Below are positions 1 to 64,000 of a DNA stretch of 64,000 nt, in pieces. The stretch comes from Gordius sp. MW1. Its lineage: Eukaryota; Nematomorpha; Gordioida; Gordea; Gordiidae. The notes under the pieces were generated by a model, which was given only the letters and a program-made list of their open reading frames with translations, did not search any database and was not told the origin of the DNA. The stretch covers positions 22,555,245 to 22,619,244 of the forward strand of contig OZ038528.1 of the NCBI GenBank assembly GCA_964036665.1, in the 5' to 3' direction. The position numbers were made by a program, and so were the translations under genes. Each line of letters begins with the position of its first letter. Position 1 is the first letter of the stretch.

Positions 1-24
1 TTATCCTTTACACTTCCCCCCTTT
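1..24 (-). repeat. Start of 3-prime LTR plus polypurine tract
   Basis: Read on the minus strand, a purine tract (AAAGGGGGGAAG, 24 to 13) runs directly into TGTAAAGGATAA (12 to 1). The same start, TGTAGAGGATAA, opens the 5-prime LTR at 3986, so this is the beginning of the 3-prime LTR, cut by the window edge. Confidence 0.75.
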
Positions 25-190
25 CCACAAAGATAATGTTTTAGGTAGCTTGGGGCCTGTCGTACCCGGCGCGGGTATCTAACCTCAGACAGGGCGTTGT
101 TACCATAGACTACATAGACTGCTCATTACGGTATAAAAGTGTGTGTGTTTTTTTCCGCCATTTTGAATAACACATAATATACCTCAATAC

Positions 191-433
191 GAGAACCGGT
201 CAAAGTCGCAGAAAAAAATCAGCAGAATTGGTCAGAACTGGTCAGATCAAGTTTGGTCAGGAGGGTTAGGGTTAGTGTTTTAGGTCAGCGTTTTCGGTTC
301 GGGTTAGGGTTAGATGCACATAAAATTCCTTCCACATTTGAGATTTAATTCTAATATATTGATTATCTAAAATCTTGATCTGACCAGTTCTGACCAATTC
401 TGCTGCTTTTTTTCTGCGACTTTGACCCCGATT
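191..433. mobile_element. Mutator-type MITE with long inverted repeats and 9-bp target duplication
   Basis: A 243-bp element nested inside the 103-1305 transposon. The arms (about 197-251 and 372-427) are near-perfect inverted repeats containing TCAAAGTCGCAGAAAAAA and GGTCAGAACTGGTCAGATC. The 9-bp direct repeat CCTCAATAC flanks it at 182-190 and 434-442; nine bases is the Mutator-superfamily duplication length. The loop carries two short TTAGGG-type runs (GGGTTAGGGTTAG). Confidence 0.8.
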
Positions 434-483
434 CCTCAATACCCTCACAAATAAGGTCAATTATGAATTATAAAAATACAATA

Positions 484-1095
484 AAAATTAAAAATGTAAA
501 AACTGTAATGATATTAAAATTAATCTAATAAATTATATATCAGAATACATAAATATTGTATTAATGCTCAATTTGTTAGTTGGGAATTAATGATAAAGTA
601 AAGAAATATATATTTTAAAAAGGTGAATGAAACATATTGAACTAGTTAGATATCAACAACAGTATTTTAAAATAGATATTATTGACACATTTCATACAAA
701 TTAAAAATGTAAAACTGTAATAATATTAAAATTAATCTAATAAATTAATATCAGAATACATAAATGTTGTATTAATGCTCAATTTGTTAGTTGGGAATTA
801 ATAATAAAGTAAAGAAATATATATTTTAAAAAGGTGAATGAAACATATTGAACTAGTTAGATATCAACAACAGTTTAAAATAGATATTATTGACACATTT
901 CATAAAAATTAAAAATGTAAAAACTGTAATTATATTAAAATGAATCTAATAAATTAATATCAGAATACATAAATGTTGTATTAATGCTCAATTTGTTAGT
1001 TGGGAATTAATGATAAAGTAAAGAAATATATATTTTAAAAAGGTGAATGAAACATATTGAACTAGTTAGATACCAACAACTATATTTTAAAATAG
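484..1095. repeat. Three tandem units of about 210 bp
   Basis: Units begin near 484, 698 and 904, each starting AATTAAAAATGTAAAA and ending around AACTAGTTAGATA(T/C)CAACAAC. They are about 95% alike by eye and AT-rich, with no coding signal; they fill the core of the DNA transposon. Confidence 0.85.
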
Positions 1096-3776
1096 ATATT
1101 TTTGTAAATTTTTTAAAAATATCATATATCTTGTAATATCTTACTTGTTTATGGAATCAAATCCTTTTTTCTTTAAGAAGAAAACGACATAGCGCAAAAC
1201 CACATTATATGATATAGGACGGTAGTGTTATTCAAAATGGAGGCAAATTTCACACACAATTTGCCATATGGAACATATGACATGGGCAGTCTATGTAGTC
1301 TATGGTTGTTACGCTCCGGAGCCATGGGAAGGGCATTTCACCCGCTTCTGCAGCGGCATTGTCGTTGGAACCATTGGCAGGGAACCTTGACTTGACGCAG
1401 CTGCCAAGGGACTTGCATCTATTGGCTCATTTGGAATGGGACTCGAATGCGCGAGCGTATCCCGGCTCGGCCATCAATTTTCATGCCCAACCATTGCCCA
1501 GTCCAATATTTTTTTTGGTAACTGATGTCGATGATGACTTTTCCCTAATATCGAACGAGGAAATAATGATTCCCTCCACCCATTTATCGGGCCCCAGGAA
1601 CATACGCACCCATACTGGGTCTCCGACGTCGAACGTGCGCGATTTCTCTCTCCGTCTAATGTTGAGGTTTGATTTCCCGTAACACCCCCAACTGAGTTCG
1701 AATTTCCCGCTTTAACATTCCTTCTGCAGGAGTTATCCCAGTCGCTGGGTGGATAGTAGCCCTGTAATTTTCCAGGAATACTTGATTCAATAAACTTTTA
1801 ATAAAAAAAAAATCGGAATTGTTGCGTACCACCGCCTCCTTTGCTAGCCGCACGTATCCTTCCGCCAATCCATTTGACGCGGGGTGATAGGGTGCTGAAT
1901 CCCCCTACGCCTACAAATCCTCGAATCTCCTGGCTTCTAAACTGACCGTTATCCAATATAAGGACTGATGGGCTACCGAACCTGGCGAACACCTCCGCCA
2001 GCTTTGTTATTATGGTTGAGGTTGACGTATCTTCTAGTTTGAACACCTCCAACCATTTTGTTCCATTATCCACTAAGACTAAATACGACCTGCCGCGCAC
2101 CGGCCCAAACAAATGCACGTATACCTGTATCTAAGGCCTAAAGGTATGTTCACCTTTGATCAACGGCGCCCTTTTTGCTGCTGCGGCCATGTATTCGCTA
2201 GGTTTACGATATCCTGAATAAGTGTCGGCCACCATACATATCGAGCTGCCACCTGTTGCATTCGCTTAACGCCCACGTGGCCCTTGTGTAATCGTTGTAG
2301 CACCGCGTACCTTAACCTGGCTGGAATGAAGACCCGTCGTCCCTTGTAGAAAATAACATCATTGGACTCGTGTAACTTCGGCAGGTACCTTTCGTAGAGG
2401 CGCATAGTGCCCACGACTACTGTGCCATTCTGCGTCCCCTTTATCCATTCCTTGAGATGCCGTAACGTCTCGTCGCTGGCGGTATACTGTCGTATAACGT
2501 CAAGTGAGATAAACGCGTTCGCGGTATCCTCTAGTACCACTTCGGTAACTTTGCAAGCATGCTCGCTTGGTCGCCTCGATAAAAAACTGGCTGCGTTATC
2601 TTTACCCCGCCATGGCTTGATATTGCTCTTGGTCCGGTCCCGCGCTCATAGAGTCAGGCTTATCGGGGTTGGATGGAATTACAGATTGTTGCTGAGACGA
2701 GTAGCCAGGGTCACTAGAAACCGCTTGCGGATTTGCCCCCTTCTGCACCGTCATCCGCCGAACCATCACCTCGACGTGTCCATTGGTTACGTGCGGCTCT
2801 TTTGGGGCCTTCTCCTCGACGAAATTCACTACGTAGCGCTCCATGAAGGCTCATTAATTCCATTTGGCTAGCTCCCATAGTCTTTTCCGAACTTTTTTAT
2901 CCAGTTCGTTCTGAGTATAGGCGGTCCCTTTACATCCGCCACTAATAGCGGCACGCTTCCGGGTGGAACCTAGCCGGCCTCGGCTGTTACGTCACCGATA
3001 ATCCTTATCTCCTTGCAGAACGCATGTACGGAAGGTCTCGGGTTTGTTTGCACCGGTAAACGCTCCTTTCACAAGTTGGCCGGCACGATTGTAACGGTGG
3101 AGCCCGTGTTCATAAGAAAAGTTATCAAGGTGTTATTAATATATACATCAATAGTCAAAATATCTAAAGCATGGCCGAACCTGGTCATACTCGGGCCCGA
3201 CCTCATCGCTTCGACCGCGAATGCCTCGTTTACTGACAGGTGCATCGTCCTCAGGCCTTCGTCGATTGCCTCCCGACAAAGGGCGATCTCCACGGCCTTG
3301 TCCCATTTGAGGTCCCTTTCGGCCATCAACAAAGCCTGCACCGTTGGGTCGTAGAGCCCTAAAATCAGCTGATCGAGCATCCGGGTCGATTATTCTCCGG
3401 GATGAAAATCGCAGTCCTTTGATGCCTCCTTTAGCCTGCGAATATATCGCATGAGTTCTCCTCGGGCATCGTCGAATATTTTTAAACATAAATCTTTGCG
3501 CAAGTCGGCAGGTCTGCCCCTTAAACACCTTCTTCGCTCTCCCGGTCGCTTTCTCGAACGTCCATTCGGTAGGGTTATCCGGGTACGCGTCGTCCGCGAT
3601 AACCTTAAACGCCTCCGCCGATAACAAACTCAACAACCTGCACGTTTTCTGGGTATCGGATAACGTCCCTGATTGTGCCTTGATGTTGGCCTCGAATTGG
3701 AGTAAAAATGTTGCAATAGAATCTCCCACTCTGAATAATTCCACGTAGGTTTTAACGATCCTACTCACGACGCCAT

Positions 3777-3986
3777 TGTTAATGCTATTTGACTTTATTC
3801 GAAATCAATGGGATATAACCACGTTAACCGTATACGCGCGTGCGACATGAATAAAACGCGCTCGAACATACGATTATAAGGAAACGCGAAAAGGAAATAA
3901 TATGTATATCACGTGTAGTGTGTCTTTTACTCCACCGGCAAAATAGAACTTAAGCGTACATTACACATCGTCAGTTATCCTCTACA
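3777..3986 (-). repeat. 5-prime LTR of the Gypsy fossil
   Basis: About 210 bp. On the minus strand it starts TGTAGAGGATAA (3986) and ends AACA (3777), followed by a TGG-starting primer-binding-site-like sequence. The start matches the LTR start seen at the left window edge after the polypurine tract. The outer flank is AAATT; its partner lies outside the window. Confidence 0.7.
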
Positions 3987-4049
3987 AAATTTTTAAATTT
4001 TTTTTTAAAAATCAGGCATTTAAATTTGTTGTCTAATACAAAAATTTAT

Positions 4050-6946
4050 AATTGACATGTTTAATGTCAGATTAATATAACTTCTTCATTATCAAACATT
4101 TGGCCCCAGAGTCGTGGGGTTTGTTCTGATGAGTTTCTTCCATCTTGATCGGTCAAGTGCAATGTCTTGATGAATCTTCTTAGTTTTTATAAATGTGTCC
4201 ACTTACCCTTTCTACGTGACACGAGGTCGCCCTCTCCATCTCTTGTCCGAACCTACATGTCCAATACTTTTCAATTAGCATTAATCGTCTCTCTTCTTGT
4301 TGTATGCCTAGAACACCTTAGATTTTCGTTATCATGGTTAAATACCCCTTTTCATCATAAGAAAGTCATTTGGGATATAGCGAGCTTAGTATACCCAAAG
4401 CTCCAACGTATCATTTTCATCTCCGTGACTTGTAATAGCTTTTCTTCCGTGGTGATATTTAAGTTTCACTATCATAGAGTGGCGCCGGTCTTACGATGGA
4501 TTTGTAAGCTTCCCTCTTCAACCATTTTGGCATTTTCTTGTGTCACATTACACAGATTTACTTCGCCATTTAAGCCATCCATCCGGGCATTGACTTCTGT
4601 TAGGCAACTTCCCTCTTGATGTAACATCGAGCCGAGGTAAGTAAACCTGTCTACTTTTGAATACTTTAGATGATCATCTAGAGATAAGATGCCTGTAACG
4701 TTCATCTCCATGTATATCGTTTATCAATCGTTGACCACTAAACCATAACCTACTAAGGGCTTTGATCACTTTTCGGCTTCCTCGAATGCTTTCTTTTTTG
4801 TCTCTTCACATAGTACTATATCATTGGCATAAAGCATACACCATGGCGATGGCTTTTGAATGTATCTCGTTATCGTTTCCATAATAATAATTAATAAAAA
4901 GGGACTTAGAGCAGATGTTTGATGTAACCCAATTTTAATCCGAAAATGTTTAGAGTCTTTAACTGTTGTTGTATTGTCACGCATGAATATGAGGCTTCAT
5001 AAATATTCTGCATAAGCCGTATATATGGTCAGGGATGTTTTTTCATGAACCGCCATATTAAATCGCTAGGGGACCGTGTCATAAGCTTTCTCCAAGTCGA
5101 CAAAGACCTATGTGGTTTACTAATCTTTTCATCATAATTATCCATCACTTATCTTAGTGCGAAGATTGGGTCGATTTTGGATTTGCCGACCACAAATCCG
5201 GGCCACCTCGTTTTTCAGCCTTTTTACTAAGATTCTTTCTATAGGCTAGGAGTGGCAAATCAGCTTGATACCTCTTTAATGGCCAAAGTCCTATGGGTCT
5301 CCTTTGCCTTTGAATAAGGGTATATTCGTACATGATCTCTCTCCATAGGAATTCGCTCTTTTCAATATCTTGTTAAGAGGTTCGTCATGGTCGTGACTCC
5401 TTCACGGCATCCGAGTATTCCATAGGTATTCCATCAGAGCCATTAGCTTTTGCTTTGTGCATCTTGTTCATTTGTGTCCTAACTCCTCCTGAAAGAGTTC
5501 TACCATACTTTGGCTCAATATCGAGATGGAAATCTTCGTCATTTGCAATATTCATAAGTTTCGCGAAATACTCTTTCCATCTTTCTATCACTTCCTTCGT
5601 CTTGAATAAGGTTTGTTCCTTCTCGTTTTAGACTATTTTAAATAATCCGACATCGCAACTTTTTCTCCCATATCTTGACCAATTTGTACATGAGCCTTTA
5701 GTCCTCTTTATGGTCTAATCTGTTTGCCATCTCGTTGTACGCGGCATTATTCGCTATTGCAACGGATTATTACACGGCTCTCTTTGAAACCGTCGACTTT
5801 TTTGAATTATGCTACTGTTCATTCGATTGAATTTCTAACCGAAGGATCCCACGACCATAGTTCCCTATTCATAGCTTGGCCTCCTTTGGTCTGCCCTAGA
5901 ACACGAATCGCTGTTTCCTTTATGTCCTTGGATAGCGTCTCCCAATCGTAGTCTAGGTCCCTTTGCAAACCCAAGAGTGATGAGCCTTTTTGATAATATT
6001 TTTCGCTGTCGACGTATCCTTTAGCCTTTCATGAATTCGAGGTTCACAAATCTTTCTTCTTTCAGAAAAAACTCTTCTGTCAAGATCCATAACAAGGGGA
6101 CAATGTTGCCTGGCGATTTCCTTCCCTAGGTATTACTTTGCAATTCTTGATACCCCATATTTCCATTCGCCGTTTGAGCAGATAATCAATTTGACTAAAA
6201 TGCTTCTCACTTCTATAAGTCACAATATGATCTTTGCGTTTTTAAAAATAGGTGTTAACGATGGCCATATCGTATGCTTGTGATACTTGGTTGGCCTTTC
6301 TTCCTGTCCAATTCCTTGTATTTCCTTTTCCAATAAATCGAAGAATATGTCTGTTTCTGATTCCACATACCCATTTGGAAAGCATACGCGCCCATAACTC
6401 TTTGGAAGCCCCCTTGAACTGCAATCTTAATCCACATTAGCCTATTTAAACAACGCTTGACTTCTACCACCTCATCCTTAAACGATTCGCTCAGAACGAT
6501 ACCGACCCCGTTTCGATGATTTGGGGGCCCATTGTAGAATATTTTGTATGTTTCTCCTAACTCCCGCGCTTTGGTTCCTTTCCACCTTGTCTCTTGTAGG
6601 CAGGCGATGTGTACCTTACATCTTTTTAGCATTTGTGCGACCTCGCTGCTCTTTGCCGTCAACGTTCCCACATACCAGCAAGATTAGCATTCTTTCCACC
6701 ACTGATTTCCTTAACCGCCTTCGTTGTGAGTCCGGCAATAACCCTTGTATTTCACATTGCATGCGAAAGGTATGCAGTGCGTGTAGTTTGTGGAAGACGC
6801 CCTAGCTTTCTCTTGTAAAATTTTATTTGATACCATACCATCATAATTTTGGAGTTGGTTATTATAGCCGATTTACGACCTGTCGCCACCCCCTCTTTTT
6901 GCACACTGACTTGGCTAAAAAGTGATAAAATAATACGCAAATACAA
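4050..6946 (-). mobile_element. RTE-clade LINE, degraded, copy A
   Basis: Minus-strand non-LTR retrotransposon. Upstream N-terminal region and apurinic-type endonuclease at about 6946-6250 (ACLQETRWKG, then NGVGIVLSESFKDEV). Linker at about 5590-5385 (RWKEYFAKLMN, MHKAKANGSDGIPMEY). Reverse transcriptase at about 5250-4770 with GLHQTSALSPFL and a degenerate catalytic box YANDIVLCEE, where the family has YADDIV. C-terminal part at about 4711-4472 (DRFTYLGSMLHQEGS). RTE elements encode one polyprotein of about 1000 residues; here it is broken into many frames, so the copy is dead. The same element occurs at 30370-33710 and, as a 5-prime fragment, at 16541-17276. Confidence 0.9.
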
Positions 6947-7641
6947 AATACACTAATAAATATCATTAGGCCCGAATTACCCGCGAGCCTGCCCGAAATT
7001 CTTAATTACTACAGTTGCCAGGTAAGACGACCCGAGGGCTGTATAATAAGCATGATTTATAGATTCCATGTAAAATCGATCATAAAAACGCCCTTTTTGG
7101 TCGACCTCCTCAGATTTTTTCGAATATTAACTGAGAGTTATAGCTCATTTAGACCACTAGTTTTGGAGTCGTGTGGGTGTTATAAGGTCAAAAATTAATT
7201 TTGCACGACATCGGTTTATGACGCTAAAATTAATATTTTGGAATCATTCACTTTTTATACATAATATTATGTTCTAAAGACAGATAATATCTGTTTCAAA
7301 AATTATCATATTAATTAATGAAAGCTGGAGACCGTTTGAATAATGTTTTTACCACTTATAAAACAATTTAAATTAAAATGGGGGCCACCATTATAAAATG
7401 GTAAAAAATCAAATTATTTAATTTATTACTATTGGCGCAAAATAACCACAAATTTTTTTTCTTTATTATAATAATAATACTAAATGTGCAATGAATTAGC
7501 ATTACTACTCCAATCCATCCTGTACATCCCCCCCCCCCCCCGATTCCCCATAGCTTTATAATCTTGGAAGGCAATTTAAAAAGTACATTGTAATAATTTT
7601 AATTTAATAATCAACTTAAAGGTACGATAAGACAAAGGGTA
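6947..7641. other. Spacer shared with copy B, no gene seen
   Basis: Non-coding AT-rich sequence alignable with 33711-34313, including a poly-C run at about 7530-7543 that is also present in B. The base just before the hAT insertion belongs to the target duplication AAAGGGTA (7634-7641). Confidence 0.6.
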
Positions 7642-9259
7642 CAGGCGCGTACGGAAGGGGGGGGGGGGGGGGTTTCGGGTTTGAACCCCCCCCCCCCTCC
7701 TGGATATTATTTTTTTTCAAAACACAACACAAACATATTGATAATCATAATTATAATTAATTTAGCTAGTGTCAAGTGCTGCGTTTATATTTATATATAT
7801 GTTAAAAAATCAAGTCGACAAATTAATAAATTTTGAATTTCGGAATTTGTATTTTTGATTAAAAGCTTGCAAACTGATCTTATTTGTAAATTTAAGTTCC
7901 GCGCCCATTAAAGATTCCTGTAAAATTCCTAACATTAGGAATTGTATGGGTAAGATTCATTTTTTATATCTATTATGTTATATTAAGGTGTTGTCAAAAA
8001 AATCACTGATTTTATATCAACCCCCAAAAGATTTAATCTATTCACTTCTAAAGTATTGTCATTGCCGGATAATCCTAAATTCACAAAATTAATATCACTG
8101 TGTGAAACTAGATGGACACAAAAGCACAATTCGGTTCAAAGATTCTGTGAAGCGAAGGAAGCAATATTTGCTACCTTGGAGGAGATGTGTGAATGGGACG
8201 ATGAAGAATCATCGTCCAATGCGGCGATTTTGCTTTCATCATTAAGGACATCCAACTTTGGCTGTCTTTGTACATGCTAAATCAAATTTTCTCTTACACT
8301 ATTAATCTTAGCAATTATTTGCAAAGGATTAATATAGACCGTTCTCAGGCCATAAATGCAGCCGAAAATGCCTTTATACAGATTCAACATTTGCGGGAAA
8401 ATTCCCAAGAAGAATTTAGAACAATCTACAATGATGTCTTGTCACTAGGAGATATATATGATTTCAAAATTACTATCCCTAGGAGAGCCTCTTCGTTCAA
8501 ACATTGAAACATCTTGTCCAGAAACTTATTACAGAGTTTCGTTGTATAACTCCTTTTTAGATGCGGTTTTGGTGGAACTGATGAAAGGTTTCTAAAAAAC
8601 AAGCAAATATTGTTGGGATTTGATTCCCTTCTAATTAAGTCCCCTGTCATGCTCTCAACAGAGATATTAAATAACTTTCTTCAATCGGCAAATTTTTATG
8701 AAGAAGATCTTGACGGTTCTCAAGAACAATTCAAATCGGATATTAAACTGTGGTATCAGTCGTTCAAGGACTGTGAATTAGAGAAATTGCCTACCAATGC
8801 ATTGGAAACATTAACCAATCATGCGTCCAAATTAAAATTACATCCAAATATAAAAACATTATACCATATTTTAGCCACACTCCCCGTTACAACATGCTCT
8901 AATGAGAGATGTTTTTTAGCTTTAAAAAGACTAAAAACTTACCTCAGGAACACAATGGGACAAGAAAGGTAAATTAAATGGTTTTACTAATTTTTAATTT
9001 AGGCTTACTGGATTAACCTTGTTAAATTTATATAGACAATATACCCCCAAAACAGAAGATATTATTAATGCATTTTTATCTAAAAAACGTCGATATTAAT
9101 TGTTTATAGTTTTTAAATATTTTGTTATATTATAATTTATTTTTGTTGTATTTTTACTTTCAATAATATATGTCGAAAATAAAAATACTTCCAAAAAAAA
9201 TATGGCTTCAAAAATTTTAAAACCCCCCCCCCCTCTAGCAAATCCTGGGTACGCCCTTG
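7642..9259 (+). mobile_element. hAT-superfamily transposon with decayed ZMYM1-like transposase
   Basis: 1618 bp, flanked by a perfect 8-bp duplication AAAGGGTA (7634-7641 and 9260-9267), the hAT length. The ends are hAT-like: CAGGCGCGTACGG at left and CCTGGGTACGCCCTTG at right, each followed inward by G or C homopolymers. Plus-strand remnants of the transposase: SLCETRWTQKHNSVQRF (about 8085-8135), and the C-terminal dimerisation block LPVTTCSNERCFLALKRLK (about 8880-8935) continuing into TYLRNTMGQER. The N-terminal zinc-finger part and first catalytic region are missing and the frame is broken, so it is a deletion derivative. The empty target survives at 34306-34313. Confidence 0.92.
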
Positions 9260-9642
9260 AAAGGGTAAATTTGTTTAATATGGCTTAGCCAAGACTTCAT
9301 ACTTGAAAACGATTAATCCTGCCCCTTAATTGTAGACTTTTATTTTAAAACATAATTAGCAGATGAAGATAACAAACTTTAGAAAATTATTATTACACAT
9401 CAAGAATCAAAAACCTTCGGAGAGCATGGCGCACCTATTAAAATTATTGAAAATTATCATATATCTATATATAATGTAAAAAGCAATTCAATTTAAATTT
9501 GATAATGTATTTGCTCAAATTGTCAATTTAAATAGTTTTTTTGGAGGGGTGATATTTATTAAAGGTAAATTATGAAAAGAGGGGGGAAAAGGAGTTAGTA
9601 AGTTTGTAAGAGTAAGGTGTGTATATAGTAAAGTAAAAAGGT

Positions 9643-10621
9643 CAGGCGCGTAGCCAGAATTTTCTGGGGGGGGGGGGGAATTTCAAAAAATTATTATAAC
9701 ATTTTATTTAAACCCCAAAATTATAAAATCTGGTATAAAACATAAAAAAAGTCATTTTAAAATGATTTCATATTTTTTTCCCAGCGTCATCTGGAGTAGG
9801 AGCTAATTCCTCATGAATCGCTAATAAAAGTGTCAATCCATTTAATCTATTCAAACGTCAAGAAGTTTTAATTTAAATGTTGTCAGAAATGGAAGAGAAA
9901 CCAAATAAAGAGAAAGTGAAGCAAGCTGGTATGATCACGATGTGTAATACAGGCTGCAACCTGCAACTTTGCTCACTTCTCTACGACGACAATCTGAATA
10001 TATTAAGCAAGCAATTGCAAAAAAAGGACCTAGATCTTCAGCAAGGCAGACAGTTAGCAGAAACTTTAGTAATAGTAATCGAGCCTAAGGCTAAGTTGTA
10101 TGATTTTGAACTTAAGAAACCTCGATATGCAAAGAAAATGAACGGTTTTTGGACAAGAAACAAGTTTTGGCAAATTTCCAAATAATATTATTGTATTGCC
10201 AGAAACGCGAATGAAAATAAATTATAGAAGGATTTCGTCCAAAGAATCCCTTGGACGCCCTATCAGATTATAAAATATTGTAATCTTTGCCCAACTACAC
10301 AACTCTTTTTTACCTATTAGCTTTTATATAAGAAATACTATGTCAAAAAATAGATTAAATGGATCGGCCCTTTTTTATGGCATTTTTATTTCAACATTAA
10401 AATTAAAAAAAGAAAGTCATTATAAAATAATTTTATATTTTCTTTTTCCCAGCGATAATATCTCAAGAACTTCATCTGGAGTGGGAGCCATTTTCCAATT
10501 AATTGCATAGCAATTAATAAGTGTCTTATTTGGTCAGTTACGTTGTTACGTTGCACAACTATAAAATATAAACTTTAAATCTAAAAAAAAAAAATTTCGG
10601 CCCCCCGCATCTACGCTACTG
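9643..10621 (+). mobile_element. Second hAT-type element with a transposase remnant
   Basis: 979 bp. Ends CAGGCGCGTAGCCAG (left) and CTACGCTACTG (right), poly-G at left and C-rich at right. Flanks AAAAAGGT (9635-9642) and AAAGAGGT (10622-10629) agree at 7 of 8 positions, an aged 8-bp duplication. A 102-residue frame at 9877-10185 contains ILSKQLQKKDLDLQQGRQL, which resembles the middle of ZMYM1-like hAT transposases, where a leucine-rich stretch with a KDLD motif is typical. Absent from duplication copy B. Confidence 0.75.
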
Positions 10622-11197
10622 AAAGAGGTTAATTTGAATAATCATTTCAAGGTGATGTTTAAATTGCACTTTAAATTAACATACACTCTTGTCTATTCCG
10701 TATTAATATATACAATTAATCCCATTAACTAATATTTAAAGAAACTTTAATTGGCTATTTGCATCTTAATTGCTTCAAGTTAACTCTAAATTAGTTTGAT
10801 ATAACATTTTGTGTTAGCCCAAATTTATTAATCTGTAACCTGTCATATGAGGTGTGGCATTTATAAATAAAACTGTTAAACAATTAAAATCCTATATTTT
10901 ATCATTTTTAAATAAATCCAAGCTTCTAATTAAATTTTCTCGTAGTTTACATGCGTGCAAAAAGATCGGAAATTAATTGACGGCAATATAAAAGAATTCT
11001 CTATTTGATATGTTTATTTATTTAACAACCTTCATCCTATATTATTTTATGAAAAGCTTTAGTAACATATAAAATTGCCTAATAAACACACCTCTATATT
11101 TCACTTTTTCTTCGAATTTCAGCGCATGCCCTAAAAGCTATCCCTTATACAACGATTATACAAATATTTTTTACAAATTTGAAACATATATACTATA

Positions 11198-11429
11198 ATG
11201 CCTTTCTTAGTTATAATCGGATATTTTATGTGCTCCTTTCTTCAACAAATGATAGTAGCAGGTAATAAATCGTTTTATTCACATATCTTGATCATATATA
11301 TATGAAATAGATAACGCTGATTTTAAAATCATTAAAGACGGACTTTATGTGTTTGATTATCGCCCTACTTACTATTTTGAATACCAAAATACCCATGAAT
11401 CTGGCAATTTTACAGTATACAGGAATTAA
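11198..11429 (+). CDS. Small secreted peptide gene, copy A (signal exon + exon 2a)
   Basis: Two exons, 11198-11261 and 11311-11429, joined across a 49-bp GT-AG intron, encode 60 residues. Exon 1 gives a hydrophobic signal peptide (MPFLVIIGYFMCSFLQQ, ending ..MIVA) and stops in phase 1 (GCA G). Exon 2a opens with DNADFKIIKD and ends NFTVYRN followed by TAA; the mature part is about 39 residues, tyrosine- and phenylalanine-rich, with no cysteine. The splice boundaries are kept in copies B and C. Between A and C the mature part is strongly diverged and 7 codons longer in C, while exon 1 and the flanks stay above 90% identical by eye. The intron length matches those of CZIB at 29.2 kb. No family is recognised. 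The start was chosen because it begins the hydrophobic stretch in all three copies. No transcript evidence is available. Confidence 0.6.
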
Positions 11430-11469
11430 TTATATATTGTATATTTATTCCATTATTCTGTATTTCTTT

Positions 11470-11585
11470 GTATAAAATTGGTGGATTTGGATTGATAAAG
11501 TAGGTAGAGGGAAATCGAACGCGTATTTCGGGTAAATATAGCCTATCATCAGGAAAAAAAGTGAAGATGACCACCGATTTTATAC
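11470..11585 (-). ncRNA. Hammerhead-ribozyme-like hairpin, Penelope type, copy A
   Basis: On the minus strand the order is outer stem arm (GTATAAAATCGGTGG), CCTGATGA, short stem II (GGCTATA..ACC), CGAAA (core 11526-11553), then the complementary outer arm (CCACCAATTTTATAC). CTGATGA, stem II and GAAA are the fixed parts of the hammerhead core, and Penelope-like retroelements are known to carry minimal hammerheads in their terminal repeats. Stem III is very short and not convincing here. Found at the same place in copies B and C, between exons 2a and 2b, so it was probably captured from a Penelope-like element before the copies split. Confidence 0.45.
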
Positions 11586-11844
11586 AGCGAAATACAAGAA
11601 TTGAATTTTATCACATAATATATTTTTGCCATTTTCGATACTTTGCTACACATATTATTTAATTTTTTTTTGAATAGGGAAAAACTCTTCAATTCAAGGT
11701 TTTTTTCAGTGATTCCATGACATACATAACAGTTTATAAAGATGCCACTAAAACCGTTAAAATTATTACTTTCTGTTTTTATCGAGGTAACGGAAGTTAC
11801 CTTAAAAATTTTTAAAATTATTTTTCAAATCCTCCGTGACATAG

Positions 11845-12005
11845 GAAAAGCAGAGAATATTCAAGGATTAAATGTATCACAGCGCTATGTTAACGTTGGG
11901 TGCCAATCATGCTCTCATACTCATCATATCATTGGGATCCTACCTATAAATAAACCATCTTCCTACAACTGCACCGGAACTCAATTCGCAAGTAATTTTC
12001 TATAA
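11845..12005 (+). CDS. Alternative terminal exon 2b of peptide locus A
   Basis: Begins after GTGACATAG and is open in phase 1. Joined to the signal exon it would give G-KAENIQGLN.., then VNVGCQSC and YNCTGTQFASNFL before TAA, a 74-residue precursor with three cysteines. Copy C has the equivalent exon (22148-22290), shorter by 18 bp, with VKVGCKSC and YNCTEPQF. The cysteine spacing pattern GC-x-SC ... YNC is kept while most other residues change. An AATAAA follows at 12038-12043. A continuous frame from 11742 (MPLKPLKLLLSVFIE..) also reads into this exon in A only. It carries a GT donor-like site kept in all copies, but that donor is in the wrong phase for this exon. Confidence 0.5.
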
Positions 12006-12037
12006 TTTTTTATTTACAATTAACAATTCTTATTTGC

Positions 12038-12043
12038 AATAAA
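12038..12043 (+). promoter_or_regulatory. Polyadenylation signal AATAAA after exon 2b
   Basis: AATAAA lies 33 bp after the exon 2b stop and is kept in copy C (22307-22312), 17 bp after the stop there. Confidence 0.5.
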
Positions 12044-12124
12044 CATGGAAGATATTTGAATGATTTTGTTGGCAGATATTTAATAATATATGTGAAGGGA
12101 ATTAATATTAATATGCTGTTTTAG

Positions 12125-12195
12125 GGCGGCAAATAGCTTTTTCTTTAAAAATTAAAGATGCTGGGTATATAATATTATATTATAAAATGAAATAA
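12125..12195 (+). CDS. Candidate alternative terminal exon 2c, copy A
   Basis: Starts after CTGTTTTAG and is open in phase 1: G-RQIAFSLKIKDAGYIILYYK.. then TAA, 23 residues after splicing to the signal exon. Copy C (22394-22464) has exactly the same length and stop position but differs at about ten residues (LQMPFSLRIKHSAHIILLAK). Copy B (36170-36240) equals A except at one residue. Small size leaves room for chance. Confidence 0.4.
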
Positions 12196-12327
12196 GTGAA
12201 TTTAAATTTTTAAATAATGAGATACCTCGTTATTTAAAATTTGTTATAAACGTTGCTAAAATTTTTGTAATTTTTGAAATTCGTCATTAATTTTAGCGCC
12301 CATATATATATAGCAACATGCAGCTAG

Positions 12328-12428
12328 AGTGGAATTTTGATCGTTTTTTACTATTTGATGTTCCTAGAGGTTGCCTTTCCTTTTCGGCTTGTTTGGCCTA
12401 TATGCCTTATAAGAAATTTGGCATTTAA
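12328..12428 (+). CDS. Candidate alternative terminal exon 2d, copy A
   Basis: After the AG at 12326-12327 the phase-1 frame reads E-WNFDRFLLFDVPRGCLSFS.. and ends KKFGI before TAA (33 residues, two cysteines). Copy B keeps the frame; copy C has a 5-bp length difference that shifts the tail. The polypyrimidine tract before the AG is weak, so this is a tentative exon. Confidence 0.28.
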
Positions 12429-12723
12429 TATGCATTGTATTCAACTAAATGAAAAATAATATCCTCCTATACGTGAGAGTGTTTTAAATAGAAATAAGTC
12501 TATACTTTAAAAACAAATTTGCGGCGCTTCTTATAGGTTGATATCTTTTATTCAATTTCTAACAATTTTATTTTTATAATATTGTCAGCGCCATATTTCA
12601 GTTTTTCGTCACAATTACATATTTAATATGCAAATAGATGTTAAATAAAAATCCAATTCAATTTACCTATCAATTTTTATAACCACTATTTGTTCATGTA
12701 TTTATTTCGATTTTTTTATATAG

Positions 12724-12932
12724 GAAAAGTAAAAAGACAAAGGTTTGAAAAATTATTGAAGGCGAAATTGCGCAATTTTTTATAAATTAGTTTTAATCTT
12801 CAAAATGATTTTATTTTATATCCAATTACACAATTAATTTCATGTAACTATTTCAATTTTTTTTATACAGGAAAAGTCAAAGGACAAAAGGGTAAAAAAA
12901 TTATTGAACTCGCAATTTTTAAATCAGTTTAA
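12724..12932 (+). CDS. Two candidate cationic micro-exons 2e/2f, copy A
   Basis: Two related units. Unit 2e (12724-12785) follows CGATTTTTTTATATAG and reads G-KVKRQRFEKLLKAKLRNFL then stop. Unit 2f (12871-12932) follows TTTTTTTTATACAG and reads G-KVKGQKGKKIIELAIFKSV then stop. Both are exactly 20 residues, begin GKVK in phase 1, are strongly basic and could form amphipathic helices. The polypyrimidine-AG context looks like true 3-prime splice sites. These units are the seed of the large array in copy B (36720-39290) and have two equivalents in C (near 22962 and 23109), of which only the second keeps a frame of similar length. Confidence 0.38.
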
Positions 12933-13199
12933 AATAATCAAAATGATAGTATTTTGTATCGAATTACACAATTAATTGTAATTTTTTATATTGCTTACAT
13001 AAAGACATAAATAAATTTCTATTACAAAATCTTTAAATCATTGATCTTATAAATTAAATTCAGCAACGAATTAAAATCTATGTTAATATGAAAGGGAAAT
13101 TTAGATAGTTGCAAAAAAGTGACATTTTGAATTCAATATTGACGTGAAATATCTTAAAACAAAAGCTTAAACTCACCTATTAAATTAATGGTAATATAT

Positions 13200-13865
13200 T
13201 TCTTGTATAATTATTGAATTGTGCAAACATAAAATTATGACATTTATTTAACAAAAATAGATTAATTTTTTAGTCACTTAGTATTAGGTATTGTTCCGGT
13301 CTGCAAATGCCAAGTTAAAGTCAATTTTCAAAACATCTTAATTACATTTTATATCATGTCAGATTCACAATTCTTGGTAATATATAAATATAAATTTGCT
13401 TAGTATATACTTGTTTTATTATGACTTGGTAAGAAGTAGCTTTAAAATGAAATTTCCGATATTATTTTATTTTATACGTAAAAAACCGTTCAAAAATAAT
13501 TTTAAACACAAAATTTCTTGGATTCGATAAATGTTTATTTTACATAAAATAACCGCACAAAATCAAAGTTAGCCAATCAAATAAACCTGTATTACAATTA
13601 TGTATATTGTTCTTCGTAGAAATGAAATTTCGCCTTAATGAGCTTTACTGTCCTATTTTTTGGTGTATTAAAATTGACGAGTTTTTTGTATCCATACTTT
13701 CTAACATATGCATTTAAATTGGAAATGGCCGAAAACCTCTCGACGAATTGAATTTCCTGCGGGTACTATGAAAATGTCCCCAGAATAAAAACCTATAAAT
13801 CATATGGTCAATTTTCAATTTTAGAATAGGGTTGAAATGTAGGTTGCTTTATAAAAAATTTGCAA
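13200..13865. other. Non-coding stretch shared with copy B
   Basis: AT-rich sequence alignable with about 39620-40332. A short frame starting MKFPILFYFIRKKPF at 13447 is kept in B with three changes, but there is no splice or family support, so no gene is called. Confidence 0.4.
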
Positions 13866-14018
13866 CATGCCCGTAGACAGCATTGAAATTAGAGAGGGCA
13901 TTAAGGATTTAGGGAGGGGTAAAATAATCATTTTTGAAATTAATGCCATAATTTTCATAAATCTTTGAAGAGGGGGACAGCCTTTCCCTGCCCCCCCTTC
14001 CTTCCGGCTAAGCCCATG
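13866..14018. mobile_element. hAT-type MITE older than the A/B duplication
   Basis: Ends CATGCCCGTAGACAG and CGGCTAAGCCCATG are relatives of the CATGGGCGTAGCCAG inverted repeats seen elsewhere in the window, and the interior matches the other MITEs (GAGGG, AATTTATGCC). Present at the same place in copy B (40333-40498), so the insertion predates the duplication. No target duplication is visible now. Confidence 0.65.
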
Positions 14019-14668
14019 CTAGGCACAATATTTAGGGCCTTTTTTATGATAAAGAGGAGAATGGTCGATTTGGTGATGATGATGATGATGTTGATAATCA
14101 TATGTGAAATTTGAGGCAAGGTAAATTTATTAGGGGAGACCGGGGCCAATCGTAGCCCGGGGTTACTATTATCTTTGTAATTATTTTTTTAAATAATAAT
14201 GATATATAATTAAAATTTAAACCGTATGTGTATTTTTTCATAAAGTTAAGTCAAAAAATTTTTGTTTATAAAAAATAAAATTTAAAATTTTTATAGAGGA
14301 AAAACGATTTTTCGGGGCTGTTAGTAGCCTTAACAAAATTTTGTATTTTGGACATAAAATTTTTTTGGCTGTGTATTTTGGACTAATTTAAGTTTTGTCT
14401 TATAAAGGGATATTTTTTATATGAAATTCGTTTAATAATTAAATTTTTGTTTGCAACATAACATGCTAAATTATTGTTTGTTTATAAAAATAGGGGTCGG
14501 GACTTGTCGGAGAGTGGCTAATACTAGCCATTTTTCATTGAGTAGACAAATTTCAAGATTTAAAAAACAATAGTTTTGTATAATAATAATTTATCTTAGT
14601 GGAATTTGGAATTATAAAACACTATTTAAAGATTTTTTTCATTTCAGAATTTGTATTTTAAGGGTACC

Positions 14669-14838
14669 CAAGGGCGTACCCAGGGGGGGAAGGGGCGGCT
14701 GCCCCCCCCCTTCTTTATATCACGAAAAAAAAATTTCAATGCAAAAACATTGAAAAATCAAAAAAAAATTATGTTTTGCCCCCATCTAAATTTTTAAACG
14801 TCCCCCCCCCCCTAATTCAAAACCTGGGTACGCCCATG
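14669..14838. mobile_element. hAT-type MITE, 170 bp
   Basis: Inverted ends CAAGGGCGTACCCAGG and CCTGGGTACGCCCATG (15 of 16 match), G- and C-homopolymers inside. The uninterrupted target TGGGTACCTAAAT is seen in sister copies at about 20704 and 41176. The flanking duplication is blurred. Confidence 0.85.
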
Positions 14839-15032
14839 TAAATACCTAAATCAGATTGTCACCATGCCGCTTTTTTATTTGTATTATGTAAAATATAACC
14901 ATATTCATTTGCATTCTCTATATGTTTTTTTAATAAAACAATCCTTCTATTGATTTGAGTTAGCATACACCAATAGGAAGTGAAAACATAAGGGATAATC
15001 TATCTCACGAAAGGGGTTATAACCTACCCCGG

Positions 15033-16506
15033 TGTAATGATCTGAAACGTCGACATTTAAAAAACGACGACGCTCAGTTGAACATTCCTATTGGTTAATA
15101 TGGCATAATAACGAGTTATATGCTATATCACGTGATCTTCCTAAAAGCTCAATAGGTTAGTTTTGGCACAAAAACATGTATTTTTTTTGAAGACACTAAA
15201 ATGACGACACAAGACTTTCAAAATATTTCAAATAATTACTATGCATAATTATTTAAATTATAAATTAAAATTTAGAGAATCACTAACAAACTATCAATTT
15301 AGTCATTTAAGTATATTATCAAATCTTTTTTTTCACATGTATTTTATAAATTTAGGTTAAATCAAAAAAATTATGAATATCAGTTTAGTCAAGCTCAAGC
15401 ATTTGTATTTTCATCTCTAGTTTTGTATAAAAATGCACATAATCATTTGAAGCTTATTAAAAAATCTTTTACTTTATTAGTCTAAGTTATAAACTTTACC
15501 TTAGTTTTAAGCTTATAGACAATAAAAATAATTAATAGGATAGGCTTATAAACATAGATTAGATATAATGATCACTAGCTCAAGCTCAATGTATTCAAGT
15601 ACTAACTCAGCTATTCCTTAGGTTATTATAAATGTACCAAATACAAAATTGAGTTCATCAATTAGCCCTACCAAAATTGCAATTAAAAGGATAGGCTTAT
15701 AAACATAGATCAGATATAATGATCATTAGCTCAAGCTCAACAGATATCCCTTAGGTTATTATAAATATACCAAATACAAAATTGAGTTCATCAATTAGCC
15801 CTACCAAAATTACAATTAAAAGGATAGGCTTATAAACATAGATCAGATATAATGATCATTAGCTCAAGCTCAACAGATATCCCTTAGGTTATTATAAATA
15901 TACCAAATACAAAATTGAGTTCATCAATTAGCCCTACCAAAATTACAATTAAAAGGATAGGCTTATAAACATAGATCAGATATAATGATCATTAGCTCAA
16001 GCTCAACAGATATCCCTTAGGTTATTATAAATGTACCAAATACAATATTGAGTTCATCAATTAGCTTTACAATTAAAAGGATAGGCTTATAAACATAGAT
16101 CAGATATAATGATCATTAGCTAATGTATTTAAATACTCACTCAAATATCCCTTAGGTTATTAAATGTACCAAATACAATATTGACTATAAATTATATCAG
16201 CCATTTAAAAGGAATTATAAACATAGATCAATGATCATCAGCTCAAGCTCAAAAATACATATCAAAAGAAGTAAATGCAGACTGCTAAATATGAAAAATT
16301 TTAATTACAAATATGATAAATTTTAATTAATCTTGTAAACCATGGTTGAATTATAATCAATATTTTTGTGAATTTGATAGGTTAGTAACTAAAAACATCT
16401 GTTGATTGACGTTTGTCTTAGCCCATAGAAATTTAATTTCAAATTTTAAGAAAAATTTTTGATTGGCATGTCGATTTTTTTGAGCGTCGTGGAAATGGAT
16501 ATTACA
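15033..16506. mobile_element. CCGG-target DNA element, copy 1
   Basis: 1474 bp, starts TGTAATGATC and ends GGATATTACA (short inverted termini), flanked by CCGG at 15029-15032 and 16507-16510. Removing it restores the ACCCCGGGCAT junction of the host MITE seen at 20880-20895. The interior carries about five tandem units. No transposase. A second, oppositely oriented copy is at 45094-46315. Confidence 0.75.
15530..16250. repeat. Tandem units of about 135 bp
   Basis: About five units containing GGATAGGCTTATAAACATAG and GATCATTAGCTCAAGCTCAA, the outer ones shortened. The inverted copy at 45.4-45.8 kb holds about three units, so the array has changed length since the two insertions. Confidence 0.85.
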
Positions 16507-16540
16507 CCGGGCATCTTTTAATTTTTTAGGATTTTTATAA

Positions 16541-17276
16541 TTCGACGTATCCTTTGGCCTTTCAACTAGGATTCGAGATTTATAAAACTTTCTTCTTTCG
16601 AAATGTAGTATTCCTTTTAGATCCATAACTAGTGGGCGATGTTGCCTGGCAATTTCTTTTCCAGGTATAACTTGCAATCTTTAATCCTCCATAAATCCTT
16701 TTACCGTATGAGAAAATAATCAATTGGACTAAAATGCATGCCACTTCTATAAGCCACAATCAACATCGCCACGTATGCCTGGGATACTTTGACAGGTTGT
16801 TCCCCTTCCTTGTTCTTCAGACCATGCCCATGGCCTCCATGATTTTGTTCTTACCCCATGCGATCATTTACTAAATACCAACTCCGTTTCTAAAATTTCG
16901 TTACCCAATGTAGAATATCTTGTACCCCTCTCTTAACTCCCAAATAGTAGTTCCATTCCACCTGATTTCTTGTAGGCAGGCTATGTGTACCTTTTATCAT
17001 TTTAGCATTTGTGGGACCTCGATGCTTTTTCCCGTCAACGTGCCCATATTTCATCACGTTCATTCTATCCACAACTAATTTCTTTAACCGCCTTCTTTGT
17101 AAGTCAGGCGGTAGCCCTAGTGTATTTTTCACATTGCGCGGGCTGGATTTGAAGTGCGTGTCGTTTGTGGAAAACTTCTTAGCTTTCTGTTGTAAAGTTT
17201 TGTTTGAAATTAGCATGATTTTGGAGTTAATTATTACAGCCGGTTTCCGATGACGCCAACCCTCCACTTTTTGCAA
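16541..17276 (-). mobile_element. RTE LINE fragment (5-prime part)
   Basis: Matches the N-terminal and endonuclease part of the LINEs at 4-7 and 30-34 kb (LGLPPDLQRRRLKKLV, KYGHVDGKKHRGPTNAKM on the minus strand). Homology ends at TTTTTGCA near 17272, exactly where the LINE coding homology ends in the other copies before they enter their shared spacer. That supports the spacer being flanking DNA. Broken and truncated. Confidence 0.75.
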
Positions 17277-18019
17277 TCAGGCAGAGGACCGTAGTATACA
17301 TAGTGTTTGATGGGAGATTACGGAAAATTAACAATATTATAACTAATAAAAGATGTTATTTAATGGCGCATATTAAAAAGTTCTAACTCAAAATGGAGGC
17401 CTATGTTATATAATACTTTTATTACTAAAACCTGCCAGGTAGAATTTTACTGCCAGGATTCGCACAGAGCAAACAGTCACATTATAATTTCCGTTAAAAA
17501 TAAGGCGTAATATATTATTCCTTAAAAACTGCCTAATCTCCACCTAATTTGATATTTGAGCTCAATGAATTTGTTAGTACCTACTAGAGAAGCACACAAA
17601 AATAATTGGTTTTTAAAGACAATAGTAATTTAATTTTTGATAAAAAATAACTGAAATAGATATGTTCAAAATGAGGAGTCAGGAACTGGAACTAGATAAT
17701 TTTAAGGCAGAGAAACGGTCAAAGAAACGAGTTTCTTATCAAAACATGTTTTCATTTATGCTTGGATTGCCTTCAAATTTAGTCATTTAACATGAATGGC
17801 ACGGTCATCAGTTTTGGTTCCAATGGCTTAATTTAATTGTAATCATAAAATTTAATTATATTGACCTTATCGTTAGCAGATAAATAGGCATTTTATTTTT
17901 ATTATTTAATAAATTCCACTGGTCTATATGTCGCACTTAATTATAATTAGCTAATCATGACTTTAGTTTATTATAGATGTTAAATTCTATCATATAAATC
18001 TTATTCACAAATGCCCTTT
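17277..18019. other. No gene or recognised repeat
   Basis: AT-rich, non-coding by inspection; no frames, splice-site series or terminal repeats stand out. Confidence 0.4.
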
Positions 18020-18860
18020 TAATTGCTATGCAGTTCATGGGCTCGCGTTTTGTTGTCCGTCCGTCCTTCCAACGTTCTGACTTGCTGGTTCGATACCCGG
18101 AGAAGACGCATTTTTTTTTCATTTAAATTAATATTTTGTTCTTGTTAATACCATTGATAATATGACTTTTTGACCGTGTCCTGGCTACTGACCAATGAAA
18201 AAAATGACCATTGGCCAAAATGTAAATCGAATTTTTTTTTTTCGTTTTTAAATTAGTATATTAGGTTAACAATGATAATTACCCTATGCCCTCCCCTACA
18301 AGGGCCTATGCCTCTACTGATACGGGTCCCTTTGCCCCCCCCCCCTACAAAAGCCTATGCGTGTATTAATGTGGGTTCGAATCCCGGCGAGGGCAAATTC
18401 TTTGCTGGTTCGATACCCGGAGAGGGCTAAATTTTTTTTTTTAATTAAATTAATATATCGTTCCTGTTAATAAAATTGATAATATGGATTTTTGGCCGTC
18501 CGCTGTCCATTCGCTTTTGAATTGGTATATTAGGTTAACATTGACAATTACTATGCCCTCCCCTACAAAAAACTATGCCTCTACTGATATGTGTCCCTGT
18601 GCCCCTACAAAGGCTTATGCCTTTACTGATGTGGGTTTGATACCCGGAGAGATCAAATTTTTTTTAGTTTTTGAATTGGTATATTAGGTTAACATTGATA
18701 AATGATAATGACCCTATGCCCGCCCTCCCCTAGAAGTGCCTATGCCTCTACAGATGTGGGTTCGAATCCCGGTGAAGGCAAATTATTAAGTGCTGGTTCG
18801 ATACCCGGAGAGGGCAAAAAATTTTTTTTGAAATTAAATTAATATATTGGCTATCTCATT
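18020..18860. repeat. Tandem family carrying repeated tRNA B-box-like motifs
   Basis: At least six pol III B-box-like motifs (GGTTCGATACCCGG or GGTTCGAATCCCGG), near 18083, 18371, 18404, 18627, 18756 and 18793. They sit in repeated units with CTATGCCCTCCCCTACA, CCTATGCCTCTACTGAT and poly-T runs. No matching A box or tRNA fold was found, so these are SINE- or repeat-derived rather than tRNA genes. The left part is related, in inverted orientation, to 24125-24340. Confidence 0.6.
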
Positions 18861-19029
18861 TATATGAAAGAACCATGCATGTTCAATTTCGAATTGCTTA
18901 TAATTTCTACAAACAAATAAGGTTAGAGTTGGATTTGCAATGACAAGATTGAAAAGTTTTATAATTTGTTTTTTTATGGAAAACCGTTGATTTATTCATT
19001 AAAGAAGGAATCAAGAGTAGATAAATAGT

Positions 19030-20199
19030 GTTAATTTAAAATATAAAACCTCGATGGATTCTAAAAAAATATTACTAAGAAAATTTTGCCTCTTGGCAAT
19101 TCGAGGCCTATAAGAATTGATCTATATCACAAATTAAAAATTAAAAATGCAATTTATGGGCTCGCTTTTTGTTGTGTTCGTCCGTCCAACATGTATCTTA
19201 ATTGCTTTTTCGAATTCCGGAAAAAACAAATTTTTTTTAATTAAATGGAAAATTTGTTTAAATAATTAACTAATTTTGCATTTAATAACCCCCTATAGGC
19301 ATTCTTGCCCCTTCCCACCTTTCTCGCCCATAAATTTCTTAGCAAATATGCTACGTTTATACCAAGTATAGATGAGTTTCGTTCCCCCTTCCCCCCTGCA
19401 CCTTCCTCCCCACTACCCTTTCCCTCCCCCCCTCCCCCTTCCTACGAGGGCCAAAGGCCAGAGTATCATTATTTACTTTTATAATTAATATAACGACCCT
19501 CTTTTTATTGGTAGCTTTTCCACATGCACGGGGCAGTTTTTAAAACCAAAGAGATTTAATTTATATATTTTCCGAGATTATTTCCGAACACGAATGAACT
19601 AATATATATATACTATTGAGGGCAAAAGCAGAATTAACAGTATTTAATCTTTACGAGGACAAATAACGTTTTGTACTGTTTGAATATTTTTTTCTCGATA
19701 TATCGAATATAAGAGTTAACTATTTATGTTAATTCCTCTCCCCTCCCCCGAGAGAATCCTGGGTCGGCGCCCGATTCGTTTAAATTTATTTTGCACTAAA
19801 ACTATTTATATAGCCAATATTTAGCCCTTTAGATGTTTTCGTTGTTATGTTGCGATACAGTTTTTATTATTCGTTTAAGATAACATTTAATTATGATTAA
19901 GGTATGGAAGGCCTACACTAATATAAAAACATAATACAATATTAAAGGCACGCGTTAAAGTAAATTTAAGGTAAGTATAGGTATGAGGAAAATATTCTCC
20001 GAAAAAGCAGTTAACCTTTAAGTTCGACAAACAACTATAGGGAAAAACATTGGCCGTTTACCATGTCTTCACTCTGGGGAAATTAAGGTTCGGTCCTGGC
20101 CTTAGGGTAAAAAGCTAGTCAAGCGCCTGTGTTAAAAGAGGAAGATGAAGGCATATTAGTCATATAACGCCCCTTTTGTACTATTCCATTATATAGATA
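19030..20199. repeat. Duplicated block, partner 41239-41690 plus 44407-45082
   Basis: Strongly similar to the two segments that flank the Helitron-like insertion in the partner. Includes a C/T-rich stretch (about 19310-19440), GGGCTCGCTTTTTGTTG, and the lead-in to a TA-target MITE. No coding signal. Confidence 0.85.
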
Positions 20200-21098
20200 G
20201 GGGAGACCGGGGCTAGTCGTAGCCCGGGGTTACTATTATCTTTGTAATTATTTTTTAAAATAATAATCATACATTAAAATTTAAACCATATGAGAATTTA
20301 TTCATAAGGTATAAGTAAAAAAATTTTTGGTTATAAAAAATAAAATTTAAAATTTTTATAGAGGAAAATCGATTATTTGGGGCTATTAATTAACCTTGAC
20401 AAAATTTTGTATTTTTGACATAAATTTTTTTTGGCTGTATATTTTGGACTAATTTAAGTTCTGTCTTATAAAGTGATATTTTTTATATGAAAATCGTCTA
20501 ATGATTAAATTTTTATTTGCAATATAACATGTTAATTGTTTATAAAAATAAGGGTCGGGGCTAGTCGGAGAGGGGTTAGTACTAGCCATTTTTCATTGCA
20601 TAGACAAATGTCAAGATTTAAAAAACAATAATTTATCGTAGTGTAATTTGGAATTACATTACACTATTTAAAGATTTTTTTCATTGTAGAATTTGTCTTT
20701 TATGGGTACCTAAATTGTCAACATGACCCTTTTTTATTTGTATTATGTAAAATATAACCATATTCATTTGCATTCTCTAGGTTTTTTTTAATAAAACAAT
20801 CCTTTTATTGATTCGAGTTAGCATACATTAATAGGAAGTGAAAGCGTAAGGGCTAACTTATCCCCGAAAGGGGCTATGACTTGCCCCGGGCATTTTTTTA
20901 ATTTTTAAATTCTTAGGATTTTTGTTTTTTTTCATTTAATTTGTGAGAAAACTATTAATTTTTCCAATCCGAATTTTTTTTCCTATAGTAAAGATAGAGC
21001 TTAAAATTAAGTTCCAACAAAGAAATTAAAAAAATAAATTTTAGTTTTTTTGAAAACGCGATTTTATTTTTTATGGCTATTTAGTCCCCGGTCTCCCC
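20200..21098. mobile_element. Complete TA-target MITE (GGGGAGACC family)
   Basis: 899 bp with perfect 13-bp inverted ends (GGGGAGACCGGGG and CCCCGGTCTCCCC) and TA on both outer sides (20198-20199, 21099-21100), as in Tc1/mariner/IS630-type elements. Internal copies of the same motif family occur near both ends (GTAGCCCGGGG, CTTGCCCCGGG). No transposase. Other copies: 14133, 40677 and 45083. Confidence 0.88.
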
Positions 21099-21229
21099 TA
21101 CTTTTATAATTAATATCTACTCCATTATCGTGGTATTATTCAATGTGAAATGTGTACATATTTTATTCTAATAGATTGTTACAAGTTATATAAAAGAAAG
21201 TGTAGATGGCAAATATTGATATATAAACA

Positions 21230-21310
21230 TAAACCAGGTGCAGGGGGCAGGATGTTGGGGGCTGCGCCCCCGCCGAGGGTCCGACTTGGAGTTCGTGTTT
21301 CATTTTGATA
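21230..21310. other. Short GC-rich insertion of unknown type
   Basis: About 80 bp far richer in GC than its surroundings (GGGGGCTGCGCCCCCGCC is self-complementary). It lies just left of where peptide-locus copy C homology starts. Unidentified. Confidence 0.35.
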
Positions 21311-21473
21311 CATCCGCCTAGTTTTGGGATATTGTTTTTACAAAACAAAACTGCCTAACAAACACACCTATATGTTTCACTATTTCTCCGAATTTTAGCG
21401 CATGCCCTAAAAGCTATCCCTTATATAACGATTATACAAATTATTTTTACTAATTTGAAACATATATACTATA

Positions 21474-21721
21474 ATGCCTTTCTTAGTTATAATCGGATAT
21501 TTTATGTTTTCGTTTCTTCAACAAATCATAGTAGCAGGTAATAAATTGTTTTATTCACTTTTGATTATATATGTTAAATAGATAACGCTTATTTTAACAA
21601 AATTGGAGGCGGAAAATTTGTGTTAGAAATTCGCCGGACTCTCTATTTCGAATACGAAAGTTATAATGCAAAGAACCATTCTTATCTTGCAAAGGGCCGT
21701 TTTACAGTATACAGGAATTAA
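21474..21721 (+). CDS. Small secreted peptide gene, copy C (signal exon + exon 2a)
   Basis: Exons 21474-21537 and 21582-21721 across a 44-bp GT-AG intron encode 67 residues. The signal peptide differs from A at two residues only (MPFLVIIGYFMFSFLQQ, then IIVA). The mature part starts DNAYFNKIGGGKF and ends GRFTVYRN then TAA. It shares the first three and last six residues with A, while the middle is rewritten and 7 codons longer. The length change is a multiple of three although nearby non-coding indels are not. It may be joined alternatively to exons 2b and 2c in this copy. No family is recognised. Confidence 0.6.
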
Positions 21722-21761
21722 ATTTATATTGTATATTCAATCCATTATTCTGCATTTCTTT

Positions 21762-21877
21762 GTATAAAATCGGTGGGTTTAAATTGATAAAGTAGGTAGA
21801 AGGAAATGGACGGCGATATTTCGGGCAATTATAGCCAATCATCAGGAAAAAAGTGAAGATGACCACCGATTTTATAC
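21762..21877 (-). ncRNA. Hammerhead-like hairpin, copy C
   Basis: Best-kept copy: on the minus strand, outer arm GTATAAAATCGGTGG, CCTGATGA, stem II GGC/GCC, CGAAA (core 21819-21846), outer arm CCACCGATTTTATAC. In copy B (core 35569-35598) the GAAA box reads TAAA, so that copy should be inactive if the motif is real. Confidence 0.45.
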
Positions 21878-22147
21878 AGCGAAATACAAGAATTAAAATT
21901 ATTTTATCACATAATATATTTTTGCCATTTTTGATACTTTGCTACACATATTATTTAATTTTTTTGAATAGGGAGAAACTCTTAAATTCAACGCTCATTA
22001 CAAAAATTCCATCACATTCATCAATGTTTATGAACATGACAATAAAACCGTTAAAATTAATTCTATCTGTTTTTATCGAGGTAAGAGAAGTTTTTAGATA
22101 GTTACCTTAACATTTTTAAAATTATTTTAAAATCCACCGTGACATAG

Positions 22148-22290
22148 GAAAAGCAAAGTATATTCAAGGATTAGACGGACTCCCACACAAGCGCAATGTT
22201 AAAGTTGGGTGTAAATCGTGCCTTTTGGACAGCCATATAAATAAATACAACTGCACCGAACCTCAATTTGCCGGTAGTTTTAATTTTTAA
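22148..22290 (+). CDS. Alternative terminal exon 2b, copy C
   Basis: After GTGACATAG the phase-1 frame reads G-KAKYIQGLDGLPHKR.., VKVGCKSC, YNCTEPQFAGSFNF and TAA (47 residues with the split codon). In A the exon is 18 bp longer. Three cysteines are kept. The upstream frame that is open in A is closed in C, so a spliced origin is favoured here. Confidence 0.5.
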
Positions 22291-22393
22291 AACAATTCTT
22301 ATTTCCAATAAACATTGAAGATATTTGAATGATTTAGTTGGCAGATATTTAATAATATATGTGAAGGGAATTAATATTAATATGCTATTTTAG

Positions 22394-22464
22394 GGTTACA
22401 AATGCCTTTTTCTTTAAGGATTAAACATTCTGCACATATAATATTGCTTGCGAAACTGAAGTAG
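22394..22464 (+). CDS. Candidate alternative terminal exon 2c, copy C
   Basis: After GCTATTTTAG: G-LQMPFSLRIKHSAHIILLAK.. then TAG. Same length as A and B with about ten amino-acid differences from A; the stop codon is TAG here and TAA in A, at the same place. Confidence 0.4.
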
Positions 22465-23485
22465 ATAAATTAAAATTTTTGAAATATTAGATAACTCGTC
22501 ATTTAGCTAAAATAAATTAGTTAAATGTTGGTGGAATTTTTGGTATTTTTGAAATTCCAATGTCATTAATTTAAGCGCTCGTATATATAGCAACAAGCAA
22601 CTAGAGTGGAATTTTGATCGTTTTTTACTCTTTGATATTCCTAGAGGTTGCCTTTCCTGCTTGTTTGGCCTACATGCCTAATAAGAAATTTGGCATGTAA
22701 ATATTATACTAAATGAAAAATAATAACCTCCTATATGTGAGTAGTGTTTTAAATAGAAATAAGTCTATATACTATAAAAACAAATTTGCGGCGCTTTATT
22801 TAGGTTGATATCTTTTATTCAATTGCTAACAATTTTATTTTTATAATATTGTCAGCGCCATATTTCAGTTTTTTGTCACAATTACATATTTTAATATGCA
22901 AATAGATGTTAAATAAAAATCCAATTTAGTTTACCTATTATTTCGATTTTTTTATATAGGAGAAGTCAAAGGACAAAAGGTTTGAAGAATTATTGAACCG
23001 CGAAATTGCTAAATTTTTTTAAATTAGTTTACAATAATAAAAATGATAGTATTTTGTATCGAATTATACAATTAATTTCATGTATTTATTTCGATTTTCT
23101 TATCTAGGAAAAGTCAAAGGACAAAGGTTTGAATTGAAGGACAAAACTGTACAAATTTTTTAAATTAGTTTAAAATAATTAAAATGATGTATTGTAATTT
23201 TTTATATTGCTTACATAAAGACATAAATAAATTTCTATTACAAAATCTTTAAATCATTGGTCTTATAAATTAAATTCAGCAACGAATCAAAATCTATGTT
23301 AGTATGAAAGGGACATTTAGATAATTCCAAAAAAGTGACACTTTGATTTAAATTGAATATTGACGTGAAATATCAACAAAAGTTTAAACTCTTTTATAAA
23401 CGCAACTTCTCGTTTTGAATCCTTTATTTTAATAAGTTAAATTGTATGATTGGGTTATACAATATAAGTCAATAAGGAATCAGAT

Positions 23486-23960
23486 AAAGTTTCTCGATAT
23501 ATATAAAAGTATGGAATGGAATGGCCGTGGAGAAGCGGTGTTCGCGTAACCAATCGGTTAGAATGAGGGACGTCAACGCTTAACAAATAAGGTATTGAGT
23601 TAGGGCCGTTTGTTACTTCGTGGACAATCGCAGTTACTAGCAGAGAAGAAGAGAAGAATACGATTCCGTCTACGGCGAAAGGAAGGTATCGGATTAAGGA
23701 ACGTCTGTCTCTTGTTAGATAATTGCCGCTGGACCCACGTGTCTAAAATGAGGAATAAACATCTCCCCCCGCAGGACTAACGTGTCCTGAACGCAAAATA
23801 AATAACTCCTCTAGCAGAACTAAATAATAAATTAAATAACATAATCAAATTCTCGCTATTTAAACCTTGTCGATGCGCTCCTCAATTTGCATGAGGGATG
23901 CCGACCGTTCGACGTCTGCTTCTAATTAGTGCACATCTATTCACATAACAAAATACATTA
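23486..23960. other. GC-richer island with TATA-like start, unidentified
   Basis: A TATATATAAAAG motif (about 23498) precedes 450 bp of clearly higher GC with direct short repeats (GGAATGGAATGG) and an AATAAA near 23753. Could be a solo LTR or a promoter with a non-coding RNA; no partner repeat, family or protein is visible in the window. Confidence 0.3.
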
Positions 23961-24124
23961 TGTTTTATTCCCGACGCTATGTCATTAGCATAGGCTAACT
24001 ACCTAACCACGGCTGCCGCAATAACTAAATCTTTTACTCACGTTAAACTCATTTGAATAAGCGTCAAAACTAACTAACTACCACACTCACCTAAATTGAT
24101 AATTATCAATGTTAACCTATTCAA

Positions 24125-24340
24125 AAACGAGAAAAAATTTCGATTTATTTGGCCAATGGCCATTTTTTTCAATGGTCAGTAGCCTGCGGACGGTCAAAAA
24201 GTCATATTATCAATGGTATTAACAAGAACAAAGTATTAATTTAATTAAATATATGCATTGGAGGGTAAACGGACGGACTTCAACGGACATCAACGGACAA
24301 CCAAAAACGAGCCCATAAATTGCATAGCAATTAAAAGGAG
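24125..24340 (-). repeat. Inverted relative of the 18.0-kb repeat
   Basis: Shares TTTAATTGCTATGC, GGGCTCG, the GTCCGTCCG run and CCATTGGCC with 18020-18240, in opposite orientation. It lacks the B-box motif of that copy. No terminal repeats were found. Confidence 0.6.
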
Positions 24341-25890
24341 CCAAATCCCTTACTTAGATCACTACTGATTCTAGATTTTACGGCAGAGATCATCTTGTAT
24401 TGCCAATATAACTTTACAAAAATTAATTATTATAATTCACGGTGCATTTAGTTGTTATACTTAAATTAATTTGATTAAATATTGCGCAAGAACCCCTGGT
24501 GCCTATTTTAAGAATATAGATATGAAAATTAACTGTTTGAAAATAATGCACTATATTTACACTTACTTAGGCAAAAGTGTAGGCAAAGTTTGCTTAGCAC
24601 AAAAAGGAGAAAATCATTGTTTTAATATTATAGACTTCACAATATTAATTAAAAAATCTTAATTATTAAGTTTATAGCGAATTCAGACGAACACGCAATA
24701 AAATAATATAATCTACGACGTTTTTTTCAGAAAAATCTAGTCATATTCCTACTCTAATTTACCAACTTATTATTTTTGCTTAGCTTTTGAAAGATCATTT
24801 TCTAGACATATAGGCCTCATACTCTTATAATGTCATAGAACTTAACATTATTTTGCTATCACTTGTGTAAAACAATATTTTATTTGCTCAAATAATAAAA
24901 AGATCATGATAAAATAATTGAGATTATATTTTATATAGTCTTAATTCATTTGGGATTAACAATTAAAATATCAATATATTTTTCAAGGCTAACTATCAAT
25001 GGCATACTAAATATTTTTAACAAATATTTATAAAAGAACATAAAAAAATATAATTAAATCAAAATCAACCTATGTATTTAGAAATTATTTTATCCAAGTT
25101 AGGCACTTACAACGACACAAAACATGTAAATTGAAAATTTTGTTAACTCTAAGAGATTAAAATCACCATACATGAATAAAGATGTGTTCCTTATCAAATT
25201 GTAAATATCAATTACTTTGTTTACGACCGACCTTCAAAACTCGCATTTCCAATGAGATAAGTTAACCAACACTTAAGACACTAGTTAAATTATGTAATTT
25301 GCAAAGCACGTTAAGGGCAAAAAAAATGTTTGTTTTGCTTATTTAAAAAACATTTTTGCATTATATAACACATATAGCCTAATTGCGCTTCCATGAACTA
25401 AAACATAGATCCAAAATTTATTTTTTTTAATATTAGTAAAACTGAGCACCTATTACTTCTAATGTAATAATTTATGAGTATTAGCTATGGCAGCATGTCT
25501 CACTTCTTTTTTTAGTTAAAGAGTTTATTTTTATGATAACAAAGTTATATATATAAGCTTAAACAAAAAAGGCCTAATGGTTAAATTCAAAAATCTATAT
25601 CATTGCATTGTCGTTTAAAATAAGCCAAAAGTCGGCGAAGGATTTAAAGTTGTATCATGGTTGTATCGTACAATAAGGATCCCAAATTGTTGCCTGAGTG
25701 GAAAATTTAGATTTTATAGAACGTTTTCCAATTTCTTTAAATAAATCCATGACCTAAGAAGGAACCAGAGCATGTGGCAACAACAGCTATAAAAATATAG
25801 AATGCCAAAAGGTCAGAAGATTTTGTCTTTTTACGCCCCTCTGCAGTGGCGATAGGGTCGTAATTAAAATGGAAAGAGGCAAGAAGGTCG
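24341..25890. other. No gene recognised
   Basis: AT-rich DNA. A 63-residue frame at 24471 has no family features. No coherent splice-site series was found, although small host exons with tiny introns could be missed by eye. Confidence 0.35.
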
Positions 25891-25899
25891 ATACAAGTT

Positions 25900-26290
25900 A
25901 AATTTCATTTGAGGATAGGCCATTTTGTCAGGGAACTAGAGAAGTACCGTCAGGGTGCATCGCATCCTATCTTCCAGAGAAGGAACCGAAGGCTCAAGGA
26001 TTGACGGAGCTTTTGCCTTTTCAAGGGCAGATTGAATCAATGAGTTGGCTCTGTTGTGCCTAGTATATTTAAATTTGCTTGCAAGGCAGTGTAGAGGGTG
26101 CCTGTCATATTCGTCTACTAGTGTAAGACAATTCAGGCAAGAAAAGTCGTTGGTGTAGCTAATTCCCAACCTTAAAGCTAAGAAACATGAAAGCTCAAAG
26201 TCGTCGAGCAGCATTCCCAAAAGTTTGCTGGGATAGGCTTTAAGCCACTCGTGACCAAAACCATCAAACGAGAGAGATCTAAAGTTGTAA
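25900..26290 (-). mobile_element. Retroelement-derived C-terminal domain fossil
   Basis: Minus-strand protein signature GHEWLKAYPSKLLGMLLDDF, LALRLGISY, two CxxC-type cysteines, then a histidine/cysteine pair and KYTRHNRANSLIQSALEKAK followed by ILEPS. This block is common downstream of reverse transcriptases in retroelements of many invertebrates (pattern W-hydrophobic-LPS..LG..LDD..LRLG...C..C...H.L.C...RHN..N). It is a short broken fragment with no terminal repeats in view; its family is not settled. Confidence 0.6.
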
Positions 26291-26488
26291 TGCTGACTAT
26301 ATTCACTGCTCGATAAGAGGTAATCAACAGATCGCTATACTAGTCCAGAATCCCAAGCCCTTTGTTTTACTTAAAGGCATTACGTTTAATGAACATTTTA
26401 ATTAACCAAAATCATTATAATCTATATATTTCCTTATTTGTGGACACTTAATAATGGCGGAAAAACAACACACTTATTTAGCGGTGTA

Positions 26489-26649
26489 CATGGGCGTAGC
26501 CAGATTTTGGATTCGGGGGGGGGGGGGGGAGGCAAAACGTTTAAAAGTTTAATTGGGGGGGGGGGGGCAAAACATAAATTTTTTTAATTGTTCAAAGTTT
26601 TTGAATTGAAAAAAAATTTTCTCTCGTAATTTAGGCTGGCTACGCCATG
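26489..26649. mobile_element. hAT-type MITE, 161 bp
   Basis: Inverted ends CATGGGCGTAGCCAG and CTGGCTACGCCATG, flanked by GCGGTGTA (26481-26488) and GCGTTGTA (26650-26657), 7 of 8 matching. Two G-runs of 12 or more and AGGCAAAACGTTTAAAAGTT inside, shared with the MITE sequence at 42.1 kb. Confidence 0.9.
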
Positions 26650-26657
26650 GCGTTGTA

Positions 26658-27470
26658 GTCTATGCTTACAGTTAAGGATCTTTTATGATTTAATTCAATG
26701 TGAAAACCCACTTTTTTGCTCGTTTCTCTTCCTTTTGCTCTTTATTTAATATCATTTTTGTTGCAACCGCATCATAGTCTATTCTGATTTATATAATTAT
26801 TTTGCCTATATCCGTGTTCCTTCCTTATACTCTCGTTTAAAAGTGCTCCTTAGTACATCATCCGATCCCTTCTTTTAAAGTGAACCAATGCGACGCTATA
26901 ATCTATGTAAATATACTTTAATCTAGGCACTTAAGGTTTAATTTAAGGAAGGACAGGAATTTTATAGTTATATTAGATCAACCGTCTACAAAAGTTGAAG
27001 TGTGAAAGCATTTATGGTACGCAATTTTAATGCTTCAATCTTGCACATAAGCGTTAATGAACAACATAAACCAAGGTTAATATAACACTATAATCATCCT
27101 ACTTACCTACCTGACTAAGACGTGTACTGTTTGAATCAGCCTTTCGGCAAGTTCCATTTTCCACAAGATTTACACAAAATTTTAATTCAAGGTTAAACCT
27201 TTTTTAAACATTGCTTATTATATTATACAAAACAAATGGTGTTATTCTTTCATATATTTTTTAAAAACTAAACACCATAGGAGAAAAAGTAAGTGAGTAC
27301 AAAGCTAAAATGCATTTCTAAATGGTTTCATTTAAAAAAAGGAAGTATATTATGTCGGAATTTCGTGTGATTATGAAAAACAATGTAGTCAACAACAAAA
27401 GTTCACTTATACTCTAAATATGAATAAATAGTAAGCATCGGCCACAAATTTAGCAATTTTTAAAAATTGC
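26658..27470. other. No gene or recognised repeat
   Basis: AT-rich; nothing supported by frames, repeats or splice-site series. Confidence 0.35.
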
Positions 27471-28485
27471 CCCATCAAATAATTCGGGCCTACCCGACAC
27501 GAGGCAAAATCTAGCTAAAATATTTTCAAAAGCTTTTACAAATTCCTTTGTTGAATAGGCTATTTAGAGGAGACAAAATATTTTTATGTTAAATGAAAGG
27601 TGCGGGTGGGTATTCTGAATAACTTTTTTTTACAAATTTACATTTCAAAAAAGTCGGGCCGAGCTCGGGTCGGGCCTAAGTAAAAAAATTTCATGCTTGG
27701 GCAAAATAAAATAAAAAGTGTCGGGCTTGGGCTGAAAAAATTCTATTCTGCCGGGCTCCCACATGGGGCGAAATTTTAGGATCAGACCCAGTCCATACCC
27801 GAACAAATTTATTTTTTCGGCCAGCACCCAGACCGCAGAAAACCCAAAAATTTCGCTCCATCAGGCCAGCGCTATTAAAATCAAATTGACGATGTTTAAA
27901 AATTATTTATTTGCATACAAACATTATGAATTGTTTTATAAAGTAACTAAGCTAGAGCATATAAAATCGGCTGGGGCAATTTGACAATGTAGTTGCAAGT
28001 TATATTTGAAAAACGCCTAAATCGATGTTTTTAGTAACTTTTACAGCAAATATTTAAAGCTTGACGTATGGGATTTGTGTTCACGGTGAAAACTACATTT
28101 CCCTCTTTGCTCTTTCATTCATCGATATTTAAACGCGCATTTCAAATATTACGTGTTAATTAGGGCCAATCTATGGATGTGGTTACGGTCCAATCATCCC
28201 CTTTAAAGATCTATAAACATTAAAGCTAAATTAATATGTATTGTTTAATACTTCAATAAAAAACTACAATCGAGTATTAAAAGAAACAAATTTTAAATAT
28301 TTTAATAAAAAATTACAATCAACCATGAAAAGAAGCAAAAATATTTTGTATCTTTGTAAAAAAAACTAGCGGCTGGGATTTATTATTTTGATGGGCCCGA
28401 AACGGGTTCGGGCTATTTGCAACGAGCAGGCTCAATGACCTAAAGAGGCCTGTTGCACTAAAAAGGCCAGGTCTCTAATTTCGCT
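27471..28485. mobile_element. CGGGCC-rich element, relative of 47067-48228
   Basis: Clusters of TCGGGCC, TCGGGC and GGGCCCGAA at both ends around an AT-rich core, as in the better-defined hAT-like element at 47067-48228. The right end reads GGCCAGGTCTCTAA (complement TTAGAGACCTGGCC), similar to that family's terminus. The left end and target duplication could not be fixed, so the limits are approximate. Confidence 0.45.
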
Positions 28486-29238
28486 TGCTAAAGTGAAAGT
28501 CGAAGATTAACGAACGCGGGAAGACATAAGATTTGAGAACTAATTATGGACTTAAGAAGAAAGGAGTTCAACCAAATTTGAGAGAAAATACACAAAGGAA
28601 TAGCTGACTATTAAATTTGACAAATGGCAATGGGAAAAATTTTTGAGTTGCTGTTAATTCTTCCACAATTAGGTTAGATAATAGTTGAGTTCAGCCCCAA
28701 AGGGAAAAGGTATAACTCTGCATTGTTTTCTGTGTAGAATACCAACACTAATGCAAAGGCTTTTTAATATAACCTTTAAATTTTAAAGTCTTGGGAAGGC
28801 CTATTGGCCAGCGAGATAAAAAACTTCATACTAAATTTGACTCTCTTATTAGTAATATTGACCCAATTTTAGCAAAAATTATATTTGTACTAATATATGG
28901 TAATTTATTTAAAATATACACATTTAATAATAATAGTCTCTTTTTAATAGTAAGATTTAATTAATTTGAGGATTGAGACAAGAGTCATTTTAATAAACAA
29001 TGATATCTAAAAAATTTAATATCGCTGCTTTTCTAATGTCTTCATAAATTTCTAAAATAAACTGTGGTGACTTGATTGATTTTAACAATAAAATAAATGT
29101 AACCTCCAAAATTAGATTCCTAATATTAAAATTAAAAATTTTAATAATTTATATTTAAGCAAAATTTTTTAAATAATCATTATAACTGTCTAAAAATATT
29201 CTGCTATTAATAATCTAAAACAAGCTATAATATAGCAT
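28486..29238. other. No gene seen, downstream of CZIB
   Basis: AT-rich intergenic DNA between the CGGGCC-rich element and the 3-prime end of the CZIB gene. Confidence 0.4.
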
Positions 29239-29921
29239 TTATTTTATTTTATGAAACTTATGGTCTAAATTATATATTCCAACAGCTTCTCCACCATCTT
29301 CGTCATAATCAACCCATTCCTACAGATATATTAATATATATTATTAAATAAGAATTACCTTTTCTTGCAGAGATATATCTTTAAAAATAATATCACTAAT
29401 ACCACTATTTGCTTCAAATCCTCCCTTATATGAATATTACATATTTTTCAAGCAAATTTAAGAAAATAAATTACCCTTGGGGAAAAATCAACTGGTTCAG
29501 TTCCTCTGCATTCAAATTCTATAATACTCACAAACTGTTCATCATTATTACTATAGCATCTAATTGAATCCTTTATTATACCTAATTATTACAATTAAAA
29601 CATTAAATAATACAGTACTTATTGTATTTTCTCTAAAACAAAACTTGCATTTAACAACCATATTAGCTTTTCCTCTGCTGCCTTTTACATTAGAATGATC
29701 CTATTGAAATTGTAATGGTAGAGTTGTTAATAACTTCAATAGTTATATAGATCCATTGGCTGCTTTCTTCCCCACAATTTTGACATTTTAACTAATTATT
29801 ATGCAAACATAATATTCAGACTTTGATTTACCTTTAGAAACCACCTAAAATCATCACCAATAGGTTTGAATTGTGTGATATTTTCTAATTTGGCTTTAAT
29901 TAATAATTCGAAAATAGGCAT
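29239..29921 (-). CDS. CZIB: CXXC motif-containing zinc-binding protein (DUF866/C1orf123 family), six exons
   Basis: Intact host gene hidden by tiny introns. Minus-strand exons are 29921-29832, 29791-29735, 29700-29619, 29581-29475, 29424-29359 and 29319-29239. They total 483 bp, giving 160 residues, the length of human C1orf123. Introns are 40, 34, 37, 50 and 39 bp, all GT-AG. Recognisable parts: MPIFELLIKAKLENITQ at the start, PIGDDFRWFLK, first zinc CxxC in LKCQNCGEES, GSRGKANMVVKCKFCFREN with the second CxxC, SIIEFECRGTEPVDF, SLQEKEWVDYDED and VGIYNLDHKF near the end. The family is a conserved eukaryotic zinc-binding protein with a two-lobed beta fold; its cellular role is poorly known. 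An AATAAA overlaps the stop codon (29238-29243). No frame damage is seen. Gene prediction that sets a minimum intron size would miss it. Confidence 0.96.
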
Positions 29922-30330
29922 ATGTTTCCATTGAGGTGTGCATGCAAAATGTTGGACTATATTTTTTTAAATTTGCACTTTTTATTATATCCCTGCACAC
30001 TAATTAGAAAAGCGGTAACATATCATAGCTTTTGAAAAGGACCGCTATTTTTTCTCCCCACTTGACATGTAGCTTACTCCTCCGGTTACTTTATACCTGT
30101 TCCATAACATTGCAATTAACCTCGCATATACTTAAAATTTGACATTTATCCTTCAAATTTTCTTAATTTTTTTAATTAAAGCTTGAATTGTTATGTTTAA
30201 TCTCAGAAAACTTAGAGTAGTTTTTGTAATAAGAAAATTTACTATTTAATAACAAAAAAGATTAAAATAGTATGCTTGATTAATTTTTGTCAATTTAACT
30301 AAAGAAATTTACAGAAAGAATTATTAAAAA
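29922..30330. other. Upstream region of CZIB
   Basis: Contains the presumed promoter and 5-prime UTR of the minus-strand CZIB gene; no clear TATA element or upstream exon identified. Segmental copy B begins near 30330. Confidence 0.35.
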
Positions 30331-30369
30331 TGAGGCATATAAAGTTGTTGTATCAAATATTTAAAGTTG

Positions 30370-33300
30370 ATATGTTTAATGTCAGATTAATATAACTTCT
30401 TCTCCTTGATCAAGCATTTTCCCAGAGTCGTGGGGTTTGTTTTGATGAGCTTCTTCCAACGTGATTAGTTAAGTGCCATGTCTTAATGAATCTTCTTAGT
30501 TTTTATAAATTTTACCACTTACCTTTTCTACGTGGCCCTCGGTCGCCCTATTCCTCTCCTGCCCGGTACTTCCATCTTTTCGATTTTCATTGTTTGTCTC
30601 TCTTTAGTATATGCCCATACCAACTAAAATTTTTGTTATCATGGTTAAATAAATACCCATTTTCGCTATGAGAAAGTCATTTGTGATATAGCGAGCTTGG
30701 CTTGTACAATAGCTTTACTTCCGTGGTGATGTTTAAGTTTCACTTTCATAGAGTAGCGCCGGTCTTACAATGGATAGCTTTCCTCTTCAATCATATTGAC
30801 ATTTTCTTGTCGCTCCTTACACGGATTTACTTCGCCATTTAAGTCATCCTTTTTGAATCTGAGCATCGACTTCTGTTGCGCAACTTCCCTCTCGATGTAA
30901 CTTCGAGCCGAGGTAAGTAAACCTGTCTACTTTTGGGTACTTTAGATAACTATCTAACTCTATGTCTGTAACGTTCATCTCCATGTATACCGTTTTTTAA
31001 TCGTTGGCCTTGAAACCATATCCGGCTAAGCGCCTTGATCACTTTTCGGCTTCCTCGAATACTTTCTTATATCTCCGCATATTACTATATCATTGGCATA
31101 AAGCATACACCAGGCGATGGCTTTTGAATGTCTCTCGTCCATTATTATAATGAATAAAAAGGGACTCAGAGCAAATTCTTGATGTAATCCAATTTCACCT
31201 CGAAAATGTTTAGAGTCCCCAATTGTTGTCCTAATGCACTAATATGAGGCTTCATAAATATTCTTCATGAGCCGTATATATGGTCAAATGTTTTATTTTT
31301 AAGCACCACCATATTATTTCGCGAGTGACCGTGTCATAAGCTTTCTCCAAGTCGATAAAGACCATATGTGGTTCACTTCTCTTTTCACCATAATTATCCA
31401 TCACATGTCTTAGTGCGAAGATTGGTTCGATTGCGGATTTGCTGACCATAAATCCTAATAAGTTAGCCTACCTCGTTTTTCAGCCTTGTTACTAAGATCC
31501 TTTCTATAAGCTTCATAGAGTGTCAAATTAGCTTGATAACTCTGCAATAGCCAAACTCCTTAGGGTCTCTTTTGACTTTGAATAAGGGTATAATCGTATT
31601 TGATCTCTGTCCATTGATTAGGAATCCTCTCTTACCAATATCATGTTAAAGAGGTTTGTCATGGTCGTGACTCCTTCCCGGCATCCGAGCAATGCCATTC
31701 CATAGGTATTCCATCTGAGCCATTAGCTTTTGCTTTGTGCATTTTGTTCATTTGTGTCCTAACCTCTCCTGAAAGAGTTGGGCCATACTTATGTCTGGCT
31801 TAATATTGAGTAGGAAATCTTCATCATTGGCAATATTACCTTTCTATCACTTCCTTCGTTTAGAATATGGTTTGACCCTTCTCGTTTATATTCGGTCATC
31901 GCAACTTTTTCTCCTATCTTGACCAATTTGAACATAAGCCTGTCGTTCTCTTTACGGTCCAGTCTGTTTGTTATATCGTTGAACGCGGCATTATTCGGAT
32001 TTCTGGCTCTCTTTGCCTCATTATACCCTAGATAATCCTCCGACTTTTATGATTAATGCCACTGTCCATATATATTTTATTTCGATAAAATTTCTAACCG
32101 AAGGATCCCACCACCATAGTTCCCTATTCATAGCTTTGGCTCCTTGTCCTTTGGCCTATTCTAGAACTCGAATCGCTGTTTCCGTCACGTCCTTAGTTCG
32201 CGCCTCCCAATCGTCGTCCGGGTCTCTTTGCAACTTCCTTGCACCCAAGAGTGAAGAGGCTTTTTGGAAATATTTATCGTCATCGCCATACGTATAGTAT
32301 CGAATTCGAGGTTCATAAACCCTTCTTCTTTCAGGAAATACTTTTCCTTCATGATCCATCACATGTGGATGATGTTGCCTAGCGATTTTTTCTCCCGTAT
32401 TACTTTGCAATCTTTTATACCCCATACGTCCTTTCACCTTATGAGCTGATACTCAATTTGACTAAAATGTTTCCCATCTCTATAAATCTCAATATGATCT
32501 TCGCGTATTTAAAATATGTGTTAACGATCGATATGTCAAATGCATGAGATACTTGAAAAAGATTCCCCCCCCCTTTTGTTCTTCTACCGTGCCCATAGCC
32601 TCCATGATTTCGTTCATACCCAAGGCAATCTTTCTCTACATGGGCGTTGAAATCCGCCTCAAAAGCACATATGAAGGGGGCGAGAAGGAGGAGAAAGAGA
32701 GGAGAGTAGGTGGAGGGAGAGAGATTTGTGTTAGTAAACATCGCGTACGCAGTATGAACTCTAATGTACTCCGTTTACCAGACATCGTGGGACGAATTTT
32801 GATAAGGAGAAGGGGTTTACGCAAACGCGTATAAATTTGAGTATAAGGGTGATATAAAAAAAAGAATGGACCTATAGATGAAACTTTAATATACATGAAT
32901 ATATTACTATTTTTAACTATATATTAAAAATGCCTAGCAATATAGCCTCAAAAAGGCTTAAAAAGGGCATTTTTGACACTTTCAACCTCGTATATCTATA
33001 AAACTGGTGATTGTAGACAAAAATTAAAAACATATTTTTTTAACGCAAAATTCTCTATCTGAACTATTGGTCGGATACGGGATGTTTTTTTTGTAGACCT
33101 GTGTAATTAGCCTTTCTTCCTGTCCTTTTCCACGGAATCGAAGAATATGTCTATCTCTAACCCAATTTGGGGAGCATACTCGCACATAACGGTTAGGAGT
33201 CCCCTTCTGCAATCTTCACCCATATTAACCTGTCGGGACAACGCTTGAATTCCACCACCTTGTCCTTGAACGATTCGCTTAGAACAATACCGACCCCATT

Positions 33301-33710
33301 TCTCCTATTTGGTGTACCACAGTAGATACTTCTCCTAACTCCCGAGCTTAAATTCTATTCCACCTCGTCTCTTGTGGGCAGGCGATATATACCTTTCTTG
33401 TTTTTAGCTTGTGCGACCTCGATGCTCTTTCTCATCAACGTTCCCACATTCCAGCACGTTATTCGCATTCTTTCCACATCTAATTTTCTCAACCGCCATA
33501 GTCGGGTAATAACATAGTGTATTTTTCACATTGCATGGGTGGGTATGCAGTGCGTGTCGTTTGTGGAGGACGTCCTAGCTTTCTGTTGTACAATTTTGTT
33601 TGAAATTCTATCATGATTTTAAGTTGGTTTATATAGTCGATTTCAGACCTGACGCCAACCTCCCTCTTTTTGCACATGGACTTGGCTAATAAAATAATAC
33701 ACAAAAACAA
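30370..33710 (-). mobile_element. RTE-clade LINE, degraded, copy B
   Basis: Second copy of the LINE at 4050-6946, brought by the segmental duplication. The reverse transcriptase is better preserved in places: MVFIDLEKAYDTVTREIIWW (about 31380-31320) is the RTE block containing the first catalytic aspartate. Interrupted by about 430 bp of foreign sequence near 32660-33090 and broken by many frame changes. Dead copy. Confidence 0.88.
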
Positions 33711-34305
33711 AACAATACACTATATCGGCCCGAATTACCCGCAGCCTGCCTAAAATTCTAAATTACGACAGTTGCTTAATACGATCTGGCCCGTGGGCGA
33801 TGACATGATTTAGATAGCGTTCTTCCATGTCAAATCGACCATAAAAAATCCCTTTCTAATTCATTGTTTTTGAATCATTCACTCTTTAATCAAAAAATTA
33901 TGTTCTAAGGACAGATCAAATCTGTTTCACAAAATTTTAATTAATCAACAGCTGAAGACCGTTTAAAAATTGAAACCAATGTTTTTTACTACTTGCAAAT
34001 AAATTTAAATCAAAATGGAATTTGGGTGACCATTATAAAATGGTAAAAATGAAAATTATGTATTTTATTACTAATGGCGCCAAATGACCACAAAAAATCT
34101 ATCATTATTAGTTAAGCAATCTTATATTATAAGTCTCTATAATAGTAATAAAACTAAATGTGCAATGAAATATCATACTATTCCAATCTTTCTCACGCAC
34201 CCCCCCCCCCCTATTCCCCATAGATTTATAATCTTAGAAAGTAGTTTATAAAGTAGATTGTAATAATTTTGATTACTAATAATCTACCTGAAGGTACGGT
34301 AAGAC

Positions 34306-34313
34306 AAAGGGTA
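34306..34313. other. Empty target site of the hAT element
   Basis: AAAGGGTA occurs once here in the duplication copy, with flanks GGTACGGTAAGAC and AAATTGTTTAGTATGGC that match both sides of the 7642-9259 insertion in copy A. Confidence 0.9.
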
Positions 34314-34995
34314 AAATTGTTTAGTATGGCTTAGCCATGACTTTATATTTGATAAATATTAATCCTGCCCCTTAATTGACTTTTATTATAAAACAGAATT
34401 AGCACATGAAGATATCAAACTTTAGGAAATATAAGTTAATGCTAATACACAAAAATGATAAGTAATCAAATGTCGAAAACCTCTGGAGAGCATAATTCCA
34501 TCTATTTAGATTAAAGATATAATTATCATATATCTATATATAATGTAAAACGCAATTCAATTTCAATTTGATTAGATAATTTTGCAAATTACCAATTTAA
34601 TTATTTTACTTTAAATTAGTTTGATATAATATAAGTTTGAACACTTACATATATGACATAAATGATATGCATTTTGTGTTAGCCCAACTTTTTGTAATCT
34701 GTACCTGTGATATGAGAAAGTCGTGTGGCATTTAAAAATTAAACTGCTCAACTATCAAAATAATTAATATTTGAATATTTTATCATTTGTAAATAAATCC
34801 AAGCTTCTAAAACAACTAACTTGTATTTTAACATGCGTGCATAAAGATTTTCTCGGAAATTAATTGACGTGTATTTTAACATGCGTGCGTAAAGATTTTC
34901 TCGGAAAATAATTGACGTCAGATTAAAAGAATTCTCTATGTAGAGTGTTTATTTAACGACCTTCATCCTCTTTCATTTTTAATAATGTATAAGAC

Positions 34996-35110
34996 CATGG
35001 GCGTAGCCAGGATTGGAACTAGAGGGGGCGATAATGCTTTAGGGATGGGTACTTTTGATATCTGGATTTAGAAGGGGACCCCTCCCTGCCACCCCCTGGC
35101 TAAGCCCATG
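34996..35110. mobile_element. hAT-type MITE, 115 bp, copy B only
   Basis: Inverted ends CATGGGCGTAGCCAGG and CCTGGCTAAGCCCATG. Copy A has an uninterrupted CATATAAAATTGCC at 11066-11079, so this insertion came after the duplication. Flanks TATAAGAC and TTCAAAAC keep 5 of 8 positions. Confidence 0.8.
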
Positions 35111-35240
35111 TTCAAAACTGCCTAATAAACTAACGTATATGATTTATTTTTTCTCAGAATTTAAACGCATGCCCTAAAAGCTATCCCTTATATAAAGATT
35201 ATACAAATGATTATTACAGATTTGAAACATATATACTATA

Positions 35241-35472
35241 ATGCCTTTCTTAGTTATAATCGGATAATTTATGTGCTCGTTTCTTCAACAAATCATAGTA
35301 GCAGGTAATAAATTGTTATATTCACATATCTTGATCATATATATATTAAATAGATAACGCTGATTTTAAAATCATTAAAGACGGACTTTATGTGTTTGAT
35401 TATCGTCCTACTTATTATTTTGAATACCAAAATACCCATGAATCTGGCAATTTTACAGTATACAGGAATTAA
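35241..35472 (+). pseudogene. Secreted peptide gene, copy B, signal exon broken
   Basis: Same layout as copy A: exon 1 35241-35304, 49-bp intron, exon 2a 35354-35472. Exon 2a encodes exactly the same mature peptide as A. Exon 1 has TAA at codon 9 (MPFLVIIG then stop), so a normal precursor cannot be made unless translation starts at the ATG two codons further on. Either a pseudogene or, if the base is a sequencing error, an intact duplicate of A. Confidence 0.6.
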
Positions 35473-35889
35473 TTATATATTGTATATTCAATCCATTATT
35501 CTGTATTTCTTTGTATAAAATCGGTGGATTTGGATTGATAAAGTAGGTAGAGGGAAATGAAACGCGATATTTAGGGCAATTATAGCCTATCATCAGGAAA
35601 AAAAGTGAAAATGACCACCGATTTTATACAACGAAATACAAGAATTAAATTTTATCACATAATATATTTTTGCCATTTTCGATACTTTGCTACACATATT
35701 ATTTAATTTTTTTGAATAGGGAAAAAATCTTCAATTCAAGGTTTTTTTCAATAATTCCATGACATACATAACAGTTTATAAAGATGCCACTAAAACCGTT
35801 GAATTTAATTCTTTCTGTGAGGTAATGGAAGATTTTAAATAGTTACCTTAAAACTTTTAAAATTATTTTTCAAATCCTCCGTGACATGG

Positions 35890-36240
35890 GAGAAGCAGAG
35901 AATATTCACGGCTTAAATGTATCACAGGGCTATGTTAACGTTGGGTGCCAATCATGCCCTCATACTCATCATATCATTGGGATCCTACCTATAAATAAAC
36001 CATCTTCCTACAACTGCATCGGAACTCATTTCGCAAGTAATTTTCTATAATTTTTTATTTTCAATTAACAATTCTTATTTGCAATAAACATTCAAGATAT
36101 TTGAATGATTTTGTTGGCAGATATTCAATAATATATGTGAAGGGAATTAATATTAATATGCTGTTTTAGGGCGGCAAATGGCTTTTTCTTTAAAAATTAA
36201 AGATGCTGGGTATATAATATTATATTATAAAATGAAATAA
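35890..36240 (+). pseudogene. Exons 2b and 2c of peptide-locus copy B
   Basis: Exon 2b (35890-36050) stays open and near identical to A (VNVGCQSC, YNCIGTHFASNFL) but its splice acceptor reads CATGG in place of CATAG. Exon 2c (36170-36240) keeps acceptor, length and stop and matches A except for one residue. Together with the stop in the signal exon this suggests relaxed constraint in B. Confidence 0.45.
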
Positions 36241-36719
36241 GTGAATTTAAATTTTGAATAATGAGATACCTCGTTATTTAGCTCAACAAATTTGTTATAA
36301 ACGTTGCTAAAATTTTTGCAATTTTTGAAATTCGTCATTAATTTTAGCGCCCATAGATATATAGCATCATGCAGCTAGAGTGGAATTTTGATCGTTTTTT
36401 ACTATCTGATGTTCCTAGAGGTTGCCTTTCCTTTTCTGCTTGTTTGGCCTATATGCCTAATAAGAAATTTGGCATTTAATATGCATTGTATTCAACTAAA
36501 TGAAAAATAATAACCTCCTTTATGTGAGAGTGTTTTAAATAGAAATAAGTCTATACTATAAAAACAAATTTGCGGCGCTTTATTTAGGTTAATATCTTTT
36601 ATTCAATTTCTAACAATTTTATTTTTATAATGTTGTCAGCGCCATATTCGTCACAATTACATATTTTAATATGCAAATAGATGTTAAATGAAAATTTAAT
36701 TCAATTTACCTATTATTTC

Positions 36720-39290
36720 GATTTTCTTATATAGGAAAAGAAGGACAAAAGGTTTGAAAAATTATTGAACGGCGAAATTGCTCAATTTTTTTAAATTAGT
36801 TTACAATAATCAAAATGATAGTATTTTGTATCGAATTATACGATTAATTTCATGTATTTATTTCGATTTTCTTATATAGGAAAAGTCAAATGACGAAGGT
36901 TTGAAAAATTATTGAATGGGGAAATTGTGCAATTTTTTAAAATAAGTTTACAATAATTTTTAGAATGATTGTATTTTGTATCGAATTATACAATTAATTT
37001 CATGTATTTATTTCGATTTTCTTATATAGGAAAAGTCAAAGGGCAAAGGTTTGAAAAATTATTGAATGGGGAAATTGTGCAATTTTTTAAAATAAACAAT
37101 AATTTTTAGAATGATTGTATTTTATATCGAATTATACAATTAATTTCATGTATTTATTTCGAGTTTCTTATATAGAAGTCAAAGGCAAAGGTTTGAAAAA
37201 TTATTGAATGGGAAATTGTGCAATTTTTTAAAATAAACAATAATTTTTAGAATGATCGTATTTTGTATCGAATTATACAATTAATTTCATGTATTTATTT
37301 CGATTTTCTTATATAAGAAAAGTCAAATGACGAAGGTTTGAAAAATTATTGAATGGGGAAATTGTGCAATTTTTTAAAATAAGTTTACAATAATTTTTAG
37401 AATGATTGTATTTTGTATCGAATTATACAATTAATTTCATGTATTTATTTCGATTTTCTTATATAGGAAAAGTCAAAGGACAAAGGTTTGAAAAATTATT
37501 GAATGGGGAAATTGTGCAATTTTTTAAAATAAACAATAATTTTTAGAATGATTGTATTTTATATCGAATTATACAATTAATTTCATGTATTTATTTCGAG
37601 TTTCTTATATAGAAGTCAAAGGCAAAGGTTTGAAAAATTATTGAATGGGAAATTGTGCAATTTTTTAAAATAAACAATAATTTTTAGAATGATCGTATTT
37701 TGTATCGAATTATACAATTAATTTCATGTATTTATTTCGATTTTCTTATATAGGAAAAGTCAAATGACGAAGGTTTGAAAAATTATTGAATGGGGAAATT
37801 GTGCAATTTTTTAAAATAAGTTTACAATAATTTTTAGAATGATTGTATTTTGTATCGAATTATACAATTAATTTCATGTATTTATTTCGATTTTCTTATA
37901 TAGGAAAAGTCAAAGGACAAAGGTTTGAAAAATTATTGAATGGGGAAATTGTGCAATTTTTTAAAATAAACAATAATTTTTAGAATGATTGTATTTTATA
38001 TCGAATTATACAATTAATTTCATGTATTTATTTCGAGTTTCTTATATAGAAGTCAAAGGCAAAGGTTTGAAAAATTATTGAATGGGAAATTGTGCAATTT
38101 TTTAAAATAAACAATAATTTTTAGAATGATCGTATTTTGTATCGAATTATACAATTAATTTCATGTATTTATTTCGATTTTCTTATATAAGAAAAGTCAA
38201 ATGACGAAGGTTTGAAAAATTATTGAATGGGGAAATTGTGCAATTTTTTAAAATAAGTTTACAATAATTTTTAGAATGATTGTATTTTGTATCGAATTAT
38301 ACAATTAATTTCATGTATTTATTTCGATTTTCTTATATAGGAAAAGTCAAAGGACAAAGGTTTGAAAAATTATTGAATGGGGAAATTGTGCAATTTTTTA
38401 AAATAAACAATAATTTTTAGAATGATTGTATTTTATATCGAATTATACAATTAATTTCATGTATTTATTTCGAGTTTCTTATATAGAAGTCAAAGGCAAA
38501 GGTTTGAAAAATTATTGAATGGGAAATTGTGCAATTTTTTAAAATAAACAATAATTTTTAGAATGATCGTATTTTGTATCGAATTATACAATTAATTTCA
38601 TGTATTTATTTCGATTTTCTTATATAGGAAAAGTCAAATGACGAAGGTTTGAAAAATTATTGAATGGGGAAATTGTGCAATTTTTTAAAATAAGTTTACA
38701 ATAATTTTTAGAATGATTGTATTTTGTATCGAATTATACAATTAATTTCATGTATTTATTTCGATTTTCTTATATAGGAAAAGTCAAAGGACAAAGGTTT
38801 GAAAAATTATTGAATGGGGAAATTGTGCAATTTTTTAAAATAAACAATAATTTTTAGAATGATTGTATTTTATATCGAATTATACAATTAATTTCATGTA
38901 TTTATTTCGAGTTTCTTATATAGAAGTCAAAGGCAAAGGTTTGAAAAATTATTGAATGGGAAATTGTGCAATTTTTTAAAATAAACAATAATTTTTAGAA
39001 TGATCGTATTTTGTATCGAATTATACAATTAATTTCATGTATTTATTTCGATTTTCTTATATAAGAAAAGTCAAATGACGAAGGTTTGAAAAATTATTGA
39101 ATGGGGAAATTGTGCAATTTTTTAAAATAAGTTTACAATAATTTTTAGAATGATTGTATTTTGTATCGAATTATGCAATTAATTTCATGATTTTCTTATA
39201 TGGGAAAAGTCAAAGGACAAAGGTTTGAAAAATCATTGAAAGGCAAAACTGTACAAATTTTTTAAATTAGTTTAAAATAATTAAAATGAT
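36720..39290 (+). repeat. Array of about 18 monomers (146 bp) with 437-bp higher-order period
   Basis: Each monomer contains TTTCGATTTTCTTATATAG (or a variant), the exon-like GAAAAGTCAAAGGACAAAGG, then TTTGAAAAATTATTGAATGG and an AT-rich spacer. Monomers fall into three types in fixed order X (TCAAATGACG), Y (TCAAAGGACA) and Z (AGAAGTCAAAGGCAAAGG), period about 437 bp. The X acceptor alternates TATAGG and TATAAG, giving a six-monomer super-period near 875 bp. Only Y keeps a usable phase-1 frame (G-KVKGQRFEKLLNGEIVQFF..); X has an early stop and Z is shifted. Copies A and C have two monomers each. Repeats are nearly identical, so expansion is recent or an assembly effect. Confidence 0.9.
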
Positions 39291-40332
39291 TGTATTTTGT
39301 ATCGAATTACCCAATTAATTGTAATTTTTTATATTGCTTACATAAAGACATAAATAAATTTCTATTACAAAATCTTTAAATCATTGGTCTTATAAATTAA
39401 ATTCAGCAACGAATTAAAATCTATGTTAATATGAAAGGGACATTTAGATAGTTGCAAAAAAGTGACATTTCGAATTCAATATTGACGTGAATATCTTAAA
39501 ACAAAAGCTTAAACTCACCTAAATTGATGATTGGCCAAATCAAATTTAGTTGGATAATAATTATTACTAAAATCACATTTCAACATATTTATGGATTAAA
39601 TTAATTAGATGGTAATATATTTCTTGTATAATTATTGAATTGTGCAAACATAAAATTATGACATTTATTTAACAAAAAAGATTAATTTTTTAGTCACTTA
39701 GTATTCGGTATGTTGCGGTAATTTCTGTGGTCTGCAAATGCCAATTTAAAGTCAATTTTCAAAACATCTTTATTAGATTTTATATCATGTCAGATTCATT
39801 CGTTCCCAATTCTTGGTAATATATAAATATAACTTTGCTCTGTTTTATTATGACTTGATAAGAAGTAGCTTTAAAATGAGATTTCCGATATTATTTTATT
39901 TTATACATAAAAAACCGTTCAAAAATAATTTCAAACACAAAATTTCCCGGATTCGATAAATGTTTATTCTATATAAAATAATCGCACAAAAGCAAAGTTA
40001 GCCAATCAAATAAACCTGTATTACAAGTCTGTATATTGTTCTTAAGACGTAGAAATAAAATTTCTCCTTAATGAGCTTTACTGTCCTATTTTTTGGTGTA
40101 TTAAAATTGACGAGTTTTTTGTACATACTTTCTAACATATGCATTTAAATTGGAAATGGCCGAAAGCCTCTCGACGAATTGAATTTCCTGGGGGTAAAAA
40201 ATGTCCCCCACTTTGAAAATGTCGCCCAGAATAAAAACCTATCAATCATATGGTCAATTTTCAATTTTAGAATAGGGTTGAAATGTAGGTTGCTTTATAA
40301 AAAATTTATGATTATTATTATAGGTTTATGCA

Positions 40333-40498
40333 ATATGGGCGTAGCCAGCATTGAAATTAAAGAGGGAGGGCATTAAGAATTTTGGGAGGGGTAAAATAAT
40401 CATTATTTGAAATTTATGCCATAATTTTCATAAATCTTTGAATTTAGAAGGGGGCAGCCGCCTTTCCCTGTCCCCCCCTTCTTCCGGCTAAGCCAATG
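40333..40498. mobile_element. hAT-type MITE, copy B partner of 13866-14018
   Basis: ATGGGCGTAGCCAG at left and CGGCTAAGCCAATG at right; same position and interior as in copy A, so it predates the duplication. Confidence 0.65.
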
Positions 40499-40552
40499 CT
40501 AGGCACAATATTTAGGGCCTTTTTTATGATAATAAGGAGAATGGTCCATATG

Positions 40553-40553
40553 G

Positions 40554-40633
<80 letters not shown>

Positions 40634-40634
40634 T
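40553..40634. repeat. (GAT)n microsatellite, about 27 units
   Basis: Uninterrupted GAT/ATG trinucleotides ending in GATGTTGATAATCATATG. The allelic position in copy A (about 14073-14095) has only about six units. Confidence 0.95.
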
Positions 40635-40676
40635 TGATAATCATATGCGAAATTTGAAGCAAGGTTAAATTTATTA

Positions 40677-41238
40677 GGGGAGACTGGGGCTAGTCGTAGC
40701 CCGGGGTTACTATTATTTTTGTAATTATTTTTTAAATAATATGATATATAATTAAAATTTAAACCTTATTCATAAGGTATAAGTAAAAAAATTTTCGTTT
40801 ATAAAAAATAAAATTTAAAATTTTTATAGAGGAAAAACGATTTTTCGGGGCTGTTAGTAGCCTTGACAAAATTTTGTATATTGGACATAAAAAATTTTTG
40901 GCTGTGTATTTTGGACTAATTTAAGTTCTGTCTTATAAAGGGATAATTAAAACCGTCTAATAATTAAATTTTTATTTGCAACATAACATGCTAAATTATT
41001 GATTGTTTAGAAAAATAGGGGTCGGGACTAGTCGGAGAGGGCTAGTGCTAGCCATTTTTCATTGTGTAGACAAATGTCAAGATTCAAAAAACAATAATAA
41101 TAATTTATCTTAGTGTAGTTTGGAATTATAATACACTATTTAAAGATTTTTTTCATTGCAGAATTCGTCTTTTATGGGTACCTAAATCAGATTGTCATCA
41201 TGACCCTTTCTTATTTGTATTATGTAAAATATAACCAT
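40677..41238. mobile_element. TA-target MITE, truncated copy
   Basis: Starts GGGGAGACTGGGG after TA and follows the 20200-21098 copy until TGTAAAATATAACCAT, then switches at 41238 to sequence homologous to 19033 onward. Confidence 0.8.
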
Positions 41239-41690
41239 TGTTAATTTAAAATATAAAACCTCGATGGATTCTGTTAAAATATTACTAAGAAAATTTTGCC
41301 TCTTGGCAATTCGAGGCGAATTGATCTATATCACAAATTAAAAATTAAAAATGCAATTTATGGGCTCGCTTTTTGTTGTGTTCGTCCGTCCAACATGTAT
41401 CTTTTGCTTTTTCGAATTCCGGAAAAAACAAATTTTTTTTAATTAAATGGAAAATTTGTTTAAATAATTAACTAATTTTGCATTTAATAACCCCCTATAG
41501 GCATTCTTGCCCCTTCCCACCTTTCTCGCCCATAAATTTCTTAGCAAATATCCTACGTTTATACCAAGTATAGATGAGTTTCGTTCCCCCTTCCCCCCTG
41601 CACCTCCCTCCCCACTACCCTTTCCCTCCCCCCCTCCCCCTTCCTACGAGGGCCAAAGGCCCGAGTATCATTATTTACTTTTATAATTAA

Positions 41691-44406
41691 CTAGCTGACC
41701 CGGCAAACGTTGTTTTGCCATATTAAAAATATTTTAAAAAAAAATTAAAAAATTTAAATAAGAAAATTTAAAACTACCAAAAAAAAATTTAAAAACTCAA
41801 CTAAACGAAAAATAACAAATAATTGATATTTTTAAGGGTGGTTAAAAACACAAAATTTTACCTCAATAATGTTCGAATTCAAATTTTTATGAAGCAAATT
41901 TTTTTTAAGTCAAATTTACCTATAATCAAAAAAAAATATCGCGCCTGGCCTTTATGATAAAATATAAACGAAAGGCGGATACGGATACGCATATAGGTTA
42001 TTTAACGAAAAATAACAAATAATTGATATCTTTAAGGGTGGTTAAAAACACAAAATTTTACCTCAATAATGTTCGAATTTAAATTTTCATGAAGCAAATT
42101 TTTTTAAGTCAAATTTACCTATAATCATGGGCGTAGCCAGGTTTTGGATTAGGGGGGGAGGCAAAACGTTTAAAAGTTCAATTAGAGGGGGGCAAAACAT
42201 AAATTTTTTAAATTTTTCAATGTTTTTGCATTGAAAAAAATTTGGTTTCGCAAATTAGGGGGGGGGGGGGGGCAGCCGAGGATTTCAATACAAAAACCCT
42301 TAAAAATTAAAAAAAAATTATGTTTTGCCCCACCCCCTAATTAGCCAGGCAGGCGGGGGCAGGGGGCGCGGCTGCCCCCCCCCCCCCCCTATTTGAACTT
42401 AACTCCATTAATACAGATGCTTATTAGCGAATTTACACAAAAATAAAAGATCACTGTGGAAATCGTCAAATCTAACACGATTTCCATACACGGATCAATG
42501 CCATCCAATTAGATTTTAACGCGTTTTCTTTTTAATATTTTATTTACCAATGTATTTTACCCATGTGATTATTAGAATAAACTACTATTTGTTAAAAAAA
42601 AAAATTGTTTTGGTAAAATAAAATTTAAATTACGGTTGCATGAAAATTTTTGGATAGTCGAGACCTTTTTTTTTTTTTGCTCTCAGGAAAATTGTTGGGT
42701 AGTCAAGACCTTTTTTTTTAATCTGCCCCCCCCCCAATTCAAAACCTAGCTACGCCCATGGATATATCAACATTTACTGACAAAGCAGGGGGTCCATTTT
42801 TAGACTCTTGGGGTATTTGAGTCGAGATGGTAGATAGGGTGCTAGGCCGAGAGGGCGCTTGGCTTATTGTACAGAGGGGGGGATTGTGCCAACGTCGGCA
42901 CCCATTACAACATCGGCATCGACCCAGGGATGGTTGCCCCCTAGCCCTACCGCGGTAATGAGCCGGGCGTCTTGTGTCATTCCTTGGGTGCCTTTGAATA
43001 TTATTACGGCGATGCCTCGGTCTCCTAGCTTGGGGCGACCGCAGACGATCCGCATCTTGAGGGGTTAAGGTACGCCGGTAGGTGGCATCCAGATGGGCAT
43101 CGGGTGACCGTACCCGTCCTGCATCTTGATAAAAGTAGGCATTTCTGGGGGCGGGTACTACCCTTATAACCGGCTCCATCGGCCGCTCCTCCATTATTTC
43201 AATTGTTACCGGTGGCGCAACATTCGTACGGCGGCTTGGATGAGCCCGAACTTTGACTTCGATAGTAAAGAAGTTGTCATGGAGGGTAAATGTGGCACCT
43301 GATTAAAAATAAAAAAGTAATTTAAAAATAAGCAAAAAGCATAAATTGCATAACAATTAATTAGACAGTCAGTAAACTTACTCATTGGCTTTATGGGTGA
43401 TACGAATGCTAAATAAATCACTTTCTCTCCTGAATATTTAAAATAGCTGCACTTTTTAAATAATCTGTACGCGTCTCTGAGGGGGAGGGGGGAAGGCGGC
43501 TCTGAATTCTGGGGGTTTTTTGAGTATATTTTCGTTTCTAAAAAAATTAGCAAGTAGAAATTCTGGATATAATAGTTAGTCGGACAATGGTGGAGTAGTA
43601 GACAAAAGTGTAGTATGAGGGGGGATTTTATACATACATGCCATCCATACCATACAACCCCCCCCCCAAGAATAATTTATAATGTAAATATAGGCAGATA
43701 GATTGATCCCTCGTATTTTATTTATAAAATGCAGCGTGTGCGTTGCGTGTGTGAAGTAAATATTATAAACTTGAGCTCCCTTGCTCAATAGACGAATGAG
43801 AGGGCAGGACTACTAAAGAGGGGGGGGAGGGGTGTTGTAAAGGGGAAAGGAAATAACCAAGATGGTGGCTTAACCAAAAAAAAATTAAAAACTCAACTAA
43901 ACGAAAAATAACAAATATAATTGATATTTTTAAGGGTGGTTAAAAAAAAAACACAGGGGGGCAGGGAGGGGCGGATGCCCCCCTCGAAATCCAAAAATTT
44001 GTGGAAATTTTTTTAAAAAATTAAAACAAACACCAAATTTAAAAAAAAAATATGTTTTGCCCCCCCCCCCCCTAATTAAACTCAACTTAAATTAATAAAG
44101 ACACAATGGCTTTGATTTTTCCGCAACACATGCCTACTGCATTTATGATTTATCACACTACCTAACCTACACACGATAGATAAGATACGCAGCAGTAGGT
44201 TGATTGACGTTGGCAACGTCAAAACACATAAAACCTAATATCTCGAAAACTACTCGACCGATTTGGCTGGAACATATTTTAAAACACGCTCCGGAGTGTG
44301 GGGAATAAACTGTGAAATTTTGAGCCAAATCGGTCTGGTAGTTCTCCAAAAAAGGTGGCGGCATACACACACACACACACACATAGTTTCATTTTTATAT
44401 ATAAGA
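41691..44406 (-). mobile_element. Helitron-like non-autonomous element, 2.7 kb, with nested insertions
   Basis: On the minus strand it begins TCTTATATATAAAAATG and ends with a hairpin (GGCAAAAC..GTTTGCC), GGGTCAG, CTAG. Helitrons begin TC and end CTRR preceded by a short hairpin, inserting between A and T. The host here reads GTTA before and TTAATT after. The empty site is preserved at about 19485-19495. The leading part holds the ACCGATTTGGCTGG and AAATCGGTCTGG complementary pair and a (CA)n run at 44364-44383. Inside are direct repeats (AACGAAAAATAACAAATAAT at about 41804 and 42005), hAT-MITE material (42126-42760, 43955-44085) and a GC-rich unidentified stretch (42760-43205). No Rep/helicase coding was seen. 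Confidence 0.78.
42126..42760. mobile_element. Rearranged hAT-MITE cluster inside the Helitron
   Basis: Opens CATGGGCGTAGCCAGG and closes CCTAGCTACGCCCATG, but contains internal broken MITE ends (GGCAGCCGAGG, TAGCCAGGCAGGCGGGGGC) and several G/C homopolymers. Looks like two or more MITEs inserted into each other; no target duplication visible. Confidence 0.55.
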
Positions 44407-45082
44407 TAACGACCCTCTTTTTATTGGTAGCTTTTCCACATGCACGGGGCAGTTTTTAAAACCAAAGAGATTTAATTTATATATTTTTCGAGATTATTTC
44501 CGAACACGAATGTATATTTAACAGTATTTAATCTTTACGAGGACATCTAATAACGTTTTGTACTGTTTTGAATATTTTTTCCTCGATATATCGAATAAAA
44601 GAGTTAACTATTTATGTTAATTCCTCTCCCCTCCCCCTTTGAGAAAATCCTGGGTCGACGCCTAAATCGTTTAAACTTATTTTGCACTAAATTATTTATA
44701 TAGCCAATATTTAGCCCTTTAGATGTTTTCGTTGTTATGTTGCTATACAGTTTTTATAATTCGTTAAAGATAAACTTTAATTATGATTAAGGTATGGCAG
44801 GCCTACACTAATATAATAACATAATATTAAAGGTACGCGTTAAAATAAATTTAAGGTAAGTATAGATATGAGCCAAATATTCCCCGAAAAAGCAGTTAAC
44901 CTTTAAGTTCGACAAACAACTAAGGGAAAAACATTGGCCGTTTACCACGTCTTCACCCTAGGGAAATTAAGATTCGGCCCTGGTCTTAGGGTAAAAAGCT
45001 AGTCAGCGCCTGTGTTAAAAGAGGAAGATGAAGGCATATTAGTCATATTACGCCCCTTTTGTACTATTCCATTATATAGATA

Positions 45083-46786
45083 GGGGAGACCGGTGTAATA
45101 TCCATTTCCACGACGCTCAAAAAAATCGACATGCCAATCAAAAATTTTCTTAAAATTTGAAATTAAATTTCTAGGGGCTAACACAAACGTCAATCAACAG
45201 ATGTTTTTAGTTAATAACCTATAAAATTCACAAAAAATATTGATTATAATTCAACCATGTTTACAAGCTTAATTAAAATTTATCATATTTTTAATTAAAA
45301 TTTTTCATATTTAGCACTCTGCATTTATTTCTTTTGATATGTGTTTTTGAGCTTGAGCTGATGATCATTGATCTATGTTTATAAATCCTTTTAAATGTAA
45401 TTTTGGTAAAGCTTATAACCTGAGCTGATATAATTTATAAATCAATAATGTATTTGATACATTTGATAACCTTGAGTGAGTATTTAATACATTGAGCTTT
45501 AGCTAATGATCATTATATCTGATCTATGTTTATGAGCCTATCCTTTTAAATGTAATTTTGGTGAAGCTAATTGATAAACTCAATTTGGTACATTTATAAT
45601 AACCTAAGGGATATCTATTGAGCTTGAGCTAATGATCATTATATCTGATCTATGTTTATAAGCCTATCCTTTTAAATGTAATTTTGGTAAAGCTAATTGA
45701 TAAACTCAATATTGTATTTGGTACAATTATAATAACCTTAGGGATATTTGAGTTAGTACTTGAATACATTGAGCTTGAGCATGATCATTATATCTAATCT
45801 ATGTTTATAAGCCTATCCTATTAATTATTTTTATTGTGTATAAGCTTAAAACTAAGATAAAGTTTATAACTTAGACTAATCTATAAAGTAAAAGATTTTT
45901 TAATAATTCAAATGATTATGTGCCTTTTTATACAAAATTAGAGATGTTAAATGGAATAAAATACATATGCTTGAGCTTGACTAAACTGATATTCATAATT
46001 TTCTTGATCTAACCTAAATTTATGAAATACATGTTAAAAAAAGATTTGATAATATACTTAAATGGCTAAATTCATAGTTTGTTAGTGATTCTCTAAATTT
46101 TAATTAATAATTTAGATAATTATGCATTGTAATTACTTGAAATATTTTGAAAGTCTTGTGTCGTCATTTTAGTGTCTTCAAAATAAAATACATGTCTTTG
46201 TGCCAAAACTAACCTATTGTGCTTTTAGGAAGATCACGTGATATGGCATATAACCAATAGGAATGGTCAATTGAGCGTCGTCGTTTTTTAAATGTCGACG
46301 TTTCAGATCATTACAATATGTGTATTTTTTCATAAGGTATAAGTAAAACAATTTTTGGTTTAAAAAATAAAATTTAAAATTTTTATAGAGTTAAAACCAT
46401 TTTTCGGGGCTATTAGTAGCCTTGACAAAATTTTGTATTTTCGACATAAATTTTTTTTGGCTCTGTATTTTGGACTAATTTAAGTTCTGTTTTATAAAGG
46501 GATATTTTTTTATATAAAAACCGTCTAATGATAAAATTTTTATTTGAACATGTTGAATTATTAATTGTTTATAAAAATAGGGGTCGGGGCTAGTCGGAGA
46601 GGGGCTAATACTAGACATTTTTCATTGCTTAGACAAATGTCAAGATTTAAAAAACAATAGTTTTGTTTAATAATAATTTATCTTAGTGTTATTTGGAATT
46701 ATAATTCACTATTTAAAGATTTTTTTCATTGCGGAATTTGTCTCTTATGGGTACGTAAATCAGATTGTCATCATGACCCTTTTTAT
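45083..46786. mobile_element. TA-target MITE, copy interrupted by the CCGG-target element
   Basis: Begins GGGGAGACCGG after TA (45081-45082). Interrupted at its CCGG by 45094-46315. Resumes with TGTGTATTTTTTCATAAGG and follows the family until ATGACCCTTTTTATTT. About 90 bp of the family sequence is missing at the right insertion junction. Confidence 0.78.
45094..46315. mobile_element. CCGG-target DNA element, copy 2, inverted
   Basis: Reverse complement of 15033-16506: starts TGTAATATCCATTTCC and ends GATCATTACA. The left flank is CCGG again, at a different CCGG of the same MITE family, so this is an independent insertion. The right CCGG is lost with adjoining sequence. The tandem core has fewer units. 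Confidence 0.8.
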
Positions 46787-47005
46787 TTTCTACCCTCTTT
46801 CTCACCAGGAGGGGGGGGGGGTGATTTTCCCCCTCCCCCTTATTTTTTACCCTCTTTCTTACCAGGGGAAAGGGGGGTGATTTGCCCCCCTTTATTTTTT
46901 TACCCTCTTTCTCACCAGGTGGGTGGGTTATTTGCCCCCCCCCCTTTTTTAACCTTCTTTCTCACCCGGGTGGGAGGGTGATTTTGCCCCCCCCCCCGAG
47001 TAAGA
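46787..47005. repeat. Tandem units with CTCTTTCTCACCAGG and closing inverted unit
   Basis: Four units of about 55 bp (TACCCTCTTTCT(C/T)ACC(A/C)GG, G-run, GTGATTT, C-run), ended by a complement copy (GAGTAAGAAAGAGGGTA). G- and C-runs alternate on one strand, so strong hairpins or quadruplexes are possible. Confidence 0.8.
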
Positions 47006-47066
47006 AAGAGGGTAAAAAATATGCTGCCAATATTGCATATGTAAAACTAAAATTTGTTATATATAT

Positions 47067-48228
47067 CAGACACCAGATTGTCCGGCCTGGCCCGCTGCCC
47101 GAACAGGCCCGGCCCGGCCTAAATTTTTATTTTCGGGCAGGCTACGGCGGGCACGATGATAGGATTCGGGCTTAATAAATTTTTTTAGATAATGTATGAT
47201 TTTGTAACTTATTAATTTGATTGTATATAAAAATGCTAAAAGAGTTAAGAAACTTGATTTTGCTATCTGTCCCCAAGTTATTTCTATAATTTTTTCCGAA
47301 CCACTCTATTTCCACCAAGTCCCTATCCCTAGCTACGTTCATGGAATAATTGAAATATTTATATTTATGTAGCCCTTTCATTGTTCGTAATTCACATGTG
47401 CCGTCGATACATAATACAAAACGTCATGCCCAAATTGACACAATGCATGCAAGTGTTAACATTTAAACTCTATTGATAAATTATTGTTTATTACCAAGAA
47501 AGTAAGTTCAAAGAGCACAGATTGACTAATTGAACTAATTTTATTCATTAAGAAGTTTATTTATAGGGTAGGGGCTTAAACGGGTTAACCCAAAAGGGGA
47601 GGATAATTTTGTATATTGTAAGCATATTTATGAAATATGTATACTTTAAACTTAATTAAAAATTGCTATATAAATTTTTCAAGGACATCGGCTGCATTTA
47701 ATTAATATTTGTATTTTATGTGATTTGTAAACGTTCTAACATGTTTGTACCTAAATGCCTTAGCAATCAATATATTAAAATGTTGTGACCTAGAGCGGTT
47801 TTGCCAATGATAACAATATTTTAAAGAAACTCTGGCCAAAATTTTTAGAAAAACCAAATACTACGTTTTTTTGACCCATTAGGATTAAAATTAAAGATTA
47901 AAAGTTTTATTTGGAAATATCATTCGACTTTTAAATAATATAAAAAATTAAATTTTGTCCGGGATAATAAAATATTGCCATATTTGTTATATTCAATATG
48001 CCATTAATTTAATGCTTATTTTTTAATAGTGGTTGAAAGAATTTGGGATCGCAACATTTCGGGCCTAACAGGCAAATTTAATATTTCGGGTCGGGCATTT
48101 CGGGCCTCTAATGTTTCGGGTGGCCGTCGGACAATTAGAGGGTTCGGGCGGGCTCGGGCGGGCAATAAGGTAAAAATATTGAACCGGGCCGGGTTCGGGC
48201 ATAAAATTCCAAACAAATCTGACCTCTG
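47067..48228. mobile_element. hAT-like CGGGCC-rich element, 1.16 kb
   Basis: Ends CAGACACCAGATT (left) and, on the complement of the right, CAGAGGTCAGATTTG. Flanked by ATATATAT on both sides (47059-47066, 48229-48236), 8 bp as in hAT. Both ends carry many TCGGGC/GGGCCGG clusters. The uninterrupted locus exists at about 54300-54330. The core is AT-rich; a 69-residue minus-strand frame at 47172-47381 is not recognised. Confidence 0.82.
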
Positions 48229-48864
48229 ATATATATGGCCAAGATTTTTTAGGGTTGTGGCAATAAAATATTTTAATAAAAACTTTTTTACTATTTGTAT
48301 TATTTTTTAAAATGTCAAAGATTTCTCGTCAAAAATCCCCGTTCCACTTTGCGCCCTTACAATTCATTTATTCAAAAACTTATTAGACCATGAAAATTTT
48401 CTATATTGTTTCAACTACATTACTTTGTTTTATTTATGAATAAATTTTATTTATTTTATGCCCTACAAACATGAGGGTCTGAGACGGTTTTTGGGCAACC
48501 GTCCGACACCAAGATAACCCAATCAAAATCTTTCTAAGTTAACCCAACCAAAATGAAGGTAAAATTTTAAAATAACTGAATTACAAACAAGACATAAAAA
48601 CTTAAATTCTATATTTCCAATAAATAATAATTATTTAAAGTTTTTTAAATAACAATTAATAATAAGTAATTTTTTAGTTTAAACATTATAATTTTTTAAT
48701 TATACATCTATTAGCATCAAAGTTTAAATTTAAATGTAAACTTTGTTATTAATCACGAACTAAAATAAATTTATAATTGAATGTTATATAAATATGTGAA
48801 TCACTTCCGCATCATATATATACACCCTTTTTATACAATATTTTTGCATAATTCATTGTATATA
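48229..48864. repeat. Duplicated flank (partner 54318-54610) and spacer
   Basis: GGCCAAGATTTTTTAGGG, CCCCGTTCCAC, CCCTTACAATTCATTTA and TTTATTTATGAATAAATTT recur at 54326-54560. From about 48570 to 48864 the DNA is AT-rich with nothing seen. Confidence 0.7.
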
Positions 48865-49577
48865 ATGATATACTATACCATTTCCAAACAGAAGAAAATA
48901 GTCTTAATTAATAATAAACATTATCTATTAATAAAAGATACTAATAACAAGAAATATTTTCGGTGTAGAAACAAACTTTGCAAGAGCAAAGCCACTATGT
49001 CAGAATCAACATTTACAATAACGACACCTCACTGTGCAGGTAAACCTAATTATTGCATATATATATTTTAAACAAGGCTGCACACAATCATCAACATCAA
49101 TCTTAACTCTATCTGAAGGATCATCACCTCTACCTTCCAATACTCCAACCAATTCAAATAATGTTCTCTTAATAAGTAAATCATATCTGCAAAATTTTAT
49201 TCTTTTGTAGGATCATCATCTCAACCTATGTGCAATACTTCACACAATTTGATTAATTTTAGGCCATTAGGTATCTTAATAAATTTTTTATCTTATTGTA
49301 TTTGTAGGATCTTCACGTCCACCTACTTCCAATACTCCAATCAAATTCAAATAATGTTCGCTTAATAAGTAGATCATATCTTCATAATTTTTTTCTTTTG
49401 TAGGATCATCATCTCAACCTATGCGCAATACTTCAAACAACAATTTAAATATTATGTCTTTCTTAAGTAAAATTTGTTTTATATATGTTAATTAATTTAA
49501 AGGACCAATAAATGTTCTAACTGAATCAAAATTCAATAATGTCTCCACATCAAATATAGAAACTGAACTACATGCTG
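48865..49577 (+). CDS. FLYWCH zinc-finger exon followed by phase 1-1 micro-exons
   Basis: Exon 1 (ATG 48865 or 48781, to 49039) encodes a FLYWCH-type finger: KIVLINNKHYLLI, NKKYFRCRNKLCKSKATM, ending TTPHC. It stops in phase 1 at CAG|GTAAAC. Small exon-like blocks follow, each after an AG and closed by GT: 49119-49175 (57 bp), 49211-49270 (60), 49308-49368 (61, frame-breaking), 49404-49466 (63) and 49503-49577 (75). All but the third are multiples of three in phase 1-1. The first four are diverged duplicates beginning GATC(A/T)TCA and give serine/proline-rich linkers (SSPLPSNTPTNSNN, SSSQPMCNTSHN). FLYWCH fingers are typical of the N-terminus of animal Mutator-like transposases, and catalytic remains on the same strand lie at 55.9-56.5 kb, so this is probably the front half of a split MULE. 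A host FLYWCH gene is the alternative. Confidence 0.5.
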
Positions 49578-49609
49578 GTAAAACTATAAATTAGAGGGTG
49601 TTATTTAAC

Positions 49610-50045
49610 TGCTAAGTAAATATTACAAAGGGTTAAGTAATTTATGCTAAGTATTTTAATTAAAGTGCTAAGTATTTTATTAAAAAACGCTAAGTATTTT
49701 ATGCTAAGTATTTTAATCTAAATGCTAAGTATTTTAATCTAAATGCTAAGTATTTTAATCTAAATGCTAAGTATTTTATTATTAAATGGTAAGTATTTTA
49801 AAGGATGCTAAGTTTTTATTATTTAATTGCAGATTTATTTTGATATACTAAGTTTTTTTATTAAAATGCTAAGTATTTTATTAAAAAAAATCTAAATTAT
49901 GAATTTTAATCAAAATGCTGAGTATTAAAAAAATATAAGATAATAAGGTTTTAAAGCTAAAAAGGACAAAGTTTTAATGGTAATAATTTTAAAAAAATGT
50001 TTAATTTTTAAAAATGCTAGGTTTTCTATTTTGAAGTGCTAAGTT
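49610..50045. repeat. Left array, GCTAAGTATTTTA units
   Basis: More than ten imperfect units of 16-20 bp with core TGCTAAGTATTTTA, running in one direction and decaying toward 50045 (GTGCTAAGTTATT). Confidence 0.9.
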
Positions 50046-50382
50046 ATTAAAGTTTTTTAATTCAAAGTTTAATTATGACACAAAAAAGTGTTGAAATTTG
50101 AAGTCAAGTTTGAAGTAATTATTTTAATGAATTACCAAAATTTTTAGTTGAAAAATATAATATTTCAATTTTATATTGTTATAATATAAAAAAAAATTTA
50201 TTTTAGATTCGAATAAAAAAATTATGATTATTTATTTGTAGGTTAAGAAATACCCTTCATGTTCTATAATGACTTCACATATAAAATAATCTAAATAGCC
50301 AATAGGATAATTTATAGAGATTTTATTCAACTACAATACATAATTATAATAATGGTGGCTTGTATATATATTTATTGGACTA
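50046..50382. other. AT-rich gap between left array and transposase
   Basis: Probable 3-prime UTR and terminal part of the element; no frame. Confidence 0.4.
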
Positions 50383-52530
50383 TCAAAGCTTTTTTAGCTT
50401 TAGGGGATCTCCACGTCTTCTTTTTTCTCCTATTGTCACATTTTTGGCTTCCATAGGCACTTTGCATAATTTTAATGTTAGGGCCAACCCTATTACATGC
50501 TTGCAGATGTAATTATTGTGAAATGAGGGGCAACTGCATTGACCTTTTTGCCACATGGCTTTCTTCAAGGAAGGTTATGGACCAGGCCTTAAATTTGCTT
50601 TTTGAAATCCTCATAGGAGGCCCAGTCATCTATTCTAATTCTTGTATCCTGATTTATTGATTGACTTATTTTGGCTGGTACAACATAAACCTTTTTATTA
50701 TTTTTGTTGTACATTATGGAATTTTTGTTGAGATTTGCCCATTGGTAGCATTGTGTCCAAAGCTTTGTTGAAATTGTTGGAGAAGATGATATTGTAACTT
50801 GCTGTAATTGGTAATATACAGGCCACTTTTTAACCATATCTATTGCAGCAATTTCAAATCGAGCAAGAGGGATTCGTTCCCTTAACGTATAATAATCTTT
50901 TATAGTTCTATTCCTTGATTCCAAACATTTGTTTGTGGTTGGACTATATAGGCGATAACCAGTGTACCATGAATTATTCTTATTGATCCATTCCTTCTTA
51001 AAATAATCAATAAATGTAGGTATTTTGAAATTCCATTTTAGAAGGAACAATTTTGTTGATTTCAGAAAAACATTTTCATTCTGACAAAGTTGTAGCTTGT
51101 CAATGTCTTCAATTAATTCATCTTGATAGTGCTTGTCAACTAACATCACCAATCCAGAATAATATAATTATAAATTTTGAACTAAGTACTTTTTTTGCTA
51201 TATTTCTTCTGACATGAGCCCAGCATACCACAACCATTTTATCCCCAAAGACAGCTTTAAAAGCATTATGAACTGCACTGGCTGCATCAGTGACAAGAAC
51301 TTCAAAAACTGGATTTTTATTACTTAATTTCATGACCTCATTAGCCAAACTCTGAAACATGAACTTGAAGTCTTCTTAAGTTTCATGAGAGGCCACGCAA
51401 ACCCCTAACGGATGAAATTTTTTGTAAGATCTGCTAGAAGTGGAAAACCTTGCCACATAATTTTATAAGTAGCATCAGCATGCAATACTTCTGAAAGGTG
51501 GGAGTTTAATAGCAACCTAAAAAATATATAAAACAAACAGCAACTATTTCTTTTTACCTTTTGGGTGAAATAAAAAATTTGAATCTTCCATCTTCGTAAG
51601 ATGCTTCATAGGCAACTATGTAGGGAGTGTCCTCTTTCAAAGGAATTTGTGGCGTTTTAAACATTGGCGAGATGAAGCAACCAGGAGCAGGTAACCAATT
51701 GACAATTACAGTTTTTGAATTACTTCCTTCTCCCAAAATCGCTACCACAATCACATAAATTCATCATCCCAATTCTTTCCCAAAATCGCTACCACAATCG
51801 CATTATTCCAGCATACTCTATTCATATCATTACTTACTTAATATTCTTATGTGATCTATATCTTCATATCATTACTTACCTAATATTCTTGTGTGATCTA
51901 TATCTTCATATCATTACTTACTTAATATTTTGTGTGATCTGTATCTTCTTATGTGAGTTATAATAATAATAAACAACTAATACTTTGTGTTATAGTAAAA
52001 TATTCTTATTGGTATACAAACTACCATAAATTGACGAATTTTCACTTAGCCATAATTCTAGTTTCCCTAAGCTTATATTTGAGGCACCATACACTTTTCC
52101 TGAGTGTTGTCAAATTATTTCTCAATTGAGGCATTGATGGTGATAGCAAATTCATCTAATTGATGTTTTCTAATATGGATTTCGATTTTAGACCTAATTC
52201 AAACATACGGACTTCAGTTTTAACAGATTCATCAATTTTACTCAAGTTTGAGGGAGTAGATTGATGGGCGTGCAAAGAATTAGCATTATACACAATAACT
52301 CTTTCTGATGTTGATTCATAAACCTAAGAACATCGTGGTTCGCATTGCACTCCTCGAAACTTTACTTGATTACATCTAAGTAAAGTAACAATATTCAAAA
52401 ATATAACAACCTGTAATACACTTTTATGCCTTTCTCAGTTTTATTTTGGTACCAAAAGCCCCATATATTTTTGGCTTTAAGAGCCCTTTTTGCCTCACAC
52501 TCATTATCATTGGTGGCTTTTTTACCCAGT
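50383..52530 (-). CDS. Mutator-like transposase (FLYWCH, DDE, SWIM), decayed
   Basis: Minus-strand gene with small introns. From the N-terminus: a FLYWCH finger (IWGFWYQNKTEKGIKVYYR, then after a 35-bp intron at 52410-52376 CNQVKFRGVQCEPRC) and VKTEVRMFELGLKSKSI with LRNNLTTLRK, the usual MULE region. After a 41-bp intron (51557-51517) comes the first catalytic aspartate in SEVLHADATYKIMWQGFP. Then VFEVLVTDAASAVHNAF with the second aspartate, VVVCWAHVRRNIAKK, a helical region with NRTIKDYYTLRERIPLARFE, and a C-terminal SWIM zinc finger CSCPSFHNNYICKHVIGLAL near 50540-50480. Damage: an in-frame TAG near 52325 and frame changes around 51400 and 51150, unless unseen introns explain them. Domain order is that of a complete MULE transposase of about 600-700 residues. 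It moves the surrounding element by cut-and-paste; probably inactive now. Confidence 0.85.
51760..51955. repeat. Short tandem repeats inside the MULE gene
   Basis: CCCAAAATCGCTACCACAATC appears twice in part (51731, 51780), followed by about three units of TCATATCATTACTTAC..TGTGATCTATATCT (about 52 bp). They separate the N-terminal FLYWCH region from the frame at 51754 and expand a probable intron. Confidence 0.8.
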
Positions 52531-52594
52531 GGCGTACCGGGCCCCATGGGCCCCCCAAGTGAAAAATCTTGGGCCCCTGGGCCCCGTACGCCAT
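52527..52594. mobile_element. Miniature hAT-like palindrome
   Basis: About 68 bp, CAGTGGCGTACCGGGCCCC against GGGCCCCGTACGCCATT; nearly all stem. It sits at the N-terminal edge of the MULE coding region and may have cut it. Confidence 0.6.
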
Positions 52595-52739
52595 TTTTTT
52601 TTATTTTATCTTAGTTAAAAAAAATAGGAAGATTATAATTATTTGTTTTTGAATATAACTTTTAATTATAATATAAAGCCCTAATATTTGTTTAATAAAT
52701 GCAATTTAACGGTTTATAGCCTAGTATCAACTTTAAATG

Positions 52740-53500
52740 ATATTAGAAATGAGGATCACTATCAAATTATAATAAGGCGAAAGATTTAGCTTCAATTTTT
52801 TATTTAGTATCTTCTAAACGTATTAAAAAACCAAAAAAGTGTGACACTTTACTTCTTACTCTTTTGAATCTACCAATTCATTAATGGATTTCAAAATTAT
52901 ATTATCTTATCATAGCAGAATTAAACATAAGATTTTCGGAAATTAATTGTAATTTATATATGTCCTTAGAAGGTTTCATGGGCGTAGCCAGCTTTTGAAT
53001 TAGAGAGGGGCAATAATGATTTAGGGAGGAACAAAATGATTATTTTTTCAAATTTCAGCCATAATTTTAATAAATATTAACAAATTTTTGTATTTAGAGG
53101 GGGTGGCCCCCTTCTGGCTACGCCCGTGGAAGGTTTTAACCCTTCATACCCTTTTTTAAATCTCTTTTATCAGAAGTAATTAACCATTATGAATTAAAAC
53201 AGCCAGATGCCAAAATAATAATGGCAAAATTATATAATATATTATAATTCTTTACTTCGAATAAAATAAATTGCAATGATATTTTTCACCTATTAAAATT
53301 TTGCTCTCAATAATGTTTCTAAATTTTATTATTTTGACTAAAATTATTTTAATTATCCCAATAACTTCATGTTCATGCGAAGGATCGTTCTCATTGCTAA
53401 AATAAATTAAAACTATCTTTGTTCCATAATTAGACAAGATAGGTTATCTTCCTTAGCTTTATTGAGCTTAGAACATGACTTTTAAATGATTCGTTTGCAA
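52740..53500 (+). pseudogene. hAT transposase remnant
   Basis: Plus-strand fragments in broken frames: KKPKKCDTLLLTLLNLPIH and LIIAELNIRFSEI (about 52820-52940), as in ZMYM/SCAND-type hAT transposases. Then the C-terminal dimerisation block IIPITSCSCEGSFSLL (about 53355-53400). A MITE at 52977-53128 interrupts it. Multiple stops; long dead. Confidence 0.6.
52977..53128. mobile_element. hAT-type MITE, 152 bp, perfect target duplication
   Basis: Ends CATGGGCGTAGCCAG and CTGGCTACGCCCGTG; GAAGGTTT at 52969-52976 and 53129-53136 is a perfect 8-bp duplication. Interior matches the MITEs at 13.9 and 40.4 kb (TTAGGGAGG, ATTTCAGCCATAATTTT). Confidence 0.95.
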
Positions 53501-54283
53501 CATCGAGTAAAAGGCGTAATGAACTATTGTATTATTAAAAGACTAGTTTTAATATTTAATGAAAAATTACCTGGGCTTTTAAACTTGTTTTAAACTTTTT
53601 AACACTTTCAAAATATATTAAAATATTATTAAATTTAAGAAAATTCCATCCTGGATTCAATTTTTTTTGTCCATCTCACATGCTTATTGTTTAACATATC
53701 TTGCATATTTTTATATACCACATGCACATATAAAGCCAATGAATTTCCAAAAAATAGTTTGTACACCATTTTTTACCCTTTATTAGTAATATCCCATCAA
53801 AAGTTTGATAAATTAATATTAATAACAAAATCCTGAATTTTATAGAATTGTTAACGCATCAAAACTTTCAAAGGATAAAAATCCTCAAAAAATTTCTTTT
53901 GGTGTGCCATTGGATTCAACAAAATGTACACCAACGCTAAGTTGTTCTGCGCATCTCACATCTCTAATTTCATCTAAAATTTATTAAGTAAAATTTATTC
54001 ATTTATCCTGACAGAATATTTTTAGTTTCATTTAGCCGTTAAATTTACTAGTTCATTTTAAATTTTAGGTGATGTAAAGGGGGGGGGGGGGGGGTGTGTG
54101 CAAATATATCTATAATATCATCAGGGGCTATAACTTCTAAATTAAATACTCATTCTCGAACGAATTTTAATTTCATGATTAATTTATATTTTATGTTATA
54201 ATTACGCCTTTTGAGGATCTAGCCTTTAAAAAAGGCTTTTAAATGTTCTCATTGTTTTCCTGATATAAATGCTGCCTGAAAAT
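53501..54283. other. No gene seen
   Basis: AT-rich, with one G-run of about 18 at 54079-54095. Confidence 0.4.
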
Positions 54284-54610
54284 GCTGCCAATATTGCATA
54301 TGTAAAATTAAAATTTGTTATATATATGGCCAAGATTTTTTGGGGTTGTGGCAATAAAATATTATTATAAAAACTTTGTTGTATAGTTTTTTTACTATTT
54401 GTATTATTTTTGAAAATGTCAACAATTTCTTGTCAATATCTCCGTTCCACCTTGTGCCCTTACAATTCATTTACACAAAAACTTATTATACCAAGTGAAA
54501 TTTTCTAGATTGTTTCAACGACATTACTTTGTTTTATTTATGAATAAATTTATTTATTTTATGCCCTAGAAACATGCGGTCTAAGACATACCAGTGTGAT
54601 GTTATTAGAA
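54284..54610. repeat. Duplicate of 47021-47066 plus 48229-48560 (empty site)
   Basis: TGCTGCCAATATTGCATATG and TTTGTTATATATATGGCCAAG run without interruption where the 47-kb copy holds the CGGGCC-rich element. Confidence 0.88.
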
Positions 54611-54686
54611 AAATACACAAAATAGTAGCGGAATTTTAAGTTTGTCCAATGTTTATGAGGGAAAATTTTTTCATTTGCGTTTGACC

Positions 54687-54834
54687 CATGGTCGTATCCA
54701 GGTTTTGGATTGGGGGGGGGACATATTTTTTTTTAATTTTTAAGGGTTTTTGTAGTCAAATTTTTTTTGTCCCCCCCCCCCTATGGTTTGACCAGCTCAG
54801 CCCCCCCAAGGCAAAAAGGCTAGCTACGCCACTG
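54687..54834. mobile_element. hAT-type MITE, 148 bp
   Basis: Ends CATGGTCGTATCCAGG and CTAGCTACGCCACTG, G-run at left and two C-runs at right, flanks GTTTGACC and TTTTTACC (6 of 8). Confidence 0.85.
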
Positions 54835-55369
54835 TTTTTACCCATTCAATCGATCTGTACAACTGCCTGATATGAATTTTAACTCCTGAGGTTCCTGCTT
54901 CTTCCTCTTCGTCTGATAAATAAGGCGAGATTTGTTGGACTCCCATAATTAAGCAATATAATAACTGTATGTCAAATTGGTGTGTGATCTTGGCGCCAAA
55001 GAACGCCAGTTATTGTTCGATCACAATGTCATTTAAATGTTATATAAAAAACGAATCTGGTTCATTAGGCGATTTTTCAGTTCGCGATCATTGAACACGT
55101 GACTGCAACATAATCATTATGCAAATTAAAAATTAAAATAATATAGTATAAATATGATATAATACCATAAATATAATACAATAAAATAAATATTATACAA
55201 CAGAATAAATACAATACAATATAATATATATTACATTATACAATTAATATAACCCTAACCCTAATTGGTTGTCGCCTAACAGGTCAATCGTCTAATGTAC
55301 AGAAGCGTAAAAAACAGACAGCTTAATTTGTTTTAAAATTTATAAAATCTTTTGTATACTTAGCATAAT
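54835..55369. other. No gene; short AACCCTAACCCTAA run
   Basis: AT-rich, ATAATACAATA-type simple sequence at 55140-55250, then AACCCTAACCCTAA at 55252-55265, too short to be a telomeric tract. Confidence 0.5.
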
Positions 55370-55815
55370 ATATTTATAAACCTAGCATATAATTAAATAC
55401 TTAGCATAATTTATTTAAATACTTAGCATAATTTAAATACTTGGCACAATTTATTTAAATACTTAGCAATAATTTAAATACTTAGCATAATATAATTAAA
55501 TACTTAGCAATAATTTAAATACTTAGCATAATATATTTAAATACTTAGTATATAATTTAAATACTTAGCAAAACATTAAAATACTTAGCAAACAAATAAA
55601 ATACTTAGCAAATAAATAAAATACTTAGCAAAACAATAAAATACTTAGCAAAATTTATTTTACTTAGCAAATGAATAAAATACTTAGCATTTGAATTAAT
55701 ACTTAGCATTAATTTAAAAACTTATCAAACAAATTAAATACTTAGCAAATGAATAATATACTTAGCAATGACGCTAAAAATACTTAGCAATTTGAATAAA
55801 ATACTTAGCAAATAA
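55370..55815. repeat. Right array, TAAAATACTTAGC units
   Basis: About 20 imperfect units of 16-22 bp with core AATACTTAGCA, the reverse complement of the left array. Confidence 0.92.
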
Positions 55816-55859
55816 TTTGTTGTGTAAATTAAATATTATTTTTCTTATATAATTTATAT

Positions 55860-56453
55860 ATTTAAGCCTCCGTAGGTTGGATCAAAAATATATGATCCCG
55901 GTAGTTTTACACTTTACCGGATAAGAGCGAGGAGACTTATATTCAAGTTTTTGACAAACTAAAAGAGCTTTGCAATGCTCGCCAGCTCGTTTTTTCCCCC
56001 GAATAGGCCCAGGTTGATTTTTAATCGGCATCCATAGCGGCATTGGAAACTTGTTTTCCCAATATCGTTTTTAAGGGTAAATTCATCTGTTTTAAAACTA
56101 TATAGTATTTAGGGTGCCTTTTTCACTTTAGCCAGGCGATTTTTCGCCATCTAGCCTAGAAGAAATTAAGGAGCCTCTACCGATCGAATCTAAGCTTTAA
56201 GCGCAGCGTCCGCCGGCTTCTAGCTCTTCCAGTTGTGAGGCCAGGGGATATTGACACAGTCATGGTTTTGTGTATGGATACCCCTATTGTGCGCGGCAAC
56301 AAAGAAATTGAAGATTTCTTTGTGTACGTGCACAATACATGGGTTCGGGAGGATGCGCCTTTTCCATATGGGATGTGGCAACGGCTAGATGCGCGTGGGC
56401 CACATATCAATAATTACCTAGAGGGGTTTAAAATTCCCTTAGATGTTGGATAA
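55860..56453 (+). pseudogene. Degraded MULE transposase, catalytic and C-terminal part
   Basis: Plus-strand frames: FYTLPDKSEETYIQVFDKLK with ELCNARQLVFSPE (about 55890-55990), the part of animal MULE transposases just before the second catalytic aspartate. Then a broken stretch, then DFFVYVHNTWVRED, PFPYGMWQRL and INNYLEGFK (about 56305-56435), the C-terminal NN..EG motif of these enzymes. Several stops. Same strand and family type as the FLYWCH exon at 48.9 kb, from which it is separated by the 49.6-55.8-kb element. Confidence 0.75.
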
Positions 56454-56520
56454 AAGATACACATCCCACGTGTACGTTTTTATCGATTTTTTGCGAAGTT
56501 AGAAAACAAAACCAAAGTCG

Positions 56521-56702
56521 ATTTGCTTCACATCTCTCAGAGGAAGAGAGTTTATTCAATAAATAAAAAATACTCACTTATAAATGATAATATTAAAAGG
56601 CTTATACGCCTATTTGCTTCACATCTCTCTGAGGAAGAGAGTTTATTCAATAAATAAAAAATACTCACTTATAAATGATAATATTAAAAGGCTTATACGC
56701 CT
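56521..56702. repeat. 91-bp tandem duplication at the Gypsy insertion site
   Basis: Two nearly identical units, ATTTGCTTCACATCTCTC..AAAGGCTTATACGCCTA, the second ending at the left border of the LTR element. Confidence 0.92.
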
Positions 56703-57019
56703 ATTGGTTACCTTGGCAAATAAAATCTTAATATAGCAACGCGATCATTGGTTACCTATGCAAAAAACTTAACCTTTCTCTTTCAAATATTCACGCAATT
56801 TATTCATAAAAGTGAATACATTCAGGTAGTTGAAGGTCTTGTAATTCACCGTTTTTATAACCTCGCCAGATGTGTATATAAACGGGTTGCTTTAACTAAA
56901 ATACAATTCGTTCATTTCTTTCTATTATTTGGAAATAAAATGTTGTGTGCTTTCAATTGATTCCTTGTCTAATAAAATACTATATTTATTAACAGTTTAT
57001 AGGTATCCAAGCCGCAACA
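56703..57019 (+). repeat. 5-prime LTR
   Basis: Matches 60944-61262 almost throughout; ends AAGCCGCAACA. Contains TATATAAACGGG and AATAAA motifs. The first bases differ from the 3-prime LTR, so the exact left edge is uncertain by a few bases. Followed by TGGTGACCCC, a probable primer-binding site. Confidence 0.9.
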
Positions 57020-60000
57020 AAATGGTGACCCCAAGTCTAAAAATGGAAACACCACAAATGGATGATGACTCGAACGGGGATAATACGTTATACCACAAGC
57101 TCCCCGCGTTTAACACGTTAAACCCACGAATTTGGTTTATTCGGATTGAATCTCTGTTTAAAATTCTAAAAATTAAAAATGAATTTACAAAATTAGGTTA
57201 CCTCATAGAAAACCTTCCACAGGAAGTGACGGCCGAAATTCAAGACTTATTTGAAAACATACCGAACGAAGCCGCGTTTTCAAAAATGAAGGTAGCTATT
57301 ATCGAACGCACATCCCGAAGCGATATGCAACGTCTGCACGACCTACTGACAAACGTAGAACTTGGAGATCGATCCCCATCACAGCTACTACGTTATATGA
57401 GAACCTTTTTAGGATCACATTCAATGGACGATACCATCCTTATACAACTGTGGATGGACAAATTGCCAGCAACAATGACCGGCATACTAGTAATTTTCGC
57501 GCCGGATCAAACACCCACAAAATTGGCAGAAACAGCTGATAAAATAGCAGCCACGTACCACGTAAGTCCCATAATTAATTCATTAAACCCAGGTCTAAAT
57601 AAAGAATTGGAAGATCTAAAAGAGCTCGTAAAAAACCTTAGTGTTACAGTAGAAACACTAAAGAGGGATGTCAAAAAGTACGATCACGATCTTTTTCAAG
57701 ACATCGATCTAACTCACGTCACAAACGCGCAGCAAGGACAAACGAGCCTAACCTATGCTGGTATCACAATCGATTCCAAGACAAGGCCACAAAATGCATA
57801 AAACCTTGCACGTTCTACCAAAAAGATTCAAACTAATAGGCCGGCCAGCAAAAGCGACATCTGGCACCGGCCTTAAAAAAACAAGTCGCCTATTCTATTT
57901 AAGATAATTGTTCAACTATGAATTTTTTAATTGAAACTGGCGCAGAAATTAGCGTCATCCCGGCAACCAAACGCAAACGACTCAATTGGTCCAATATACA
58001 GCTTCAAGCTGCAAATGCAAGCGCCATAAAAACGTTTGGGCATAAATCGTTGACTTTAGACCTAGGCCTAAAAAGGCCATATCAATGGAGCTTTACAATA
58101 GCTGACGTTGAATTTCCAATATTAGGAGCGGACTTTCTAAGTAAATTTAACTTTACAATTAAGATTTCAAAGAAACAACTGATTAAAACCCAAATTACGC
58201 CGGCCAAACAGATCGCAGTAAACTCCCAATTGGCTGTAGGAAATCCCCCGGAATTCACTTGGTTAGTAAAAAAATTCCCCGCTGTGTTTAAAGCTACAGA
58301 ATATACGCCAATAGCAAAACATAATACCCAACACCATATAGAAACAAAAGGGCCGCCAGTATTTTCTAAACCCAAACGTTTTAATGCTGAAAAACTGAAG
58401 ATAGCCAAAGATGAATTCATGCACATGATGGATTTAGGCATCATCAGAACTTCAAATAGCAGCTGGGCTTCTCCTCTACACATGGCACCAAAAAAGAACA
58501 ATAAAGAGTGGAGACCATGCGGAGATTATGGGGCCCTCAATATCAAAACAATTCCCGATCGTTACCCTCTACCGCATGACTTTTCACTTTCCTTGTCAGG
58601 TAAAAAAATATTCACTAAACTGGATTTAGTTCGTGCTTTTCACCAAATCCCAATGGCGCCAGAATATATCCAACCGCCATCACAACCCCATTCGGTTTAT
58701 TCGAATTATTACGCATGCCCTTTGGTCTAAGAAATGCAGCACAAACGTTTCAAAGATTCATTGATCATGTTCTCAGGGGATTGGACCATACATTTACCTA
58801 TTTGGACGACATATTAATCGCCAGCTCTTTACTTGCACACAAAGTACACGTTGAACAAGTAATACAACGACTTTCCGATAACGGGATTAATGTCAATGTG
58901 CAAAAATGTAAATGGGGCGTAAAGGAAATTGAGTTCTTAGGACACATCGTAACGTCTCTAGGGTTAAAACCCATACCCGATAAAATAGACACCATTGACA
59001 AATTTCCAATCCCAACTTCAATGACACAATTGAGAAGATTTATCGGCATGATAAATTTTTACCGAAGGTTTATCCCTAAATGTGCAGAGCTCCTCAAACC
59101 ATTAACCGATTACCTCGACAATACCAAAAGACCTATTGGGTTAACACAGGAAGCTAAAGACGCATTTATTTAGGCAAAACAAGCCCTTAAACAAATAACT
59201 AGTCTATCTCATTTAGGCAAAAAAAACAAACTGTCGCACACTACTGATGCTTCCAACTTCGCAGTAGGAGGAAATTATACAACAACAAACATTAAACGGT
59301 GATATTCTACCACTTGCCTTCTATTCAAAAAAACTCTCACAAACGCAAACACGCCACAGTACCTTCAGCCGAGAACTATTGGCCATTTACCTTATAATAA
59401 AACATTACAGCCATGTTCTCGAAGGACGCAATTTCACCGTATATACCGACCACAAACCCTTAACTTATGCACTTAAGACAAAGATGGACAAATACTCTCC
59501 TCGAAAAATCCGTCAACTGGACTACCTCTCAATTCACAGCGGGCATCCAATACATCCGAGGTAGCACAAACATAGTGACTGATACCCTGTCCCGTACAGA
59601 CATCGACACAATCCAACTCCTTGCATCACAATCATTACTGGAATTCATATCTACGAGACAGAAGGTTGAAAATTACACAAATGACGAAACGAAATCTTTA
59701 ATATTGGAACAATTTCCAATACCTGATTCAAAACAAAAAATCATTTGTGATGTTTCTCAAACAACACCTCGACCTCTGGTACCTCCTACCTTACGACAAA
59801 CAGTTTTCAATCAATATCACTGATTATCACATCCCGGTATCCGTTACCCTGAAACTAATTGTGAAACGTTTTGTCTGGCCTAAAATGAACCATGACGTAC
59901 GAATATGGGCTCAACAATGTCTTAATTGTCAGGTCAGTAAAATAAATAAACTTGTTATTTCTACCCCAGGTACATTCAACCAACCTGATGCTCGATTCAG

Positions 60001-60943
60001 CCATGTCCACCTAAACATTGTTGGTCCGTTACCACCATCCAATGGGTATAACTACATTTTTACGGCCATAGACCGATACACCCGGGGGCCGATAGCAATC
60101 CCTATAAAAGATACTTCAGCCAAAACCGTGGCTGGTACCTTTTTAACACAATGGATAGCAAACTTCGGCGTAATAAGCACAATAACAACCGATAGAGGAT
60201 CGCAGTTTCGTTCAACACTATTCCGACAATTTTCCCAGCTACTCGGTTATCATTATATAACCACAACCGCCAATCACCCACAAGCTAATGGGCTGGTCGA
60301 ACGCTTCCATCGTCAGCTAAAGAGTTCGATAATGGCAAAAGACAACGCTAACAAATGGTCCGAATTACTCTCTTTGATATTAATAGGCATTAGAACGACG
60401 ATCAAAAAAGACCTAGCTTGTTCTAGTTCCGAACTAGTTTATGATACCACCTTACGCCTACCAGGCGATTTCATACAACATTCGTCACACGACACCAATG
60501 CAACCGAGTTCGTACAACGCCTTCGACACCATTTCGACAACGTACGTTTCTCACCATTACTTACATCAAACACCAAACAATAAATCCCCGCCGATTTGTT
60601 TTCTACACCTTAGATTTTTATCAGGACCGATAAAGTTCGAAAAAGCTTATCCCCACCATACGAAGGCCCCTTCAAAGTTATTGACAGACAAACCAAATAC
60701 TTTGTGGTAAACAGAAATGGGAAACATGATAATATTTCTATCGATCGGTTGAAACCAGCAATACCGAATCAGTCAACCCTATAGAACCACTCATAAAAGG
60801 TCCTACCATTTAAAACCAACCTTCCACCTCTAACACTACCACAAACCATACAATAACAAAAGCAGGACGAAAAGTTCATTGGCCAGTTAAATTAGCCGAA
60901 TACTTAAATTTTTAGCACTCCTTGCAAATAGGGGGGGGGGACT

Positions 60944-61262
60944 TGTATGCGTTACCTTAGCAAATAAAATCTGAATATAGCAACGCGATCATTTATACCT
61001 ATGCAAAAAACTTAACCTTTCTCTTTTAATTATTCACGCAACCTATTCATAAAAGTGAATACATTCAGGTAGTTGAAGGTCTTGTAATTCACGGTTATTA
61101 TAACCTCGCCAGATGTGTATATAAACGGGTTGCTTTAACTAAAAAACAATTCGTTCATTTCTTTCTATTATTTGGAAATAAAATGTTGTGTGCTTTCAAT
61201 TGATTACTTGTCTAATAAAATACTATATTTATTAACAGTTTATAGGTATCCAAGCCGCAACA
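60944..61262 (+). repeat. 3-prime LTR
   Basis: Starts TGTATGCGTTACC directly after a poly-G polypurine tract and ACT, ends AAGCCGCAACA. Confidence 0.92.
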
Positions 61263-61267
61263 CGCCT

Positions 61268-62076
61268 TTAGACTGATATTTATAATCCTTTACCTTTATG
61301 ATTGATTCCATTTCATCCTACGTGTCTTCCCGAAAACATAACTCTTTTTTATATGATGTATCTGAAGTACAATAAAATGTGAATATAATTTTGATTGGTT
61401 TGAAATTAACAAATATTATTTTTTATTCAAAATGTGCTTTACATATTTATTATTTTCAAATATATTATGAAACATCTAATATTTATGAAACTTTATTCCT
61501 TGATTGTGCCAAGCCACTTACAAAGTACTTAATTTAAGTGTTCACACCTTAAAAACAACTTGCTCAAATTAAATGGTCTATTTCGGAACGATGTGCGTTA
61601 CCGGGGCTGTAATGTTGCTCGAATTTTTGTGTAGCGACAGCTTCAACATAAAGAAATTTTTTTCAAAGTAAAAAAATAACTTTTGCAACTGAGATTAGGA
61701 AACTAGTGCAATTGCCAACTTCCATTTCCAAAAAAAATTTTCAGCAGTCACAATATTTATCGCTTTGAGTTGTCCACATATTTAAGAACGCATTAAACTT
61801 TATCTCGTGGGAAAAGTTCTAGGAGTTTTAACTTATTTTGGCAAGATCTATAGATAATTTCACCTAAAACTTGTTAAATAATTTAAAATAATTATGGCAC
61901 AAAACTATATAACACAAATTTGACTTATCCTAGACTCCATTTTAAACTTAAAAATCTGGTGTTCAGAGCGCGTAACCCCCTTTCTTTAAAATTATATATA
62001 ATTGCTTATAACACACTTGAATTATATTAGCTTCTCTGCCCAGAATTACATGGCACCAATAAGTGATGTTTCCACA
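61268..62076. other. No gene recognised
   Basis: AT-rich spacer between the Gypsy element and the SINE. Confidence 0.4.
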
Positions 62077-62092
62077 AAAAAAGCTATACTAA

Positions 62093-62272
62093 AGGTGTGG
62101 TCAGCTTCTTTAGATATTTGGATGGGTGTGATGCTCGGCTATCCAGGCCTGATAGCCGTGTTGACGATGTGATTTTTAATTTTATTGAAATGAGTGCCAG
62201 AGACGGGATTGAACCTGCGAGCTCTTGCCCCAAAGACTAAATCTTTACCCACTACGCCACCACGCCCCCTAT
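62093..62272 (-). mobile_element. tRNA-derived SINE with 16-bp target duplication
   Basis: Read on the minus strand from 62272: a tRNA-like head with A-box GTGGCGTAGTGGGTAA and B-box GGTTCAATCCC, then a unique body (GGCCTGGATAGCCGAGCATC) of about 100 bp. AAAAAAGCTATACTAA flanks it at 62077-62092 and 62273-62288. The long duplication is typical of LINE-mediated insertion. Not a functional tRNA: the head continues without a tRNA 3-prime end. Confidence 0.88.
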
Positions 62273-62288
62273 AAAAAAGCTATACTAA

Positions 62289-63470
62289 TTTTTCAAAAAT
62301 CGATTGATGATTGGCATTATCAACAATTTAACAAAATGTTGCTTATGGACAATACAAAGCTTTAGGCTGTTTAATTAATTTTCTTTTTGGTAACGTTTCA
62401 TATCTCTGGTAAAAAAAAAAAATTATATCACACATACTGCAGGGGCAGGCCTGTTCCGTAGACAGGCTAAAAGTCCAGCTAACAGGCGTATACTGACTGG
62501 CCAACATCATACAAACGGCCCGTTGTATATATAAAATTATAGGTATAAGCGTAAGAGCCTGAGTGTAAACAGTTACTTATTATTTGCTCGCCATTTGACT
62601 TACAACGTATTTAAAAGCCTTGTCAAATACTTCATATTAAGTACTATTTTTAAAATAAAGACTAACTGTTTATCTTCTACCAGAGCTATGTCATAATTTA
62701 TTACATTATGTATAATAATATTAGTTTGTTTATAGGGCCTATATCTCAATAAATTAATTATTGTTAATCATTTTTAATTAATCTATTTTTAAATGGAGCT
62801 TATACAGCTGCCTATATATACTAATTAATACTAGACTGCAATTTTTAGGTATGACAGTGGTTAGCAAGACAATTTTAACATAGGTATATTCAGAGAATTA
62901 CTAGTTAATATTATACTTATAAAAAATTTCAATCATTATAACACTTTTCTATTTTTGAACAAGATGAAATTTATATTTGTGCAGGATGCGATATAAGATA
63001 TGAGGAATAAGGAATATTGGGATATATTGGGAGACGGCCGGACGGTGGACAGAAGGTTACCATACTCCACCGCCTGCACGACAATATACCTTAATTGTTT
63101 TCTCTACATATTTTATTCAGTTAAAACTAAGAAGAAAAAATATGATCATTGCAAAACCAAACACCTTTCGATACAGTACGTTGTGTATATAATTTACTGA
63201 TGCGTGTTCGTGTTGATCAATAATCATATATGGGGGAAAGAAATAACAAATACGTATAAGCGCGTGGGGGGGGGGGGGAAGTAACACACACGTAAGGAAA
63301 ATTAAATAAAGGAAAAGACGTGTATGAAAAGACGTGTATACTCCAGTATACAACAAACACTTTTCTTGTATTAACATAGTGATCATAAAACGTAAAAAAA
63401 TTATTTAATATTACACTAAACTATGTATATTTATTACAACACCAATATTATATTCATCTATTCATAAATT
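62289..63470. other. No gene; two small GC-richer islands
   Basis: Mostly AT-rich. Islands at 62440-62525 and 63020-63080, the second partly palindromic (CGGTGGACAG..CTCCACCG). A G-run of 12 occurs at about 63267. Confidence 0.4.
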
Positions 63471-63477
63471 CTGTTAA

Positions 63478-64000
63478 CACCTTTAGCAATTGACTCTATT
63501 GTATAATCATTACAACACAAAACTACTACATCCATCTTTTTAATGATATTGCTGTCTTTATATATTTATTTTTATTAGATATAACTATAACAACATTTAC
63601 AAAATTGTTTGAATTATTTGTTTAGTAATTTATAAATGTTAATACTCTAACAATAAAATCCTATCTACAAATGATCAATAAAATACTTAAAAAATATTAT
63701 AAACATCTGTTTATTAATACAACACTTACTTTAATCTGTTTATAAATATTTGTTTATATCTTTAGCAATTGCCTCTAATGTATAATCATTTAAACACAAA
63801 ACTACTATTTCGATCAATAATTTTGCTGCCTTTATAATTTATATTAATTCTTATTAGATATAACTATAACAACATTTACAAAATTGTTTGAATTATTTTT
63901 TAAGTAATATTTATAAATGTTAATATCTATAACAATAAAATATTATCTAAATATGATCATTAAATACTTAAAAAATATTAGTTTCTTAATGATTACAACT
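63478..64000. repeat. Tandem repeat of about 280 bp, running off the window
   Basis: TTAGCAATTG(A/C)CTCTA.TGTATAATCATT opens units at about 63483 and 63763. TTAGATATAACTATAACAAC and CATTTACAAAATTGTTTGAA recur at the same offset. Two units in view, no coding. Confidence 0.85.

Follow-up and report, generated by a model that had tools for sequence, protein, structure and literature searches.

How the exons coding for the mature part of a predicted protein came to change about three times more than the introns and surroundings of the same genes, between two copies that both remain open, is the question raised by this locus. The window, i.e. the whole 64,000-nucleotide stretch of DNA that was analysed (C2:22555245-22619244 in an assembly of 211.8 Mb and 12 contigs), carries three tandem copies of the gene, which start at positions 11198, 21474 and 35241 and are termed here copy-11k, copy-21k and copy-35k. 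In the original prediction, the first two (its copies A and C, as matched by the numbers given) were compared by eye, and their conserved leader and hypervariable mature product were likened to the signature of venom and defence peptide genes. The answer preferred here, to which we give about an even chance, is that divergent selection acted on the tandem paralogs and that their exon blocks are older than the DNA surrounding them.

Gene structure and the search for relatives

Both copy-11k and copy-21k can be read on the forward strand as five predicted exons (E1 to E5) with GT-AG junctions and matching phases, joining into a 495-nt frame of 164 residues in each, with exon lengths of 64/104/109/147/71 and 64/125/109/126/71, respectively. 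The exons of copy-21k comprise E1 at 21474..21537, coding for the signal-peptide-like leader and ending in phase 1 at a gtaata donor; E2 at 21582..21706, coding for the N-terminal part of the mature protein and ending in phase 0 at an ACA/gtatac donor; E3 at 21972..22080, entered in phase 0 and left in phase 1; E4 at 22148..22273, which carries three of the four mature cysteines; and E5 at 22394..22464, which includes the stop TAG. Past the stop lies a presumed 3' UTR (22465..22570, forward strand), the right limit of which is approximate and was set by eye on the divergence profile. The corresponding exons of copy-11k lie at 11198..11261, 11311..11414, 11678..11786, 11845..11991 and, with the stop TAA, 12125..12195, all on the forward strand. 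At the local stop frequency, 132 codons would stay open by chance with a probability of about 3e-5 per copy. E3 (21972-22080), the single 495-nt frame and the lesions of the third copy had escaped the original prediction, whose exons 2a, 2b and 2c (E2, E4 and E5) suggested alternative terminal exons; this arrangement was rejected, as every piece is accounted for by one frame of five exons whose phases match. An in-frame TAA stands shortly past the E2 donor in all three copies, so that a short retained-intron form is possible.

The product, as predicted from the DNA, is a small basic protein with a hydrophobic leader followed by a mature part of 143 residues in both open copies (pI 9.3 and 9.7). 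The leader and its end point were read by eye, and the leader is a putative signal peptide; we infer that the gene is expressed and its product secreted. All four mature cysteines stand at aligned positions in the two open copies, a comparison of two sequences only. Copy-35k (35241..36240, forward strand) is close to copy-11k and is broken: exon 1 contains an in-frame stop, exon 3 has a 7-bp deletion, and the AG acceptor before exon 4 is lost.

A genome-wide DNA search with the stretch that carried the original prediction returned 52 match rows. Of these, 49 fall exclusively within part of intron 2 and the others are the three copies; 40 of 331 candidates were scored, and the intron-2 rows hence number at least 49. 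With the copy-21k protein, 11 matches to the assembly were obtained at E up to 10, of which 10 fall in the three copies and the eleventh, on contig C8 (E = 2.56), is at chance level. No large multigene family was found by the protein search or among the DNA matches listed, which place three copies in the assembly, all of them in the window. Pfam gave no family for either of the two proteins, two protein-database searches gave no relative, orthologue included, and of two sequence searches of PDB one gave a single match, at E = 1.3, and the other, made with a profile, gave none; in none of these resources did anything fall below E = 1, toxin and antimicrobial families included. As neither a toxin nor a defence homologue was found, as the searches show three copies in the assembly and as the organism is apparently a hairworm, the label of venom or defence peptide was not upheld. 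The most apt description of the locus is a tandem gene pair of a hairworm, probably secreted and relative-less so far, with predicted exon islands of divergence.

The part of intron 2 that matches elsewhere is a MITE-like repeat with short terminal inverted repeats, recognised by eye, and lies, within approximate limits, at 21745..21897 (forward strand) in copy-21k, 11453-11605 in copy-11k and 35496-35648 in copy-35k. It is dispersed in the genome. The versions in the three gene copies differ from one another by 6-9% and from five copies elsewhere in the genome by 12-22%, and those five are 18-26% different among themselves. This pattern is explained most simply by one insertion before the duplications.

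Further elements were observed in the window. A tandem array of units of about 146 bp occupies 36741-39376, 3' of copy-35k (16 register positions), and two to three such units each were seen by eye behind the open copies (12693-12996 and 22797-23196). By eye, many of these units start with a splice-acceptor-like stretch, and some retain a short open frame in phase with exon 4; they are possibly spare 3' exons and more likely a satellite. Of 46 open frames listed in the window, 10 were scanned and 6 matched Pfam; among the matches were integrase zinc-binding, endonuclease and hAT transposase domains above the cut-off and integrase core and FLYWCH domains below it. A Gypsy-like retroelement lies at 56896-60710, its first frame matching DUF7041 and its next frames resembling, by eye, protease, reverse transcriptase and integrase. 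The FLYWCH zinc-finger-like frame at 48781-49071, just under the cut-off, is perhaps derived from a DNA transposon. The stretches 4002-7641 and 30321-34313 are diverged copies of one another (69-77% identity), and in the former a minus-strand frame (6255-6683) matches an endonuclease/exonuclease/phosphatase domain and appears RTE-like by eye.

Distribution of divergence among the three copies

Between copy-11k and copy-21k, E1 differs at 4 of 64 bases, the very count given in the original prediction, and E2-E5 differ at 109 of 404 (27%), distributed as 32/104, 22/109, 34/120 and 21/71 over E2, E3, E4 and E5. Introns differ at 40 of 481 positions (8.3%; 7/44 in intron 1, 18/260 in intron 2, 9/57 in intron 3 and 6/120 in intron 4) and flanks at 50 of 551 (9.1%), so that flanks agree at 91% and introns at 92%, in line with the flank agreement above about 90% estimated by eye. 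The contrast between a conserved leader and a hypervariable mature part was accordingly confirmed. For E5, about ten changes in 23 residues had been noted; the strong divergence is real and the count is 12 of 23.

The length changes follow the coding frame. E2 is 21 bp longer in copy-21k (125 against 104), as had been stated, and E4 is shorter by 21 bp (126 against 147) and not by the 18 bp first reported, a difference composed of one 27-bp and one 6-bp change. All three exon length changes between the open copies are multiples of three, as claimed; in noncoding DNA this holds for 1 of 18 (Fisher p = 0.003; copy-11k vs copy-21k). A dN/dS near 1 with frame-breaking indels in further copies had been named as evidence against the proposed signature. 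This has been borne out in part: the mature dN/dS is about 1, as shown below, and frame-breaking damage does occur in copy-35k, so that the rule of in-frame indels holds between the open copies only.

The third copy allows the changes to be assigned to branches. Private changes were counted in gap-free three-way columns, 397 in E2-E5 and 1022 in noncoding DNA. Those private to copy-21k number 103/397 in E2-E5 against 59/1022 in noncoding DNA (p = 6e-24), those private to copy-11k 6/397 against 27/1022, and those private to copy-35k 11/397 against 26/1022 (p = 0.85). With 103 private changes in copy-21k against 6 and 11 in the others, the whole exon excess falls on the edge that separates copy-21k from copy-11k and copy-35k.

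The rates in the broken copy bear directly on exon-targeted hypermutation, which, together with misalignment or assembly artefact, we regard as barely credible. Codons hit at all three positions do exceed the binomial expectation (10 vs 2.8), as such a process or artefact might produce. Copy-35k exons have nevertheless been changing at the noncoding rate, which argues against a higher mutation rate of the exons and led to the rejection of exon hypermutation; moreover, dN and dS stay high in 104 codons lying more than 5 codons from indels, and in-frame indels and open frames have been preserved.

Within introns alone, differences show no significant concentration next to exons (p = 0.22-0.25); clustering is significant only for the copy-21k private changes with the 3' flank included (p = 0.003). 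An apparent conflict of topology between the 5' flank and the distal 3' flank (p = 0.005) was set aside, since it leans on the edge of homology (11120-11197 alone leaves 4 vs 1); the four-region test gave p = 0.06.

Silent and linked neutral sites

For the mature part, Nei-Gojobori estimates were dS 0.305 and dN 0.356, a ratio of 1.16 (bootstrap 0.74-1.96), and nonsynonymous divergence does not significantly exceed synonymous divergence by this method (p = 0.31); for the signal part the ratio is 0.24, on 4 changes. A pairwise maximum-likelihood (ML) codon model gave a dN/dS of 0.95 for the mature part and did not reject omega = 1 (2dlnL 0.03). When the rate of introns and flanks is taken as the yardstick, as the original prediction had proposed alongside dN/dS, the exons stand far above it, as expected; the mature dN/dS itself is about 1 and not clearly above. 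The ratio stays near 1 despite the excess of exons over introns because the silent sites of the same exons are raised too. The ML test, which takes the intron rate of 0.087 as known, rejects silent divergence equal to that value in three overlapping codon sets, with 2dlnL of 19.7, of 13.5 for codons more than 5 codons from indels, and of 8.3 without triple-hit codons. The locus shows how dN/dS alone can mislead.

A dN/dS of about 1 would also be expected if the exons were neutral parts of decaying genes and the introns and flanks were under unusual constraint. This account is very improbable, given that a transposon-derived repeat and the distal 3' flank, with much the same level of divergence, belong to the similar part, that copy-35k shows one rate in exons and noncoding DNA, and that all three exon indels keep the frame and both frames are open.

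The rise in neutral divergence appears to extend beyond the codons. It was gauged against a background of noncoding DNA minus introns 1 and 3 and the past-stop stretch (55/828, 6.6%), a set which, like the limit of the past-stop stretch, was chosen after the profile had been seen. Against it, silent changes in codons for the same residue (9/49, p = 0.007), introns 1 and 3 pooled (16/101, p = 0.003) and the past-stop stretch of about 95 bp (19/93, p = 4e-5) are all raised, each being about 16-20% diverged. Pooled, these linked neutral sites differ at 44/243 (18.1%), about 2.7 times the background. Nonsynonymous sites (88/312, 28%) exceed the background (p = 5e-20) and the pooled linked neutral sites (p = 0.007), and do not significantly exceed the same-residue silent sites alone (p = 0.17).

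The main rival of the preferred reading is plain positive selection, which would have acted on the mature protein once a young duplication had taken place, without gene conversion, the rise of silent and 3' sites being put down to noise, codons with multiple hits and 3' adaptation; we consider it a tentative possibility. The large excess of nonsynonymous over noncoding change suits it, and so do the fourfold sites, which are not raised between copy-11k and copy-21k (2/27, matching the background, or 4/36 under a laxer rule), the introns, which are low directly beside E2 and E4 (1/16 and 1/15 differ), and the private changes of copy-11k in the mature exons, which are nonsynonymous in 6 of 6 cases. 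The background set is likewise homogeneous (dispersion 0.88, p = 0.54). A single young duplication with selection on codons alone would account for the replacement and fourfold sites and for the low values of introns 2 and 4 beside E2 and E4, but not for the other silent sites or the past-stop stretch. Against it stand the pairwise dN/dS of about 1, the ML rejection of silent divergence at the intron rate in the three overlapping codon sets, the raised introns 1 and 3, and the finding that the exons of copy-11k have not been accelerated since its split from copy-35k (6/397 vs 27/1022 noncoding).

Under the preferred reading of older exon blocks, selection would have favoured a difference between the mature proteins of the two paralogs and maintained it. 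The similarity of leader, promoter, long introns and distal flanks would then reflect a younger age or homogenisation through exchange between the tandem copies, and older "islands of divergence" would be formed by the exon blocks together with the short introns 1 and 3, the silent sites and the past-stop stretch. Selected islands kept apart as the rest was homogenised would explain the raised linked neutral sites, the divergence does peak over coding exons with low introns and flanks, and all noncoding DNA pooled is overdispersed (1.62, p = 0.008). Points against the islands are the homogeneous background, the fourfold sites at background level, the comparison of two open sequences and the want of a detected conversion tract: the longest identical noncoding run between copy-11k and copy-21k spans 57 columns (permutation p = 0.36), and a run test within the background set gave p = 0.68. 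The low introns beside E2 and E4 also suit selection at codon level without linkage, and the nonsignificant excess of nonsynonymous over synonymous change and the lack of clustering of intron differences near exons count against the islands too.

Replacement of a segment, whereby exon blocks of one copy were recombined in from a diverged allele or a lost paralog and then kept, would place the whole excess on one edge of the three-copy tree, raise silent and replacement sites together and cover E2-E5 past the stop with the promoter and E1 excluded, all of which is observed. We hold it to be improbable, as neither the DNA nor the protein search of the 211.8-Mb assembly turned up a donor at another site, and as the four exons are split by introns 2 and 4 of low divergence, for which several exchanges would be needed.

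Comparison with known systems and the organism

Islands of the kind preferred here have precedents. In duplicates under gene conversion, divergence peaks over selected exons with low flanking introns, according to the accessible part of PMC3924837. Such duplicates, represented by exon 5 of the red/green opsins and by the Teshima-Innan model, share tandem paralogs, exon peaks and low flanking introns with the present pair. The pair differs from that case, as far as it is described there, in having four such exons and not one, no detected tract and no orthologues by which the duplication could be dated. For GOT1 of Tigriopus californicus, too, the accessible part of PMC3728101 describes linked paralogs with islands of divergence between them; that is, however, an enzyme gene that has known relatives and for which conversion events are predicted, and the islands of GOT1p1/p2 lie inside a single exon.

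Conotoxin superfamilies combine a conserved signal peptide, and introns conserved within a superfamily, with a mature exon rich in point changes and trinucleotide indels (PMC3862624, accessible part). The hairworm pair shares the conserved signal, the conserved introns and the many changes in mature exons; it differs in phylum, in a 143-residue mature protein spread over four exons, in the three copies found and in that no sequence similarity was found. For the snake small serum protein genes PfSSP-1/2, the accessible part of PMC6609765 gives an intron divergence of 0.0649 beside a KA/KS of 1.739; an array, low introns and a broken copy are common to both loci, but the arrays are unrelated and the hairworm KA/KS is near 1.

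The attribution to a hairworm comes from contig C12 (14,798 bp, A+T 65.7%), which is mitochondrial. A scan that required perfect inverted repeats with arms of 14 bp or more and loops below 80 yielded 552 raw hits, where one base shuffle yielded 0; 21 non-overlapping repeats with arms of 14-108 bp were listed. With frames read by eye, 13 of the 21 lie inside nad1, atp6, nad5, nad2 and nad6, and none of the 21 lies inside cox1, cox2 or cox3. According to the accessible part of PMC6649704, inverted repeats occur in nad1, atp6 and nad5 (in two places) of all four species of Nematomorpha studied, cox genes are without long palindromes, and the mitochondrial genome is of about 15 kb with an A+T content from about 65%. 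The palindromes in the coding frames of C12, matching those described there, make it very probable that the organism is a hairworm, and one of the freshwater group in which this feature is known. Mitochondrial cox1 also has many nuclear matches, on contigs C1, C3, C4, C5 and C8, among them a near full-length one on C8 and opposite-strand pairs on C4.

As a guess, the protein may be active extracellularly, in a contest that rewards changes of sequence, be it host-facing or reproductive. A stronger version, which we find rather doubtful, is that the two tandem forms are old alternatives, secreted toward the arthropod host or toward mates, whose message parts (E2-E5 and the past-stop stretch, with the promoter, leader and long introns excluded) have been kept apart far longer than the surrounding DNA; if true, one locus would hold two maintained molecular specificities. 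No hairworm gene of this type was found among the papers listed by a literature search on hairworms, secreted proteins, host manipulation and positive selection. To our knowledge, the question of which hairworm molecules meet the host is largely open, and a gene pair whose product is probably secreted, recognised solely from the way it has evolved, offers a concrete candidate for contact with the host.
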